From positions 124,001 through 188,000 of the forward strand of contig JAHHIL010000001.1 of assembly GCA_019358975.1 (NCBI GenBank): 64,000 bases of DNA, in the 5' to 3' direction. Source of the stretch: Trichocoleus desertorum ATA4-8-CV12 (GTDB lineage: Bacteria > Cyanobacteriota > Cyanobacteriia > FACHB-46). Below, one piece after another: positions 1-64,000 of the stretch. Below the pieces are notes generated by a model. The model was given only the letters and a program-made list of their open reading frames with translations. It had not been told where the DNA came from and ran no database searches. Both the position numbers and the translations under genes were made by a program. How positions within the stretch are numbered: the first letter of the stretch is position 1; each line of letters opens with the position of its first letter.

Positions 1-2
1 CG

Positions 3-893
3 ATCGCTGATTATGTGCCGCCTATGCCCCCCGCGATCGCCCCTCCTCCAGAAGCCGCTCCGGTTTTGGAGTCGATCAAGCAACTATTGGCTCGTACCCA
101 AACTGCTTTCCCTAGTGCCGTGAGCTTCTCTACCCCGACTCGACAAGTCGAAGCGCTAGACCAATACGCCTACGGCCTCTATCCCAAAGAACGTCAGCTG
201 TATGCTGAGTTTCTCGCTCAACCGAACACTGGAATTGCTCGTGTCTTGTTGTCGGAAGCTTATCGCCCCCAACCCAGCGCTTTACAAAATCGTTTGCAAC
301 CCCCAGTAGCTGAGCGCTTTCCGTTTGCTCCCTTGGTACAGTCTGGGGCGCAATTTACCCCCCGATTTCTGATGGAGATCGAGAATGGTCGCTTTCAACT
401 CGCGCAGTCTGGACTGAATTACGGTTTCATGGCTCCGATCGGAGATGTCGCCCTAGAGTCCTTGCAACCTACCCTGCCACCTAGCCAAGTAGATCTGACT
501 CCAGACCTGCGGCAATTTTTCCTCACCTATACCCCACCTACCCAACTCGACACGATCCAAGCCGATCGCCGTCGCTTTTTCAGCGGAAAAGTTAGCAACT
601 TGGCGTTGAGCGAACCGTTGATGAGCCAAGCTCCGATTAGCCTGAATCAAACTTACTTGGTGCGATCGCTGCAATTCCAAATGCCAGAAATTGTGATGAG
701 CGGAGAACCTGTGTCTCGTCGCGATCGCCGCTATCTAGATCTATTACTAGAAACGCCTAGTAGCGATTACCTCTTAGCGTTTCGGCCCATGATCCGTCAC
801 TCCGATGGCACCTACACGGTTTTGTGGCGAGTCTTGCAGCAGTTTCCAGACCCGCAAATTCAGGATCTAGACCAGCACGTCAATCTGGATTGA
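3..893 (+). CDS. hypothetical protein, 5' end outside window
   Basis: The reading frame is open to the first base of the window. An in-frame GTG at 15 exists, but codons before it (Ile-Ala-Asp-Tyr) read on without a stop, so the true start most likely lies upstream and the N-terminus is missing. At least 292 residues are visible. They begin with a Pro/Ala-rich stretch, then a mixed, soluble-looking domain rich in Gln, Leu and Arg, with no membrane segment, no cysteine cluster and no catalytic motif I recognise. The next gene starts 68 bases downstream on the same strand. I do not recognise the family; it resembles the many cyanobacterium-only proteins of unknown function. Confidence 0.7.
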   Translation: MADYVPPMPPAIAPPPEAAPVLESIKQLLARTQTAFPSAVSFSTPTRQVEALDQYAYGLYPKERQLYAEFLAQPNTGIARVLLSEAYRPQPSALQNRLQPPVAERFPFAPLVQSGAQFTPRFLMEIENGRFQLAQSGLNYGFMAPIGDVALESLQPTLPPSQVDLTPDLRQFFLTYTPPTQLDTIQADRRRFFSGKVSNLALSEPLMSQAPISLNQTYLVRSLQFQMPEIVMSGEPVSRRDRRYLDLLLETPSSDYLLAFRPMIRHSDGTYTVLWRVLQQFPDPQIQDLDQHVNLD

Positions 894-961
894 GGTAGCT
901 AATTTATAGTTGGGACCAATCTGCGCTAGCGTAGGGATTGATGTTCACTGTTTAGTTCGCT

Positions 962-2458
962 GTGCTACCCAATCGATGCCCCGCTGTATTGGCTGGCTTG
1001 GCTGCCTCACTGCTCGTTGTGTTGACGGCTTGCGCCAATAGCCCCACAGGTAATGCTTTCAAGGACTCTCTAGCTGCCGACTCTAGGTTGCAGGAAGGTG
1101 CTGGCAACGTGGGGCTGTCGGGGAGGGATGGGCAAGCTACAACCGATGCCAATCGACCCGCTGACTTTCCGGCGGAAATTCCAATTTATCCGGAGTCCGA
1201 ATTGCAGGACATTGTCCCCGTTGCTAGTCCTAGCCCTGCCAATCCTGCCGCGACCAATCCTGGGACAAATTCCACCACTGACGAAACGCAGCCAAAGGCA
1301 TCTGGACAAGCCCAGTGGACGAGCGGCGATCCGAGTAATGCGGTACAAAGCTTTTATCTCCAACAGTTTCAAACCAATGGATGGCAACTGGTAAGCCAAG
1401 CGACTCAAGATTTACCTGCTACTTTGGTAGCGCGTCGTAATGGTTTGCAGGCGACCGTGACGATTGGGGCTACGGCTGCTGTCCCGCCACCGATATCCAG
1501 CGATCGCCCAGGAAACTCAACCCCTACACCCAGCGCTACTCCCCTTCGTAGCAGCTCGGCTACCAGCACCGTTTTCACAATTGACTACGCTGACGAAGCA
1601 GGCAGTGTTTCACCTCAAGCCGTGAATGCTAATGCTGGGCCGCAACCCGGTGATCCTGATTTTGTCGGGCCTATTCCTACTGGAGCCGCCACGACTGCCA
1701 CGGCTAGCCCAGCTCCTGTGACGACCAATGCTCAAGGTTTCACTGACCTCAATAAAGCTCCTCAAGAACTGCGCTCCTATATTAAGGACTTAGCGCAATT
1801 GGGAGTTTTACCCCTCCGCTCCAGCGATGCCAAAAGCACGACTGCCAAGAACTCCAACCTTTTGGAGCCAAACAAAATCATCACCCGCCGCGAGTACGTC
1901 CGTTGGTTAGTCACGGCGAATAACCGAATTTATAGCGATCGCGCTGGACAGCAGCTTCGCTTGGGTTCTAACAACGCCAAACCTGTATTTCAGGATGTAC
2001 CCAAAAGCGACCCAGACTTTCAAATGATTCAGGGACTAGCGGAAGCAGGGATTATTCCTAGCCCGCTGTCAGGTGATGCTACTGCAGTCAGTTTCCGACC
2101 CGATGCACCCTTAACCCGAGAAGTGATGTTGCTGTGGAAGTTGCCCCTCGATACTCGGCAAGCTCTGCCCACAGCCTCCCTGGATGCCGTGAAAGAAACC
2201 TGGGGCTTCCAAGATGCAGCAAAAATTGACCCGAAAGCACTGCGAGCCGTTTTAGCCGATTTTCAAAATGGCGATCTTGCTAATATTCGTCGAGCTTTAG
2301 GATACACCACGCTCTTTCAACCTAAGAAATCAGTGACACGGGCGGAAGCTGCTGCAACCCTTTGGTACTTCGGCTTCCAGGGGGAGGGATTATCGGCTTT
2401 AGAGTTGCTGCAAAATCAGTCGAGAGTGACGGCATCTCCTAGCCCTGTGGGTCCCTAA
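962..2458 (+). CDS. SLH-domain lipoprotein
   Basis: A 498-residue exported lipoprotein with a GTG start. The first 25 residues form a lipoprotein signal ending in the lipobox LTAC, so Cys24 should be lipidated. A long Ser/Thr/Pro/Ala-rich, low-complexity middle (about residues 80-260) follows. The C-terminal half (about 260-475) has three S-layer-homology-like segments, each with the usual pattern: FTDL or FQDV at the start, a hydrophobic helix ending in a G-I/V-L/I-P turn, and an R-x-E motif (TRREY, TREV, TRAEA). SLH domains in cyanobacteria commonly bind peptidoglycan-linked polymer, so a link between outer envelope and cell wall is likely. It is shorter than the SLH porins and lacks their beta-barrel. 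Confidence 0.85.
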   Translation: MLPNRCPAVLAGLAASLLVVLTACANSPTGNAFKDSLAADSRLQEGAGNVGLSGRDGQATTDANRPADFPAEIPIYPESELQDIVPVASPSPANPAATNPGTNSTTDETQPKASGQAQWTSGDPSNAVQSFYLQQFQTNGWQLVSQATQDLPATLVARRNGLQATVTIGATAAVPPPISSDRPGNSTPTPSATPLRSSSATSTVFTIDYADEAGSVSPQAVNANAGPQPGDPDFVGPIPTGAATTATASPAPVTTNAQGFTDLNKAPQELRSYIKDLAQLGVLPLRSSDAKSTTAKNSNLLEPNKIITRREYVRWLVTANNRIYSDRAGQQLRLGSNNAKPVFQDVPKSDPDFQMIQGLAEAGIIPSPLSGDATAVSFRPDAPLTREVMLLWKLPLDTRQALPTASLDAVKETWGFQDAAKIDPKALRAVLADFQNGDLANIRRALGYTTLFQPKKSVTRAEAAATLWYFGFQGEGLSALELLQNQSRVTASPSPVGP

Positions 2459-2608
2459 GGAACGGTTGGTTATTTGAACAGCATGACCAGAGAGCGGCCA
2501 CCTGAATAAAATTCTCGTAAGATAAATCTCCGTAAAACTCCTTCGGTTGATCCCCAGAATTGCCTAGAATGAGGCCAGAGCCCTATTAGGAGAGGCATTT
2601 GCTCAAAT

Positions 2609-3073
2609 ATGCCCAAAACTGTTGCGGATGTCATGAGTCGCAATCCCATTACCGTTAAGCCTGAAACCCCCCTTCAGGAAGTGGTTCAGATTTTGGCAAC
2701 CCGACGAATCAGCGGTCTTCCAGTCGTCGATCAGTCTGACAAATTGATTGGGGTTGTCTCGGAAACCGACTTGATGTGGCAGGAAACTGGAGCCACGCCC
2801 CCAGCCTACATCATGATCCTAGATAGCGTAATTTATCTAGAAAACCCAGCCCGTTATGAGCGGGATTTGCATAAAGCATTGGGGCAAACCGTTGGAGAAG
2901 TGATGAGCCGCGATCCGGTGACAACTAGCCCTGATCAGCTATTGCAAGACGCAGCCCGTTTAATGCATGAGCGGAGTATCCATCGCTTACCCGTTTTAGA
3001 TCCCAATGGCCATGTAGTTGGTGTCTTGACACGGGGTGACATTGTCCGAGCGATGGCTGCTCAGGCGGATTAA
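2609..3073 (+). CDS. tandem CBS-domain protein
   Basis: A 154-residue protein made almost wholly of two CBS motifs. CBS1 is residues 5-60 (starts VADVMSRNPITVKPETPL, ends GVVSETDL) and CBS2 is about 93-150 (starts VGEVMSRDPVTTSPDQLL, ends GVLTRGDI). CBS pairs bind adenine nucleotides and act as energy sensors; stand-alone CBS proteins of this size regulate partner enzymes, and chloroplast CBSX proteins act on thioredoxins. Which partner applies here is not visible. A GGAGAGG-like ribosome site lies about 12 bases before the ATG. The next gene follows in the same direction after about 80 bases. Confidence 0.88.
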   Translation: MPKTVADVMSRNPITVKPETPLQEVVQILATRRISGLPVVDQSDKLIGVVSETDLMWQETGATPPAYIMILDSVIYLENPARYERDLHKALGQTVGEVMSRDPVTTSPDQLLQDAARLMHERSIHRLPVLDPNGHVVGVLTRGDIVRAMAAQAD

Positions 3074-3155
3074 CAAAACCGATTGAAAAACATTGGCTGC
3101 TCAGACATTTAGTGTTGAGATTGCCATTTCCATACCAAAAGTGAGATTAATCGAC

Positions 3156-3821
3156 ATGACTGTTACTCCTGAATCTGTGCAAGCCTTACTGCACTCAGAG
3201 GACTTCGGCGATCGCCTACGAGGAGTGAATCAACTCCGCCAATTAGAGCCTGCTACCGCCTTTCCGCTTATTCAAACCGCAGTAGCGGATAGTAGTGCCA
3301 GAGTGCGTTACGCCGCTGTCAGCCAGCTTTCTTCTTTAGGAAATCACGACTTAGCTCAAACAGCCACAATTTTGCGCGATCGCCTACACAATGACCCCGA
3401 ACCTGACGTGCAGGCTGCTGCTGCCGACTCTTTAGGAGCTTTGAAATTACAGGATGCTCTGGGAGACTTGCAGGAACTTTATCAAAAGACCCCGGAATGG
3501 TTAGTACAGTTCAGTATTATCGCGGCCCTCGGAGAACTCGGTGATCCCCGTGCTTTCGGTCTTTTGGAGACAGCCCTGACTTCTGGTAACGACTTGGTAG
3601 AAATGGCTGCAATCGGCTCCTTAGGAGAACTGGGTGATCCTCGGGCAATTCCTTTGTTAGTGTCCTATGCGTCTCATCCTGATTGGCAAGTGCGTCATCG
3701 CTTGGTACAAGCCTTAGGTCGGCTAGGTGGTACGGAAGCCAATTCAGCATTAGCAACTTTGGCTCAGGATGAGGTGCCTCAGGTAGCTCAGGATGCTCAA
3801 GAAGCCTTGCAATCCGCCTGA
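3156..3821 (+). CDS. nblB: HEAT-repeat protein, NblB-like
   Basis: A soluble 221-residue protein built of HEAT/PBS-lyase-type repeats. Repeated helices carry the pattern V-R-x-x-A-(A/V)-x-(A/S)-L-G, for example RVRYAAVSQLSSLG, VQAAAADSLGAL and VEMAAIGSLGELGDPRA. The family includes phycobilisome lyase subunits (CpcE/F) and NblB, which binds phycobilins and is needed for phycobilisome breakdown under starvation. The N-terminus (VTPESVQALLHSEDFGDRLR) matches my memory of NblB, hence the symbol, but lyase-like relatives are hard to separate by eye. The frame extends upstream to a TTG at 3093. I prefer the ATG at 3156 because the repeat domain begins there and the 21 upstream residues look unstructured. 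Confidence 0.65.
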   Translation: MTVTPESVQALLHSEDFGDRLRGVNQLRQLEPATAFPLIQTAVADSSARVRYAAVSQLSSLGNHDLAQTATILRDRLHNDPEPDVQAAAADSLGALKLQDALGDLQELYQKTPEWLVQFSIIAALGELGDPRAFGLLETALTSGNDLVEMAAIGSLGELGDPRAIPLLVSYASHPDWQVRHRLVQALGRLGGTEANSALATLAQDEVPQVAQDAQEALQSA

Positions 3822-3967
3822 AGTCATAAATTTTCTGCAAAGCTGGCATGTCTTTTCCCTAAAGGCTAGCTCTTAGGGAATAATTCTTGGACTTGACGAG
3901 TCAATAATGATGGGAGGTTGTCGATCGCAGCCCCAGATAGGATTTTAGAAAAACAGTATTTAGCTAG

Positions 3968-3996
3968 ACCCACCCCTTAGATACAGGGTGGGTTTT
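3968..3996 (+). terminator. intrinsic terminator
   Basis: A perfect 8-base stem, ACCCACCC (3968-3975) with GGGTGGGT (3986-3993), has a 10-base loop and is followed by a T-run (TTTTATTAT). It lies about 150 bases after the HEAT-repeat gene and probably ends that transcript. Confidence 0.8.
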
Positions 3997-4566
3997 ATTA
4001 TGACTCTAAAAATTACTAGAGAACTTACGTATTTACACTTAGAAAATTTTGGCGTAAGGACTGACCCAAACGACCAAATAATAACAGCACTGATTAAAGC
4101 CTCAGCAACTCAACACCTTTTAGATTAAAGAATACGTGAAGATTGGCGTCCCACGGTGGTACTTCCCACTAGCCGTGTATAGAGTAGATACGGCAGGGTT
4201 AAGCACAAGACAGTTCCATTTAGGTAGGTAGCAGTTTTAACACTTGGTTTTCAATAGCTGATTAAGTTGAAACTTTGGTGTAATTCCTAGTCTGAATTAC
4301 GCGATCGCTACAGCAACCTAGCTGGACAGATATGAGTTCTACACCAGTTGTATTGCTCAGCTCTCAGTTCAGCTCTAGGCCGTTCCGCTCCCTGGATCTA
4401 CCGCCCCAACAGATGCACATATGTATGCCTACGTATGGGGTTCCCTAAGCCTGACTTCATGAGTCCAGCTTGCCCATCTACGCTCTCACGAGTTCCAAAG
4501 ACAGTAGTTGTCTTTTTATTTAAAGCAGCCCTCGCCAACGTCACGCATTACTTACGGAGACTTGAC
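3997..4566. other. intergenic region before PEP-CTERM gene
   Basis: No convincing gene is visible in about 570 bases. A frame continuous with the PEP-CTERM gene opens at 4348, but its extra residues look random and the real start is 4567. A short inverted pair CTTACG/CGTAAG with a 23-base spacer lies around 4025-4060. The region presumably holds a long 5' leader and promoter for the PEP-CTERM gene. Confidence 0.4.
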
Positions 4567-5337
4567 ATGAATTTTCGCAAATCTTTAGTAGCAGCTGCTG
4601 TAACTGCCTCTACGGTAACTATTGCTGCCTCATCTGCACCTGCTCAGGCATTCTCATTTACTACTCAATTCACTGGTACCCCACCCACTAAGGACATCAT
4701 CCTCACGTCAGTTAAGTTCAATGGCCAAAAAGTTACTGATTTTAGCTTGGTAAGCAGAGCTCAAATTCTACAGAACGATCCATACACACGAGGTAACTCT
4801 GGCGCAGCGAGTTCAGACATTGGTGACAAGGCTAGTGGCACTAAGCAAGAAAGCGCTACCAACGATAGTATTGTTGCAAGTTTAGGTAACCTCAACCTCA
4901 ACAATATTATTGATACAGAAGACAAAGGTTCTTTCAAAATCAACCTCTTTTTTGAAAAAGCAGTTGATACTCTGTTCCTGTGGGAGCGTGGTATGAACAG
5001 CAAGCTCGGACTTCAAGCTATTAATTCTGCCGGTACTTTGATTGGCAATTTCCTCGAGGTTGATTCTTCTACCTTCGTTAATGCTAGTTATAGCATTGAC
5101 ACAAAAGAAATTGGTGAGGCTCAAAACGTTGGTTCCTTAGGCCTCAACCTGAGTGATCTAGGTGTCGGCACATCAGCGATCGCAGGAGTCCAACTGGTTT
5201 CTAAATCTAGCTACAACGGACCTGACTTCAAAATTGTTGGCGCTACAGTTCCTGAACCGTCCACAATGGCAGGTTTGGGCTTAGCAGCGGGTGCCTTCCT
5301 CACTACTCGTCGCCGCAAAGCAGGTCGAGCTTCATAA
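4567..5337 (+). CDS. PEP-CTERM exosortase-dependent surface protein (XDP2-like)
   Basis: A secreted protein of 256 residues from the ATG at 4567, which has a GGAG ribosome site just upstream. It has a Sec signal peptide (MNFRKSLVAAAVTAS, cleavage near AQA-F) and a mature domain containing ILQND, NNIIDTEDKGSFKINLFFEK, LFLWERGMNSKLGLQAI and SYNGPDFK, which I associate with the cyanobacterial exosortase-dependent family XDP2. It ends in a PEP-CTERM sorting signal: VPEPST, a hydrophobic helix, then TTRRRKAGRAS. PEP-CTERM proteins are recognised by an exosortase (EpsH/XrtB type) and released to the surface or matrix; no exosortase is in this window. It stands alone between two strong terminators. 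Confidence 0.85.
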   Translation: MNFRKSLVAAAVTASTVTIAASSAPAQAFSFTTQFTGTPPTKDIILTSVKFNGQKVTDFSLVSRAQILQNDPYTRGNSGAASSDIGDKASGTKQESATNDSIVASLGNLNLNNIIDTEDKGSFKINLFFEKAVDTLFLWERGMNSKLGLQAINSAGTLIGNFLEVDSSTFVNASYSIDTKEIGEAQNVGSLGLNLSDLGVGTSAIAGVQLVSKSSYNGPDFKIVGATVPEPSTMAGLGLAAGAFLTTRRRKAGRAS

Positions 5338-5370
5338 TACGACCCATCCAACCCGCACTATAAGTTTCCT

Positions 5371-5408
5371 TAGGAGCTAGGAGTTGCCATACTCCTAGCT
5401 CCTAGCTT
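5371..5408 (+). terminator. intrinsic terminator of the PEP-CTERM gene
   Basis: A perfect 14-base stem, 5371-5384 with 5391-5404, has a 6-base loop (TGCCAT) and is followed by GCTTTT. It starts 33 bases after the stop codon, and its near-symmetry would allow it to work on either strand. Confidence 0.88.
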
Positions 5409-5802
5409 TTGTGTGCTTACAGCACATCGGCTTTATTCGATTCTGCACTAGCATGGCTTTGAATCCTGCCGCTGGCTATATTTTCAAGTGAAACTTTGGT
5501 ACAATAACAACAGTAGGTTAACAATTCTAAAAAAATTAAGGGCCTGAGACACGTTGTCTTTCAGGCAGCGTAGACTAAGCTATAAAAAATTAGCTCGTTT
5601 CAGTCCTGACCTAATTAGTAACTACTGCAATAGCTTTCAGTAATTACCATAGTGTTAGGTTGGGAGCTTCCTTCTAGTGCTTAAAGGCATGACACTAACT
5701 AACTCAGGCTTGAGCAACAGAAGGTTACTAGGTTATTCTCAGGGTGATTGCTTAACAAACCTAAGGTTTGTTTATCCACCTGAAAACTACGGGGTTTTTT
5801 AA
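5409..5802. other. intergenic region with hairpin, upstream of the RsbW-like gene
   Basis: About 390 bases without a gene. It contains a bulged hairpin at 5542-5566 (GCCTGA/TCAGGC outer stem, GACA/TGTC inner stem, 2-base bulge) and the dyad at 5754-5772 listed separately. A structured 5' leader or small RNA is possible, but nothing matches an RNA family I recognise. Confidence 0.35.
5754..5772. promoter_or_regulatory. operator-like 9-base dyad
   Basis: AACAAACCT and AGGTTTGTT form a perfect 9-base inverted repeat separated by a single A, 30 bases before the GTG start of the RsbW-like gene. There is no T-run after it and the loop is too short for a terminator, so a protein-binding site is the better reading. 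The binding protein is unknown. Confidence 0.45.
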
Positions 5803-6252
5803 GTGATTGCGGTTTCACTTCGGCCTGTAGGGCGTAATTGGGGCACTGTTAGCTTTGCTTCTACCCTCTATCTCTACCCAGTTCTGGATTTATTGCTTGC
5901 AGAAGTTCCAGCCCAGTGGCAGTCAGAGATTCGTTTAGGATTGCAAGAAGCATTGGTGAATGCAGCAAAGCATGGCAACAAGCTAGACCCCAGTAAAACG
6001 GTCTTAGTTCGTTTCTCAGTGGTAGAAAACCAGTATTGGTGGGTCATTTCGGACCAAGGCTCAGGATTTGCACCGCCTGTTTCTTGTAGCTCTGGCTGTT
6101 CGGAACACTTACCTCAAAACGAAAAAGAATGCGGTCGGGGCCTATATATTCTTTACCAAGTGTTTGACCGGGTGCAGTGGAATGCGGCTGGGACCGAGCT
6201 GAGGCTATGCAAAGAGGTTAACAATCGCTTCAGGTTGCCTCTAGTTCGCTAG
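5803..6252 (+). CDS. RsbW/SpoIIAB-type ATP-binding protein (anti-sigma factor family)
   Basis: A single-domain GHKL ATPase of 149 residues from a GTG start. The N box is EALVNAAKHGNK (about 49-60), the G1 box is DQGSGF (84-89) and the G2 box is GRGLYILYQVFD (111-122). Family members bind ATP and either sequester a sigma factor or phosphorylate an anti-anti-sigma (STAS) protein; neither partner gene is adjacent. Between G1 and G2, in the ATP lid, lie Cys95, Cys99 and Cys110, a cluster that could bind metal or form a disulphide; that role is inference. The dyad at 5754-5772 may regulate it. Confidence 0.8.
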   Translation: MIAVSLRPVGRNWGTVSFASTLYLYPVLDLLLAEVPAQWQSEIRLGLQEALVNAAKHGNKLDPSKTVLVRFSVVENQYWWVISDQGSGFAPPVSCSSGCSEHLPQNEKECGRGLYILYQVFDRVQWNAAGTELRLCKEVNNRFRLPLVR

Positions 6253-6414
6253 TAAATTTAGGCTTTTATATTTAACCTCCCAGTTTGGGGCACTCTATTT
6301 GAGGCAGGCTTGTTTTGGGTAGCATATGCGGTAACGTGGGCTACTATTTTTGAATGCTCAGGCACTCGTTTTCCTGAAACTCAGTCACTTGTGTCAGGAT
6401 TCTCGTTGAAAAAT

Positions 6415-6684
6415 ATGGTTAAACCTATGAAACGATCGCAAAACTGTTTACTTCGTGCGAAAAATCTAGATTTGTTTTTGTTGGCTGGATGCTCCTGCCT
6501 CTTGACCTTGATCTACCATCCAGTAGCTGAAGCATTTTCTGAATCTGGGGTCATTGTGAAAGGCCCAACTGCGGCGGTTACAGCGATTGTAGAAACTGAA
6601 CCCCGTCGCTTAAACGCAATTCAATTAACGCTGCCAGAGCGGAAGCTTGATCCCAGTCAAGATGCAGAAGTAGAGCAGAGCTAA
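6415..6684 (+). CDS. small exported hypothetical protein
   Basis: The protein has 89 residues from the ATG at 6415; a second ATG at 6427 is equally possible. The frame opens further upstream at 6310, but those residues look non-coding. A basic N-terminus is followed by a hydrophobic stretch (LDLFLLAGCSCLLTLIYHP) and a plausible signal-peptidase site after AEA. The mature part is only about 50 residues and acidic at its end. I recognise no family. It lies downstream of, and in the same direction as, the RsbW-like gene. Confidence 0.5.
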   Translation: MVKPMKRSQNCLLRAKNLDLFLLAGCSCLLTLIYHPVAEAFSESGVIVKGPTAAVTAIVETEPRRLNAIQLTLPERKLDPSQDAEVEQS

Positions 6685-6714
6685 AATACTCTGGTTAATC
6701 TGTTTTTAGTTGCT

Positions 6715-7074
6715 TCAGCGTTCAGCGGCTTCAATCTCGGGAGCAGAGCTGGCTGAGGCGTTGGCTTGGCGATGGCCATGCGTCGGGCACGGAGGCGCTG
6801 ATACAGAACGGTCTAGCCATCCAGTGGCTTGGTGGAAACGGGCTAAAGCTTCTTCCGGTTGATCTTTGAGCAAAAAAACTAAAGCGGCGGCAGCTTGTTC
6901 GCTAGCACGCACTTTCCGGTTAGACTTTAGCCGATGCCAGTCCATGTCTGTTAAAGTCAGGCGAGCAGCTAGCGCTTGGGCCAGTTCGAGGGTACTAAAT
7001 TCTTGCAGACGTGCGGTCTGAGGGGCCGTGAGACCTTGAGCGATCGCGGCTGGTTTGGAGGTTGCATCCGGCAT
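6715..7074 (-). CDS. DUF6439-like conserved cyanobacterial protein
   Basis: A soluble, helical 119-residue protein. Its core STLELAQALAARLTLTD-DWHRLKSNRKVRASEQAAAALVFLL, followed by EEALARFHQATGWLDRSISAPP-like sequence, matches a short family conserved across cyanobacteria that I recall as DUF6439. There is no known function and no membrane segment. It is divergent from the next gene, with only 60 bases between the two starts, so the promoters overlap. Confidence 0.7.
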   Translation of the reverse strand: MPDATSKPAAIAQGLTAPQTARLQEFSTLELAQALAARLTLTDMDWHRLKSNRKVRASEQAAAALVFLLKDQPEEALARFHQATGWLDRSVSAPPCPTHGHRQANASASSAPEIEAAER

Positions 7075-7134
7075 AAACAGTCCTAAAGGCGTGTGATCTG
7101 GGTTGGCATCTAACCCTACTTTACTATTGTTGTC

Positions 7135-7560
7135 ATGAAGCTACCGCCAGAATCGTCATCGCCTTCTCCACAAGAACCGGATGCAGAGCTGACCCAGGCT
7201 GATGAATCTTCCACCACTTTCGAGCAAGAGTTTGAGCAAGAAGTACAAGCACTAGAGCGATCGCTGCAATCTCTCAAAGAGCGTTACACTCAAATTCAGG
7301 ACGACCAATCCCGTCAAAACGATCTGCAACAGCGCTTAGACCAGGTGCAGCGTGACTTGCGACGGACGCGATCGCAGGAAATACGCCAAGAACTCCAAGC
7401 AGAACTCAAGCAAATTCGGCAGCAGTTGGATGCTTTGGAAGTGGCGCTAGAAAGTCGGTTACTTTCCTGGAACAGCCTTAAGGATGTGTTCTGGCAAGCA
7501 GTGCGTTTTGGTGGTTTGGGCGTTGTTGTAGGCTGGATTTTGAAGTCCTGTACGAATTAG
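7135..7560 (+). CDS. coiled-coil protein with C-terminal membrane anchor
   Basis: The 141-residue protein has an acidic, disordered N-terminus (1-30) and a long heptad-rich helix (about 32-110, dense in Glu, Gln, Leu and Arg) that should form a coiled coil. A single hydrophobic segment near the C-terminus (GGLGVVVGWILKS, about 124-137) would leave it tail-anchored with the coiled coil in the cytoplasm. The gene ends 22 bases before asnS on the same strand, so the two may be co-transcribed. The function is unknown. Confidence 0.7.
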   Translation: MKLPPESSSPSPQEPDAELTQADESSTTFEQEFEQEVQALERSLQSLKERYTQIQDDQSRQNDLQQRLDQVQRDLRRTRSQEIRQELQAELKQIRQQLDALEVALESRLLSWNSLKDVFWQAVRFGGLGVVVGWILKSCTN

Positions 7561-7582
7561 CCCCCGATTTTAGTGTTTAACG

Positions 7583-8977
7583 ATGATAGCGACACGACGG
7601 ATTGCAGAAGTATTGCGCAGCGGTGAGCCCAATGAAGCGATCGCTGTTCAAGGTTGGGTTCGGACCAAGCGAGAGTTGAAGGGTTTTGCCTTTGTAGAAG
7701 TCAACGATGGCTCCTCTCTAGCCAGCTTACAAGCGGTGCTGAACCAAGACTTGCCCAACTATGCGGAAGTGCTGAAGCAGGCCAACACGGGTGCCTCGAT
7801 AGAGATTTCTGGAGTTTTAGTTCCTTCTCAAGGCAAGGGACAGCGAATTGAGCTGCAAGCCCAATCGGCAACAGTCTATGGAGAAGCCGATCCAGAAAGC
7901 TTTCCCCTCCAGAAAAAGCGGCATTCGTTTGAGTTTCTCCGCACTATTGGCCACCTGCGTCCTCGTACTAACACCTTAGGGGCTGTGTTCCGAGTGCGGA
8001 ATGCTTGTGCCGCTGCAATTCACGAATTCTTCCAAGAACGCGGCTTTTTGTGGGTGCATACCCCTGTAATCACAGCTAGTGACTGTGAAGGGGCAGGGGA
8101 AATGTTTGCGGTCACGAACCTGAATCTGAAGCAGGTGCCGCTCACGGATGCTAAAGAAATTGATTATAGCCAAGACTTTTTCGGGAGACCTGCTTACCTA
8201 ACGGTGAGTGGACAGCTTGAAGCCGAAATTATGGCAATGGCGTTTAGTAATGTCTATACGTTTGGGCCGACGTTCCGGGCTGAGAACTCTAACACCTCCC
8301 GCCACTTGGCTGAGTTCTGGATGGTAGAGCCAGAAATGGCTTTCTGTGACCTAGAAGGCGATATGGATTTGGCAGAGGCGTTCCTAAAGCACATCTTTAA
8401 GATGGTGCTGGAGCGCTGCCCAGAAGATATGGAGTTTTTCAATCAGCGGATTGATGATACGGTGCTGGCGACGGCGGATAACATCATCAATAACCAGTTT
8501 GAGCGGCTGACTTACACGGATGCGATCGCTCTTTTGGAAAAATGCGATCGTAAATTTGACTACCCGGTGGAATGGGGTCTAGATTTGCAGTCGGAGCATG
8601 AGCGCTACTTGGCGGAAGAGGTGTTTAAGAAGCCTGTAATCTTAACGGATTATCCGACGCAGATTAAGGCGTTCTATATGCGCCTGAATGAGGATGAGAA
8701 AACGGTGCGGGCAATGGATATTCTCGCGCCCAAAATCGGGGAGATTATTGGCGGTTCGCAGCGGGAAGAACGTTTAGATGTCTTGGAGCGCCGGATTCAA
8801 GCGCAGGGGTTAGACCCGGAAATTTATTGGTGGTATCTGGATTTGCGTCGTTATGGAACGGTGCCGCACGCAGGCTTTGGTTTAGGGTTTGAGCGGTTGG
8901 TGCAGTTTATGACGGGGATGACGAATATTCGCGATGTGATTCCGTTCCCGCGTACGCCGTTGAGTGCTGATTTCTAA
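7583..8977 (+). CDS. asnS: asparagine--tRNA ligase
   Basis: The protein has 464 residues, the usual bacterial length. An OB-fold anticodon-binding domain occupies about 15-105 ([23 protein letters not shown]). The class II catalytic core follows: motif 1 region [19 protein letters not shown], motif 2 [26 protein letters not shown] and motif 3 [15 protein letters not shown]. It charges tRNA-Asn with asparagine in the cytoplasm. The motif 2 segment and [11 protein letters not shown] near the end are typical of AsnRS rather than AspRS. The gene is followed by a family A repeat. Confidence 0.97.
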
Positions 8978-9007
8978 GCTTGGGGATGGTTTGAGGAAAT
9001 CCGAGCC

Positions 9008-9072
9008 TTGAGGGCACCTGCCCTCAAACTCCCGCTGAAGGACGGCTGCGTCCCCCAGACCCCCTCCAGAAG
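9008..9072 (-). repeat. family A double-hairpin repeat, copy 1
   Basis: This lies 31 bases after asnS. Hairpin TTGAGGGC (9008-9015) / GCCCTCAA (9020-9027) is followed by a second arm pair GGAC/GTCC around a GGCTGC loop. Read on the minus strand it aligns with the other family A copies at 22449, 25663, 28218, 39214 and 55545. It could also act as the asnS terminator. Confidence 0.75.
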
Positions 9073-9096
9073 TAGCTTTTGGTCTCTTAATTTCTC

Positions 9097-9345
9097 TTGC
9101 TGAAAGGAAAGAAGACCCGGAACGCTTTGAGTTATGGCGACAAGGACAAACGGGTTTCCCGCTGGTGGAAACTACAACCTGTCGAACAACAGCGCTTCAA
9201 TGTCAGAATTGGCGTGGATTATCTGCGTCCGGTGGTAGATCTATTCAAGTCGGCTGAAGCAAATGAAAAAATCTACAACGCTGCTACTCCTAGGCATCAA
9301 CGCCCAACTTCTAAGCGTAGTGGTAAAACGGCACGACTGCGGTAA
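9097..9345 (+). CDS. possible small basic hypothetical protein
   Basis: An 82-residue frame with a TTG start, rich in Lys and Arg (VSRWWKLQPVEQQRF, RHQRPTSKRSGKTARLR). Composition looks protein-like in the first 60 residues, but there is no ATG, no clear ribosome site and no family I recognise. Its end overlaps the opposite-strand frame at 9297-9464. It could be the remnant of a degraded gene between asnS and the acetyltransferase gene. Confidence 0.3.
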   Translation: MLKGKKTRNALSYGDKDKRVSRWWKLQPVEQQRFNVRIGVDYLRPVVDLFKSAEANEKIYNAATPRHQRPTSKRSGKTARLR

Positions 9346-9464
9346 TTGGCGCTACTACTGGCAGTAGAGGGTTGTAAAAAAATGGGCAAGGCCATGACGA
9401 GCAAGCCGATTAAGAAGAGATAGGCTGCGAAGTCAAAGATGGCAAATCCTTGAGAACCATGCAT
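9297..9464 (-). CDS. possible small single-span membrane protein
   Basis: The protein has 55 residues from the ATG at 9464; the frame also opens at in-frame ATGs 9506, 9560 and 9566. One clear membrane helix (FAAYLFLIGLLVMALPIFL) is followed by a short polar, Arg-rich tail. No family is recognised and the ribosome site is weak. It overlaps the end of the opposite-strand frame by 49 bases, so at most one of the two is likely to be real. Confidence 0.3.
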   Translation of the reverse strand: MHGSQGFAIFDFAAYLFLIGLLVMALPIFLQPSTASSSANYRSRAVLPLRLEVGR

Positions 9465-9681
9465 TCTAGTCCGAAACAGCCCTTTAGTCTGAAACTTTGT
9501 ATGCATCGGTAGTTTGCCCTGTGAGGAGGTGGCGGGAGGAGATGCTTGCAGTATGCCCATTGGCAACGTACTCCTCTCGCTTCATCCACCTAGCTGAACT
9601 ATAAATCAGGACAAAGGCGATCGCTTCTTAGATCGGGGCTAAGATTCGCACAAGTGTTGGCTGTTGGCCTAGGAGGGGTGG

Positions 9682-10242
9682 ATGAAAAGCGAAAAGGAGA
9701 AGATGTTGGGCGGCGAGCTTTATGACCCACTCGACCCTCAACTTTGTGATGAACGCCGTCGTGCCCGCCTGTTAATCAAGATGCTGAATGATTCCCGCGA
9801 TGACCAGCCAGAGGAGCGTCGCCGCATCATCCAAGAGTTATTCAAAACCACAAGTGAAGAGGTTTGGATTGAACCACCATTCTTCTGCGACTATGGCAGC
9901 AACATCACGCTTGGCAGCAAAGTTTTCTTTAATTTCAACTGCGTCGTTTTAGACGTTGCCGAAGTTTTAATTGGTAGCAACGTGATGTTTGGGCCTGCGG
10001 TGCAAATCTACACAGCAACTCATCCTCTCAGCGCAAGCGATCGCCGTACAGGGTTAGAACTGGCTAAGCCCATAGAGATTGGGTCAGATGTCTGGATTGG
10101 CGGTGGTGCCTTGATCCTTCCGGGTGTTCAGATTGGTGCGGGTTCAGTCATTGGGGCAGGGAGTGTAGTGACAAAGAGTATTCCAGAGGGAGTACTAGCA
10201 GCAGGCAATCCTTGCCGCGTCATTCGCGAGGTGAGGGACTAG
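9682..10242 (+). CDS. hexapeptide-repeat sugar O-acetyltransferase (Maa/LacA family)
   Basis: The protein has 186 residues, the normal length for maltose/galactoside acetyltransferases, and a strong AGGAGGGG site precedes the ATG. The N-terminal helical cap (EKEKMLGGELYDPLDPQL) is the Mac domain. The rest is a left-handed beta-helix of hexapeptide repeats (IGSDVWIGGGALILPGVQIG). The catalytic histidine is in TATHPL (His112). It transfers acetyl from acetyl-CoA to a sugar hydroxyl. Family members are promiscuous, so the physiological substrate is unknown. No polysaccharide genes are adjacent. Confidence 0.9.
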   Translation: MKSEKEKMLGGELYDPLDPQLCDERRRARLLIKMLNDSRDDQPEERRRIIQELFKTTSEEVWIEPPFFCDYGSNITLGSKVFFNFNCVVLDVAEVLIGSNVMFGPAVQIYTATHPLSASDRRTGLELAKPIEIGSDVWIGGGALILPGVQIGAGSVIGAGSVVTKSIPEGVLAAGNPCRVIREVRD

Positions 10243-10358
10243 ATTCGGGTAGAGAGCGATCGCCTCTAAAAATGGCGAAATTAAAGCATTGTGGAGTGAT
10301 CCGGTGAGGGTAATTTTTTACCCTATACTGGCTAGACATTCTCAGGCAAATTGGGAGC

Positions 10359-11339
10359 ATGAGCAGTCCCCCCTCTGAGCAGCCAACTTCTGATGCGACG
10401 GGTAAATTGCCGCACGATAACCAGGAAGCCACGCAAGCCCTACCTGAGTTAACTCCAGCAGTGGTGCAGCGGGTGCAAGAGGGACTGGCAGCAGCTCGCG
10501 ATCGCGCAGTTCGAGCCAGTATCCAATTAGCGCTGAATGAGACAGAGGCGATCGCGAAGGGTCAGTTTGAGCGACCTGTCTCGGGTGAGGTGCGGCGGCA
10601 GGTGTTGCGATCGCTGATTCACAGCTTGTTTCAAGTGCGGGTGGAGTATGCAGAACGAATTCCGCAAGGGCCAGCTTTGCTTGCGGCTAACCATCTCAAT
10701 CACATTGACCCGTTCTTGCTGCTCTCGGAAGTTCCGGGTGAGCCGTACTATCACATCTTGGCGGATGCTCGAACGCTGTATAACAAGGGGTGGAAGCGGC
10801 AGGTATTGCAGCAAGCGCGAGGAGTGATTCCGGTTGAGCGGCGGTGGCGAGAGGAAATTGCGGTGATTGCAGCGGCTCAGAGCGATCGCCCAGATTTGGC
10901 TGATTTGGCGTTGGCGTTGGAGCGGGATGTTCCGGCAGGAAATGCGATCGCGGCGTTGCGGCAAATCGATCGGGCGGTACAAGCCATTTTTGCTCATGGG
11001 GATGGCCTCATCTTATTTCCGGAGGGGGGATTGGGCACGCTAGAAGGACAGTTGCGTCTACCCTTAAAACGGGGAACCGTGATCTATGCGTTGCGGGCAG
11101 GAGTACCCATTGTGCCAGTCGCTTTAATTGGCACCCAAGACCTCTATTTTCGTAAAACTTTGACCGTCAGGTTTGGCGAACCACTACAGTTTCCGCCCTC
11201 CCATCGTCCCAAACCTCACGAAGCCCAAGCCGCCATAGATGCCTTACAAGTGGCATTACTGCAACTCTTGCCCCAAGATTACCAGGAGCCTCAAGGGGTG
11301 AAGCTGTTCCGCCGATTTCTGAATCATCTATTTTGGTAA
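10359..11339 (+). CDS. PlsC-type 1-acyl-glycerol-3-phosphate acyltransferase
   Basis: A 326-residue protein with a PlsC/LPLAT domain at about 100-300. The catalytic HX4D motif is in AANHLNHIDPF and the substrate-binding FPEGG motif in LILFPEGGLGTLEG. The N-terminal 90 residues are a polar helical extension that short PlsC enzymes lack. It should acylate lysophosphatidate or a related lysolipid at the membrane. It is the first of three closely spaced same-strand genes, with 26 bases to the amidase. The exact acceptor cannot be told from sequence. Confidence 0.85.
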   Translation: MSSPPSEQPTSDATGKLPHDNQEATQALPELTPAVVQRVQEGLAAARDRAVRASIQLALNETEAIAKGQFERPVSGEVRRQVLRSLIHSLFQVRVEYAERIPQGPALLAANHLNHIDPFLLLSEVPGEPYYHILADARTLYNKGWKRQVLQQARGVIPVERRWREEIAVIAAAQSDRPDLADLALALERDVPAGNAIAALRQIDRAVQAIFAHGDGLILFPEGGLGTLEGQLRLPLKRGTVIYALRAGVPIVPVALIGTQDLYFRKTLTVRFGEPLQFPPSHRPKPHEAQAAIDALQVALLQLLPQDYQEPQGVKLFRRFLNHLFW

Positions 11340-11365
11340 AGTATCGCGATCGCTGGAAATGAAGT

Positions 11366-12793
11366 ATGGATCGAACTGAGTTAGCCTTTACCCCTGTTGT
11401 TGAGCAAGCGCAACTGATTCGCGCCAAAACAGTGTCACCGCTGGACTTGGTGGAGCTATATCTAGAGCGGATTCAGCAGTTGGATGCTCAGCTTGGTAGT
11501 TATTTCACTGTCATGGCAGAGCAGGCGATCGCAGATGCCAAAGCCAAAACCGAGACTTTAGCTCAGAACCACAGTGTTGATGATCTGCCACCTTTTTTCG
11601 GGGTGCCGATTTCGATTAAAGATTTGAATGCAGTGATGGGGGTGCGTTGTACCTTTGGCACTCCGGTAATGAAGGACAATATCGCCAATTATGAAGACGG
11701 TGTGGTGACACGGATCAAGCAAGCAGGCTTTGTGATCTTGGGCAAAACGGCGACTTCTGAGTTGGGTTCCTTCCCCTACACCGAACCATCAGGATTCCCC
11801 CCAGCTCGTAATCCTTGGAATTTGGATTACACACCGGGCGGCTCTAGTGGCGGTGCGGCGGCGGCAGTAGCAGCAGGGCTATGTGCGATCGCTCAAGGCT
11901 CCGATGGCGGCGGCTCGATTCGGGGGCCAGCGGCTTGTTGTGGTTTGGTTGGCATCAAACCTTCTAGAGGTCGTATTACTCAGGCACCTGTGGGCGATCG
12001 CCTCAGTGGGATTGCCACTAATGGCCCTTTGGCTCGCACCGTCGCGGATGCAGCGGCTCTCTTGGATGTGATGTCCGGTTATACCACAGGTGATCCTTAT
12101 TGGCTCTCGGACCCCAATCCTTCCTTCTTCAAGGTAGCAGAGCAAGCCAAAGCTACGGCTGAGCAACCTGTACCACCGCTCCGAATTGCGTTTTCGACTG
12201 CTGTGCAACCGATTGGAGAAGCTGACCCTGTTTGTCAGCAAGCGGTTTTAGATACAGTGAAGTTGTTGGAAAGCATGGGGCATCAAGTCGAACCGGATTG
12301 TCCTGATTTCACGGATTTAGTCGAACCGTTTACCGTGGTTTGGCGATCGGGTGTGGCGGCATCTGGAATTCCGGGAGAGTATCTGCAACCGATGAATCGC
12401 TGGATGCTAGAGCAGTCTGGCTCTTGTGGAGAATATCTGCAAGCGGTGGGGATGATGCAGACGATCGCCCGTCGCATTGTTGCCTTCTTCAATACCTACG
12501 ATGCGTTGGTGCTGCCTGTCTTTCTGCACTCAACGATTCGGGTGGGAGAATGGGCTGACTTAGACCCCGCTACCACTTTCCAGAAAATTACCAACTGGGT
12601 GGCTCCTTGTCCGCCGTTTAATGCCAGTGGTCAACCTGCGATCGCCATTCCGGCAGGATTTGACCCGCGAGGGTTGCCTGTGGGTGTGCAAATTGTCGGT
12701 CGTCCTGCGGCTGAGTCTACTTTGATTGCTTTGGCGTCTCAGATTGAAGCCTTACAGCCTTGGAGCGATCGCCGTCCTCCCTTCGCGCTTTGA
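11366..12793 (+). CDS. amidase-signature family amidase
   Basis: A 475-residue enzyme of the amidase-signature family. The Ser-cisSer-Lys triad is visible: Lys in ISIKDLN, cis-Ser in the Gly-rich GGSSGGAAAAVAAG segment and the nucleophile Ser in SDGGGSIRGPAA. The C-terminal SGQPAIAIPAGF and LPVGVQIVG blocks are also typical. It hydrolyses a carboxylic amide. It resembles GatA, but GatA would usually be about 480-490 residues with different flanks and no gatB/C is nearby, so a stand-alone amidase is more likely. It starts 26 bases after the acyltransferase gene and ends 6 bases before the kinase gene. Confidence 0.88.
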   Translation: MDRTELAFTPVVEQAQLIRAKTVSPLDLVELYLERIQQLDAQLGSYFTVMAEQAIADAKAKTETLAQNHSVDDLPPFFGVPISIKDLNAVMGVRCTFGTPVMKDNIANYEDGVVTRIKQAGFVILGKTATSELGSFPYTEPSGFPPARNPWNLDYTPGGSSGGAAAAVAAGLCAIAQGSDGGGSIRGPAACCGLVGIKPSRGRITQAPVGDRLSGIATNGPLARTVADAAALLDVMSGYTTGDPYWLSDPNPSFFKVAEQAKATAEQPVPPLRIAFSTAVQPIGEADPVCQQAVLDTVKLLESMGHQVEPDCPDFTDLVEPFTVVWRSGVAASGIPGEYLQPMNRWMLEQSGSCGEYLQAVGMMQTIARRIVAFFNTYDALVLPVFLHSTIRVGEWADLDPATTFQKITNWVAPCPPFNASGQPAIAIPAGFDPRGLPVGVQIVGRPAAESTLIALASQIEALQPWSDRRPPFAL

Positions 12794-12799
12794 CTTAAT

Positions 12800-15700
12800 G
12801 TGAACATGAAATTGCGCTTGTCTTGGCCACCTGTGCGGCTGCGCCGTACTTGGACTCCCTCTCTCGTTCTGGGGATAGCATTGTTGCTAACGACGGTTGC
12901 GACTGCTTACGTGGCGTCTGTAACGCGAGCGAAGGACCAATTACGCTTTGAGAATGCGGTTCAACGCACTGAAGATGCAATTGAAAATCGCCTAGATACT
13001 TACATCGCCCTTCTCCGCTCTAGTAGTGGTTTGTTCGCAGCAAATGAGCGCCTTAACCAAGCTCAATTTCGTGCTTATGTGCAACGCTTAGAACTTCAAC
13101 AGCGCTATTCAGGTATTCAAGGCATTGGTTTTTCGGCGCGGGTGAGCGCAGCTGACAAGGATGCTTTTATAGCTGAGCTACGCCAACAAGGAATGGCGAA
13201 CTTTGTCCTGCGACCCGATTCCCAACGAGCTGAGTACCACGCCGTTATTCACTTAGAGCCTCTGGATCGGCGGAATCAAGCTGCAATCGGGTTTGACATG
13301 TTTACAGAGCCTGTGCGACGGGCAGCGATGGAGCAGGCTCGTGATACTGGACTTCCTGCCGCTTCTGGCCGAGTCACGCTTGTACAAGAAATAGATCAAA
13401 ACAAGCAAGCAGGCTTTTTGATTTATTTACCTGTGTACCGCAATGGCATTATGCCTAGCGCGATCGCAGAACGACGAGCAGCACTGCAAGGCTTTGTGTA
13501 TAGCCCGTTTCGAGCCGATGATTTGATGGCGGGTATTTTTGGCAAGGAAAGATATCCTGTCATTGATTTTCAACTCTATGACGGCCTGACTTCCAGCCCT
13601 GAAACCCTACTCCATCGCTCTGATTACAAGCAAACCCAGCGTAATTCGTCTGAGCATCCCCAATTCACCACGGCCAGAAGGATCGAAATTGCAGGTCGTC
13701 CTTGGTACATCGTATTTAACTCGCGGCCCGAATTGGAACTCGCATCTGGGCAGGACTTAGTGTCTTATGTTGCCGTTGGTGGGTATTTACTCAGCTTGAT
13801 TCTGTTTTGGGTCACGCGATCGCAGGTGCAAGCTCGGTCTGTGGCGGAGCGATCGATGGCTGAGTTGCATCAGTCAGATCAAGCCTTACGAGACAGTGAA
13901 GAGCGCTTCCGAACCCTGATCGAGCAATCGTCTTTGAGCATTCAAATTCTTGCTCCGGATGGCCGCACGCTTCAAGTAAACCAAGCTTGGGAGAAGCTCT
14001 GGGGTATCACGCTAGAGCAACTAGGTGCCTATAACATTTTGGCGGATCAGCAATTGGTTGAAAAAGGCATCATGCCTTATCTTCAGCAAGGGTTCGCCGG
14101 AACTGCCACTCCTATCCCGGCTGTCTTGTACGACCTAGAAGCAACCCTACCGGGTGCAACTAGACGCAAGGAAACTCAGCGTTGGGTTAGAGCTTTTATC
14201 TACCCTGTTAAGGACAAGCAAGGTCACCCTCGCGAGGTGGTACTGATGCACGAGGACATTACTGAGCAAAAACAAATAGAAACTGCTCTTAGAATTAGCG
14301 AAAGCCGCTTCAGGCGATTATTTGAGGCGGATATCATTGGTTTGTTCTTTGCGAAACGTGATGGTGCCGTTTCAGAAGCCAACCGTGCCTTTCTGCAAAT
14401 GCTGGGCTACACAGAGGAAGACTTGCTAGCAGGCAAGCTCCGCTGGGATGCTTTGACCCCTGGTGAATATCGCTATTTAGATGAGCGAGCTATTCAAGAA
14501 GATCATCTGAGTGGCGTTTGTTCTCCTTACGAAAAGGAATTTATTCGCAAAGATGGTAGCCGTATTCCTGTCTTAGTAGGAGGTGCCCGTCTCGAAAACG
14601 ATCCGAATGTCGGTCTTACTTTTGCTTTAGATTTAACCGAGCGCAAGCGGGCAGAAGATGCCATCCGGTTTCTCGCCCAAGCGAGTGCTGTTCTGGCCTC
14701 CTCTCTCGATTACGAAGTTACTTTAACCAGTGTTGCTCAACTGGTGGTGCCCACCTTGGCGGATTGGTGTGGGGTAGATATCATTCAACCGGATGGTTCG
14801 GTGCAGCAATTGGTTGTGGCTCATGTAGACCCAGACAAAGTCAAGCTAGGCCATAAACTTCGTCAGGAATATCCGCTAGATATAAATGCTCCGACTGGTC
14901 TAGCGAAGGTTTTACGCACAGGCCATTCCGAGCTCTATCCAGAGCTTACCGATGCAATGCTGATGCAGGGAGCCCGCGATCCTCGGCATCTAGAGATGAT
15001 GCGAGAAATTGGCTTTCAGTCTCTCATGATTGTGCCTTTGGTAGCGCGTGAGCAGACTCTAGGAGCCATCATCTTTGTTGCCGCTGAGTCGGGTCGGCAT
15101 TACAGCCAGGCAGATCTGGCGCTAGCAGAAGACTTGGCTCGTCGTGCGGCGATCGCGGTGGATAATGCTCGCCTCTATGCGATCGCCCAACAAGAACGCA
15201 CCCAAGCCGAAAACGCCAACCGCACCAAAGATGAATTCTTAGCCACTTTGTCTCATGAGCTGAGAACTCCACTCAATGCCATGCTGGGTTGGACGCAATT
15301 GCTGCGATCGCGCCAGTTTGATGAAGCGATGGTGGCACGGGCTTTAGAAACGGTGGAACGCAATACCCGTTCGTTGGCAGCTTTGATCGAAGATATTTTG
15401 GATGTGTCTCGGATCATTACTGGTAAGCTGCGCCTGCAGATGCGTCCGGTGGAGCTGGCGACGGTGATTGCGGCTGCGATTGAAACGGTTCGCCCTGGGG
15501 CTGATGCCAAAGCCATTCACCTGCGATCCGAGCTTGATCCGCTGACTGGCCCCATTTCAGGCGATCGCGATCGTTTGCAGCAAATTGTCTGGAATCTGCT
15601 TGCCAATGCCATTAAGTTCACCCCGCAAGGGGGACGAGTAGAAATTCGGCTCCAGCGCGTCAACTCCCAAGCTGAAATCATAGTGAGCGATACAGGGCAG

Positions 15701-16369
15701 GGGATTGGCCCTGAATTTTTGCCGCATATTTGGGAGCGCTTCCGGCAAGCAGACAGTTCCACGACTCGTGCTTATGGAGGCTTGGGCCTAGGACTGGCGA
15801 TCGTGCGACATTTGGTAGAGCTGCATGGCGGTACGGTGCAAGCCGAAAGCCCTGGTTTAGGGCAAGGAACCACTTTTAAGGTCAAGTTACCGCTGATAAC
15901 AAGCTCTCTAGAGGCCACGACTGCAAACCCCATCCCGCTGCACCCTAGCGATCGCCTTGCTTTTCAGCCACGACTGGATCTGCAAGGGGTAAGAGTGTTG
16001 GTGGTGGATGACGAACCCGATACCCGCGATTTCTTAGCGATCGCCTTAGAGCAAAGTGGAGCTACAGTGATCACGGCGGCATCTGCCACAGAAGCTTTGG
16101 CGACGATTCAGCAGCAGCAACTTGATGTTTTGGTCAGTGACATTGGGATGCCTGAAACGGATGGCTATACCCTCATGGATCAGGTGCGATCGCTACCCCC
16201 CAACCAAGGAGGACACATTCCTGCGGCAGCGTTGACCGCTTATGCCAGAGAAGAAGATCGAACGCGGGCTCTCTTATGCGGCTTTCAACTACATGTGCCT
16301 AAACCCGTCAGCCCATCGGAGTTGATTGCTGTGGTTGCCAACCTAGCAGGACGCAAAAGCAGCCTCTAG
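12800..16369 (+). CDS. CHASE-PAS-PAS-GAF hybrid histidine kinase
   Basis: A membrane hybrid sensor kinase of 1,189 residues. An N-terminal membrane helix (22-42) is followed by an extracytoplasmic CHASE domain (about 65-290, containing GIGFSARV) and a second membrane helix (about 315-335). Then come two PAS domains (about 365-490 and 500-615), a GAF domain (about 630-795) and HisKA with phosphoacceptor His819 (SHELRTPLNAM). HATPase_c has NLLANAIKFTPQGG and SDTGQGIG, and the C-terminal receiver has Asp1114 and Lys1168. Signals could enter at CHASE (small extracellular ligand), PAS or GAF. Translation starts at GTG 12800 or ATG 12806, 6 bases after the amidase stop. No dedicated response regulator is adjacent. 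Confidence 0.93.
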   Translation: MNMKLRLSWPPVRLRRTWTPSLVLGIALLLTTVATAYVASVTRAKDQLRFENAVQRTEDAIENRLDTYIALLRSSSGLFAANERLNQAQFRAYVQRLELQQRYSGIQGIGFSARVSAADKDAFIAELRQQGMANFVLRPDSQRAEYHAVIHLEPLDRRNQAAIGFDMFTEPVRRAAMEQARDTGLPAASGRVTLVQEIDQNKQAGFLIYLPVYRNGIMPSAIAERRAALQGFVYSPFRADDLMAGIFGKERYPVIDFQLYDGLTSSPETLLHRSDYKQTQRNSSEHPQFTTARRIEIAGRPWYIVFNSRPELELASGQDLVSYVAVGGYLLSLILFWVTRSQVQARSVAERSMAELHQSDQALRDSEERFRTLIEQSSLSIQILAPDGRTLQVNQAWEKLWGITLEQLGAYNILADQQLVEKGIMPYLQQGFAGTATPIPAVLYDLEATLPGATRRKETQRWVRAFIYPVKDKQGHPREVVLMHEDITEQKQIETALRISESRFRRLFEADIIGLFFAKRDGAVSEANRAFLQMLGYTEEDLLAGKLRWDALTPGEYRYLDERAIQEDHLSGVCSPYEKEFIRKDGSRIPVLVGGARLENDPNVGLTFALDLTERKRAEDAIRFLAQASAVLASSLDYEVTLTSVAQLVVPTLADWCGVDIIQPDGSVQQLVVAHVDPDKVKLGHKLRQEYPLDINAPTGLAKVLRTGHSELYPELTDAMLMQGARDPRHLEMMREIGFQSLMIVPLVAREQTLGAIIFVAAESGRHYSQADLALAEDLARRAAIAVDNARLYAIAQQERTQAENANRTKDEFLATLSHELRTPLNAMLGWTQLLRSRQFDEAMVARALETVERNTRSLAALIEDILDVSRIITGKLRLQMRPVELATVIAAAIETVRPGADAKAIHLRSELDPLTGPISGDRDRLQQIVWNLLANAIKFTPQGGRVEIRLQRVNSQAEIIVSDTGQGIGPEFLPHIWERFRQADSSTTRAYGGLGLGLAIVRHLVELHGGTVQAESPGLGQGTTFKVKLPLITSSLEATTANPIPLHPSDRLAFQPRLDLQGVRVLVVDDEPDTRDFLAIALEQSGATVITAASATEALATIQQQQLDVLVSDIGMPETDGYTLMDQVRSLPPNQGGHIPAAALTAYAREEDRTRALLCGFQLHVPKPVSPSELIAVVANLAGRKSSL

Positions 16370-16424
16370 CCCAGTGACAAGCAACATCTCTGTAACCAAT
16401 TTTGACCAGTTCTGAGCTGGATGA

Positions 16425-17003
16425 TTAGAACTGGCTATAAGTTGTGAACACGTCTGGATCAAGCGGTGGAGCGGTGGTTTCATGCACTGAACTGTTCATC
16501 TGTTCGCGTTGCAATTGCATCACCAACCATTGAATTTCATACTGCAACATCATCTCAAATCGTTGCCCGATGACAGCTTGGTAAGAATCGCTAGGGGTAG
16601 GCCCTGCTTGTTGACTCTCTAAGCGCAACCGACAGGTCATTAAGCGGTGCTCAATTAACTTCAGGCGCTCGGCTGGCTCCAAGTGGCTAAAGAAGAAAAA
16701 CTTGATGCAAAACCGCGATCGCGCATTCACCCAGCTTTCATGGGGATGAGCCATCATTTCTTGCTTCCAGCGATCGCGCCCCTGCTCGGTGATTTGGAAG
16801 ATCTTCCGGCTTGGCCCTGTTTGGCTGGCTTCCTCAATCTGAGTGGCAATTTCGCCTCGGTCTTCCAAGCGCTTCAGCAAAGGATAAATTGCGCCATAGT
16901 TGACACTGATACAACCACTCATAAACTGTTCTAGCTGCTGTTTCAGGCGGTATCCATGCAACGGTTGCTGTTGCAGCAGTCCGAGAGCGGCTAGTTCAAG
17001 CAT
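16425..17003 (-). CDS. PadR-family transcriptional regulator
   Basis: The protein has 192 residues. The PadR winged helix-turn-helix occupies residues 1-75 (LAALGLLQQQPLHGYRLKQQLE, then NYGAIYPLLKRLEDRGEI). The C-terminal helical dimerisation part includes FSHLEPAERLKLIEHRL. PadR proteins are usually repressors of adjacent efflux or detoxification genes and respond to phenolics or drugs. It is divergent from the RND efflux pair starting at 17129, with an imperfect dyad between them, which makes it the probable local regulator. Confidence 0.9.
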   Translation of the reverse strand: MLELAALGLLQQQPLHGYRLKQQLEQFMSGCISVNYGAIYPLLKRLEDRGEIATQIEEASQTGPSRKIFQITEQGRDRWKQEMMAHPHESWVNARSRFCIKFFFFSHLEPAERLKLIEHRLMTCRLRLESQQAGPTPSDSYQAVIGQRFEMMLQYEIQWLVMQLQREQMNSSVHETTAPPLDPDVFTTYSQF

Positions 17004-17046
17004 GGGTTAATTCAGTAAAAAATTACTAGACTTGATTTATAACAAA

Positions 17047-17071
17047 TTGATATACCTATTGAGTGTACCAA
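17047..17071. promoter_or_regulatory. candidate PadR operator
   Basis: An imperfect inverted repeat, TTGATATAC (17047-17055) and GTGTACCAA (17063-17071), has a 7-base spacer and 7 of 9 positions matching. It lies about 45 bases before the padR-like start and 57 bases before the efflux adaptor start, where one site could control both promoters. This is an inference from position and symmetry. Confidence 0.35.
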
Positions 17072-17128
17072 GATTTGTAAAGTAAAGTTAAAATCCTAGC
17101 TAAAGACGTTCGAGCGGTTCATTAGTTT

Positions 17129-18547
17129 ATGCCACAGCCTGCTGATGTAAAGCCTCCAACCTCAGAACGATTTTCCCGACTGCTGGCTAGTCGAGCGTTC
17201 CTCCTCCTGCTGCTGATACCTGTGTCGGGTTGCGGAATTTTCTCCAAAGCAGATGCAGAAGCACCTCGCCAGCAGAATGGTGGAGCGGCGCGAGGCGGCC
17301 CAACTCCAGTGGATGTGGCGATCGCGGCAACTGGCTCTTTGCAAGAAAGTGTGGAATTTACCGGGACGACACAACCGCTCCGGGAAGTCTCTCTGCGCTC
17401 CCAAGTCGAGGGTCAACTGCTCGATCTCCTGGTAGATACGGGCGATACCGTGGATACAGGCCAAACCTTAGCCCAGCTGGATGCTTCTCTATTGACAACA
17501 GCTGTGGCAGAAGCCCAAGCCGAGTTAGCCGCTCGCCAGTCGGAAGTGGCTCAGGCAGAAGCAGAAGTGAATGATACCCGGACACAAGTAGAAGAAGCGC
17601 GGCTCCAACTGCAACAAGCTCAATCAGATGCGTCGCGTTTGCAGCAGTTGTTGGGAGAGGGGGCGATCGCTGCTCAACAAGCCGAACAAGCTCAAACCGA
17701 GGCTCGGACTGCCGCCCAAGCCCTCCGATCAGCTCAAGAACAAGTCCGTACCAGGCAGCAGGCTGTGGTGGCTGCTCAGGGGCGCGTAGCTGCTCAACGA
17801 GCGGTGGTGGCTCAAGCGAATGAACGTCAATCTTATGCCAGTCTTAGCTCTCCGGTGACAGGTGTAGTTTTGCGCCGGGGGCTCGATCCAGGGACTTTGG
17901 TGCAACCAGGGGCAGAAATTTTGCGCTTAGGCGATTTGAGTAGTGCCAAGGTCATGGTCGACGTTGCGGATAAGCAGCTTGGCTCCATTCGCCAGGGACA
18001 AGAGGTGCGGGTGAGCCTAGATGCGTTCCCCAACCAAGTGTTTGGCGGTGAAGTGACGCGAATTACGCCCGTCGCCAATGCGCTTTATGTCCCGGTAGAA
18101 ATCACGATTCCTAACGAGAATGGTCGTGTGGGTAGTGGGATGTTTGCACGGGTGAGTTTTGTGCAACCGCGATCGCAACGAGTCGTGGTGCCAGAGTCGG
18201 CCATTCAATCCGAGCGAGGCCAACAATCTCAACAATCTCAGCAATCGTCACAAGCTCGACAGCAGCGTAACTCCAATGCCACTTTATTTGTGGTGGATAG
18301 CAATACGCAGGAACCGAAGGCGGTGGCTCGTTCTGTTACCTTAGGCCAGCAAGCCAACGGCAAAGTCGAAATTCTGTCTGGGCTGCGGGCGGGTGAACAG
18401 TTTGTGGCTCGCAGTGGCCGACCGCTCAAGGATGGTGCTCCGGTGCGTCTCAGCATTCTCTCCGAAACTCAACCTGGCCAAACTAGTCAGCCTAGTCAAC
18501 CTGCTCAAACCACTCAACCTAACCAAACGCAAGGGAGACAGCGGTAA
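17129..18547 (+). CDS. RND efflux periplasmic adaptor (lipoprotein)
   Basis: A 472-residue membrane-fusion protein. The signal peptide ends in a lipobox-like LIPVSGC, predicting a lipid-anchored adaptor. A biotinyl-lipoyl-like half (SLRSQVEGQLLDLLVDTGDTV) precedes a long alpha-hairpin (about 125-235, rich in Ala, Gln and Glu). The second lipoyl half (YASLSSPVTGVVLRRGLDPG), the beta-barrel domain and a Gln/Ser-rich C-terminal tail follow. It should couple the inner-membrane pump encoded next to an outer-membrane channel; no TolC-like gene is in the window. Its stop codon overlaps the pump start (TAATG), indicating translational coupling. Confidence 0.93.
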   Translation: MPQPADVKPPTSERFSRLLASRAFLLLLLIPVSGCGIFSKADAEAPRQQNGGAARGGPTPVDVAIAATGSLQESVEFTGTTQPLREVSLRSQVEGQLLDLLVDTGDTVDTGQTLAQLDASLLTTAVAEAQAELAARQSEVAQAEAEVNDTRTQVEEARLQLQQAQSDASRLQQLLGEGAIAAQQAEQAQTEARTAAQALRSAQEQVRTRQQAVVAAQGRVAAQRAVVAQANERQSYASLSSPVTGVVLRRGLDPGTLVQPGAEILRLGDLSSAKVMVDVADKQLGSIRQGQEVRVSLDAFPNQVFGGEVTRITPVANALYVPVEITIPNENGRVGSGMFARVSFVQPRSQRVVVPESAIQSERGQQSQQSQQSSQARQQRNSNATLFVVDSNTQEPKAVARSVTLGQQANGKVEILSGLRAGEQFVARSGRPLKDGAPVRLSILSETQPGQTSQPSQPAQTTQPNQTQGRQR

Positions 18548-21500
18548 TGCAAGCTCCGCAATCCAAGGGCTTTAGCGTCAGCGCGATCGCCATTCGACAG
18601 CATATTGGCACGTTAATGCTGACCCTGGCCGTGATTGTCGTCGGAATTTTCTTTCTGACGACGCTGCAAGTCGATCTGTTACCCTCCATCACTTATCCCC
18701 GAATTGGGGTACGGGTCGATGCCCCGGGAGTCTCCCCAGAAGTGGCAGTAGATGAAGTCACCAAGCCGCTGGAGGAAGCACTCTCCGCCACCGAGGGAGT
18801 GGTGCAAGTTTATTCCCAAACTCGCGAAGGTCAGGTGAGTTTAGATCTGTTCTTTCAACCGGGCGGCAATATTGACCAAGCCTTGAATGATGCTACTGCT
18901 GCTTTTAACCGGGCTAGGGGTCGTTTGCCAGAAACGATTGAAGAACCACGTCTCTTCAAAGCTGACCCTTCGCAATTACCTGTGTATGAGTTTGCGCTGA
19001 CTTCGCCTTCCCGTGAAAGTGTGGATTTGCGCGTGTTTGCGGATGAAGAGTTAGCTCGTGAGTTAGGCGTTGTCCCTGGAGTCGCTTCCGTCGATGTCTC
19101 CGGTGGTGTAGCCGAAGAAGTGAGAGTTAACATCGACCTCAACCGTCTCCAAGCTTCTGGCGTAGGACTGACCGATGTGCTGGATGCTCTGCGCGATCGC
19201 AACGTGGATGTGGCTGGAGGCCGCATTCTTGGCTCTAGTGTAGAACCACTAACCCGTACCGTAGGCCGATTCCGCGACGCTAATGAAATTGCCAATCTGT
19301 CGTTTGAGACCAGAGGAACCAGCTCAGCCACTAGCCAAGACACCAGTAATGGAGCTACAGCATCTGGGAGCAGCAGCACTACAGCCTCCTCCACCCCTGC
19401 TCTCACAAGTCGGGTTTACCTGCGAGACTTTGCCGAAGTCATTGACGGAAATGAAGAACAGCGGGTGTTTGTGGCTCTGAATGGTCAACCTGCCGTTAAA
19501 GTCAGTGTGCAAAAGCAACCCGATGCTAATAGCATCACAGTTGTAGATGGAGTCAAAAAAAGGTTGGATGAACTCAAGCAATCTGGCTTAATTCCAGAAG
19601 ATCTAGAGATCCGTCCAACCTTGGATGAGTCGCGCTTTATTCGTAACTCCATTTCTAATGTCACCAGTTCCGGGTTGATTGGGGCAGGTTTGGCCGCGAT
19701 CGCCGTCTTGTTATTTCTAGGGTCTCTCCGCCAAACCTTGATCATTGTGCTGGCTATTCCTTTAGCAACTCTAGCCGCCATTATTCTGATGCGGTTGTTT
19801 GGCTTGTCGCTCAACGTCTTTAGTTTGGGTGGTCTTGCCCTGGGCGTGGGCATCGTGGTCGACAACTCGATTGTGATGCTAGAAACCATTGCCGAGGGCG
19901 CAGGCATGACACCAGGTAAAGCAGCTAGCGCCCCGATAAGCACAGAACAACTGCTTGACCAATCCGAGCAAAGTAGCCGTGAGGTTGAGTCCGCTCTCAT
20001 TGCCTCCACTAGCACCAACCTGGTAGCCGTCTTGCCCTTTCTCCTGATTGGTGGGTTTGTTTCGCTACTGTTTAACGAACTGATTTTGACGATTAGTTTT
20101 GCCGTAGCTGCTTCCATTTTGGTGGCTGTAACGGTTGTGCCTGCCTTGACTTCCCGTTTGCTTGCAGTGCGCTGGTCGAGCGGCGTGAATCGGTTTTGGC
20201 TGCTGCGGCAGTTCAATCAGCGGTTTGAGGCTGCCACTTATGGATATGGTCGGTTCTTAACTCGCGTTTTGCAGCATCGCTTTTGGGTCGTAGCCGCGAC
20301 AGTTGTGATTCTCGGTGGCAGTAGTTGGCTGATGGCAGGTCAAATTCCCCAAGAAATTCTGCCTCGCATCAACACCGGACAAGCCAACTTATTTGCTCAG
20401 TTTCCACCAGGTACCCCCTTAGAAACGAGCCAGAAGGTGATGGAGCGGGTGGATCAAATTTTGGCTCAACAACCGGAAACCGATTATGCGTTTACAACAG
20501 TCGGTGGTTCTCTCTTTGGCAACAGCACCAATGCTAATCCCTTGCGGGCTACTAGCACTGTGACCCTCAAGTCGGGAAGCGATGTAGAAGCTTACGTTGA
20601 GCGAGTGACCAAAGAGTTCGACAAGTTGAACTTAGCAGGCATCCGGTTGCGCCTCAGCCCTGGTCAAGTGCGAGGCATTGTCTTGACCAATTCGCCAGTC
20701 CGGGGGGCAGAAATTGATGTCATGCTGCAAGGTGTGAACACGCAGCAACTTAGCCAAGCAGGACGACAAATCTTGCAAACCCTAGACGATCGCGTCACGC
20801 TAGCCAGTTTTCGACCCGATGCGGATGAACGCCAGCCAGAAGTACAGATTCGGCCAGATTGGGAACGCCTTGCGACTGTGGGTTTAACCACTCAAGACAT
20901 CGGTGACACTATTCAAACTGCAATCGAAGGCTCAGTGCCCACCCAACTTCAGCGAGGCAATCGCTTAGTGGATGTGCGAGTGGAGCTTGATCAAGATTCT
21001 ATTCGTCAACCTTCTGAGTTGGCCCAACTCCCCTTGTTTGTCGAGGACAACCGCCGGATTCAGCTCGGTGATGTGGCTCGAATTGAAGAAGGCCAAGCAC
21101 CAGGTGAAATTCAGCGGATTAACCAGAGACAAGTGTTCATCATTGCTGGCAGTTTGAACGAGGGAGCCAGCTTAGGCGAGGCTCTAGAGCAAGTTGATAG
21201 TGTTCTCTCTGAGATCGAGCTGCCTGAGGGAGTGACCGTGTTGCCTAGCTCTGCTGCTGAGTCGAGCCGACAGTTGCAAGATTCACTCAAGGTTTTGGGT
21301 GGCCTAGCTGCGTTTCTCGTCTTCGTCGTGATGGCAGTGCAATATAACTCCCTGATTGACCCGTTGGTAATTATGCTGACCGTGCCCTTGGCGTTAGCAG
21401 GTGGCATCCTGGGTCTATTTGTTACTAAGACTGCAATCGGGGCGACAGTCCTTGTGGGTGCTGTGCTGTTGGTGGGGATTGTGGTCAACAACGCCATCAT

Positions 21501-21852
21501 CATGGTGGAACTCGCCAATCAAATTTTGGAGCGAGAAGGCTGCGATCGCAAAACCGCGATTCTCAAAGCCGCGCCTCAACGGTTACGCCCAGTCCTGATG
21601 ACCACCATCACCACCGTTTTAGGTTTATTTCCCTTGGCATTAGGCATTGGCGAAGGATCAGAGTTTTTACAACCGCTCGGCATCGTCGTTTTTTCTGGCC
21701 TATCCCTCGCCACTGTACTAACGCTGTTTATCATCCCCTGCTTCTACACCTTGCTCCACGATTGGCACGGTGGCTTAGGGCGCAAACGACGAGTGGTTCC
21801 TCAACCTGTTCCTGTAGAAGTGCCTGCTCCCACGGTCTCTGGTCGGCGCTAA
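18547..21852 (+). CDS. RND efflux pump, inner-membrane permease (AcrB/MdtB type)
   Basis: The protein has 1,101 residues, near the usual 1,020-1,100. It has the RND architecture of 12 membrane helices, with large periplasmic loops after helices 1 and 7. Helix 1 is followed by LQVDLLPSITYPRIGVRVDAPG. Helix 4 carries the proton-relay signature GGLALGVGIVVDNSIVMLE (two helix acidic residues reduced to one Asp plus a later Glu, as in MdtB/C-like pumps). The C-terminal half repeats it as GAVLLVGIVVNNAIIMVE. It is drug or lipid efflux type rather than heavy-metal CusA type, since no Met-cluster is evident. A Ser/Thr-rich insertion lies at about 255-280. Confidence 0.93.
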   Translation: MQAPQSKGFSVSAIAIRQHIGTLMLTLAVIVVGIFFLTTLQVDLLPSITYPRIGVRVDAPGVSPEVAVDEVTKPLEEALSATEGVVQVYSQTREGQVSLDLFFQPGGNIDQALNDATAAFNRARGRLPETIEEPRLFKADPSQLPVYEFALTSPSRESVDLRVFADEELARELGVVPGVASVDVSGGVAEEVRVNIDLNRLQASGVGLTDVLDALRDRNVDVAGGRILGSSVEPLTRTVGRFRDANEIANLSFETRGTSSATSQDTSNGATASGSSSTTASSTPALTSRVYLRDFAEVIDGNEEQRVFVALNGQPAVKVSVQKQPDANSITVVDGVKKRLDELKQSGLIPEDLEIRPTLDESRFIRNSISNVTSSGLIGAGLAAIAVLLFLGSLRQTLIIVLAIPLATLAAIILMRLFGLSLNVFSLGGLALGVGIVVDNSIVMLETIAEGAGMTPGKAASAPISTEQLLDQSEQSSREVESALIASTSTNLVAVLPFLLIGGFVSLLFNELILTISFAVAASILVAVTVVPALTSRLLAVRWSSGVNRFWLLRQFNQRFEAATYGYGRFLTRVLQHRFWVVAATVVILGGSSWLMAGQIPQEILPRINTGQANLFAQFPPGTPLETSQKVMERVDQILAQQPETDYAFTTVGGSLFGNSTNANPLRATSTVTLKSGSDVEAYVERVTKEFDKLNLAGIRLRLSPGQVRGIVLTNSPVRGAEIDVMLQGVNTQQLSQAGRQILQTLDDRVTLASFRPDADERQPEVQIRPDWERLATVGLTTQDIGDTIQTAIEGSVPTQLQRGNRLVDVRVELDQDSIRQPSELAQLPLFVEDNRRIQLGDVARIEEGQAPGEIQRINQRQVFIIAGSLNEGASLGEALEQVDSVLSEIELPEGVTVLPSSAAESSRQLQDSLKVLGGLAAFLVFVVMAVQYNSLIDPLVIMLTVPLALAGGILGLFVTKTAIGATVLVGAVLLVGIVVNNAIIMVELANQILEREGCDRKTAILKAAPQRLRPVLMTTITTVLGLFPLALGIGEGSEFLQPLGIVVFSGLSLATVLTLFIIPCFYTLLHDWHGGLGRKRRVVPQPVPVEVPAPTVSGRR

Positions 21853-21923
21853 AAGCTAACTCTCGGTAGAAGCGGCAACGGCAGGCGATCGCTATCCTGG
21901 GACTAGCGTTTCCCAAAGTTTCT

Positions 21924-22343
21924 ATGCCCTCTGCCCCGCAATCGCGCGATCGCCGCAAAGAAATCCTTCGGGGCATCTTTGCGGTTTGTCTGATCATGGT
22001 TGGTATCAGCCACTTCCTAGTACCAGAGCAATACGCCCGCATCGTCCCCCCACCCTTTCCTCCCTTTGCCTCCGTCTACATTAGTGGCGTCTTCGAGATC
22101 CTCGGTGGGATTGGCTTATTGATTCCCTTCGTCAGCGTGGCAGCAGCTTGGGGCCTAATTTCTTTGTTTATCGCTGTGTTTCCGGCCAACATCTACATGG
22201 CCCTGCACAACATCAAGCTCGATGGGATTCCGCAAAACCAAGCTCTCTACTGGGCCAGACTTCCCCTCCAGGCCGTACTCATTGCTTGGGCTTACTGGTA
22301 CACCCGCAACCCAGAAGCCCAACCCGGAGCCGAAAAATCGTAG
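21924..22343 (+). CDS. DoxX-like membrane protein
   Basis: The 139-residue protein has four predicted membrane helices and the motif GISHFLVPEQYARIVPPPFPP, followed by SGVFEILGGIGLLIPF, typical of the DoxX/DoxD-like family. Members are small integral membrane proteins, some linked to quinone or thiol redox systems; no specific role can be given here. The gene starts 71 bases after the RND pump in the same direction. It is followed by a family A repeat. Confidence 0.8.
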   Translation: MPSAPQSRDRRKEILRGIFAVCLIMVGISHFLVPEQYARIVPPPFPPFASVYISGVFEILGGIGLLIPFVSVAAAWGLISLFIAVFPANIYMALHNIKLDGIPQNQALYWARLPLQAVLIAWAYWYTRNPEAQPGAEKS

Positions 22344-22448
22344 CTCAAACTAGCTTCCTCACCCAGCAAAGATGATGGACTTAACCCCAGCTTCTCCCCT
22401 ATTAAGGAAGGTAGGCTGATCGACTAGAAAAAGAAAGTTAATCATTTT

Positions 22449-22510
22449 TTGGAGGGGGCCTGGGGGACGCAACCGTCCCTCAGCGGGGGTTTGGGGGCGA
22501 GTGCCCCCAA
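22449..22510 (+). repeat. family A double-hairpin repeat, copy 2
   Basis: The first hairpin is built on GGGGGAC/GTCCCTC around GCAACC. The second is TTGGGGGC (22491-22498) / GCCCCCAA (22503-22510) with a GAGT loop. It lies 105 bases after the DoxX-like gene, between it and a convergent gene. Confidence 0.8.
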
Positions 22511-22532
22511 TGCTCGATTCTTACCCAAAGAT

Positions 22533-22901
22533 TCAGCGCTGATCGTAACGCTTCCAATAATGGTGATAGCGAATTACCTGATCCGTACTCGTCTCAAACG
22601 GATAAGCCCCACCCAAAATCCGAATTTTAGAACACCCGAACAAGCCTTGTAACCGCGTCGAGATCGGCAGCAAACTATTCATCACCTGCGATCGCACATT
22701 GCTACTCGTGCAAGTAATAATTAGCTCCACCCCTCGCTCTAGCGGTACCAGTTGCCAATCACAAAAACTAAAGAGCGAGTTGAGCGTACGGCTGAACGAA
22801 CTAGAAAAACGTTGATACCGAGCCACTGCCTGACTCAACTGCTGAGCGATCGCAGTATCGGTACTCCCAGAGTGAGGCTGATCATCTGGTTGTGTATTCA
22901 T
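22533..22901 (-). CDS. hypothetical protein
   Basis: The protein has 122 residues from the ATG at 22901. The frame extends to 23054, but those upstream residues are basic and read like untranslated leader. The protein is soluble with paired helices (AIAQQLSQAVARYQRFSSSFSRTLNSLF) and two cysteines near the middle (SFCDWQLVPLERGVELIITCTS). I do not recognise the family. It is convergent with the DoxX-like gene, with a family A repeat between them. Confidence 0.6.
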   Translation of the reverse strand: MNTQPDDQPHSGSTDTAIAQQLSQAVARYQRFSSSFSRTLNSLFSFCDWQLVPLERGVELIITCTSSNVRSQVMNSLLPISTRLQGLFGCSKIRILGGAYPFETSTDQVIRYHHYWKRYDQR

Positions 22902-23224
22902 TCTTACCGTATGTGAAGTCGCGAACTTGGATTTAGTATTCTTAAGCGATTTTCGGATTCCCACAAGTCGGTTTTTACGGGTTATTGCGGTCATTGGGAA
23001 TTTTTGCCAAGTTGCGATCGCTAGTGCTTTTATAGACATTCGTATTACTGACAACTAACTTTAGCAATTAAACAACTTCACTCTTATTCCCAACATTTCC
23101 TCAATCCAATAGGAGTAAAGCAAGCTCATGCGGTTGGATGACCACACCGTAGGAGGTGACAGCAGTGCTGCCAAAGCTAATTTGAGATCAATCAAGCCCT
23201 TACTCAAGCAGCAGGAATTGCATC
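22902..23224. other. intergenic region with possible 49-codon upstream ORF
   Basis: Divergent promoters for the 22533-22901 gene and the peptidoglycan-binding gene should lie here. An ATG at 23128 preceded by AGGAG opens a 49-codon frame that stops at 23275-23277, inside the next gene in a different frame. It may be a leader peptide or chance. Confidence 0.3.
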
Positions 23225-23662
23225 ATGGCTTACTCTCTAACTCAAATCAAAGAAGTTTTGGATGGATTGGGATATAACCTAGGCCCCAACGGCATCAACG
23301 GCAACTACGATGCCACCTTAGATATCTACACTCAGGCAGCATTACGTGAATTTCAGGCTCAATATGGCCTGTCCAGCACAGGTAGATTAGATGCCGCAAC
23401 GGAAATTAAAGCTGAACAAATCGTGAAAAATCTTCAGTACAGCTTGAATTTAACCGTCAATGCCAAGCTGCCTGTGAGTGCGTTCTATGGCCCTCTGACT
23501 CTGCGAGCCATGAAGACCTTCCAACAAACCTATAGCTTGCCAGCAACTGGAATTGCTAATTTAACCGTTCGCAAAAAGCTGGACGAAGAAGCTAAAAAGC
23601 GTCTGCCTCGTGGCGCAGATTTTAACCCTCCTCAAGAGGAAGTACTACAACCAGTAGTTTAA
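23225..23662 (+). CDS. peptidoglycan-binding domain protein
   Basis: A 145-residue protein with two PG_binding_1 repeats. The first is about 3-65 (LTQIKEVLDGLGYNLGPNGINGNYD, then TQAALREFQAQYGLSSTGRLD) and the second about 70-130 (FYGPLTLRAMKTFQQTYSLPATGIANL). These three-helix modules bind cell-wall glycan. There is no signal peptide at this start and no catalytic domain, so either export is non-classical or the protein acts inside the cell; family members without signals are common in cyanobacteria. A strong terminator follows 45 bases after the stop. Confidence 0.88.
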   Translation: MAYSLTQIKEVLDGLGYNLGPNGINGNYDATLDIYTQAALREFQAQYGLSSTGRLDAATEIKAEQIVKNLQYSLNLTVNAKLPVSAFYGPLTLRAMKTFQQTYSLPATGIANLTVRKKLDEEAKKRLPRGADFNPPQEEVLQPVV

Positions 23663-23707
23663 GTAGCTGCTTAAGCTAAATCATTGTGACAAACTTCTTG
23701 CTCTCAT

Positions 23708-23729
23708 CCCCCTACTCAGGGGGTTTTTT
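23708..23729 (+). terminator. intrinsic terminator
   Basis: Stem CCCCCT (23708-23713) / AGGGGG (23718-23723) has a 4-base ACTC loop and is followed by six Ts. It ends the peptidoglycan-binding gene and separates it from the convergent HAD gene. Confidence 0.88.
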
Positions 23730-23747
23730 GCGTTTTTAGCTTTTCTA

Positions 23748-24431
23748 CTAGGTCATTGTCTGAGCAGAAACAGGCTGCACCATCTGATTCACAGCACTCA
23801 ACAAGTCATTGGCAACCACATCTGGCTTAGGATAAACGCTCAAGTAATCTCCCTCTTGCTGAGTGATAAAAGCCGTTTTGTAACCAGCTCGGGCAGCCCC
23901 TGCAATATCCCAAGCGTGAGCTGCAATCATCCAAGCCTCCCCTACAATTGCTTGGCGAGGCAAATCATAAACTTTCGGATGCGGTTTGGTTTTTTGGATG
24001 GCATCACAAGAGAAAACGTTAGCAAAATATTCTGAGCTACCTGCTTGCTCCAAGAGTTTGCGGGTAGAATCCTCACTGCCATTGGTTAAAGCAATGAGTT
24101 GCCAACCCGCCTGAGCTAGTTTCTGAAAAGCTTCTAGGGCATCTGGTTGTAGTTCTAGTTGAGAGAAAGCGGCGATCGCCTGAGCTTGTTGATCTGCATT
24201 TGCCTCAACCCCCAGTAGCTTCAGCGTTCTAGGCAGTTCTGCTTCTAGCACTTGTTTGAGTGGGCAGTACCCTCCTGCATGCGAAAGAGCAAAGGCGTCC
24301 CTCAGAGTTTGAGCAAACCACAGTTCTAGCGCTTGAGGCGGTGCCCCCATTTCTATTAATTGCTGACGGGGTTGCTCCAAGCTGAAGCAGGTGCCAATGA
24401 TGTCGAAGATAGCAGTGCCTATAGGTGCCAT
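23748..24431 (-). CDS. HAD-superfamily hydrolase, haloacid dehalogenase type II-like
   Basis: The 227-residue protein has the HAD motifs in order. Motif I is AIFDIIGT with nucleophile Asp10; motif II is LIALTNGS. The motif III region has KTKPHPKVYDL, and motif IV is MIAAHAWDIAGAARAGYKTAFI. The cap is inserted between motifs I and II, as in L-2-haloacid dehalogenases. The acid-base Asp of phosphatase-type HADs (DxD) is replaced by Ile (D-I-I), which fits the dehalogenase branch rather than phosphatases. The actual substrate is unknown. It is divergent from ilvC. Confidence 0.82.
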   Translation of the reverse strand: MAPIGTAIFDIIGTCFSLEQPRQQLIEMGAPPQALELWFAQTLRDAFALSHAGGYCPLKQVLEAELPRTLKLLGVEANADQQAQAIAAFSQLELQPDALEAFQKLAQAGWQLIALTNGSEDSTRKLLEQAGSSEYFANVFSCDAIQKTKPHPKVYDLPRQAIVGEAWMIAAHAWDIAGAARAGYKTAFITQQEGDYLSVYPKPDVVANDLLSAVNQMVQPVSAQTMT

Positions 24432-24557
24432 ACGATAAAAAGACTCTGGAAGTTGGCTGTATTCTCATCGGGATTTTCTGCTTCAGCCTCAATACAAGGT
24501 TAGAAAAATCGTACTTCTAGCCGTTCAATTATTTTTTTAATAACGAGTTTCGTTTAA

Positions 24558-25649
<1,092 letters not shown>

Positions 25650-25662
25650 TTGCAGAAAGAGT

Positions 25663-25726
25663 TTGGGGGCGTTTGCCCCCAAGCCCCCATTGAGGGACGC
25701 AACCGTCCCTCAAACTCCCTCCAAAA
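25663..25726 (-). repeat. family A double-hairpin repeat, copy 3
   Basis: Perfect hairpins TTGGGGGC/GCCCCCAA (25663-25670, 25675-25682) and TGAGGGAC/GTCCCTCA (25691-25698, 25705-25712). It starts 13 bases after ilvC, so it may double as the ilvC terminator. Confidence 0.82.
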
Positions 25727-25783
25727 GGGTTTGGTTTGCTTTGTTTTAGCTTTTTTCTTTTTTTTATAGATCGGCCTTAGAGG

Positions 25784-26002
25784 TTAGGGAGTGTCTTGTT
25801 CTTGTTCTAAGGCCTTTTCGGTGCGTTGGTAGGGTTTGGTTTTAGGTCGCCAGGAAGGAAATATACCTGCGATCGCGGAGTTCAGAGCAGTACGGGTGCT
25901 GAGGCTGGCTCCACTCAGAGGTTGGGGCAGAAAGCTGTCGCCTAGCGCTACGAATAAAATGGCGACTAGCAAAATGAAGGGGATTGGCAGTTTGCGAAAC
26001 AT
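25784..26002 (-). CDS. small conserved membrane protein
   Basis: A 72-residue protein. One hydrophobic N-terminal segment (LPIPFILLVAILFVALGDSFLP) could be a membrane anchor or uncleaved signal. It is followed by a polar region with FPSWRPKTKPYQRTEKALEQ, a motif I have seen in small proteins of unknown function from cyanobacteria. It is convergent with ilvC and lies upstream of nothing obvious. The size and composition are consistent with a real gene; no function can be given. Confidence 0.6.
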   Translation of the reverse strand: MFRKLPIPFILLVAILFVALGDSFLPQPLSGASLSTRTALNSAIAGIFPSWRPKTKPYQRTEKALEQEQDTP

Positions 26003-26129
26003 AGCGGAACTTACCTAAAGGGAACTGGCATCCTCAGTTTCAGTTTTCCCTTAAACTTCAAGTCATCCGTCTAATTGAAGGTAGCGCAATATTTATTTAA
26101 ATTAGTTGAGCTTGCTGAGCACTAGTGAA

Positions 26130-26849
26130 TTAGGCGGCTGCAACTTGGCCGAGTTCTTCGGGTTGTAAGTGGGAGTGCAGGACTTGACCGTCGCGGAACC
26201 AGACGATGCGTTTGGTGAGGCGGGCGACGTCGGGTTCGTGGGTGACGATGACGATGGTAATGCCACTGGTGTTGAGTTCGGTAAAGATGTCCATCACTTC
26301 TTTGGTGGTGCGGGTGTCGAGTGCGCCTGTTGGTTCATCGGCTAGGAGCAAAACGGGGCGATTGACGATCGCGCGGGCAATGGCGACTCGCTGTTGTTGT
26401 CCACCAGAAAGTTGGTTGGGTTTGTTGTTCATGCGGTTCCCTAGGCCCACTCGTTTCAGGGCTTCTGCGGCGCGATCGCGGCGTTCGTCGTTGGGAACAT
26501 TCGCGTAAACCATTGGCAGCATTACATTCTCTAAAGCGCTGAGCTGCTGTAGTAAATGGAATTGCTGGAAAACAAACCCAATCTTGCGATTGCGGATATG
26601 GGCCAGTTCTGAATCGTTAAGGCGGGAGACATCAACACCATCTAGGTAGTAACTGCCTGAGGTGGGGCGATCTAAGCAGCCAATCATGTTCATCATGGTG
26701 GATTTCCCGGAACCGGAAGCGCCCATGATGGAGCAATATTCTCCTTTTTCAATCACTAAGTCTACATCTGCCAAGGCTCGGACTTCGGTTTCGCCGGAGC
26801 CGTAGGTTTTCGCAATGTTTTCTAAGCGGATAATGACTGAGGTGGGCAT
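26130..26849 (-). CDS. ABC transporter ATP-binding protein (MacB/LolD type)
   Basis: The protein has 239 residues. Walker A is GASGSGKST, the Q-loop is FVFQQFHLL, the signature is LSGGQQQR and Walker B is VLLLADEPTGALD. The IGCLDRPTSGSYYLDGVDVSRL spacing is typical of the MacB/LolD/FtsE group, which drives mechanotransmission rather than ordinary transport. It lies 48 bases downstream of the permease gene on the same strand, so the two form one transporter operon. No adaptor (MacA/DevB) gene is adjacent. Confidence 0.92.
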   Translation of the reverse strand: MPTSVIIRLENIAKTYGSGETEVRALADVDLVIEKGEYCSIMGASGSGKSTMMNMIGCLDRPTSGSYYLDGVDVSRLNDSELAHIRNRKIGFVFQQFHLLQQLSALENVMLPMVYANVPNDERRDRAAEALKRVGLGNRMNNKPNQLSGGQQQRVAIARAIVNRPVLLLADEPTGALDTRTTKEVMDIFTELNTSGITIVIVTHEPDVARLTKRIVWFRDGQVLHSHLQPEELGQVAAA

Positions 26850-26897
26850 GGCGATCGCTCTTACAACTCCTTAAGCATTTTTCTTATGCACTTCTTT

Positions 26898-28115
26898 CTA
26901 TGCACTTCTCAATGCGACGATGGGGTCTAGCTTAGCGGCTTGACGCGCAGGCACAACTCCAAAGAACAAGCCGATACCACCCGAAACGCCCACTGCAACT
27001 AGAATCGCGACTGGGGAAACGCCCGCTTTCAAGGGAGTAACTGCACCGACCAGCCAAATGCCGCTGGTACCGATGAAGGTGCCGATCGCGCCTCCTAGAG
27101 CAGCTAGGATCACTGATTCAATCATGAACTGAATCAAGATATCTTGCTGGGTTGCGCCGATGGCTTTCCGCAGACCAATTTCATGGGTGCGTTCTCGCAC
27201 CGATACGAGCATGATATTCATGATGCCCACGCCACCCACAAAGAGAGAAATACCTGCGATCGCCGCCAGCATAATGGTTAAGGCCCCGGTGACATTGCCC
27301 ACTACCTTGAGTGCGTCTTTCTGCGTTTGCACCGTAAAGTCGTCATCCCCGGTGATTTTATGTCGCAATCTCAGCAGATTGGTGATCTGGAACTGGGCGG
27401 CTTCCACACTTTTCTCGTTTTTGGCCGAGGCAACAATGAAGGTTAAGTCAATGCCGTAGGGAGAGGTACGCCCCACAATGCGGCTGGACATGGTGGTCAG
27501 CGGAATATAAAGTGTGTCGTCTTGGTTGTTGCCCAGAAAGGCTCCTTTCGCTTCCATGACCCCAACGACTTGAAAGCTGACATTTTTAATCCGAATCTGT
27601 TTGCCCACGGGCTCTTCGCTGCCAAACAGTTTTTCGGCGATTTCTGCGCCAAGCGCAACGACTTGATTGTTACGTTCTAAATCTAGCTCGCTAATAAATC
27701 GTCCTTGCGCCACATTAAAGTCACGAGCGGTAAGAAACTCTGGTGTCGTGCCAATAATGATGGAGTTGGTGTTCTTATTCAGATAAGTGACTAACTGCTG
27801 GCTGTTAATTTGCGGAGCAACGGCATTGACAGAAGGCACTTGAGTCGCGATCGCTCTGGCATCAGCAAGAACTAGCGTTTTGGGAACTTCAAAGGTGGAG
27901 CGCTGGGCTTCTCTCGACCCAGGCACAATGAACAGCACGTTCGGCCCTAAGGATTCAAACTGCTCGGCAGCGTACTTCTGGGCTCCTTGCCCGATGCCTA
28001 CCATTGCAATCACAGAAGCGTTGCCGATAATGATACCGAGCATAGTCAGGCTACTCCGCAGTTTGTTGGCAGTAAGGGTAGTAACGGCCATCTTGACGCT
28101 TTCTAGCGAATCCAT
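26898..28115 (-). CDS. ABC transporter permease (MacB type)
   Basis: A 405-residue protein with the MacB/FtsX plan. One membrane helix lies near the N-terminus (LTMLGIIIGNASVIAMVGIG) and a periplasmic MacB core occupies about 55-260. Three helices follow (IMLAAIAGISLFVGGVGIMNIML, then VILAALGGAIGTFIG, then VAVGVSGGIGLFFG), with the ERTHEIGLRKAIGAT coupling motif. With the ATPase encoded next it should extrude a peptide, lipid or lipoprotein-like substrate. DevC-type permeases are related, but no DevB partner is present. Confidence 0.9.
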   Translation of the reverse strand: MDSLESVKMAVTTLTANKLRSSLTMLGIIIGNASVIAMVGIGQGAQKYAAEQFESLGPNVLFIVPGSREAQRSTFEVPKTLVLADARAIATQVPSVNAVAPQINSQQLVTYLNKNTNSIIIGTTPEFLTARDFNVAQGRFISELDLERNNQVVALGAEIAEKLFGSEEPVGKQIRIKNVSFQVVGVMEAKGAFLGNNQDDTLYIPLTTMSSRIVGRTSPYGIDLTFIVASAKNEKSVEAAQFQITNLLRLRHKITGDDDFTVQTQKDALKVVGNVTGALTIMLAAIAGISLFVGGVGIMNIMLVSVRERTHEIGLRKAIGATQQDILIQFMIESVILAALGGAIGTFIGTSGIWLVGAVTPLKAGVSPVAILVAVGVSGGIGLFFGVVPARQAAKLDPIVALRSA

Positions 28116-28217
28116 GCTGTGACCTCACAAAGGGCTTAGTAGAACTTGAGCTGACTACAACTTCACCCTAGCGTACAGTTGAGAATTTTTGTCTAGGCAC
28201 AGCCTAGAACCGAAGCC

Positions 28218-28295
28218 CTTGGAGGCACCTGCCCTTAAATCCCCATTGAGGCCCCCACTGAGGGACGGTTGCATCCCCCAGACCTGCGCCAAAAA
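28218..28295 (-). repeat. family A repeat, copy 4, diverged
   Basis: A degraded copy with GAGGCACCTGCCCTTAAA and a GGGAC/ATCCC pair around GGTTGC, plus an inner partial duplication (CCATTGAGG / CCACTGAGG). It lies between the divergent starts of the ABC permease and msrB, unlike the other copies, which sit at gene ends. Confidence 0.65.
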
Positions 28296-28352
28296 GTTGC
28301 AACTTAGGGTTGGCTGACGACTCAGCTGCTTTGCAAACTTCATAATGGATAA

Positions 28353-28847
28353 ATGAAGAGACGAAACTTTATCTGGGCGGGTGCAGCAATTGTTGGCTCA
28401 GCCTGGAGCTTATCTTTTTTACGCGGGAACTCAAGCGCTATGACAACGACCAACGAGAATTTTGAAGTTACTAAAACCGAAGCAGAGTGGCGGCAGATTT
28501 TGACGCCAGAACAGTTTCAGGTGCTACGTCAGCATGGAACCGAGCGGGCTGGCACTAGCCCATTAGATAAGCAGTATGGCCAAGGCACTTATGTCTGTGC
28601 GGGCTGTGAGTTGCCACTATTCCCCTCTGAAACCAAATTTGATAGCCGCACGGGTTGGCCTAGCTTCTACGCTCCGATTGAGGATGCGATCGCGACTACC
28701 ACTGATAAGTCTTGGTTTATGACCCGGGTGGAGGTGCATTGTCATCGTTGTGGAGGTCATCTGGGTCATGTGTTTGATGATGGTCCTCGGCCTACGGGTC
28801 AGCGCTACTGCATGAACGGAGTTTCGCTCAAGTTTCTCCCTGCTTAA
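28353..28847 (+). CDS. msrB: peptide-methionine (R)-S-oxide reductase with Tat-like signal
   Basis: The protein has 164 residues. The enzymatic domain (about 38-164) has two zinc-binding CxxC pairs (CAGC, CHRC) and the catalytic cysteine in RYCMNG. It reduces methionine-R-sulfoxide in proteins using thioredoxin-type donors. The first 29 residues (MKRRNFIWAGAAIVGSAWSL) look like a twin-arginine signal (RRNFI then a hydrophobic stretch), which would send the enzyme to the periplasm or thylakoid lumen. A cytosolic form could start at the internal ATG 28440, just before the enzymatic domain. Confidence 0.93.
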   Translation: MKRRNFIWAGAAIVGSAWSLSFLRGNSSAMTTTNENFEVTKTEAEWRQILTPEQFQVLRQHGTERAGTSPLDKQYGQGTYVCAGCELPLFPSETKFDSRTGWPSFYAPIEDAIATTTDKSWFMTRVEVHCHRCGGHLGHVFDDGPRPTGQRYCMNGVSLKFLPA

Positions 28848-28860
28848 GCAACTTGAGACC

Positions 28861-28945
28861 TAACCCCCGGCCCCTTCCCTAGCAGGGAAGGGGAGACAGC
28901 TCCAAAGCCTCTCTCGAATTTGGCGAGGGTTTGGAGAGAGGTTTG
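28861..28945. repeat. family C double-hairpin repeat / bidirectional terminator
   Basis: A perfect 10-base stem CCCCTTCCCT (28871-28880) / AGGGAAGGGG (28884-28893) is followed by CCTCTCTC (28908-28915) / GAGAGAGG (28934-28941). Such CCCCTTCCCT plus CTCTCTC elements are common dispersed repeats in cyanobacterial genomes. It lies exactly between the convergent ends of msrB and the hydrolase gene. Confidence 0.75.
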
Positions 28946-28947
28946 CC

Positions 28948-30015
28948 TTAGCGGTTTTGGGGGTCGAGTCCCATGAGTAACCGATAGCGGTTGGTCTCAG
29001 GGATATAGCGCCGACCGCGAATTTCATCTGGGATTTGGTTACGGATTACTTGTCTCATATCAGTCACGACTCGCGGCACAGTGACGAAATAGCCATGCTC
29101 GGCGGGATCGGTGATGCGCGAAATAATATCGGTGCAGTCGATCGGGTAGACGTTTCGAGGCAGCGATCGCGGTTGCATAGGGCCATCGGTGCCAAGTCGG
29201 GGAGGGTTCCCTTTTAGGGTGTCGCTAGCCCACAAAGCTAAGTCGTTGCGGTTGAAGTAGACGCTAGTGCGACGAGTGATGCGGGGCAAGGAAAATAGTT
29301 TGTAGTCAAGATCGAAGGCATCATCATCTTCGTCGGCTGCCATCAGCAACACTTGATCAAAGATTCTCGGTAGCTGAACCACTTGGTTTTTAACTTCTTG
29401 CATGGCAGCTCGCAACACATAAGCGCCCATGCTATGAGCAATCAGGTGTAATCGTTGGTTGCAAGGGGGCTGGGAGTTCTGATTAATTTTGTTAATAAAG
29501 TCAGCAAGTTTTAAGAAGGCACGGGCAAAGGCGACACCAGAAGCAGCTGCATCCAGGCGATCATTTTTGTAGGCAACGGCATCACGCGATCGCGGATTGG
29601 TCAACAGCAAGGAACCATCGGAGGGCCAGGAAAAGACACACATATTCAGCTTGAGGGGCTGTGCTGGATTGAGTGGGTCGTTGGCGGTCAGGACTTGGTG
29701 TAACCGAGCTGCATAGCTTAAGGCTCCATGAAAGGAGGTGTTGAAACCATGAATGAAGATGATGGTATCTTCGCCTATCTGAGCCATGTCTTGCTGAACT
29801 TGCTCAAATATAGTTTGGCTACCCAACACAGGCGGCTCGGCAAATAAATCCTCAGGAGCCACTCGAATCTGAAACTGATCAAATTCGGGGCCTGAGACTT
29901 CGGCTCGACCAAAGCGCAAATTTGCTAGACCGTCATCGCTAAAGTTACGACCAAAGTCATCAGGGTTTACGTCTCGATTAGGACGGCGGTTAGTAGCAAA
30001 ATAAATTCTGGTCAT
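28948..30015 (-). CDS. alpha/beta hydrolase, DUF900-like
   Basis: The protein has 355 residues from the ATG at 30015. The frame is open to 30105, but MTRIYFATNRRPN is the natural family start. After that motif come the oxyanion region IIFIHGFNTSFHGALSYAARL and the nucleophile elbow HLIAHSMGAYVLRAAM (Ser in AHSMG). An acidic residue in LLMAADEDDDAF and the late DIISRITDPAEHGYF (His) probably complete the triad. The pattern ATNR plus an esterase fold matches DUF900, predicted cytosolic esterases of unknown substrate. It is convergent with msrB. Confidence 0.8.
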   Translation of the reverse strand: MTRIYFATNRRPNRDVNPDDFGRNFSDDGLANLRFGRAEVSGPEFDQFQIRVAPEDLFAEPPVLGSQTIFEQVQQDMAQIGEDTIIFIHGFNTSFHGALSYAARLHQVLTANDPLNPAQPLKLNMCVFSWPSDGSLLLTNPRSRDAVAYKNDRLDAAASGVAFARAFLKLADFINKINQNSQPPCNQRLHLIAHSMGAYVLRAAMQEVKNQVVQLPRIFDQVLLMAADEDDDAFDLDYKLFSLPRITRRTSVYFNRNDLALWASDTLKGNPPRLGTDGPMQPRSLPRNVYPIDCTDIISRITDPAEHGYFVTVPRVVTDMRQVIRNQIPDEIRGRRYIPETNRYRLLMGLDPQNR

Positions 30016-30273
30016 ATGCCTACTTCGAATTACTATTTTTGCAGCAGCTGATCTGTTCGCGATTATTGGGTTGAATTGAGAGTCATTGAGCAGCGTGCCT
30101 GCCAAAAATCAGACCATGATTCAGATTGCCATTGAAGAGATTACCCGTAGTTCTTAATACTTCAGTTATCTAAAGAAGATGGTTTCATAAAATCAGATTT
30201 TGTGGGGCGATCGCGATTTGAAAACAGCTTTAAAGAGTTGACGAGTGTTAGCAATCTATTGATAGAGCGTGTT

Positions 30274-30702
30274 ATGAATCCTGTCTTGTTTCACTTGGCT
30301 TTTCCAGTGACTGACATTGCCCAGACCAAAGTCTTTTATGCAGATGGGCTGGGTTGTACGGTGGGACGCGAGAATGCAACCTCCGTGATCCTCAATTTAT
30401 ATGGGCATCAATTGGTGGCTCACACAACTTCAGAACTGCTCACACCGCAACGGGGCATTTATCCTAGGCATTTTGGGTTGGTGTTTACCTCAGAGTCCGA
30501 CTGGGAAGAACTGCTAGAGCGATCGCAACAACGACAATTGCGTTTTTACCAAGAACCAAAGCGCCGTTTCCCCGGTCTGCCTCTAGAACACCGCACCTTC
30601 TTTCTCGAAGATCCCTTTCACAATCTGCTGGAATTTAAGTTCTACTGCCATCCAGCGGCAATTTTTGGCGATCGCGACTTTGCTCAAGTGGGCGATCGCT
30701 AG
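30274..30702 (+). CDS. VOC-family (glyoxalase/dioxygenase fold) protein
   Basis: The protein has 142 residues from the ATG at 30274; the frame opens at 30202, but FHLAFPVTDIAQTKVFYADGLG is the characteristic VOC start. It has two beta-alpha-beta-beta-beta modules. The metal ligands are plausibly His in LFHLAF, His in YPRHFGLVF and Glu in NLLEFKFY. VOC proteins include glyoxalase I, fosfomycin-resistance enzymes and extradiol dioxygenases; which activity applies is not evident. Its last 68 bases overlap the end of the convergent lipase-like gene. Confidence 0.85.
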   Translation: MNPVLFHLAFPVTDIAQTKVFYADGLGCTVGRENATSVILNLYGHQLVAHTTSELLTPQRGIYPRHFGLVFTSESDWEELLERSQQRQLRFYQEPKRRFPGLPLEHRTFFLEDPFHNLLEFKFYCHPAAIFGDRDFAQVGDR

Positions 30703-31303
30703 AGATAGAAACCTGGAGGGGAGTTTGGAGGCAGGAAGCCACAGCTTGCAAACTCTGGGGATGAGACACCATCCAAGCATGGCTCGGCACCCAAACTGGC
30801 ACACTTTGTCCTATAGGCATGAGTGAACTATTGGCGGGCACAATCATCAAGTCTAGAGGGGTCCAAATGGAGGTGAAATCAAGCCGACTTAACACCTCAG
30901 TATCCTGATTTAAGTCTTGCAAAAAAGCACTTCCAGGTCGCATTTGTCTACAACCAGGCCGCTCGGAGCCATAGGCGATCCAAGTCCCCTGGTGGGGTGA
31001 AGCAATGGTGACAAAACGTTTAACTTGGGCAATTCCGCCTAGGCGCTGTACATAGTAACGGCTAACAATGCCACCCATACTAAAGCCAACTAAATCAAAG
31101 GGTTGTTCTGGAGCAAAGGTGCTAGCTACATAATTAGAAACTTGGGCCGCTAGATATTCCAAGCCTAAGTGACCGTTGTTAGGGGTTAAGCTAAGACTGT
31201 GGACTGAGTAACCTAATCGCGTTAAGTAACGAGACATGGAGTGGAAGACGGCTTCGGTGTCGTTAATGCCGTGAATTAGCAACACTGGATGGCGAAAACC
31301 CAT
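30635..31303 (-). CDS. alpha/beta hydrolase, triacylglycerol lipase-like
   Basis: The protein has 222 residues. The oxyanion motif LLIHGINDTEAVFH near the N-terminus and the nucleophile elbow FDLVGFSMGGIVSRYY (Ser in GFSMG) are followed by TIASPHQGTWIAYG, the pattern of PGAP1/LipA-like lipases. The Asp and His are likely in PLDLMIVPANSS and PSHAWMVSHP. There is no signal peptide, so it is probably cytosolic or membrane-peripheral. The C-terminal 22 residues, in the overlap with the VOC gene, look unstructured. Confidence 0.82.
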   Translation of the reverse strand: MGFRHPVLLIHGINDTEAVFHSMSRYLTRLGYSVHSLSLTPNNGHLGLEYLAAQVSNYVASTFAPEQPFDLVGFSMGGIVSRYYVQRLGGIAQVKRFVTIASPHQGTWIAYGSERPGCRQMRPGSAFLQDLNQDTEVLSRLDFTSIWTPLDLMIVPANSSLMPIGQSVPVWVPSHAWMVSHPQSLQAVASCLQTPLQVSISSDRPLEQSRDRQKLPLDGSRT

Positions 31304-31700
31304 GCAACTCCCTTACGTTTTCTGTTTGCATCTCTAGCTTAGACAGAGGCGATCGCGATTTTGAGCTTTGTTTAGGACAGCTGATTGACTGGCTAAAAGC
31401 AAACGCTAAAACCAGAGGGTCAATTCTGCAAAACAGGTCTGCATAATAAGTCTGCAAAACAAGATAAAAGTCTACAAAGCAGTGTGGTTCAAGGTAGCGT
31501 CTTCGGAGTGAGTATTTGTACCTCCTATGCTGTCAATAAACTTTTGTAAATTAATGTTGAGTAATCTTGTGTTTGTGAGTAGGAAAATTTCATAATTTTC
31601 TTAATTGAACTAGTTAGATCAAGTAGCTGGAAGTCTCGGCTAGCTTTAATCTTTCAGGCTTTCACTTAACTCATTAAGACCAACGCTAGGAGCGGGTATC
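31304..31700. other. intergenic region upstream of the Lys/Ala/Pro-rich protein
   Basis: About 400 bases with no credible gene. It contains the short direct repeats listed at 31424-31481 and an AT-rich stretch (31540-31615) suited to promoters. Both flanking genes are transcribed outward from it. Confidence 0.4.
31424..31481. repeat. four imperfect direct repeats of GTCTGCAAAACA
   Basis: Units begin near 31424, 31437, 31450 and 31470. Units 1 and 3 share TCTGCAAAACA exactly, unit 2 reads GTCTGCATAATA and unit 4 GTCTACAAAGCA. Spacing is 13, 13 and 20 bases. They could be binding sites for a regulator of either flanking gene. They are too short and irregular for CRISPR. Confidence 0.45.
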
Positions 31701-32189
31701 ATGTTCGGTTTTATTAAGAAACTAATTAATGGAATTTTGGCCTTTGTAACTGGCTTGTTTAGCAAGAAGTCAGCCGCCGACGCGCCCAGTGCTGTGCCAC
31801 AGCCTAAGCGGAATTCAGGCTATTTCATGGAATTAGATGACTCTCCAGCCAACGGGCAAACTGCCAAGATTGAAGCTGCAAAAGCTGAGCCCGCGAAAGC
31901 CCAACCTGCCAAGATTGAGGCTGCCAAGGTAGAAGCTCCCAAAGCGCCAGAGCCCGCTGCTCAACCTGGAAAAGCTGAAGCCAGAAAGGCTGCTAGGGCT
32001 GAGGCTACGAAAAATGAGGCAACACCTGCTCCTGCTCAGCCCGCTCCTGCCCCTGTAACCAACAACCAGAACGGTCAAAAGTCTTCTGAACCCGCGATCG
32101 CGTTCTCTAGCTTTGGCGATCGCCGTCGTCCTGGTCCTAATATGAGTTCCTTCTTGGATATGGCTCGTCAAGTTAAAGTTCCTACCTAA
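31701..32189 (+). CDS. Lys/Ala/Pro-rich protein with N-terminal amphipathic helix
   Basis: The protein has 162 residues and an AGGAGCGGG site before the ATG. Residues 1-24 (FGFIKKLINGILAFVTGLFS) form an amphipathic or weakly membrane-inserting helix. A short conserved element follows (GYFMELDD, about 40-47), then a repetitive linker of AKIEAAKAEPAK-like units (about 56-120). The tail is conserved-looking (FSSFGDRRRPGPNMSSFLDMAR). Proteins with this layout recur in cyanobacteria without a known role. The helix and the basic repetitive linker suggest a peripheral membrane protein with a flexible tether. Confidence 0.75.
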   Translation: MFGFIKKLINGILAFVTGLFSKKSAADAPSAVPQPKRNSGYFMELDDSPANGQTAKIEAAKAEPAKAQPAKIEAAKVEAPKAPEPAAQPGKAEARKAARAEATKNEATPAPAQPAPAPVTNNQNGQKSSEPAIAFSSFGDRRRPGPNMSSFLDMARQVKVPT

Positions 32190-32242
32190 TGAGTAGGTTT
32201 GGAGGCTCTCCTCCTCTAACTGCCTGTTTTAACTTGTCTTTT

Positions 32243-33322
32243 CTAATTCGACTGTAAAAATACCAGAGCGCTATAGAGCTGAAAGGCAGGGTCCCAATGG
32301 GTCTCTGCTTTTCTTTCTATGTCGATTTGCGCTTTGATGCGGCTTAAGGGGGGAATATGATCTACTGTGGTTTCGGCAAAGCCCGTAAAATCTGACCAAA
32401 CTTCTAAGTTGGGCAATTTTTGATTGAGGAAATCGATCAGGTGGTTCCAGTTGATCCGAGTGGTGGTTTGGGGAGTCACTTGCTCGGCGATCGCGGCGTC
32501 TTCTTGAAACAGGTAGTTGCTATCACAGAACCGTAAGATGGATTGGCGTCCGGGAATATGCAAGTCCCAAATATGGGCGTAATCTTGCGTTTGCTCTTTC
32601 CATTGCAACTTGCCCCAAGCTCCTTGATCAATCACATCTCCAAAAATAGGCAGGAGTCCTTCAACCCGCCGCGTCACTTCTGACCACTCGAAGGTCAAGG
32701 AACCCACCTGATCGAATTCGTTTTGACAAACGACGGTGATCTGGGGTGCAACTGATTGAAAGTGTAGGACGCGAAAGATCCGTAGTTTTTCAACTGCCGC
32801 TAAAGACACCCAGAAGGCGGGAATCTGAGCGCTCCCTAGCTCTTGGCCGTAGACTTGTAGTTCTCCAATTGGGCCAGTGCGGTACAGTTGCCAACTGCGG
32901 CTGGGGAGTTGCATCCGGGCCGTATAAGCATCTAGCTTCATGATGCGGGCAAAGTTTTGAGCTGCGACGTTTCTGGCTTCCCCGGTTACTGGAGCGAGCA
33001 TCAAAAAGCCGAGTTCGGTGTTGGCAGGGTCAGTCGTTGCCTCGGCGATCGCTTGTTGCCGTTGGGCTTTCACAATCGCTTCCACCCGTTGCATGCCTTG
33101 TCGAGCTTGTGTTGCCACTTTAGGATGCAGTGAGTTGCGCAGGAGCTGGCGATAAACGGATTCAGCCGCGTCTAGTTTGCCAGAGACTTCATGTAGCCGT
33201 CCGATATATAACTGCACCCAAGGATTTTCTGGCATCCGTTGTCGCAGAGCCTTAAGTAATTGGGCGGCAGTGCGATAGTCCTTGCTGTCAAAGGCAGCCG
33301 CTACTTGTTCCAGCTCAGTCAT
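32243..33322 (-). CDS. TPR-containing protein of unknown function
   Basis: A 359-residue protein with an N-terminal pair of tetratricopeptide-like repeats (about 1-75: DYRTAAQLLKALRQRMPENPWVQLYIGRLHEVSGKLDAAESVYRQLL, in two helical hairpins). The C-terminal half is mixed alpha/beta with aromatic-rich segments (WGKLQWKEQTQDYAHIWDLHIPG). There is no signal peptide. It starts 12 bases after rsmE on the same strand, so the two are probably co-transcribed. I do not recognise the C-terminal domain; the TPR part should mediate protein contact. Confidence 0.7.
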   Translation of the reverse strand: MTELEQVAAAFDSKDYRTAAQLLKALRQRMPENPWVQLYIGRLHEVSGKLDAAESVYRQLLRNSLHPKVATQARQGMQRVEAIVKAQRQQAIAEATTDPANTELGFLMLAPVTGEARNVAAQNFARIMKLDAYTARMQLPSRSWQLYRTGPIGELQVYGQELGSAQIPAFWVSLAAVEKLRIFRVLHFQSVAPQITVVCQNEFDQVGSLTFEWSEVTRRVEGLLPIFGDVIDQGAWGKLQWKEQTQDYAHIWDLHIPGRQSILRFCDSNYLFQEDAAIAEQVTPQTTTRINWNHLIDFLNQKLPNLEVWSDFTGFAETTVDHIPPLSRIKAQIDIERKAETHWDPAFQLYSALVFLQSN

Positions 33323-33334
33323 AATTTCTTTAGT

Positions 33335-34147
33335 TCACCCTGGCAAATTGGTGGAGATGGGACTCGGATTGGCTTCAGTCACAGCAGCCATTAAAGAGAG
33401 TGCGACTAAGGGAGCGGTGACAGCCCTGAGAATGCGCTGCCCCAAAGACACAGGTTGATATCCTAGCGCGATCGCTTGCTCAACTTCCCTCTCTGTCCAG
33501 CCGCCTTCCGGTCCAGTCACAATTACCATTGAGGATAGCGCAGACAACCGTGGTTGCTGGTCGGTAAACCCAAAATCTCTCTGTAAGCAGTTCAATAGAT
33601 GGGGCGCATCGTACCGAGTGACGCAAAAGTAGCCAATGGCTGGAGGTGTGTCTGGGGTGGTTGCTCGTAACTCTTGTAGTTGTGTCAGCAAGGAAACGGG
33701 TTCTAGGAGCGTAGGCACAACTTGTCGCTCAGACTGCTCCGCTGCTTCTTGGGCAATACGCCGCCAGCGTTCTAGTTTTTGGGGGCTAGGGTGGAGTAAG
33801 GTGCGATCGCTAATCACAGGAGCAATACAGCTAATGCCGAGTTCGGTGGCTTGCCGCACCACTTCATCAAATCCACTGCCTTTCGGTAAAGCTATGACTA
33901 GTGTGATTGCAGTAGATAACTCAGTATCAACGCTCAAAGTTTGAACAATCTGCGCTTGCAGAGCTTGGTCTTGGCTCTCTAATAGTTCAGCTAACCACCA
34001 CTGGCCTTGACCATTCATCGCAATAAAGCGATCGCCACAACGGAGCCGCAAAACTCGGCTCAAATAATGCTGTTGCTCTGCGCTTAAGCTAATTTGCTCT
34101 CCATGTAGTTGAGTGGGCGCGATCGCCAATCGTTGCAACTCAGGCAA
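33335..34147 (-). CDS. rsmE: 16S rRNA (uracil-1498-N3)-methyltransferase
   Basis: The protein has 270 residues; family members are usually 240-260. An N-terminal PUA-like domain (HYLSRVLRLRCGDRFIAMNGQG) precedes the SPOUT knot at about 75-260: ALPKGSGFDEVVRQATELG, then VTGPEGGWTEREVEQA and LGQRILRAVTAPLVALSLM. It methylates U1498 in the 30S subunit using SAM. The usual ILRxETA motif reads ILRAVTA here; I believe this Val is common in cyanobacterial members, so I do not treat it as a defect. Confidence 0.93.
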   Translation of the reverse strand: MPELQRLAIAPTQLHGEQISLSAEQQHYLSRVLRLRCGDRFIAMNGQGQWWLAELLESQDQALQAQIVQTLSVDTELSTAITLVIALPKGSGFDEVVRQATELGISCIAPVISDRTLLHPSPQKLERWRRIAQEAAEQSERQVVPTLLEPVSLLTQLQELRATTPDTPPAIGYFCVTRYDAPHLLNCLQRDFGFTDQQPRLSALSSMVIVTGPEGGWTEREVEQAIALGYQPVSLGQRILRAVTAPLVALSLMAAVTEANPSPISTNLPG

Positions 34148-34722
34148 GTGATACTCCTAGGCCGACTTTTCTATCCTGTCTATCCTGACATTGAGTGTTC
34201 TGATTCATCTAGGGTTGGGTCTACCTTTTTCACAGGTCAAAGGCTTCTAGAGCCGCTCGATCTCAACAAACAAATACTTAAGCCTTTTTTTATCAAAGCT
34301 TTTGATTACAGTGAATCTACAGCAGGTTTTTACCTAATCAGATGAGCTAATGCGAACTCTAAAAGAAGCGATGTGGTTGATTTCTAAATGACTTCCGTAC
34401 GATTACGGGTGTACCCAAAGGGTTGATCGAACAAAGTTTGAGATAGGATAGCAGCCCTTAAATTCCTACAGTTTAAACCCTGCGATTCAATTTTTTCGAT
34501 AAAGAAAACTACTAAAAACCTTTTTTCTTTTGGGTGATCTTAGGCGTTGAGTCTTGCCCATTATCTATAGCAATCCTAAATGGATTGGAAACAGGGGGTG
34601 GGGGCGAAGTCCCCACACAAGGGTTTTACCCTTGCACCCCATTGAAGAATCAAAAAGGATTGCTATAGCAGACTAACTAATGCTTCAAAAACTAGATTTT
34701 TGAAATCAGAACAATAAATTTT
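34148..34722. other. intergenic region upstream of the ethylene-receptor-type kinase
   Basis: A gap of 575 bases. It contains the family B element at 34565-34668, which ends 54 bases before the kinase start. The rest is AT-rich with no credible gene; a frame at 34109-34345 overlaps rsmE and looks like a shadow. Confidence 0.45.
34565..34668 (-). repeat. family B MITE-like element, single copy
   Basis: The 104-base element is bounded by perfect 12-base terminal inverted repeats, CTATAGCAATCC (34565-34576) and GGATTGCTATAG (34657-34668). The interior carries GTGGGGGCGAAGTCCCCAC and AAGGGTTTTACCCTT hairpins. It is the reverse orientation of the copy at 61062-61254. There is no ORF, so any mobility would need a transposase in trans. 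No clear target-site duplication is visible. Confidence 0.82.
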
Positions 34723-37050
34723 ATGTGGGAATTCTTTAGCAGTTTTTTATTTTCTGATCAATTTATTCCGCATGGGCACTGTTACCTGTGGCGACCGGGC
34801 TTAGTCTGGCTCCATGTAGTCTCAGATTTAGCGATCGCCCTAGCTTATTATTCAATTCCGATTTCGTTGGTCTACTTTATCCGGAAGCGGCGCGATGTTC
34901 CCTTCCCGTGGATATTTTTACTGTTTGGAGCCTTCATCATCGCTTGTGGAACGACACACATTTTGGAAGTTTGGACGCTTTGGCATCCAACTTACTGGGT
35001 ATCTGGCACCGTTAAGGCGTTCACAGCCACCATATCTCTCTTCACCGCTCTAGAGTTGGGGCCATTAATCCCAAAAGTTCTGGCTTTACCGAGTCCTGCT
35101 CAGCTAGAAGCAACTAACCGAGAATTAGAGCAGCAGATTCTAGAACGTCAGCAAGCCGAGGCAGTTCTAGCTAGGCAGGCAGCGATGCTCCAGAAGCAAG
35201 CTCAATTACTGGATCTAGCACATGACACCATCTTGGTGAGAGCGTGGAATGGTGCTATCACCTTCTGGAACCAGGGCGCAGAAGAAATGTATGGGTGGTC
35301 AAAAGCAGAAGCTTTATCTTGTGGTTCACACACTTTGTTAAAAACAGAGTTTCCTCAACCGCTAGCGGAGATTGAAGCTCAGTTGCTACGGGAGAATCGT
35401 TGGGAAGGGGAACTGTGCCATACCAAAAAAGATGGCAGTCAGTTAGTTGTGGCGAGTCGTTGGGCTTTGCAAAGAGATGAAAATGGCAATCCTGTTGCTG
35501 TTCTAGAAATCAATAACGATATTACCGATCGCAAGCAAGCTGAGTTAGCGCTTCAAGCCGCTCATAACGAGCTAGAAATTCGGGTAACCGAAAGAACCAC
35601 AGCCCTAGCTCAGGCCAACAAAGAACTGCGACTAGAAATCGTAGAACGACAACGGATAGAGGCAACCTTGCGAGATAGTGAGCAGCGGTTTCGGGCAACT
35701 TTTGAACAAGCTGCGGTCGGGATTGCCCATGTTGGCTTGGAGGGACAATGGCTGCGTGTGAATCAAAAGCTTTGCGATACTGTCGGCTACACCCGCTCGG
35801 AGCTACTTGACCTCACCTTTCAAGACATCACTGTTCCTGATGATTTGGCTGCTGACTTAGCTTGTGTTCACCAAGTTTTAGCGGGCACCCTACAGACTTT
35901 TTCGATGGAGAAACGGTACGTCCGCAAAGATGGATCTACGATTTGGGTCAATTTAACTGTTTCGCTAGTGCGGGAAGCGACTAAGCCCAAATATTTTATT
36001 TCTGTGATTGAAGATATTTCCGAGCGCCGACAGGCTGAAGCACAACTGCAAAATTCTCTGAAAGAACTGTCGGATATTAAGTTTGCTCTCGATCAATCAG
36101 CAATCGTTGTGACTACTGATCGGCAGGGCATTATTACTTATATCAACGACAAGTTTTGTGAGCTTTCCCAATATACCAGAGAGGAATTACTGGGAAAGAA
36201 CCATCGCCTGATTAACTCCGGTTATCATGACCCAACTTTCTTTCAGGATCTCTGGTCAGTGATTTCTAAGGGCAAGGTTTGGAAGGGAGAGATTAAGAAC
36301 CGCGCTAAAGATGGTAGCGACTACTGGGTTGACACCACAATTGTGCCTTTTCTGAACGAGCAAGGCCAACCGTTTCAATATCTTGCTATTCGCTTTGACA
36401 CCACCAATCGCAAGCAAATTGAAGAGCGCATGAGAACTTCACTTCAGGAAAAAGAAGTTCTACTTAAAGAAGTTCATCATCGAGTTAAAAACAATCTGCA
36501 AATTATTTCTAGCCTGTTGAACCTACAATGCCAAAACCTAGAAGATGACGAAGTGCTAGCTGTATTTAGAGAGAGCCAAAACCGAATTGAATCAATGGCG
36601 TTAATTCATGAAAAGCTCTATCAATCTGAAGATATGGCTCGGATTAATGCCCCAGATTACATCTGTGACCTGGTGTCAAATTTGTTTTATACCTATGAAA
36701 TTAATGCGGATGCGATCGCCTTAAAAATTGATGTAGATGAGGTTTGGTTGGGCCTAGATACCGCTATTCCCTGCGGTCTCATCATTAACGAGCTGGTGTC
36801 AAATGCCCTCAAGCACGCATTTCCGGATGGACGAACAGGAGAAGTTTGTATTCATTTTGGTGTCCGAGATGCGCATCACTTCATGCTTGCTGTTAGCGAT
36901 ACCGGGGTTGGTTTGTCCAAAGACTTAGATTACCAAAATACCGATTCTTTGGGTTTGCAATTAGTGAATGCCCTGACTCATCAAATTGAGGGAGCAATCC
37001 AGATCAATGAGGGTGATGGTGTCGAATTTGAAATTGTATTTCCTAACTAA
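34723..37050 (+). CDS. ethylene-receptor-domain histidine kinase with three PAS domains
   Basis: A 775-residue membrane kinase. Residues 25-120 form three membrane helices matching the plant/cyanobacterial ethylene-binding domain. Asp35 and Tyr42 lie in [13 protein letters not shown], and Cys75 and His79 in [16 protein letters not shown]. These correspond to ETR1 Asp25, Tyr32, Cys65 and His69, the last two being copper(I) ligands. A coiled linker and three PAS domains follow (about 155-275, 315-445, 450-570). HisKA_2 has His586 ([20 protein letters not shown]), then HATPase_c has [15 protein letters not shown] and SDTGVGL. The relative in Synechocystis is SynEtr1 (Slr1212). The next gene encodes a receiver-kinase 15 bases away. 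Confidence 0.92.
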
Positions 37051-37065
37051 AAGTTATCTGGGACA

Positions 37066-38622
37066 ATGACAACTGTAAACATAATGGTGGTTGAGGATGA
37101 AAGCATTGTCGCCAAGGACTTGCAAAACAGACTGAAGAAGTTTGGGTATGCAGTGCCTGTGGTTGCTGCCTCTGGTGAAGAAGCCATTTTAAGGGCATCT
37201 GAGAATCACTTAGATTTGGTCTTAATGGATATTCGCCTCAAAGGTGCGATCGACGGAATTGAAGCAGCCAGACAAATTCACCACCGCTTTCAGCTGCCAA
37301 TTATTTATTTAACCGCTTATGCGGATGACGACACCTTAGCTCGTGCTAAGCAAACTCAACCGTTTGGCTATATATTAAAACCCTTTAAAGAACGAGAACT
37401 GAATACAACGATCGAAATTACTTTAGCGAGGCATCGGCTAGAGAAGCAGTTGCAAGAACGAGAGCAGTGGCTGTCAACTGTTTTGAGAAGTATCGCGGAT
37501 GCCGTGATTACGATTGATACGACAGGGTTGATTACGTTCATGAACCCTGTAGCGGAGAGTCTAACGGGATGGAAGCAAGCACAAGCTCTTGGAAAGCCTG
37601 CGATCGCTGTTTTCCAGACCGAGGACGAGGCCACCCAGAGAGTCTTCCAGCAACCCATCAGCAGCCTCTTGGAGGACAGTATTGGCCCAAAAACTGCTGT
37701 AGAAACTAGCCTTAAGTGCAGCGAAGACCAAAGTATTCCCATTGAGTACAGTTTGACGCCGTTGCAAAATGACCAAAACCTGATGATGGGTGCTGTTTTA
37801 GTCTTCCGCGATCTCACCGAGCAGATCAAAGCCAAGGAAGCGATTCGCCAGCAGGCTGAACAAGCTCGACTCCTAGCAGAACTGCAAAAACTGAATCACC
37901 TCAAAGATGACTTTTTGAGCACAGTGTCCCATGAGCTACGGACACCGATGTCGAACATGAAAATGGCGCTGCAAATGCTGACGATCGCCACTAATGCTGA
38001 ACGCCAACAGCGTTATCTGGAAATTCTAAAGGCAGAATGTGCCCGTGAAATTGACCTCATCAACGACCTACTAGATCTACAGCGCTTAGAAGCATCGGCT
38101 TATCCTACCTTTCTGGTGGAGGCGATCAACCTGCAAGATTGGTTCTCTAGCCTAATTGAGCCTTTCCGCTCCCGCCTGCAAGAACATCAGCAGGTGCTCA
38201 ACATTGATCTGCCAGAAAACTCCCCGCCCTTAATTACCGATCGCTCTAGCTTGGAGCGCATGTTAGGCGAACTGCTGAATAACGCTTGCAAATATACTCC
38301 AGCAGGCGGTGAGATTATTCTGAAGGTAGAGCAAGTGACCAGTCCCTCACCGATCTCCCCGGTAGTCCCCTTTACCCGCCTGATTATCCAAAACCAAGCA
38401 GAAATTCCGCCGACAGAAATCCTGCGAATTTTCGACAAATTTTATCGAGTCCCCCATGCTGACCCCTGGAAGCAAGGAGGGACTGGTTTAGGACTAGCCT
38501 TGGTCAAGCGCCTAGTAGAACAACTGCAAGGTACCATTCAGGTCGAGAGCAGTCACGGTTGGACGGTCTTTACGATTCATCTGCCACCGTTGAACGTCGT
38601 GACGCTGCAAAGAGCAGGCTGA
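37066..38622 (+). CDS. receiver-PAS-histidine kinase
   Basis: A cytoplasmic 518-residue protein. The receiver domain occupies 5-120 with phospho-Asp55 (LVLMDIRLKG) and Lys105 (YILKPF). A PAS domain follows at about 133-255, then HisKA with His289 (STVSHELRTPMSNM) and HATPase_c (GELLNNACKYTPAGG, KQGGTGLGLALVKRL). It lacks a DNA-binding domain, so it should accept phosphate from an upstream kinase and start another relay. Being 15 bases downstream of the ethylene-receptor-type kinase, it is the probable direct partner. In Synechocystis the receptor sits instead beside an AraC-type regulator. Confidence 0.92.
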   Translation: MTTVNIMVVEDESIVAKDLQNRLKKFGYAVPVVAASGEEAILRASENHLDLVLMDIRLKGAIDGIEAARQIHHRFQLPIIYLTAYADDDTLARAKQTQPFGYILKPFKERELNTTIEITLARHRLEKQLQEREQWLSTVLRSIADAVITIDTTGLITFMNPVAESLTGWKQAQALGKPAIAVFQTEDEATQRVFQQPISSLLEDSIGPKTAVETSLKCSEDQSIPIEYSLTPLQNDQNLMMGAVLVFRDLTEQIKAKEAIRQQAEQARLLAELQKLNHLKDDFLSTVSHELRTPMSNMKMALQMLTIATNAERQQRYLEILKAECAREIDLINDLLDLQRLEASAYPTFLVEAINLQDWFSSLIEPFRSRLQEHQQVLNIDLPENSPPLITDRSSLERMLGELLNNACKYTPAGGEIILKVEQVTSPSPISPVVPFTRLIIQNQAEIPPTEILRIFDKFYRVPHADPWKQGGTGLGLALVKRLVEQLQGTIQVESSHGWTVFTIHLPPLNVVTLQRAG

Positions 38623-38642
38623 AGCTAAGGCTATCAGTTGGT

Positions 38643-39044
38643 TTAGGAGACCCTGACTTGGGAGGTGTCTACTGCTTTGGTGCCATCCACCTTCGCCGCC
38701 ATCCCTGTGATGTATTGCAGGATTTCCGAGCTAGGCACAGAGCCTCTAAAGATGATGGTGCTACCGTTTTGGTCAATTTCTAAGCTTTCAATTTCACTGA
38801 TTTGGGGATCACGGTCAAAGGCGATCGCTACTCGCTTCGTCAAACCTACTGGGTCATATTCACCCTCAAGCCCCATATTCTCCGGAGCCGGAGGCGGTTG
38901 ATGCATGCCCGCTTTCTCTCGGAGTTCCAAGTCATACTCACCTGTGAGTCCAGGGGTCATCCCCCCTTCGTCTGGGTGCTTCTGAGTCTCCGACTGGAAT
39001 TTTTTACTACACTCCTGCCCAAAGTGCCGTTCTAGCCAAGTCAT
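38643..39044 (-). CDS. hypothetical protein with BON-like C-terminus
   Basis: The protein has 133 residues from the ATG at 39044; the frame is open to 39185, but MTWLERHFGQ is the better start. The N-terminal half is polar with a GEYDLELREKAG / GEYDPVGLTKRV pair of similar elements. The C-terminal 60 residues (SLEIDQNGSTIIFRGSVPSSEILQYI, then AVDTSQVRV) have the beta-alpha-beta rhythm and final V-D-x-x-x-V of BON domains. The gene is convergent with the receiver-kinase gene, 20 bases apart. The function is unknown. Confidence 0.6.
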   Translation of the reverse strand: MTWLERHFGQECSKKFQSETQKHPDEGGMTPGLTGEYDLELREKAGMHQPPPAPENMGLEGEYDPVGLTKRVAIAFDRDPQISEIESLEIDQNGSTIIFRGSVPSSEILQYITGMAAKVDGTKAVDTSQVRVS

Positions 39045-39213
39045 AATTCCACCCCTTAGGATAGATAGTTTCTTGTATCCTCCATTACAGACTACTTGAC
39101 CCCGCTGTGGCATCTCCCATGAGGAAGGATGAAGGATGAAAAGGGGAGAAGCCAGAAGCCGAGTGCCAAAACTTGATATAGCCAAAAACCCGAAACCCCC
39201 ACAGTCAGACTCG

Positions 39214-39276
39214 TTTGGAGGGAGCCTGAGGGACGCAACCGTCTCTCAGCGGGGGTTTGGGGGCGAGTGCCCCCAA
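39214..39276 (+). repeat. family A double-hairpin repeat, copy 5
   Basis: TGAGGGAC/GTCTCTCA (one mismatch) around GCAACC, then a perfect TTGGGGGC/GCCCCCAA with a GAGT loop ending at 39276. It lies 40 bases past the 3' end of sir and is nearly identical to copy 6 (55545-55608). Confidence 0.82.
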
Positions 39277-39316
39277 GGATCGGATTTCTGAGCTGTAACT
39301 ATAGCTTCTAGTTAAA

Positions 39317-41311
39317 CTATGGCTTTTGGTTAGCTTCTACATAAGCTGCGATCGCCTCAGTAGCCAGTTGAGATACCTTCTTACCTTGCTGGGCAGCCAT
39401 CGCTTGCAGACTAGCATAAAGGTCTTCTCGTACTGTGATGCGGCGACGGACTTTACCAAGCCCATCGGTCTCGCTCACACTAGCGATCGCTTCATCATTG
39501 GCAGTGTTAACCGTGGCGGCGTAGCTGCTAACCAGCTCAGGCGGGTCAGATTGGTAAGCGACAGAAAACTGCCGAATGGCCTCTAGGCCAACGCGATCGC
39601 AGAAATCTCCAAAACTCTCTCCGGCTGTGCGAGATTGCTTGAAGTAGACAAAAATTGGTTCTAGGCCAATTTCTAAATCGTTAATGTGGAGCTTCTCCAC
39701 ATAAGGCTGAGATAAGCGAGTTTGGTTAGGAGAAGCACCCAGCCAAACTTGATAATGCTCTGGAGCACTGCCTACGAAGCCCAATTCTGCTAAGTATGGA
39801 CGGGCGCAACCGTTGGGGCAACCTGTCATTCGAATAATAAAGTGCTCTTGTTCCAGACCCACTTTATCTAGCAGAGCGCGAATCCGTTCCAGAATCTCTG
39901 GCATAATTCGCTCCGACTCAGTCACCGCCAAGCCACAAGTAGGCAAAGCGGGACAGGCCATCGAATAGCGCACGAGAGAATCAATTTTGTCAGGATCAGC
40001 CTGAATGCCACAGCGATCGAATATGGCTTGAATGGCAGCGCGATCGCCTGGATTGATGTCGTACAGAATGGCATCTTGGCTACCTGTCAACAGCATGGGC
40101 AGATTGAACTGCTTGACAATTTCCCGCAACGCCGTTTTGAGCTGGAAGGCACCCTCGTCCTTCACCCGACCATTCTCGATCGGAATGCCAACAAACAGCT
40201 TGCCATCTCCTTGTTCTTGCCAGCCCAGAAAATCTAAGTACTTAAACTCAGGCAACGGCTTGAAGGGTTGCAGCGGTTTGCCAAAGTACTGCTCGACCTC
40301 AGTGCGAAACTTGTCCACACCCCACTCTTCCATCAAGTACTTCAGGCGGGAGTGACGGCGATCGCTGCGGTTGCCATTGTCTCGCTGAGTGGCCACGATC
40401 GCTTTCACTGCGTCGTAGATATCCGCTTTATCCACATAGCCTAAAGGATCAGCAATCCGAGGGAAAGTGTCTTCCTTACCGTGAGTCCGACCTAAACCAC
40501 CCCCCGCTAAAATATTGAACCCTTCTAGCTCATTTTGCTCGTTGGTAATGACGACCAAGCTTAAATCTTGGGAGTACAGGTCAATCGAGTTGTCACCGGG
40601 GATCGTCACCGCAATCTTAAATTTGCGGGGCATGTAGTAAGTGCCGTAAATCGGCTCCTCACCTTCATGAAAAATAGTGCCATTGCCGTTGCTTTGGCGT
40701 GCGGCTTTGACCTCTGGACGCTCTTCCGCACTAACAAACTTTTCGCCATCCAACCAAATTTCGTAATAAGCGCCTGTTTGGGGAGTTAGTAAGTCGGCAA
40801 TGCTATTGGCGTATTCATGGGCGTAGAGATACTCAGGCCGATTCTTGTACGGCGCAGGCGGTGCCATCACATTACGGTTCAGATCCCCACAAGCTCCTAA
40901 AGTGGAACCCATGCTTTTGATGATTTCCGCGATCGCCACTCGCAAATTCTTCTTCAGAATGCCGTGAATTTGAAACCCTTGCCGAGTCGTGGCTCGGAGC
41001 GTGCCATTGCCATAGGTTTCTGACAATTGATCTAAAGTCAGGTACAGCTGCGGTGGAATAAAGCCACCCGGACTCCGAGTTCGCAGCATGAACTGGTAGT
41101 CTTTCTCCTGCCCCTTGACCCGGTTGTCCCGATTGTCCTGCTGATAGGAACCATGAAACTTGAGAATTTGAATCGCGTCTTCTGTAAAGCTGTTGGTATC
41201 CAGTAGCAATTCACTTGCAACAGGCTCACGTAAAAATTGGCTACGTTCCTTAAGACCTTCTACCTTAGAAGGTTTGCGAACCACGGGAGTTGGAGTCGGA
41301 GTTTTAACCAT
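39317..41311 (-). CDS. sir: ferredoxin-dependent assimilatory sulfite reductase with C-terminal RHH-like tail
   Basis: A 664-residue enzyme that reduces sulfite to sulfide with electrons from ferredoxin. The Fe4S4-siroheme cysteines are in [15 protein letters not shown] and [14 protein letters not shown]. Both ferritin-like halves of the family are present ([28 protein letters not shown]). The last about 45 residues ([20 protein letters not shown], then [19 protein letters not shown]) form an extra segment with the beta-helix-helix pattern of ribbon-helix-helix DNA-binding proteins. Plant chloroplast sulfite reductase binds nucleoid DNA, which makes this tail interesting, but DNA binding here is inference. 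Confidence 0.94.
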
Positions 41312-42113
41312 CGGAGTTGCGGTACGAGTTGAAAATAGTCAGAAGCTTAGAGTACAACCGAGTGTTGTAGTCTAAAGTCAGGGTTGAACCGTAAAACTTT
41401 TGCTGTAAAGCTTTTGAGGGGCTCAGAGCCTCAGTAGTTCGAAGCTTATCGATTCCCGGTAACCCGCCCGGAATTACGGTGAATCTATATATTTTATCAC
41501 TGCATTTGTCGGGTCAAGGTGCTTGTCAGGGATTTTGCATGAAATTCCAACCCCACTGCGGGACTAGGCAGCGTTAAGTCAAGCACATGCTATTTAATGC
41601 TAGCTGATTTGGCTGGTTAAATCGTGACGGCTGAGTTGAGTTGATAATATCGCTTAAAAATTGCTCTGTAAACTCGGAGAAAGCTAAGGGAGAACACCGA
41701 TCATTTCAAGCAAACTCAGCCTTAGATCAAGAATTAATCAAGAGTTGATCCTGATTTTTTAAGCGAATCTCAAAAAGTATTTCCTCAGCCACAACTGGAA
41801 ATCATACTTGGATTAATAGTTGAGTTGGTTATTGGGAATTAGGTGATTAAATTCCTAAAAACTTGATTGAATCGGTCGGCATTGGATCAGTTGACTGCAT
41901 TTTATCCATTAATGGAAAAAGCAACTAAAAAAGCTCCTAGCTGTAGGGCCAGGAGCTGAGTGAAACCAAGTTGAATTACTATTCAGTCTTGCTTAGTTGC
42001 TGTAGAGTTGATGAAAGATTTCATGCAGACTCATGGTTGAAAACTAGCAGATGAATGCCTACAACTCAGCACAGTAGTTGGAGTGATTTTGGCATCAAGT
42101 TTCTCAGGTGAAC
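41312..42113. other. long intergenic region between sir and the outer-membrane protein gene
   Basis: About 800 bases, the longest gene-free stretch in the window. The part next to sir should hold its promoter. A small dyad (GAGGGGCTC/GAGCCTC) lies near 41417-41435. The part from 41700 on is AT-rich and ends with the terminator at 41926-41957. I found no ORF or RNA family I recognise. Confidence 0.4.
41926..41957 (-). terminator. terminator of the outer-membrane protein gene
   Basis: On the minus strand AGCTCCT (41951-41957) pairs with AGGAGCT (41932-41938) over a 12-base loop and is followed by a run of Ts. It lies about 155 bases after the stop of the gene at 42114-42644. Confidence 0.65.
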
Positions 42114-42644
42114 TTAGAAGCGTAGGCCAGCACCAGCGCTGAAGGTTAGAGAATCAGCAGGGCCATTTTGATAAGCATTGAGGCCCCACTTGGTGTTGCC
42201 ATAAACCACAACATCTTTGGTGACTTTAGATTCAACCCCGGCGGTCAATACAACTGCATCATCGTTACCCATTGGGGTGGGTTGGCCGTTTGCTTCCACA
42301 AAGGAGTAGCCAACACCGCCGTAAACTTGGGTGTTTTTAGTGATTCCTTGGTCATAAGTGATCATAGGAATGATGGCGCTAGTGTCGTCGCTGTAAACAA
42401 CTGAACCGCGCAGAGAAACGGGAGCTTTGCGGAGGCCGAAGCGACCATCAATTGTGCCACCAAAGGTTGCAGCATCGTTATTTTGACCACCGTTGGTGAC
42501 ACCCGCAGCCACACCTGCACCTACATAGCTATCGCTAAATCCTTTTCTAGGTTGAGCAGAAGCGGAGCCAGCGGAGAGGAGAGGAGCGATCGCAATTACA
42601 GACAAAGCAGAAAAAGCAGCAATGGATTTCAGAGAGAGGTTCAT
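42114..42644 (-). CDS. small outer-membrane beta-barrel protein
   Basis: The protein has 176 residues. A signal peptide (MNLSLKSIAAFSALSVIAIA, cleavage after ASAQ) precedes a mature part of alternating polar and apolar strands rich in Gly, Val, Tyr and Asn (DSYVGAGVAAGVTNGG, QVYGGVGYSFVEANG, VVVYGNTKWGLNAYQNG). It ends in AGAGLRF with the terminal Phe typical of BamA-assembled barrels. About eight strands are possible, the size of an OmpX/OmpA-like barrel. No OmpA peptidoglycan domain is present. The role is unknown. A long AT-rich 5' region suggests tight regulation. Confidence 0.8.
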   Translation of the reverse strand: MNLSLKSIAAFSALSVIAIAPLLSAGSASAQPRKGFSDSYVGAGVAAGVTNGGQNNDAATFGGTIDGRFGLRKAPVSLRGSVVYSDDTSAIIPMITYDQGITKNTQVYGGVGYSFVEANGQPTPMGNDDAVVLTAGVESKVTKDVVVYGNTKWGLNAYQNGPADSLTFSAGAGLRF

Positions 42645-43118
42645 CTTGGTTCCCTCAAAGGGTAAGTTTGATTTAATGTTTGCGTTCCTGAATTTATAGT
42701 CGAAGGACTTGCTTGAAAGGTTCCAGAAAAATCTAATTTGATTGAAAGTTTTTTGGAATTAGCAGCTTGCCCACTTCAACTACCTAAAAGGAATGATCAC
42801 TCCAAAAATTGTTCCCTTAAAAAGCTAAAAACCATTACCTATTAACTCTAGATAATGGTTTGCTTCGTTTGAATGGGTGCTTTTGATCTAGTTCATGGAA
42901 TTAATTACGGTGTGCTTCAATAGCCGCTTTTTAAACTGTCACAGAAAGCTGGGGCTATTTAATCAATTGAATGAGGTTTGGGGTTGTTTAACTAAGAAAC
43001 ACTGCCCAAAACACATAATATCCCAGCTAAAAAACTGAATTCCGGAAATTTTCGGAACGTAGATTAATTGGAGTGAATAAAACTAGAAAAGTTTGGTGTA
43101 ATTACCGAACTAAATTAG
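42645..43118. other. AT-rich intergenic region upstream of the outer-membrane protein gene
   Basis: About 470 bases without a gene. It should contain the promoter and leader for the barrel protein (transcribed leftward) and the 3' region of the lipid kinase gene. No clear terminator or operator could be singled out. Confidence 0.35.
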
Positions 43119-44102
43119 TTATTCATCATGCTGCGGCTCAGCTTGAGGCTTAGAAACTACCACTAAGTTGGGCAAACCTTCCAACTTTTCTTCTAGAGGC
43201 GCTTCAGTGTTAGCAGGCGCAAAGATAGTTAGTCCTTGGGATACACACTCTACTTCGATGGGAGTTGTGCCAATTAGTTCCCCATCTAAAACTACCTTCT
43301 GGGGTGGCTCAGTTGACACTTTGAGGCGTTTCGCTCGCAGATAGCCAATGTCGTCTCGCTCTGTAGCGTTGCCTGTCAAAGCTGACTGGAGCAGGTGATA
43401 AGAAGCGGCGATCGCCCCTGCTACGTTACGTGGAGCCACTACGGTTAAATCGAGCAGACCATCATCAAAAATGACCCCTGCTGGTCCTTGCGCCAAGATC
43501 GAGGTTGCTGGGGCAGCATTGGCGATCGTAATGGCTGAGGCTGAGACTTGAATGATGTGTTCATCAGTTTCAATTTCTGCCTCAAACGAGGGCAGATGCC
43601 CCAGTTGTTTGACTCCTGCCAAGATATAGGCCAGCATGCCCAAGCGATTTTTAGCAGCTCGGTCTGCTTGTTCAACCGTCTCAGCTTCAAAGCCGATCCC
43701 TGCTAGCAAGAGCATGGGTTTGCCGTTACAGTAAGCCGCATCCACCTTTTTGGTTTTTCCTGCCAAGATAGTGGCGCAAGCAGCTTCGATACTGTCAGGA
43801 ATGCCGAGGGCATTGGCAAAAGCGTTGGCGGTGCCGCGTGAAATCACACCTAGAGGAATATCAGTGCCTACTAGAGCTGCTGCGGTTGCCGACAAAGTAC
43901 CATCACCTCCAGAGGCAATCACGGCTTCAACTCCTCGTTGCACCGCGTTGTAGGCCAGTTGATCCGCATCAACGATTTTGGTTGTTGAGAGGATCTCTAA
44001 GTTCATCTCTGGCTCCAATAAAGCCCGGATCTGGGCTAAGTCTTGCTCTGGATCACTTTGACCAGCAATGGGATTGAAAATGAGACAAGCAGAGCGAATC
44101 AT
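43119..44102 (-). CDS. diacylglycerol/lipid kinase, YegS/BmrU family
   Basis: The protein has 327 residues. The nucleotide-binding motif VIASGGDGTLSATAAALVG and the GVISRGTANAFANALGIP element are diagnostic of the DAGK catalytic domain (N-terminal 130 residues). The C-terminal beta-sandwich has FDDGLLDLTVVAP and VVLDGELIGTTPIEVEC. It phosphorylates a lipid such as diacylglycerol, ceramide or phosphatidylglycerol; the acceptor cannot be told. It is divergent from the CRR7 gene. Confidence 0.9.
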   Translation of the reverse strand: MIRSACLIFNPIAGQSDPEQDLAQIRALLEPEMNLEILSTTKIVDADQLAYNAVQRGVEAVIASGGDGTLSATAAALVGTDIPLGVISRGTANAFANALGIPDSIEAACATILAGKTKKVDAAYCNGKPMLLLAGIGFEAETVEQADRAAKNRLGMLAYILAGVKQLGHLPSFEAEIETDEHIIQVSASAITIANAAPATSILAQGPAGVIFDDGLLDLTVVAPRNVAGAIAASYHLLQSALTGNATERDDIGYLRAKRLKVSTEPPQKVVLDGELIGTTPIEVECVSQGLTIFAPANTEAPLEEKLEGLPNLVVVSKPQAEPQHDE

Positions 44103-44268
44103 AGCGGTGAAGATGATGGTCGAGAAGGAAAGGTTGCAAATGCCTCTACTCCAAGTCTTAAAGCTAGACAGCTAAACGGCATCCTTCTTTCGATGCGTTG
44201 TTACGATAACAGTATTAGTACGATATTTATTGCGATCGCTAACCAGCTAAACCTCTGATACCAAGCTT

Positions 44269-44532
44269 ATGCCCGACCCTCTGATGTATAGACAAGACCA
44301 TTTTGTGGTTCTAGAAGCCAATCAACCAGAACAGTTTCTGACGGCGGCTGAGTTGCTCAGCAAACTAGAGACCGTTTTGGAGCAACGGCAAGACGATCTG
44401 CCTCAAGATTTGCAGAAACTTAGTTCTATCTCCGCCCAGGCCCAATATCTGCTAGATACTTCCTGCGAGCTAGATATGGAGCCTGGTAATTTTTTGCAGT
44501 GGTACGCTGTTAGGTTAGAAAAAGAAAAATAG
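44269..44532 (+). CDS. chlororespiratory reduction protein 7 (CRR7)
   Basis: An 87-residue soluble protein. The sequence MYRQDHFVVLEANQPEQFLTAAELL and its end QAQYLLDTSCELDMEPGNFLQWYAVRLEK match the CRR7 family, restricted to cyanobacteria and chloroplasts. In plants CRR7 is needed to assemble the NDH-1 complex for cyclic electron flow, and the cyanobacterial protein is presumed to act similarly. No ndh gene is adjacent. The next gene is convergent, 11 bases away. Confidence 0.82.
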   Translation: MPDPLMYRQDHFVVLEANQPEQFLTAAELLSKLETVLEQRQDDLPQDLQKLSSISAQAQYLLDTSCELDMEPGNFLQWYAVRLEKEK

Positions 44533-44543
44533 AGTTGTAGGGT

Positions 44544-45113
44544 TTAGCTGGTCGCAGGAGTTGCAGCGACAGAAGCCGTAATCAGCGCCACTTCAATTTG
44601 TCGCTCTGCGGGCTGGGTGAGTTGTACGCGAATGCCAGGACCAAAAAAACTCTCTATTTTGGCTTGCTTCTGTTGCCAAGTTTCTAGAGAAATCAGCGGC
44701 GAATTGAACTCCAAAATTAAGGCATAAGCATCATTGATTTTGCTCTCACGCACCCCAATTAGCTCTGGGCGTTCCTCATTGGTAGGGCTAAGACCTAAGT
44801 GGCTCAGAGAACTGTCTAAGTGAGCCGATTGACCGTACCGATAGCGGGTTACATCTTTACGGATCTGATTTTGGGTTGTAGTTGCTTGCTGATCTCGTAG
44901 CTCCACGATCTCTGGCGGCGTGGGTTGGGTAAACGGAACGGGTGTGAGTTCTGAAGCTTTCAGCGCCAACCCTCCTAGAAGCAGCGGAATGCCATAAAAG
45001 AACCCTACAAGATTTAAGGTAGCGTTGCTAGAGAAGTAAGCTACAAAACCGATCACGGTTAGAGCCCCACCTACTGCCAATCCCAGCGTTCCTAGAGAAG
45101 TTTGACGTAACAT
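44544..45113 (-). CDS. DUF2854 membrane protein
   Basis: The 189-residue protein has two N-terminal membrane helices (LGTLGLAVGGALTVIGFVAYF and LNLVGFFYGIPLLLGGLALKA) and a soluble C-terminal domain (about 60-180) with GLSPTNEERPELIGVRESK. DUF2854 is conserved in cyanobacteria and plants, with no assigned function that I know. The soluble part probably faces the cytoplasm. The gene stands alone, convergent with the CRR7 gene. Confidence 0.82.
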   Translation of the reverse strand: MLRQTSLGTLGLAVGGALTVIGFVAYFSSNATLNLVGFFYGIPLLLGGLALKASELTPVPFTQPTPPEIVELRDQQATTTQNQIRKDVTRYRYGQSAHLDSSLSHLGLSPTNEERPELIGVRESKINDAYALILEFNSPLISLETWQQKQAKIESFFGPGIRVQLTQPAERQIEVALITASVAATPATS

Positions 45114-45439
45114 ATTTGTTATTGAGACGAATTAATCTGTGTGCAAAGTTAACCCTTATATCATTACCTTTACAGGAAGTTTGGTGGACTTAAGCCTGAA
45201 TATTTTTTCTCTAGACTCGATCGCTGCTTTGCCAAACGTGCGGCTGGAGGATTGTGGTTAGCAAGGTGAGCGTTGTTGAATAGCAGGATATGCTGGGGAT
45301 GTTGAGGCGCGATCGCCTACTTCATCTGGGGGTCTTCTGGGGTGGCTTATCCCTCTAGATAAAATGAGTGCCACTTTCGCCCAAGGTTAGTACTCTTGCA
45401 CCCCGCAAATAAAAACTGACAGACTAGTAGGTCCGAGCC
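45114..45439. other. intergenic region
   Basis: About 325 bases between divergent genes. No ORF, hairpin with a T-run or recognised RNA was seen. Promoters for both neighbours are expected. Confidence 0.3.
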
Positions 45440-45697
45440 ATGATCAAAGACGAAAAGCAGCCACCCGCGACCAAAAGCAAGTTATTAGAACAAATTGATT
45501 CGCTCAAACGGGAAGACGAAACCCTCTACAATATCTTGGCCGTGGATGTTTGGGCTCTGGCTAAAACGATGGATGAGTTCCAACCAGGGTTTTGGGCAGC
45601 TTTCATGAAAAACCGTGAGAAGGCACTCAAGCGCTTTATTACTGAAGTGATGCGGGCTAAGACTGCTGACAGCAAGCGTCCACCGTTTCTGCGCTAG
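45440..45697 (+). CDS. small helical protein of unknown function
   Basis: An 85-residue protein, charged and helical throughout, with a central block LYNILAVDVWALAKTMDEFQPGFWAAFMKNREKALKRF. There is no signal, membrane segment or cysteine. Composition and the aromatic-rich core suggest a real folded protein of a cyanobacterium-limited family. No function can be inferred from the neighbours. Confidence 0.65.
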   Translation: MIKDEKQPPATKSKLLEQIDSLKREDETLYNILAVDVWALAKTMDEFQPGFWAAFMKNREKALKRFITEVMRAKTADSKRPPFLR

Positions 45698-45870
45698 TCT
45701 GTCTGGAGGGTGAGGTATCTCTACTCTCCTAATGTTATCAATTCAAGATATATAAGATCTGAGGCTTGCAGTGCCTAACTTGGGCCGATTATAAACACAG
45801 ATTTGAGCCTTAAACTTAGGCTGAATATGGTTTATCTTACTCAATAGAAGTAAATATAAAGATACAAAAG

Positions 45871-46053
45871 ATGAACGCTGAAACGATTAAAGAACGCATC
45901 ACCCTGATCCGAAGCAAGCGCGAGACCTTATTGAGATTGCTAGAGCAGCCTGATTTAGGCACTCTGAGAATTGATGTCAATCAGGCTTTAGAAGAAATGG
46001 ATGACTTGATTGACGAATTTCAGCGGACCTTTCCAGAAGCAGGAAATCTCTAG
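45871..46053 (+). CDS. 60-residue helical hypothetical protein
   Basis: A short acidic protein predicted as two amphipathic helices (ERITLIRSKRETLLRLLEQ and DVNQALEEMDDLIDEFQRTF), as in small adaptor or antitoxin-like proteins. I do not recognise it. The ATG is preceded by an A-rich leader without a strong ribosome site. A perfect 10-base hairpin follows at 46109-46137. Confidence 0.5.
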   Translation: MNAETIKERITLIRSKRETLLRLLEQPDLGTLRIDVNQALEEMDDLIDEFQRTFPEAGNL

Positions 46054-46108
46054 ACACTGACTAGAGGCTGAATTCTAGATCTAAATTTCTAAATTGCTGA
46101 GATACCTT

Positions 46109-46137
46109 TTGCCTGGAACTAGTTACCTTCCAGGCAA
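46109..46137. other. perfect hairpin between convergent genes
   Basis: TTGCCTGGAA (46109-46118) pairs with TTCCAGGCAA (46128-46137) across a 9-base loop. There is no T-run on either strand, so it is not a classic intrinsic terminator, but its place between convergent genes suggests 3'-end formation or RNA stabilisation. Confidence 0.5.
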
Positions 46138-46176
46138 GCAGGGTAGGTGGTCAGTGCTGAGAAAAGCTAGGTATAG

Positions 46177-46569
46177 TTAAGCACTGGCATTCTTGGCGGC
46201 TTGCCCTAGCTCTTTGACTAAAGCCACAAGCTCGTTGGTAGCCACGTCTTTCTTACAAAAAGCATCAATATTTGCCGTCTGAATCATGACCTCTGTTTGA
46301 GGATCGTCCACAGAGGAGTAAGCAATAATCCGGATATTAGGGGCGAAACTTTTAATCTGGGTGGATGCGCTTAAACCATCCAAAACTGGCATCTGTAAAT
46401 CAATAATGATCACATCAGGATGCTGACGCTTAACTAGCTCGACTGCTTCCTGACCATTACTTGCTAGACCCACTAGTTCAATATTGGATTGATTCTGTAG
46501 GGCAAGCTTGAGGCTGAGTCGAGTCAACTCATGATCATCGACAACAAGAACACGGAGGGCAGAGCGCAT
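46177..46569 (-). CDS. single-domain response regulator
   Basis: The protein has 130 residues from the ATG at 46569; in-frame ATGs at 46581 and 46587 would add a few residues. A complete receiver domain has acidic residues in VLVVDDHELTRLS, phospho-Asp in DVIIIDLQMPVLDG, Ser in IAYSSVDD and Lys in DAFCKKD. There is no output domain, so it works in a phosphorelay or through protein contact. The start of the sequence resembles NarL/LuxR-type receivers. No kinase gene is adjacent; ppk1 lies upstream. Confidence 0.85.
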   Translation of the reverse strand: MRSALRVLVVDDHELTRLSLKLALQNQSNIELVGLASNGQEAVELVKRQHPDVIIIDLQMPVLDGLSASTQIKSFAPNIRIIAYSSVDDPQTEVMIQTANIDAFCKKDVATNELVALVKELGQAAKNASA

Positions 46570-46946
46570 ACAAGATAACATGACCACTCAGTCAAGTAAG
46601 AGACATCTGGTTTGACAATTTTAGTCTAGTAGTATGGGCTACTGAAATCCCTCTACCATTGGGGCGAATCGGCAGAATGAATAGTCATACTCCTACACAA
46701 TCCCTCCGTAATTCCAAGAACTACGGCTGCTTAAGTAAAGTTTGATACATCAACGTTTCGCCTTTGATTGTCGATTTTTGGCTAAAATTGGGCGATCGCA
46801 CAGCCCTTTTCACCCGAAAAATTCTAACCCTTAGGCACTAAAACTTGGTTAAACACCGCAATGCCCCACAACGCTTTGGAGCAGTGATGTTTAACTAAGC
46901 TGTTCTCATTATTTCAGATTGAGTCCCTCAAGCGAGCGATCGCCGC
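46570..46946. other. intergenic region between ppk1 and the response regulator gene
   Basis: About 375 bases. No gene or clear terminator is seen; frames near 46909 overlap ppk1 antiparallel. It should hold the response regulator promoter. Confidence 0.3.
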
Positions 46947-49106
46947 TTAAATTGTTGAGCTGGCTGCCATTTCCATGAGGATTTTCTGCGAACTCAGCTC
47001 TGGGCATTCGGCAGCGGGACGACGTTGAATATAGCGACCATTCGGCTGTAGTTCCCAGGCGTGGCGATTGTCGGAGAGCATGATCCCCAAAATTTCTTGT
47101 AAATCTTTTTTCAGGTCTGCGTCTTCGATGGGGACAATGGCTTCTACTCGGCGGTCTAAGTTGCGTGGCATCCAATCTGCGCTGCCAATAAACACTTCAT
47201 CGTCGCCTCGGTTGTGGAAGTAAAAGATGCGGGAGTGCTCCAGAAAACGGCCCACAATACTGACCACCCGAATATTGTCACTGATGCCTTTAATACCAGG
47301 GCGCAGACAACAGATACCTCGAATAATTAAGTCAATCTGGACGCCTGCTTGAGAGGCTTCATATAAAGCGACGATAATTCGCTTATCTACCAAAGCATTC
47401 ATCTTGGCGACAATGCGGCTGGGAAGGCCATTTTTGCAGTTTTCTATCTCCCGGTAGATCAAGCTCAACATGCGATCGCGCAAGTTTACTGGAGCGACTA
47501 TCAACTTGCGATAGGAGTGCTGGCGGGAATAACCCGTTAAGTAGTTGAACAGATCGGTTAAATCTGCTCCTAACTCATCGCGACAGCTCAATAAGCCAAT
47601 ATCGGTGTAAATCCGTGCTGTTTTGGGATTGTAGTTTCCGGTGCCAATGTGGACGTAGCGGCGAATGCGGTTCTCTTCGCGTCGCACCACTAGAGCAATT
47701 TTGGTATGAGTTTTCAGCCCTACCAGGCCATAGACCACATGTACACCCACTTTTTCCAGCTTACGGGCCCAGTTGATGTTGTTTTCTTCATCAAAGCGAG
47801 CTTTCAGTTCCACTAAGACGGCTACCTGTTTGCCATTCTCGGCAGCAGCAATGAGGGCATTGAGGATAGGCGAATCTCCAGAGGTGCGGTAGAGCGTCAT
47901 TTTGATTGCTAGCACATCTGGGTCGTGGGCGGCCTGCATGATGAAGCGTTGTACGGTCCCAGAAAATGACTGATAGGGGTGATGCACCATCAAGTCTTGT
48001 TTACGAATCACAGAGAAAAAGTCTTCTGCGTCCTCACCTTCTGCATTACTGCGATCGCTTCCGGGTGGGCTGAGCCGCCGCAACCGGGCGGGGACAATGG
48101 GAGCCCAAGGCGCATCTTTGAGATCTGGCCGTGGCAAGGCTAAAAAGGACATCAGATCGCTCAGCCCTAGCATGCCTTCCACTTCATAGAGATCACTTTC
48201 CTCTAGCGACATCTCTTGAATCAACATTTCCCGTACTGCGGGTGGGGTAGACGATTGAATCTCTAAACGCACCACCGAACCGCCAAACCGCCGCTTCCGT
48301 AATTCCTGCTCGATCGCGAGCATCAAATCATCGGCTTCATCTTCTTCCAGTTCGAGGTCTGCATTACGGGTGATCCGGAAGGGATAGTATTCTTGAATGT
48401 TCATGCCTGGAAACAAAGACTCCAGGTTATGGGCGACTACTTGTTCTAGCGGCACCCCCGTCCAAACTCCTCCTTGGCCCTTATGCTGTAGCTGTAAGTT
48501 TTCCGGTAACTGCAAGAAGCGGGGCAGCACTTTAGGAACCTTGACGCGGGCGAAAAATTCTTCCTCTGTCTCTGGATCTTGAATCACCACTGCCAAGTTG
48601 AGGCTGAGATTGGAAATGTAGGGGAAGGGATGGCTAGGATCGACGGCCAGAGGCGTGAGAACCGGAAAGATCTGCTCTTCAAAGTAGCGCTGCAAATAAA
48701 TCCGCTGCTCTTGGTTTAAGTCCATGTAGTCGAGCAGATAAATGCCTTGGTTGGCGAGTTGAGGGCGTAGGGCTTGCTCAAAGTGTCGATGCTGCTTGAT
48801 TACCATTGGGCGGAGGCGATCGCAGATGGCATCAAGTTGCTCTTGGGGCTTACGGCCATCTGAGGTGAGCTGGCTGACCTTTGCTTCTACTTGCTGCTTT
48901 AGCGCTGACACCCGCACCATAAAATACTCATCCAAGTTCGAGCTAAAAATAGCCATAAACTTGCAGCGCTCTATCAGAGGAGTGCGGGGGTCAAAGGCTT
49001 CATGCAAGACCCGGTTATTAAATTCCAGCCAGCTCATCTCGCGACTGAAATAGTACTGGGAGTCAATTAGGCTTGGCTCAGCAATGATCTTTTTAGTTTT
49101 CGGCAT
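46947..49106 (-). CDS. ppk1: polyphosphate kinase 1
   Basis: A 719-residue enzyme, typical length, that polymerises the gamma-phosphate of ATP into polyphosphate. Domains are: N (YYFSREMSWLEFNNRVL), head, C1 (AILIAMTLYRTSGDSP-like ADVLAIKMTLYRTSGDSP, KARFDEENNI) and C2. The autophosphorylated His is in GLKTHTKIALV and the second catalytic His in RYVHIGTGNYNPKTA. The end of C2 has IGSADWMPRNLDRRVE. It lies 66 bases downstream of a 68-residue protein gene on the same strand. Confidence 0.97.
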   Translation of the reverse strand: MPKTKKIIAEPSLIDSQYYFSREMSWLEFNNRVLHEAFDPRTPLIERCKFMAIFSSNLDEYFMVRVSALKQQVEAKVSQLTSDGRKPQEQLDAICDRLRPMVIKQHRHFEQALRPQLANQGIYLLDYMDLNQEQRIYLQRYFEEQIFPVLTPLAVDPSHPFPYISNLSLNLAVVIQDPETEEEFFARVKVPKVLPRFLQLPENLQLQHKGQGGVWTGVPLEQVVAHNLESLFPGMNIQEYYPFRITRNADLELEEDEADDLMLAIEQELRKRRFGGSVVRLEIQSSTPPAVREMLIQEMSLEESDLYEVEGMLGLSDLMSFLALPRPDLKDAPWAPIVPARLRRLSPPGSDRSNAEGEDAEDFFSVIRKQDLMVHHPYQSFSGTVQRFIMQAAHDPDVLAIKMTLYRTSGDSPILNALIAAAENGKQVAVLVELKARFDEENNINWARKLEKVGVHVVYGLVGLKTHTKIALVVRREENRIRRYVHIGTGNYNPKTARIYTDIGLLSCRDELGADLTDLFNYLTGYSRQHSYRKLIVAPVNLRDRMLSLIYREIENCKNGLPSRIVAKMNALVDKRIIVALYEASQAGVQIDLIIRGICCLRPGIKGISDNIRVVSIVGRFLEHSRIFYFHNRGDDEVFIGSADWMPRNLDRRVEAIVPIEDADLKKDLQEILGIMLSDNRHAWELQPNGRYIQRRPAAECPELSSQKILMEMAASSTI

Positions 49107-49172
49107 GGTTCTGAGGCAATCTCGGCAGCGTTAACTGGACAGCAAGAGTAGCAGCGTCACAAGCCAGCTCGC

Positions 49173-49379
49173 TTAAAACACTTCGTCTTCCATCCCTTTC
49201 CACCATTCTCCTAAATTCATCAGCGATTGGTGGATGTCAGCCAGCTCATTGGCATATTCATCTGCGGGCATGGTGTCTCGCCGCTCTTGCAGTTTTTGTA
49301 ATCGGAGTTGCAAAAGGAGCCAAGGTTTAGCCATGCCATCGGTGGCCTCAATGTATTGAGCGATTTCGTTGCTATTCAT
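49173..49379 (-). CDS. 68-residue helical hypothetical protein
   Basis: A small acidic helical protein (IAQYIEATDGMAKPWLLLQL, RLQKLQERRDTMPADEYANELADIHQSL, NLGEWWKGMEDEVF). It resembles conserved small cyanobacterial proteins without known function. It lies immediately upstream of ppk1 in the same direction (66 bases), so co-transcription with ppk1 is possible. There is no membrane segment or metal site. Confidence 0.65.
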   Translation of the reverse strand: MNSNEIAQYIEATDGMAKPWLLLQLRLQKLQERRDTMPADEYANELADIHQSLMNLGEWWKGMEDEVF

Positions 49380-49453
49380 TGTTAAATTTAAGATTAATTT
49401 TCTTAAGCTCTTTTATTGTAAGGATTGCCGCTGCCCAAACACGGCCAAATAGA

Positions 49454-49483
49454 AAACAGCCACGAACTAAAGCGTGACTGTTT
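49454..49483 (-). terminator. probable sodB terminator
   Basis: On the minus strand AAACAGTCACG and CGTGGCTGTTT form a stem with one mismatch and an 8-base loop, followed by a T-rich tail (TTTTCTATTT). It lies 75 bases past the sodB stop. Confidence 0.55.
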
Positions 49484-49557
49484 GGGTGTGGTTGCAGTTG
49501 GTTCAGCTCAACTCATGGCTGAGAAACCTTCAACTGCTGTGATTGAGAGCCAGTGGT

Positions 49558-50160
49558 CTAAGCCGCTGCTGCCAAGTTTTGAGAAACGAAGTCCCAGTTC
49601 ACCACGTTTTCTAGAAAGGCTTGAATGAAGTCAGGACGACGGTTTTGGTAGTCGAGGTAGTAGGCGTGCTCCCAAACATCTAAGGTTAGGAGGGGAGTTT
49701 GGCCGTGAGCGATCGGGTTTTCGGCATTGGGGGTCTTGGTGACCTTGAGGGTGCCGTTGTCGAGGGCTAACCAAGCCCAACCGCTACCAAACTGAGTGGT
49801 CGCTGCATTCTTGAACTCTTCGACAAACTTATCGAAGCTACCGAAGTCAGCATTGATTTTGTCTGATAGAGCGCCGCTGGGAGAACCACCCCCACTGGGC
49901 TTCAAGCTATGCCAGAAGAAGGTGTGGTTCCAGACTTGAGCGGCATTGTTGAATACACCCACTTTGTCTGGGTTTTTGAAGGTGGCTTTGATCACTTCTT
50001 CAAGCGATTTGTCAGCCAGCTCCGTGTCTTGAGTGAACTTGTTCAGGTTAGTCACGTAACCTGCGTGGTGCTTGTCGTGGTGGAACTCTAGGGTGCGTGC
50101 CGAGATATAAGGCTCTAGCGCGTTGTAGTCGTAAGGTAAGGGGGGAAGTTCAAAAGCCAT
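49558..50160 (-). CDS. sodB: superoxide dismutase (Fe)
   Basis: The protein has 200 residues from the ATG at 50160, with GGAGAGG upstream; the frame is open to 50271 but the extra residues are not conserved. The metal ligands are His in [13 protein letters not shown], His in [11 protein letters not shown], and Asp and His in [21 protein letters not shown]. The AAQVWNH and [11 protein letters not shown] signatures indicate the iron type rather than manganese. It is a cytosolic enzyme that removes superoxide from photosynthetic electron leakage. Confidence 0.97.
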
Positions 50161-50365
50161 GTGTTCTAATCCTCTCCGAATGGCTGGTGGAGCGATCGCG
50201 GGTAGCAAACCCAATTCAATCAGCGATCGCTTCTGTCCAATGCTTGATGAGAGCACTGGTAGAGACAGCAATTTACGATAGGATTTTATATCAAAAGTCC
50301 GATGAGAGCTAGACCAAACCCGGAATCGTAATGATTTAGCCTATTTCCAGGCTTTATTCAGGGCT

Positions 50366-51952
50366 TTACAATTTCAAATCAACGGCAATGCGATGGGCAC
50401 AGGCAAAGCCAGAGAAAGCGACCGCATTGAGACCTTGTCCGGGAAAGGTGCTGTCGCCCACACAGTAAAGACCTGGCACCGCTGTGCGATTGAAGGGCAT
50501 ACCCAACAGGCCCAACAATTTACGCCTAGGAATGGGGCCATAGGTGCCATCTTGCCGCCCCAAGAAGCGACGGTGAGTTCGAGGGGTGCCTACTTCTTGG
50601 TAGTCCAGCATTTGACCTAATTGTGGAAAAATCTTCTCCAGTCGTTGTATGAGAGTTGCTGCGGCTGCTTCTTTCTTTTCTTCATAGGCGCTGGGGGATA
50701 ATCCCTGCCATTCCTCTAGCCAACTGGGAGTGAAGGTATGGATAATGTGATGACCTGGAGGCGCTAAGTCAGGGTCGAGCAAAGTCGGGATCGAGACAAA
50801 AATGGTACTTTGGGAATCCTCCATCCGCTCCCAGTCTTCCAGCAGAATGTGATGGCATTCCGTGCCAGTTGGCAAGGCTTCTGCTTTTACCCCTAAATGC
50901 AAGCTAAGAAAACTAGGAGATTTTTGATAGCGTTGTTGCCACTTCTTCTCAGCAACGGGCATTTTATCAGTAGGGAGTAAATGCTCGAAAGTATCCCAGC
51001 GGGTGGCATTAGAAACGATTCGTTTAGCTCGGTAAACCTGACCAGAAGCGAGTTCTACACCGACCGCGCGGTCATTCTCCATCAAGATCTGCTTGACTCT
51101 AGCTTTGTACTGAATTCGACTTCCCGCTTTCTCTAAGCCTTCTACCAATTTTTGGGCAATTTGGCCCACGCCACCTTTGGGGTAATTGATGCCGCCATAG
51201 TGGCGATCGCTAAACACCATTCCTGCATTGATCATCGGAGTTTTATCGGCTGGAACCACCGACCAGCAGTAACACTCCATATCGATAAATCTCAGCAGCG
51301 CCGGATCGTTAATGTAGCGGCGGGCAATATCTCCGACGTTTTGGGGTAGATACTTGACCAAGCCTAAACAAGCGAAAGGATGCTGGAAAAACACCCGGGT
51401 CAGATAGCGAGGCTCTTCCAACGACAACAAGTCCATCGCATTGAGACAGTTGAATACTTTCCAGCATTCATCATAAAACTGCCGAATGCCCTCGCGCTCA
51501 TGGGGAAACTGAGCAATTAGTTCTTGCAAAAACTTCTCATAATCCCGATGAACTTTTAGATCCAATCCATCGGGCAGGTGATAGTGAATTTGCACCGGAT
51601 CGGGAATCGTTTCTAGGCTCATGTCTACTGCTTGCAAGGCTCGCGTGAGCAGATTTGTGGTGCCTTGCTGACCAAACCCAAAGATCATTGAGGCTCCGAC
51701 ATCAAACCGATACCCAGCCCGCTCAAAATATCCAGCACTACCCCCTGGAATCAGGTACCGCTCTAGAACTAATACTTGGGCTCCTTTGGCCGCCAGTTGG
51801 GTCGCCGTAACTAGACCCCCAATGCCAGAGCCAATTACGATCGCGTCGAATTCTGTACTGTCAAAGTCTGTTGGCCCGGAGGTTGACTCAGAGAGAGAGG
51901 AACCCGGAGCAATTTGACCCAAAGAAGCTGGAGAAGCGTTGGAAGCAGGCAT
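50366..51952 (-). CDS. crtH: carotenoid (prolycopene) isomerase
   Basis: The protein has 528 residues from the ATG at 51952, the frame being open to 52036; CrtISO/CrtH proteins are usually about 500, so either start leaves a 25-55-residue extra N-terminus. The FAD-binding motif is [23 protein letters not shown], followed by [15 protein letters not shown]. The C-terminal flavin motif is [22 protein letters not shown]. The middle part ([21 protein letters not shown]) matches CrtISO rather than CrtI/CrtP. It isomerises tetra-cis-lycopene to the all-trans form. Confidence 0.92.
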
Positions 51953-52501
51953 GAACTCAGCGGGATTGCAGAACAAAACTGGAAACAGGTGGCTAACACC
52001 CAAACAACGAATTAGCGATCGCAACTTAGACCCCAACTCGTCATTGCTAGCTCACCCATCCCTCTGTTCAGTGTATCGGATCAATGTATGAGTCTATAAG
52101 TCTAGAACGAAGTCTAGAACGGCCCTAACAACGATGATAATGGCGATCGCCAAAGTTGAAGAAAAACTAGTAAAGCTGCTCCACAACTCCAAACTCGGCT
52201 CAAGATCGAGATTAAGGGAGCCAAATAAGAGAGCAAAAAAAGAGGGGACCAGTTTGCTGCCGCTAACCGATCCCACCTGCCGATCCTTAGAGAGGAGAAC
52301 ACTGAAAATTAATATAGTCTTGTTGAAAATAGTTGTCAATACTTAATGCAAAAGAGTTGCAACAAGTTCCTTGAATTTCTTATGACGATCGCATCAGGAT
52401 CTGATGAAGTGCAGCTACCTGCTCGCATCTATCCCGAAGGGAAAGGAGTATCATAGTGGACGCTTGTGACTTGGTAACCTCTATTTCTTTAACTGCTGGC
52501 T
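51953..52501. other. intergenic region between crtH and upp
   Basis: About 550 bases. Two frames on opposite strands (52094-52339 and 52134-52346) cover the same stretch and neither convinces. A 36-codon ORF at 52346-52456 with a sensible start lies just upstream of upp and is reported as a finding. Divergent promoters are expected. Confidence 0.35.
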
Positions 52502-53152
52502 ATGGCTTTGCAACTGCGAGTTTACGTTCCACCTCACCCTTTAATTAAGCATTGGCTAGCCGTAGCCCGTGATGTGTCTACCCCGCCTGCTCTCTTCCGC
52601 AGCGCTATGACAGAGCTAGGGCGCTGGCTAACCTACGAAGCGATTCGGGACTGGTTGCCTACGGTTGAAACCACGGTCGAAACTCCTCTAAGTCCTTGTG
52701 CCGCCACCTTTGTAAATCCAGAAGTACCCATTGTGGTGGTGCCAGTTTTGCGGGCAGGTCTAGCACTATTAGATGGAGCACAAGCATTGTTGCCCTTAGC
52801 CTCGATTTATCACTTGGGGTTTGTGCGAGATGAAGCCACGCTAGAAGCTAATTGCTATCTCAACAAGTTGCCAGAAGTATTTCCGCCCGAAACTCATGTC
52901 TTAATCAGTGAACCCATGCTGGCGACAGGGGGCACAATTATGGCAACAATGGCCGAGCTGACTCGCAGAGGCGTTGATCCAGCTTTTACCCGGATTATTT
53001 CTGTAGTGACGGCTCCCACAGCGCTACAAAAGCTCAGCACAACCTATCCCAGCTTGACGATCTATGCAGCTGCGATTGATGAAGGGGTTAATAGCCACGG
53101 CTTTATTGTGCCCGGACTGGGAGATGCAGGCGATCGCACCTTTGGCACCTAG
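52502..53152 (+). CDS. upp: uracil phosphoribosyltransferase
   Basis: The protein has 216 residues, a normal length. It has the PRPP-binding loop (LISEPMLATGGTIMATMAELTRRG) and a C-terminal uracil-binding motif (YAAAIDEGVNSHGFIVPGLGDAGDRTFGT). It converts uracil and PRPP to UMP in pyrimidine salvage. The gene is divergent from crtH. Its next neighbour, a glycine-zipper protein, starts 89 bases downstream. Confidence 0.95.
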   Translation: MALQLRVYVPPHPLIKHWLAVARDVSTPPALFRSAMTELGRWLTYEAIRDWLPTVETTVETPLSPCAATFVNPEVPIVVVPVLRAGLALLDGAQALLPLASIYHLGFVRDEATLEANCYLNKLPEVFPPETHVLISEPMLATGGTIMATMAELTRRGVDPAFTRIISVVTAPTALQKLSTTYPSLTIYAAAIDEGVNSHGFIVPGLGDAGDRTFGT

Positions 53153-53241
53153 CGTTCCTAGCCAACCTCTCTAGCCAGCAAAGTTAACGTGGTGGAATAC
53201 TAGTTAAGCTAAGCTGAACACTAAAGCAGGACAGTATCAAG

Positions 53242-53571
53242 ATGAGCAATCGAGATGGTTTCACAGGCGGATTTGTCGCAGGAGCCCTCTTTGGCGGCAT
53301 TGTGGGTGGTATTCTAGGCACCCTGCTGACTTCCAACCGCTTGCAAGAGTCGCTCCCTGCTGACGAAGCTTTGAGTAGTAAAGGTAGGAAACGCAATCTT
53401 AAGCCTCCGACAGAGCAGAGTATTGAGATGGCTCGTCGCGGCTTAGAGGACAAAATTGCCCAACTCAACGAAGCGATCGACGACGTGCGTGAGCAACTCA
53501 GCACCGTGAACGGTAGACCGGAAGAAACTGAATTGGTGGGTTGGGAAGAGCAGGCCCAGCGCGATCGCTAA
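53242..53571 (+). CDS. glycine-zipper membrane protein with coiled coil
   Basis: The protein has 109 residues. A Gly-rich hydrophobic segment (GGFVAGALFGGIVGGILGTLLTS, about 9-31) is a glycine-zipper membrane helix. A helical charged region follows (about 57-90, SIEMARRGLEDKIAQLNEAIDDVREQLS). The layout resembles YtxH-like small proteins of cyanobacteria, of unknown role. It is followed in the same direction by the YggT gene 166 bases away. Confidence 0.7.
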   Translation: MSNRDGFTGGFVAGALFGGIVGGILGTLLTSNRLQESLPADEALSSKGRKRNLKPPTEQSIEMARRGLEDKIAQLNEAIDDVREQLSTVNGRPEETELVGWEEQAQRDR

Positions 53572-53737
53572 CGCTGCATCAAGACCCTAACTTTGCACAC
53601 TGGGACTAACTGGGACCATCAGGGGTAATACTTCCCAGGGGGTAACTTCTGTTTGACCAATTTTGTCGGCGCTGATATTCGTTAAAGTAAATTCAAGCCT
53701 AGAATGCTTGTATATCTAGAAGGAAGCCAGATTATTT

Positions 53738-54025
53738 ATGAATCCCTCAATAGCGCTGCTAACCAATACCTTGGCTACTTTTCTGCAAATTTATACAGTT
53801 CTTTTGATTATTCGGATTCTTTTAAGCTGGTTTCCCACCATTAGCTGGTCTGATCCTCCCTTCTCAATCGTCAGCCAGCTCACCGATCCTTATCTCAACC
53901 TATTCCGCTCCTTCATCCCTCCCTTAGGTGGGCTCGACTTCTCACCTATTCTGGCGATCTTCCTGCTGCAATTTTTGACAGGTATTTTTAGCAGCTTGCA
54001 GCAAAGTTCTGTCTATGGCCTCTAA
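53738..54025 (+). CDS. YggT-family membrane protein
   Basis: A 95-residue protein with two membrane segments and the YggT signature: VLLIIRILLSWFPTISW, then LTDPYLNLFRSFIPPLGGLDFSPILAIFLLQFL. In chloroplasts the relatives (CCB3, YlmG) act in haem attachment to cytochrome b6 or nucleoid/division placement; in bacteria they are tied to cell division or osmoadaptation. Which role holds here is open. Confidence 0.9.
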   Translation: MNPSIALLTNTLATFLQIYTVLLIIRILLSWFPTISWSDPPFSIVSQLTDPYLNLFRSFIPPLGGLDFSPILAIFLLQFLTGIFSSLQQSSVYGL

Positions 54026-54085
54026 GCCCTAATCGAGCCCCAATTGAGCCCTAATTGAGACTTACCTTTTGGGTAGCTAGTTTAG

Positions 54086-54529
54086 CTAGCGACGCACTTT
54101 GCCAGTAAAACCTGCTGCTTTGAATTGCTCTAGCTTCAGAGGAGCAGGTTGACTGGCGGGAACCGTAATCCTGAGCTGAAAATCACTCACACCCTGAGGC
54201 ACCTCATCAATTGAGCCTAGCCGGGTGCGATTTTGCATGACTAAGTTGTTATTGGCATCGTAAATGCGGCCAAAAATATCTGCATTGATCACTAGCTTGC
54301 CCGAATCATTTTGAGCTTTACCCGTGACGAGAAAGCAATTGGCAGGGATTGCGGCACCCCCACTGCTGACCGTGCCTTCAGCTAGTTCAGCGGGACACTC
54401 GTGATAAGAAATGTCAAACAACTTAATTTGGGTGAGGGCGATCGCAGCAGGACTCACCAGCCAACTGCCTAGCGTAAATAGGCAAGCAATCACAAGGACA
54501 GCAAAGGCCCGAAAGCGCATAAACTTCAC
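54086..54529 (-). CDS. exported hypothetical protein
   Basis: A 147-residue protein with a signal peptide (FRAFAVLVIACLFTLGSWLVS, cleavage near AIA-L), so it is periplasmic or lumenal. The mature part begins TQIKLFDISYHECPAE and has a beta-rich fold (NADIFGRIYDANNNLVMQNRTRLGSID) with two cysteines (HECPAE, PANCFLV) that could form a disulphide. The FGRIYDANN and LRITVPASQPAP elements look like an Ig-like fold. I do not recognise the family. It is convergent with yggT. Confidence 0.7.
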   Translation of the reverse strand: MKFMRFRAFAVLVIACLFTLGSWLVSPAAIALTQIKLFDISYHECPAELAEGTVSSGGAAIPANCFLVTGKAQNDSGKLVINADIFGRIYDANNNLVMQNRTRLGSIDEVPQGVSDFQLRITVPASQPAPLKLEQFKAAGFTGKVRR

Positions 54530-54841
54530 TGTAATGACTCAATAACAACTGGTTGAGCTGTTTGTAAGCAGCCTGAACTCAGCTTAGCGTGAATTGGCTC
54601 TAACCTTTTCCGGTTCACTAGCTCGCTTCCCTGGGCCCTTCTGTAATAATAGAAATTTAATCTTCGCTGTAAAAAGTTAATATTTTTATTAATGATTGAT
54701 GCGAAATCCAACTCCTAAAAGCTCATCAAACACCCAATTTTGGCAACTTGATAGCAAAGCTGGTTGATTCAGCTGGGAGCGATGTAGGAGTAGACAAGGT
54801 TGGTTTCGATGTTGGTTCATCCCCTGTAGCTACCATCTGCC
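54530..54841. other. intergenic region
   Basis: About 310 bases between the divergent exported-protein gene and the next gene. AT-rich around 54650-54700. No ORF above about 20 codons and no clear hairpin. Confidence 0.3.
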
Positions 54842-55474
54842 ATGACCAAAGCTGAGATTGAAGCGGTCTTACAAGCAGCATTTAGACGATGTGATGCTGT
54901 CAACTATCCGCTCAATGCGCAACAAAAGCAAATTCTGCTGAGCATGGTAGTGGAATTAGAGCGTTTGCAGCGTCCGAGCAATGATGCAGATGGCAATAAC
55001 GAAACAGAGAATCCGCTGGATGAACTGACCGCTGAGCAACGACGCACTCTGCTCGAATTTGTCAAACAGCAAGAGCAACAAAACCATCCCTGGAAAATTA
55101 AGCTACTCAACGATTGGTTACACAATCGTGACTCCGCCTCGATGCAATTTATCCGAGAGCTGTACGGCCCGCAATGGCTCAACCGCGTGCAACCCAAACA
55201 CGTCACCGCCTACGCCGAGCTAGATAATCGCGAAACCTTAAAGGTCAAAGTGGGCGATCGCATTGAAGTTTGCAATAGCCTCTGGGAATGGGTCCAAGCA
55301 GAAGGCCCCTGCGCCCCCGAATGGTTTTCTTGCACCGTCATTGGGGTCGCCGAAAAAGCCGACAACGGCCAAGCCTACACCAGTTGCCTCATCCGCTTCG
55401 ACAGCGGCATGGAATACGAAATCCAAGGCATCTACCGCTGGAACCGCTACAACTGGCGCTGGCCCAGCCCATAG
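54842..55474 (+). CDS. conserved cyanobacterial hypothetical protein
   Basis: A soluble 210-residue protein. The N-terminal helical part (about 1-100) has acidic linker NDADGNNETENPLDELTAEQRRTLLEFV. The C-terminal part (about 115-208) is beta-rich, with KVKVGDRIEVCNSLWEWVQAEGPC, TCTVIGVAE-like and CLIRFDSGMEYEIQGIYRWN, suggesting an SH3-like or Tudor-like barrel. I have no name for the family. Its end is followed by a family A repeat and the convergent aroE. Confidence 0.65.
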   Translation: MTKAEIEAVLQAAFRRCDAVNYPLNAQQKQILLSMVVELERLQRPSNDADGNNETENPLDELTAEQRRTLLEFVKQQEQQNHPWKIKLLNDWLHNRDSASMQFIRELYGPQWLNRVQPKHVTAYAELDNRETLKVKVGDRIEVCNSLWEWVQAEGPCAPEWFSCTVIGVAEKADNGQAYTSCLIRFDSGMEYEIQGIYRWNRYNWRWPSP

Positions 55475-55544
55475 AGTTCCCTAAGAATTCCGAACCAGGC
55501 CCTCTAGCTCCCCAATGCTGGGGGGAATACTACACGCACTCACC

Positions 55545-55608
55545 TTTTGGAGGGAGTCTGAGGGACGCAACCGTCTCTCAGCGGGGGTTTGGGGGCAAGC
55601 GCCCCCAA
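55545..55608 (+). repeat. family A double-hairpin repeat, copy 6
   Basis: TGAGGGAC/GTCTCTCA (one mismatch) and TTGGGGGC/GCCCCCAA (a CAAGC variant loop), almost identical to copy 5 at 39214. It lies between the convergent ends of the 54842-55474 gene and aroE. Confidence 0.82.
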
Positions 55609-55665
55609 GGGTTCGGTTTCAACAAACCAACCACGAGACAACAACCCCTCGCCAGCGAAACCAAA

Positions 55666-56532
55666 CTACAAGCCCAAATAATCCCGCAATGCTTGTCGCA
55701 TCACCTCCACCGGAGCCGTTTGCCCCACCCAAATCTCTAGCGCCGCTGCCCCCTGCTGCACCAACATTTCCAACCCATCGATCGCGATCGCCCCTTGCTG
55801 TTGAGCCTGCCGCAAAAACCGCGTGGGACTCGGCGTATAGATCAAGTCATAAGCGATCGCTCCCTGAGTCATCTGAGTTGCGATCGCGTCTTCTAAGGGT
55901 GACGCCTCATCATGGGGGTGCATCCCAATCGGCGTACTATTCACAACCAAACCTGCATCAGGCAACAAACTGGGCAACTCCTGCCAAGAATGAATCGAAA
56001 GCTCAACTGGAATTGGAGAATTAACCCAACTTTGTTGAAAGTGGGCTAGCTTTTGGCGATTGCGCCCCACCACCTTCACCGCCGCACAACCCAACTGAGC
56101 ACAGCCCGCCACGACTGCCCGCGCCGCGCCTCCATTGCCTAAGATCACCGCTGTGGTTTGGCTCCAATCGCGGTTGTAGGTTTTGAGGGGAGCGAGAAAG
56201 CCGACCACATCCGTGTTGGTGCCGCTCCAACCCTGCTCCGTGCGCCAAACCGTATTCACAGCTCCAATCGCCTGAGCCACGTCCGACACCTGATTTAACA
56301 ACGGAATAATGGCTTGCTTGTGGGGAATCGTGATGCTAAATCCGCGCAGATCAATGGCAGCAAATCCAGCGATCGCGGTGGCTAAATCGGATGGCGCTAC
56401 GGGCAGAGGCACATAAACGTAATCCAGCCCTAATGCGGCGATCGCGGCATTGTGCATCACGGGTGAGAGAGAATGCTTGATTGGGTCACCGATTACACCC
56501 AAAAGTTTAGTTGTACCTGTAATCAACTTCAT
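55666..56532 (-). CDS. aroE: shikimate dehydrogenase
   Basis: The protein has 288 residues. Shikimate binding is in KHSLSPVMHNAAIAALGL, the catalytic Lys is in FSITIPHKQAIIPL, the NTV motif is in AVNTVWR and the NADP fold begins ILGNGGAARAVVAGCAQLG. The end VDGLEMLVQQGAAALEIW is also typical. It reduces 3-dehydroshikimate to shikimate in aromatic amino acid synthesis. It lies 14 bases downstream of the broken DUF4332 gene on the same strand, so it may depend on that gene's transcript. Confidence 0.96.
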   Translation of the reverse strand: MKLITGTTKLLGVIGDPIKHSLSPVMHNAAIAALGLDYVYVPLPVAPSDLATAIAGFAAIDLRGFSITIPHKQAIIPLLNQVSDVAQAIGAVNTVWRTEQGWSGTNTDVVGFLAPLKTYNRDWSQTTAVILGNGGAARAVVAGCAQLGCAAVKVVGRNRQKLAHFQQSWVNSPIPVELSIHSWQELPSLLPDAGLVVNSTPIGMHPHDEASPLEDAIATQMTQGAIAYDLIYTPSPTRFLRQAQQQGAIAIDGLEMLVQQGAAALEIWVGQTAPVEVMRQALRDYLGL

Positions 56533-56546
56533 GCACTACTAGTTAT

Positions 56547-57048
56547 TTAGATTCTTGTTTTCAGAATAGAACTAGCTGTGAGCGATCGCGCCTGTTGCAT
56601 CCAGATCGCTACTGCCTCTACGGGAGGACACAAATCTGGTCGCTGCATCATGGCAACTTGCAACCGCATAATTTGGGGGTGTAGCCGATGTAAAGAAGTC
56701 TGAGCTAGTTGAGCGCAAGAGGCAATCCCTGCATGCAGCAACAGCCCGCAATATTGACAGCCTACACTCGGAATTTTCGCCAAGTCAGCTAAGGCCACCC
56801 ATTTGTTGACGTGTTGAATATGGATTTGCAGTTGGGCCGCTAGGTGCTGTTTCTGAGCTGGTGTATAGGTGCTGTTTCTGAGCTGGTGTAGCAGCTTGCT
56901 GCAATAGCTGTTGGGTCGTGTGAATGTCGTAGCCTCGCAATCGAGTTTGGTCTTCTTGGCTTAGACCTGGCAATTGTTCAATGGGCCAGCTACAGGGTCG
57001 TAGCGGTTGAGGACGAGACCCAGAACGATGGCGATCGCGCGTACCCAT
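56547..57048 (-). pseudogene. DUF4332-type protein, frameshifted by a 25-base tandem duplication
   Basis: Two frames that together make one protein: 57048-56785 (starting MGTRDRHRSG, with PIEQLPGLSQEDQTRLRGYD) and 56798-56547 (ALADLAKIPSVGCQYCGLLL). They are separated by a frameshift at a perfect 25-base duplication (56841-56890). Removing one unit leaves 477 bases, an exact 159-codon frame with no internal stop, reading HLAAQLQIHIQHVNKWVALA across the join. DUF4332 proteins resemble small helix-hairpin-helix (DNA-binding-like) folds. As written, the product is truncated; a sequencing or assembly artefact cannot be excluded. Confidence 0.85.
56841..56890. repeat. perfect 25-base tandem duplication
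   Basis: Units 56841-56865 and 56866-56890 are identical (starting TAGGTGCTG, ending CTGGTGTA). Twenty-five is not a multiple of three, so the duplication shifts the frame of the overlapping DUF4332 gene. Confidence 0.95.
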
Positions 57049-57112
57049 AGTCGTGTCACTGACAAAGAATCCTATTCTGGCGCATGTTGTCTAGATCTGC
57101 TTGGAATGGCGC

Positions 57113-57541
57113 TTAGAACAGCCATTGCCCTCCCCGGAAGCGCGATCGCGGGAACAGAATTCGCATCAAACTGTGAGCAACTAAATAAATTGCGAGCCAA
57201 ATTGAGCTGTAGTGCCACAAAAAGCCCGACATGGATAGGTTTCGATCAATGCCAAACAAACCAACCGTTTTTAGCAGCAACACAATAAATACTGCTTCCC
57301 ACAGCCCTGCTAACAGTTGCAAAGCCCCTGGCCAATCACGATCCCAACGAAATTTCTGTAAGTAGGTATAAAGGACATCCCATCCTAGGCCAAACAGCGC
57401 TACATAGAACAGCACCCAGAAAAATTGTGCGGTTGCACCAGGGCCGATATAGCCAAGAGCAAACGGTAGCGTCACCAAGACACCGACTGTAGCGAAGAGG
57501 AATAAACGAGTTTGCCAGCGCCCGAATAGGGTGGGTGTCAT
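57113..57541 (-). CDS. four-helix membrane protein of unknown function
   Basis: A 142-residue protein with about four membrane helices (LFLFATVGVLVTLPFALG, AQFFWVLFYVALFGLGWDVL, ALQLLAGLWEAVFIVLLL, and LWHYSSIWLAIYLVAHSLM). The basic loop between helices 2 and 3 (YLQKFRWDRDWPG) is a striking conserved-looking element. The function is unknown. It is on the same strand as the DUF4332 gene and aroE (64 bases before the former), so it may head a three-gene transcript. Confidence 0.65.
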   Translation of the reverse strand: MTPTLFGRWQTRLFLFATVGVLVTLPFALGYIGPGATAQFFWVLFYVALFGLGWDVLYTYLQKFRWDRDWPGALQLLAGLWEAVFIVLLLKTVGLFGIDRNLSMSGFLWHYSSIWLAIYLVAHSLMRILFPRSRFRGGQWLF

Positions 57542-57654
57542 GCTTCTAGCCTAGACTTCACGATTTCAGCCACTAGATTGATGAAAAACTAGTAGGTAAA
57601 GGATATTACAGAACTGTCGAATCTAATCTGCTATGGCTGAGCCGATCAAGTTTC

Positions 57655-58296
57655 ATGCAGCAACTTCTAGCTGAAGTCACCGCTACCTTTCTAGCCCTAC
57701 TCCCCATTGCCAACCCCATTGGGGCTGTTCCTTTGTTCTATAGCTTAACGGCTTTAGATTCCAAAGCTTATCGTCAAAAGCAGGCTCGGAAAACCTCACT
57801 GAATGTGATTTGTGTCTTAATTATCTTTTTTCTAGCTGGGAGGCTGATTTTAGAATTTTTTGATCTTTCCTTAGGAGTCCTACGAATTGCTGGAGGCTTG
57901 CTAATTGCGCAGACGGCTTGGGAGATGGTAACTGTGCGACCTAGACTCACTCCCCCGGAACGAGAAGAAGTGGCGGAAAAAGAAGATATTTCGTTCACGC
58001 CAATGGCTGTACCCATGTTGAGCGGTCCGGGCGCGATTGGGGTGGTGATGGGGTTGTCAGCGAGATCCAGCCAGTTGCTGGACCACTTAGGCGCTCTAAT
58101 CGGGATTTTGCTACTGGGGGGCATGATCTACTTCTGCCTTTCTGTGGGCGATCGCGTCATGGCCCGTCTAGGCAAAAGTGGCGTGGGCGCTTTTAACCGT
58201 GTTTTGGGATTTTTTATTTTGGCGATCGCGGTGCAGTTTATTGCCGAAGGTACAATCGCCCTGCTCAAAGATTCGGTTCCGGAGCTATTTAATTAG
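57655..58296 (+). CDS. MarC-family membrane protein
   Basis: A 213-residue protein with six predicted membrane helices and the family start FLALLPIANPIGAVPLFYSL. The central VPMLSGPGAIGVVMGLSA and the last helix (RVLGFFILAIAVQFIAEG) are also typical. MarC was once linked to multidrug resistance, a claim later doubted; the transported substrate is unknown. It is divergent from the four-helix protein and convergent (7 bases) with the FHA-flavoprotein gene. Confidence 0.9.
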   Translation: MQQLLAEVTATFLALLPIANPIGAVPLFYSLTALDSKAYRQKQARKTSLNVICVLIIFFLAGRLILEFFDLSLGVLRIAGGLLIAQTAWEMVTVRPRLTPPEREEVAEKEDISFTPMAVPMLSGPGAIGVVMGLSARSSQLLDHLGALIGILLLGGMIYFCLSVGDRVMARLGKSGVGAFNRVLGFFILAIAVQFIAEGTIALLKDSVPELFN

Positions 58297-58303
58297 GTGG
58301 CGG

Positions 58304-60304
58304 CTAAGAGGGAGGTCGCCCAATCACCCACTTGAACCACTGAGTCAGCGATCGGACTGGATGTAAGCGTTGCAGACTGGGAGCGCGCATTTTCACTAAA
58401 TCTGTCACCGCGCAGAGAGCCGCGTATTGCAACCCCAAGAAACTATCGACCGCCGCATAGGGACCACCCAGAATCATTGCTCCTGCTGCATACAGGCGAC
58501 CTCGACCATTCCGCATTTCGACCAACTCAAAATCATTAGCCACGCTCAAGCGACCCAATGGATTCAGCGGCAAACTGTACTGCGTCACCAAATCATCTAA
58601 AAGTGGGTTCGTTTTGACTTTGGCTTCCAACCCCGTAGCATCAATGACAAAATCTGCTTCCAGCCGCATTTGCCCCTTCAAGTTTTGTTCTTGAATGTAA
58701 GTCACAGGGCGATCGCGCTCATCTGCTTCTACCCGTTCCACTTCTCCAAAGGTGATTTGATACCAACCTTGGCTCAGTCCCTCTTCGACAATGCGCCGCC
58801 AATCTCCCCGGTCGGCTGTGGTGGTGCCGCCCCAAGCAGCTAAGAGACCTTGGCGCTCTTGGGGAGTAGCTTGCTCTAGCATGACTCGTAGTTCCCCGCT
58901 CCAACAAGCTTTCGGCCAATTAAACGGTTGAAACTCGTAATGGTTCTCGACGTGGCGTTGAGCGGTGCCAAACTTATTGCCTTCAGGCTTGGGCGATCGC
59001 ATCAAATGCAGAATTGCAATGTTGGGATTTTTTTGCCGAGCTTCGTAGAGCCGTTGCAAAATGCGCGATGCGACAATCCCGCGACCCCGAATCAAGACGG
59101 TGCCGCCTTGCTGTTCCAAATGCTCATAAACGTGATCGTGATCTTCGTAAGCATTCACGACCGAGGTAAAGTCTTTTGTTTGCTCGCGATAGGCTTGCAA
59201 GTCGGGCAAAAACTGAATCGCAGGATATCCGGTGGCAAGTTGCACATAGCGGGCGACTAAAAAGGCATGGTCCCGCTGCTGCGAGGTCGAACGAGAATAG
59301 GCGATCGCGTACCGTCCATCATTAGTTTTGCGAATCCCTCGTACCCGTCCATAGCAAAACATCTCCTCCCACCCGATCCGTTTAGCTTCGCGATCGAGGG
59401 CTGCAAACAGATTCGCTGCTCGCGGTGTATAGGTTTCAGCAAAAGTTGGCTCTGCAAACACCTGCCACAGATATTTCAGCGCTGCTGTCAGATGGCCTCT
59501 GCTCAAGTCGTGCCAGGCTTCCCGCAAGGCATAACTCGGCCAGCCCCAAATATTATCTGGGCAAGAATCAGAGTTGGAGCGCAATCGTTCGTGTAAAGGA
59601 ATTTGGGAATTGCGGCACAGACGTTGATAACGAGCGTAGGGTTGGGGTTCCATGCCTAAAGTGATCACTTGAGCCGAGTGAACTCCACAGATCCGAAGCA
59701 AATCGACCCAACAAAAGCTTCCTAATCCAGCCCCAATCGCGGCATAGTCGCTTTCTCGCACAGGTAAACCTGTCGCAAATAAATCCTGTACTGAGACTTG
59801 CTGGTTCTGAAACAGAGGGGGTGGAAAAGATTCATCCGCTAGATGGGCCTCTCCTGCACTTGGTAACTCTGTGACAGCAAAGCGAGGATCGGGTAACTGA
59901 GTTGCGGCTAGGGACGGTGGAGTTAAAGGAGTTAAAGGAGACGAAGCAGGTGCCGGAGGAGTGACGGCGAAGGAGATGGCGATCGCGTAGGGGCCAATCT
60001 GGATCGTGTCGCCGTTCGCCAAGAAACTGCGGTGATGCAATACACCATTTACTAGCGTGCCATTAATACTGTTTTGATCCGTGACCACCAACCCATCAGG
60101 TTCTAAGGTGATCAAGGCGTGGAACCGAGAAATTTCGTCACTGGCTAGGGCAACGCGGCAGACGCGCTGTTCTCCAAGCTGAGCAGGCAACTGGGCAAAT
60201 TCTCGTCCTAAGGCGATCGGCACCGTCAACACTGGCGATCGCTGCTCCCCCGTTAGAGGTTCTGACCAGCTCAGTTGAATTCGTAGTGGTGCTGCCCCAG
60301 TCAT
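58304..60304 (-). CDS. FHA domain fused to FAD/NAD(P)-binding oxidoreductase
   Basis: A 666-residue fusion. FHA domain at about 20-115: GR (33-34), SRFH (59-62) and NSINGTLVNG (78-87) are the phosphothreonine-binding positions. A Pro-rich linker (115-170) follows. The oxidoreductase has a Rossmann motif DYAAIGAGLGSF (about 186-197) and a second nucleotide motif VLIRGRGIVASRIL (about residue 400). Its late ADFVIDATGLEAKV is the ATG motif of flavin monooxygenase-like enzymes (FAD_NAD_binding_9 group). The FHA part suggests control or localisation by Ser/Thr phosphorylation. It lies 36 bases after a second FHA gene. The substrate is unknown. Confidence 0.85.
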   Translation of the reverse strand: MTGAAPLRIQLSWSEPLTGEQRSPVLTVPIALGREFAQLPAQLGEQRVCRVALASDEISRFHALITLEPDGLVVTDQNSINGTLVNGVLHHRSFLANGDTIQIGPYAIAISFAVTPPAPASSPLTPLTPPSLAATQLPDPRFAVTELPSAGEAHLADESFPPPLFQNQQVSVQDLFATGLPVRESDYAAIGAGLGSFCWVDLLRICGVHSAQVITLGMEPQPYARYQRLCRNSQIPLHERLRSNSDSCPDNIWGWPSYALREAWHDLSRGHLTAALKYLWQVFAEPTFAETYTPRAANLFAALDREAKRIGWEEMFCYGRVRGIRKTNDGRYAIAYSRSTSQQRDHAFLVARYVQLATGYPAIQFLPDLQAYREQTKDFTSVVNAYEDHDHVYEHLEQQGGTVLIRGRGIVASRILQRLYEARQKNPNIAILHLMRSPKPEGNKFGTAQRHVENHYEFQPFNWPKACWSGELRVMLEQATPQERQGLLAAWGGTTTADRGDWRRIVEEGLSQGWYQITFGEVERVEADERDRPVTYIQEQNLKGQMRLEADFVIDATGLEAKVKTNPLLDDLVTQYSLPLNPLGRLSVANDFELVEMRNGRGRLYAAGAMILGGPYAAVDSFLGLQYAALCAVTDLVKMRAPSLQRLHPVRSLTQWFKWVIGRPPS

Positions 60305-60340
60305 ACCGCTCTTGCTAACCTATGGGTGACGTTGGTGAGA

Positions 60341-60886
60341 TTACCTTGGCGACAGTATGACACTGGCTGCCGCTGCTAAGGAAGTCCCACACCAAGGGCA
60401 ACCTGACTGGAGGTACTCGTAGCGTGAGGTCTGATGACACTTAGGACACTGAAGGCCATAGGTTGAGAGAGCGGGCGGAGCAGTGGGAACCAAGGGGCTA
60501 GAGAGGGTAGGAATTAGGGTAGGAAGCTGAGGAGATAAAAGAACTGTAGTTTTGATGGGGGCGATCGCGGTCACGTATAGCTCTAATTGACCTAACCCAA
60601 TCTTGCTACCCACTTGCAGCGCCACTTCCCCTTGCTCTAAGCGGGAGCCATCTACAAAGGGTGGGTTCTGGGCACGGAGATTTCGGAGATAAAACTGGTT
60701 TTGCTCTGGCTGAAAGATGATCTCGACGTGCAACCCTGAGACAGTGGGATGCGACAGTACCCAATCACAGCGCTCTGGATCGCGACCAATGCGAATCGCT
60801 CCGGGTTGTTTACTGGCCTGCCAGGGATGCAACGTTTTAGTTTCTGCTTGCTCCCCTTCCGTCCAAGCTAATGTGATTTCATACAT
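60341..60886 (-). CDS. FHA domain protein with C-terminal zinc ribbon
   Basis: A 181-residue protein. FHA at about 30-110 has GR (34-35), SGLH (50-53) and an NLRAQNPPFVDGSRL strand, with the Asn-Gly pair partly altered. A Pro/Thr-rich linker leads to a zinc ribbon (CPKC then CPWC, separated by about 13 residues, near residues 148-170). There is no kinase domain. It is the first gene of a two-gene transcript with the FHA-flavoprotein. It may bind a phosphorylated partner, but both ligand and partner are unknown. Confidence 0.82.
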   Translation of the reverse strand: MYEITLAWTEGEQAETKTLHPWQASKQPGAIRIGRDPERCDWVLSHPTVSGLHVEIIFQPEQNQFYLRNLRAQNPPFVDGSRLEQGEVALQVGSKIGLGQLELYVTAIAPIKTTVLLSPQLPTLIPTLSSPLVPTAPPALSTYGLQCPKCHQTSRYEYLQSGCPWCGTSLAAAASVILSPR

Positions 60887-61537
60887 CGTTCCAGCCTTAG
60901 ATGACTTATTGCTACCAATTACCTCAGAGTTGGCTCCCGAAATTCCCTGAAGTTTGGCAAGAACTTGCCCAAAACAGTGAGCTATTTTTGATACGAGCGG
61001 TTAGCGATCGCCCCTTTTTTGCATTCACTTTTAGCACTAGCTTTTAGCATTCATTGCTTACCTATAGCAATCTTTTTTGATTCTTGAATGGGGTGCAGGG
61101 GTAAAACCCTTGAATGGGGGCGAAGCCCCCACCCCCCTGTTCCCAATCCATTTAGGATTGCTTTTTTGATTCTTGAATGGGGTGCAGGGGTAAAACCCTT
61201 GAATGGGGGCTCGCCCCCACCCCCCTGTTCCCAATCCATTTAGGATTGCTATAGATTATCAAGGTACAAGGTAGGTCAAAGAGCATTCCAGACTAATGAA
61301 CTTAATCTTTTTGAAGACAAATTAGCCTTCTTACTTCCTACGCTAATTTTGTGTTTTTAATGAGCAAATATGCTTATCAAAGGGCAAAGTCAACCTTCAA
61401 TTTTTAATTTTTTAGCAATAAAAGTACAAAATTCTTTTATTTGTGACGCTACGCACAGCGAAACTAATTGAACTTTTATTAAATATCAAAGAGATCAACT
61501 CAAGACTCGGTTCGCAGCCTTTCACGGAGCATAACTT
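60887..61537. other. intergenic region with family B element
   Basis: About 650 bases. The family B tandem element occupies 61062-61254. The remainder (61260-61500) is AT-rich without an ORF I trust. Confidence 0.4.
61062..61254 (+). repeat. family B MITE-like element, tandem-duplicated copy
   Basis: The 193-base element has outer ends CTATAGCAATC (61062-61072) and GGATTGCTATAG (61243-61254). Inside, two units about 89 bases apart share GATTCTTGAATGGGGTGCAG and the AAGGGTTTTACCCTT-type hairpin. They differ in the loop of the GGGGGC stem (GAAG in unit 1, TC in unit 2). Only one pair of outer terminal repeats is kept; the join reads GGATTGCTTTTTTGATTC. Confidence 0.82.
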
Positions 61538-61738
61538 ATGGCTACAAGTGGCGCTCCTGAGCGAGACAATATTAACCAGGATGAGGTGACTAAATTCTGG
61601 GGGTGCGAGATGACACACCTAGCCCCCCAAGAAAAAGAGCTAGTGGTGATGCTCTGGCAGAAGCTAAAGCAGCGTCGCCAGAACACCCTCAAGTCACCGA
61701 CTACATCGCACAACTTAGATCTCCGGCTTTTTGGGTAA
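61538..61738 (+). CDS. possible small hypothetical protein
   Basis: The protein has 66 residues. A GGAG site lies 10 bases before the ATG, which is better than for most spurious frames here. The protein is charged and helical (KELVVMLWQKLKQRRQNTL) with a single cysteine. The last 38 bases overlap the end of the convergent ThDP enzyme gene. No family is recognised. It could also be a decayed gene end. Confidence 0.4.
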   Translation: MATSGAPERDNINQDEVTKFWGCEMTHLAPQEKELVVMLWQKLKQRRQNTLKSPTTSHNLDLRLFG

Positions 61739-63359
61739 AGCGTAGATTCTCGCTGTAGTCTACTGGGCAATCAATTACCGCTGGCACATCCTGAGCTAAG
61801 GCAGTTTTTAAGGTCGGAATCAGATCGGTTGCAGATTCAACTCGGTAGCCTTTTAAGCCCATACTTTCAGCTAGCTTCACAAAGTCAGGATTGGTGAATT
61901 TCACAAAGGCAGAATGGCCGTAATAGTTTTGTTGCTTCCATTCGATCAAGCCATAGCCACCATCATTAAAAATAATCGTGACAAAAGCGGTGCCGACTCG
62001 CAGTGCGGTTTCTAGCTCTTGGCAGTTCATCATGAAGCCGCCATCTCCAGTCACCGCTACTACCTTCCGGTCTGGATGCACGAGCTTAGCCGCGATCGCG
62101 CCTGGAATGGCAATGCCCATTGCGGCAAAACCGTTAGAGATAATGCAGGTGTTGGGGCGATCGCAGTGGTAGTGACGCGCCATCCACATCTTGTGTGCGC
62201 CCACATCGGAGATCACAACGTCCTCTGGCCCCATGATTTGCCGCAAATCGTAGACTATTTTCTGCGGCTTGATCGGAAAACCATCATCCTTGGCGTACTG
62301 CTCATAGTCTGCCTGGATCTCTGCTCGTAAGCTGATGGCATAAGGCTCTGGCTGGCCTTGGCGGTTAGAGCGCTTCAAGATTTCTTGGAGGGAGTCAGAA
62401 ATATCCCCGACCACATCGGCGATCGGCATGTAACTGCTATCAACTTCTGCGGTGGTTTGCCCAATATGCACAATCGGAATCGTGCCGTTGGGGTTCCACT
62501 TCTTGGGTGAATATTCAATCAAGTCGTAGCCGATCGCAATCACTAAGTCAGCGCGATCGAAACCACAACTAATATAGTCGCGTAGTTGTAACCCCACTGA
62601 CCACAAAGCTAAAGGATGCGTGTAAGGAATCACCCCTTTGCCCATGAAGGTATTAGCCACAGGAATATTCAGTTCGGTGGCAAACTTGGTTAACGCTTCA
62701 CTAGCGTCGGCTCGAATCGTGCCATTCCCAACCAGAATAATGGGATTCTTGGCGGCAGAAATCGCGGCGGCAGCTTGCTCAATGCTGTGGAATGAAGCGT
62801 AGACTTTCTCCATCGAGCACTTCGACAGGGCTTGGCCTGGGGCCGTCATAGCAGCAATATTTTCTGGTAGATCGATGTGAACGGCACCCGGTTTCTCACT
62901 TTCAGCAATCTTGAACGCTTTGCGGACAATTTCTGGAGTATTGCTAGGGCGAACAATTTGGGCGTTCCACTTGGTCACGGGCGCAAACATAGCTACCAAG
63001 TCGAGATATTGGTGTGACTCGATGTGCATGCGATCGGTGCCAACTTGCCCAGTAATGGCTACTAGCGGAGCGCGATCCAGATTAGCATCGGCCACGCCAG
63101 TCATTAGGTTGGTGGCTCCAGGACCGAGGGTGGAAAGGCAAACGCCCGCTTGCCCCGTTAAGCGACCATACACGTCTGCCATAAAAGCAGCGCCCTGCTC
63201 ATGCCGCGTGGTGATGAACTGAATCGAAGAGTGGCTTAAGGCTTCCAACATGTGAAGGTTTTCTTCACCAGGTAGGCCAAACACGTAGCGAACGCCTTCG
63301 TTTTCGAGGCATTTAACCAACAGTTCGGCGGTGTTGATTGGACCTGTTATTTCACCCAT
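61701..63359 (-). CDS. ThDP-dependent decarboxylase, probable 2-oxoglutarate decarboxylase (acetolactate synthase-like)
   Basis: A 552-residue protein of the pyruvate-oxidase/acetolactate-synthase family. The N-terminal Pyr domain has the catalytic Glu in FITTRHEQGAAFMADVYGR. The C-terminal PP domain has the ThDP motif GDGGFMMNCQELETALR and NDGGYGLIEWKQ. Automatic annotation would say acetolactate synthase (AlsS-like). The adjacent gene, 1 base away, is a succinic semialdehyde dehydrogenase; in Synechococcus PCC 7002 the homologous pair was shown to be 2-oxoglutarate decarboxylase and SSADH. That assignment is therefore preferred. No small regulatory IlvH subunit gene is nearby. Confidence 0.85.
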   Translation of the reverse strand: MGEITGPINTAELLVKCLENEGVRYVFGLPGEENLHMLEALSHSSIQFITTRHEQGAAFMADVYGRLTGQAGVCLSTLGPGATNLMTGVADANLDRAPLVAITGQVGTDRMHIESHQYLDLVAMFAPVTKWNAQIVRPSNTPEIVRKAFKIAESEKPGAVHIDLPENIAAMTAPGQALSKCSMEKVYASFHSIEQAAAAISAAKNPIILVGNGTIRADASEALTKFATELNIPVANTFMGKGVIPYTHPLALWSVGLQLRDYISCGFDRADLVIAIGYDLIEYSPKKWNPNGTIPIVHIGQTTAEVDSSYMPIADVVGDISDSLQEILKRSNRQGQPEPYAISLRAEIQADYEQYAKDDGFPIKPQKIVYDLRQIMGPEDVVISDVGAHKMWMARHYHCDRPNTCIISNGFAAMGIAIPGAIAAKLVHPDRKVVAVTGDGGFMMNCQELETALRVGTAFVTIIFNDGGYGLIEWKQQNYYGHSAFVKFTNPDFVKLAESMGLKGYRVESATDLIPTLKTALAQDVPAVIDCPVDYSENLRFTQKAGDLSCAM

Positions 63360-63360
63360 G

Positions 63361-64000
63361 TCATTTCACCCAAACGGTTTTGATATTGACGAATTCGTGA
63401 ATGCCCTGAATGCCCAACTCTCGCCCATATCCCGATCGCTTGATGCCGCCAAAAGGGAGACGTGGATCGGATTTGACTAGTCCGTTAATAAATACAGCAC
63501 CCGCGTCTAGTTCTTCGATCAGGCGGCTTGCTTCGTCTGCTACTTGGGTCCAAGCACTGGCTCCCAAGCCAAAAGAAGTGCTATTAGCGAGGCGAATGGC
63601 CTCATCGATATCTTTCACCCGAAATAGCAGTGCCACCGGACCAAAAAACTCCTCTTGGTCAGCAGGAGTACCGGGGGGAAAGTCGGTAAGGATTGTCGGA
63701 GCGTAAAAGTTGCCAGGGCGCTCTTTTATAGAATGCCCACCGACTGGGGCTCTTGCACCTTGTTCTAGACAAGCTTGCACCTGATGGTCTAAGTCTTGCA
63801 GAATGTCGGGGGTAGCCAAGGGGCCAATATCGGTGTCGAGTTCCATTGGATCGCCCACTTTCAGCGCTTGATACTTCTCGACTAAGCGGCGCTCAAACTC
63901 ATCGGCGATCGCCTCAGCAATAATAAAGCGCTTGCCAGCGATACAAGATTGGCCGTTGTTCAGGAGGCGCGCAGTGACAGCGGTGGTTACGGCAGCCTCT
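63361..64000 (-). CDS. NAD(P)+-dependent succinic semialdehyde dehydrogenase, C-terminal part
   Basis: The frame is open to the window end, so the N-terminal half lies outside. About 212 residues are visible, starting EAAVTTAVTARLLNNGQSC. The catalytic Cys is in NNGQSCIAGKRFI, and EEFFGPVALLFRVKDIDEAI and the end PFGGIKRSGYGRELGIQG are ALDH family signatures. The stop TGA lies 1 base before the ATG of the ThDP enzyme gene, so the two are translationally coupled. Together they turn 2-oxoglutarate into succinate. Confidence 0.9.
   Translation of the reverse strand, partial: EAAVTTAVTARLLNNGQSCIAGKRFIIAEAIADEFERRLVEKYQALKVGDPMELDTDIGPLATPDILQDLDHQVQACLEQGARAPVGGHSIKERPGNFYAPTILTDFPPGTPADQEEFFGPVALLFRVKDIDEAIRLANSTSFGLGASAWTQVADEASRLIEELDAGAVFINGLVKSDPRLPFGGIKRSGYGRELGIQGIHEFVNIKTVWVK

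Follow-up and report, generated by a model that had tools for sequence, protein, structure and literature searches.

FHA domains normally bind phosphorylated threonines, and cyanobacteria have dozens of Ser/Thr kinases with almost no known targets. A flavoenzyme with an FHA domain fused to it would physically connect bacterial Ser/Thr kinase signalling with redox chemistry, which would be rare. Such a fusion (gene A) lies next to a gene for a second FHA protein (gene B) in the 64,000-nucleotide stretch of the Trichocoleus desertorum ATA4-8-CV12 genome that we analysed, here called the window. The locus raises the question of what kind of enzyme A is, which genes belong with it and whether its FHA domain could place it under the control of a kinase.

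Organisation of the locus

The first-pass annotation described a fusion of an FHA domain with a two-Rossmann FAD/NAD(P) protein, preceded by an FHA protein ending in a zinc ribbon, and both the coordinates and the domain reading were correct (Table 1). Both FHA domains pass the cut-off of the Pfam FHA model (PF00498) of 20.7 bits, with 46.9 bits for A and 54.5 bits for B. The flavoprotein fold of A was recovered in a structural model, and B ends in a C-x2-C...C-x2-C ribbon in which C147, C163 and C166 are invariant among 11 aligned homologues. B lies upstream of A with a gap of 36 bp.

Table 1. Features of the A-B-C locus, in positions of the window
Feature	Position	Strand	Evidence
Gene C: membrane protein of 142 aa with four TM helices (predicted)	57113..57541	-	co-occurrence, model
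MarC-family gene, between A and C	57655..58296	+	A-C interruption unique to this genome among loci read
Gene A: FHA + linker + NMO-like two-Rossmann flavoprotein, 666 aa	58304..60304	-	ORF, Pfam, fold model
Flavoprotein domain of A, residues 160-666	58307..59827	-	PDB fold matches, hhalign
NAD(P)H-binding motif of A, T402-R414, RGRGIVASR	59063..59101	-	100% conserved residues
FAD-binding motif of A, Y187-W199, GAGLGSF	59708..59746	-	100% conserved glycines
Linker motif region of A, residues 124-140	59885..59935	-	family alignment
FHA domain of A, residues 44-104	59993..60175	-	Pfam FHA, E 3.8e-12
Gene B: FHA + C-terminal zinc ribbon, 181 aa	60341..60886	-	ORF, Pfam FHA residues 31-99, E 1.6e-14
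Zinc-ribbon cysteines of B, C147, C150, C163, C166	60386..60448	-	alignment

The FAD-binding residues, whose possible loss had been raised as a concern, are kept. In 105 distinct proteins of the family, G191, G193 and G195 of the GxGxG motif are 100% conserved, as are G407, G409 and I410-S413 of the NADPH motif GxGIVAS. Judged by this alignment, the motifs for both cofactors of A are intact.

We do not count the MarC-family gene as a part of the module. Downstream of C, a small gene on the reverse strand (56582-57049) encodes a helix-hairpin-like protein resembling DUF4332, and a perfect tandem duplication of 25 bp (56841-56890) appears to have shifted its reading frame. Upstream of B there are two G/C-rich direct repeats of 65 nt (61072-61225), 91% identical and with a spacing of 89, which are probably a dispersed cyanobacterial repeat.

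Distribution of A and B

Of 292 cyanobacterial genomes, 47 encode a full-length relative of A (43-69% identity). This number leaves out six listed genomes in which the match to A is confined to the FHA domain. In genome contigs, relatives of A were found at 300 places. The best 80 of these 300 are all cyanobacterial, among them Nostoc, Calothrix, Anabaena, Microcoleus, Coleofasciculus, Leptolyngbyaceae, Gloeocapsopsis and Acaryochloris, and they carry the FHA domain in 80/80 cases and B in 77/80. B is upstream of A in 28 of the 34 loci that we read closely. The A-B pair is thus conserved far beyond close relatives. No B homologue was detectable beside some A copies (L047-L051), and in the older second clade of A (L043-L050) B is kept in some members and undetectable in others.

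A membrane protein is co-inherited with A

The pairing of B with A is real, but the two-gene unit of the first-pass annotation was incomplete, since a near-obligate partner of A, the membrane protein C, is encoded outside its coordinates. C was found in 46 of the 292 genomes, all of which also carry A. Conversely, 46 of the 47 A genomes have C, and the sole exception is a draft (G278). The hypergeometric P for this co-occurrence is about 4e-53, a naive value which ignores phylogeny. Within at least five families (f2, f4, f7, f13 and f21) the distribution of A is patchy and C tracks A each time. Three genomes (G174, G255 and G284) have two copies of A and two of C. In many genomes C follows A immediately (gaps of, for example, 5, 36, 40 and 65 bp), and it is retained even where it is unlinked from A (G068, G125, G167, G195, G197, G157, G255 and G174). 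The trees of the two proteins have in common an 8-member clade (support 97/89 for A and 100/99 for C) and a 9-member clade (100/96 and 100/99), and the shared clades also hold for unlinked C and for the second copy in each of G174 and G284. We found no curated family that covers either the flavoprotein part of A or C. Their co-inheritance gives each of the two families a first partner and makes them a concrete pair for experiments.

The structural model of C has a pLDDT of 84, and 34 of its 142 positions are invariant. The N-terminal motif MTPTLxGRWQTR is almost invariant, with MTPT in 80 of 82 copies, and by the positive-inside rule the N-terminus is predicted to be cytosolic. A fold search with the model gave no meaningful match and no solved structural relative, and we detected no homology of C to transporters.

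Several neighbours of C were recognised by eye. Unlinked C adjoins CPA2-type cation antiporter-like genes, apparently of different kinds (L210/L211, L212 and L214/L215); these span three lineages and could be due to chance. In Nostoc-type genomes, a GDSL/SGNH-hydrolase-like gene stands between A and C or beside unlinked C (L055, L060, L062-L064, L066, L070, L071, L209-L211 and L216). A YHS-like lipoprotein gene follows C or A-C in the paralogous clade (L047, L048, L049 and L051).

The only relative that we found outside cyanobacteria came from a plasmid collection and is a single observation. The locus, L163, belongs to Nonomuraea gerenzanensis (Actinomycetota) and encodes an A of 505 aa that lacks the FHA domain and is 39% identical over 493 aligned positions, with the gene for a C homologue immediately after it (39% identity, E 5e-21). 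Thr2 of C, which is kept in cyanobacteria (MTPTL), is replaced by Ile in this FHA-less pair. Since A without FHA is followed by C here, the flavoprotein and C look like the core module and the FHA domain like an addition. Such a core would either predate the FHA fusion or have been shared without it.

Three other ideas were rejected. A link to nitrogen fixation did not hold, as the nifD profile over the 292 genomes was mismatched: the genome of the window and several other A genomes are without nif, and many nif genomes are without A. For anti-phage defence, the PADLOC models matched none of the three proteins at E up to 0.1, and no viral contigs were found. The third concerned a 735-aa ORF in the second copy of G255 (L051:7679-9886), in which A is cut near residue 530 and continues in frame into C. 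Since the truncated A runs into an intact C start, we regard it as the product of a deletion that struck a duplicate and not as a designed A-C fusion.

A resembles N-hydroxylating monooxygenases

The AlphaFold2 model of A, built from the family alignment, has a pLDDT of 79 and shows a two-Rossmann FAD/NAD(P) fold. In Foldseek it is closest to N-hydroxylating monooxygenases (NMOs): the top PDB folds are three ornithine hydroxylases, SidA, PvdA and KtzI, and the desferrioxamine enzyme DesB. SidA, PvdA and KtzI matched with E about 1e-15 and TM to target of 0.61-0.73, with a high rmsd. Dihydrolipoamide dehydrogenase and similar proteins were also within the top 50, but the TM of SidA, PvdA and KtzI was clearly better.

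By sequence, no Pfam, NCBIfam, PHROG or PADLOC family matched residues ~160-666 of A above threshold, and the flavoprotein profile had no match among PDB sequences up to E 10. The Pfam model of lysine/ornithine oxygenases (PF13434, Lys_Orn_oxgnase) gave no match to the A protein of the window at E up to 1. Across 14 family members its best E was 0.18, under the cut-off and in 2 of the 14. The commonest weak Pfam match was Tryptophan halogenase (4/14 members, best E 0.033); both this and a SLOG identity were rejected, since the scores are far under their cut-offs.

We also aligned the flavoprotein with bona fide NMOs, represented by three cyanobacterial Lys/Orn monooxygenases with E below 1e-118 to PF13434. 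The hhalign match extended over 358 columns with E 7.8e-4 and a probability of 25%, whereas FMO-like and TrxR-like controls gave short matches (E 0.10 and 0.045). The alignment pairs GAGLGSF of A with GVGLGPF, QIPLHERL (QIP.HERL) with QVPFLADL, RGRGIVAS with IGSGQSA and DFVIDATGL with DCVILATGY. A is likely related to NMOs, although the relationship is weak by sequence and its statistics are modest.

In NMOs such as SidA and PvdA, the substrate-binding Lys presumably lies five residues past a conserved Gln. The position that would correspond to it by motif reading, five past Q234 of A, has Glu in the clade of the window, whereas some members of the other clade have Lys. If this Glu takes the place of the pocket Lys, the substrate may differ from those of NMOs.

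FHA domains, linker and kinases

The pocket residues R34, S59, H62, N81 and N86 of the A FHA domain, as well as G33 and G82, are 99-100% conserved in the 105 proteins, as would be expected of a functional phosphothreonine pocket. In the FHA domain of B, G34, R35, S50, H53 and N74 are invariant and VDG takes the place of VNG. The solved structures that best match the FHA domain of A are GarA and OdhI. The OdhI equivalog model NF041660 gave 25.3 bits for A against a cut-off of 200.

Between the FHA domain and the enzyme, A has a linker of variable sequence which is predicted to be disordered (pLDDT about 28-34). Within this otherwise variable segment the 105 proteins have a consensus, S-x-I-x-F-N-P-x-T-x-L-P-D-P, with the percentages S95-x-I98-x-F95-N87-P76-x-T93-x-x-P91-D83-P86. 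In the A protein of the window the motif is degenerate: T135 and LPDP are kept and the upstream half is lost. In OdhI and GarA, a phosphorylated segment folds back onto the protein's own FHA domain, and by analogy the conserved linker Thr is a possible phospho-switch site. A further candidate is the conserved pair of Thr residues in the predicted cytosolic N-terminus of C.

Control of the redox enzyme by a Ser/Thr kinase had been implied from the FHA domain. The kept phosphothreonine pocket is consistent with it, but there is no consistently linked kinase. As had been noted, the window contains no kinase gene; the 36 Pkinase matches of the genome all lie elsewhere. A kinase ORF occurs in 6 of the 34 loci read closely. 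A linked kinase was also rejected as a fourth component: the loci contain 7 kinase ORFs in 597 kb, where the kinase density of the genome itself predicts about 3.5, a mild enrichment at best. With 36 kinase matches in its own genome, a kinase acting in trans would be available to A, and phosphorylation may still control the enzyme.

Proposed function and alternatives

A and C, usually together with B, make up a single conserved module. We read it as a class-B-like flavoprotein monooxygenase that is regulated through FHA and acts with a membrane partner of its own; our confidence in this reading is evenly balanced. A would be a divergent class-B-type flavoprotein that uses FAD, NAD(P)H and probably O2 to oxidise a substrate, and the role of C would be to bring A, its substrate or its product to the membrane. 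Through the FHA domains of both A and B, the enzyme would be coupled to Ser/Thr phosphorylation. That of A may bind phosphothreonine in the linker of A, as an intramolecular switch, or on a partner, for which the N-terminus of C or B would be candidates. The binding would set the activity or location of A, and in most species B would serve as a further FHA adaptor. A more specific version is a new class of phosphorylation-gated, membrane-docked flavoprotein monooxygenase in which the FHA domain of A docks on Thr2 or Thr4 of C or on the linker Thr of A, and this we consider quite unlikely. If true, FHA docking would switch or relocate A and put an oxygenation at the membrane, of a kind not known before, under the control of a Ser/Thr kinase.

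It is possible, though somewhat unlikely, that A is another flavin redox enzyme (a dehydrogenase or reductase, or one like a halogenase or saturase) whose substrate, a membrane lipid, quinone or carotenoid, reaches it via C, and that its likeness to NMOs reflects the shared two-Rossmann architecture. Two-dinucleotide-binding flavoproteins such as dihydrolipoamide dehydrogenase among the fold matches and the weak halogenase match fit this, as does the apparent lack of a conserved substrate Lys, and a membrane partner suggests a hydrophobic substrate. However, SidA, PvdA and KtzI take most of the top ranks, and the alignment runs from end to end and favours NMOs over the controls. Alternatively, C could be the functional centre, as a small transporter or channel whose substrate A makes or removes, or as a target that A modifies. 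C is kept in step with A and its many invariant positions speak for this, together with the different antiporter genes beside unlinked C. We consider it very unlikely, since C has no detectable transporter homology and the linked loci, including that of the window, have no antiporter neighbour.

The regulatory part of the monooxygenase reading has its own alternative, in which the FHA domains are constitutive scaffolds that join A, B and perhaps C without phospho-regulation. Phosphate-independent binding by FHA domains is known, most loci lack a linked kinase and the Nonomuraea module has no FHA domain at all. On the other hand, a phosphate-independent scaffold has no need of the pocket, so its near-complete conservation argues against this explanation, as does the supply of kinases that could act in trans. 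We regard pure scaffolding as unlikely.

Comparison with known systems

The view that no described system has the A-B pair was supported by our literature search. Full-text searches, with most subscription journals outside their coverage, gave no paper on an FHA-flavoprotein fusion or on the A-B-C module. The kinds of component are already known (FHA, NMO-like fold), while the assembly and C are undescribed in the searchable literature. A-B-C points to an undescribed, membrane-linked redox system that is probably guided by phosphorylation.

With the NMOs (SidA, PvdA, KtzI and DesB; PF13434), A shares the predicted fold, the order of the Rossmann domains with FAD before NADPH, the GxGLG(S/P)F start, the conserved Gln after the first domain and the GxGxxA-type NADPH motif. 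It differs from them in falling under the Pfam cut-off with about 12% identity, in the N-terminal FHA domain, in the near-obligate membrane partner and, apparently, in the substrate Lys, which by motif reading is not conserved; in the loci read, no siderophore genes adjoin it. Like OdhI and GarA of actinobacteria, A would combine an FHA domain with an intact pocket and a disordered, Thr-containing segment beside it. The analogy is limited in that OdhI and GarA are small separate proteins, whereas in A the FHA domain is fused to an enzyme and the Thr motif is C-terminal to it. FHA-zinc-ribbon proteins exist in cyanobacteria with a FraH-like architecture. B resembles them in combining an FHA domain with a zinc ribbon, and differs in having its ribbon at the C-terminus and its gene linked to A.
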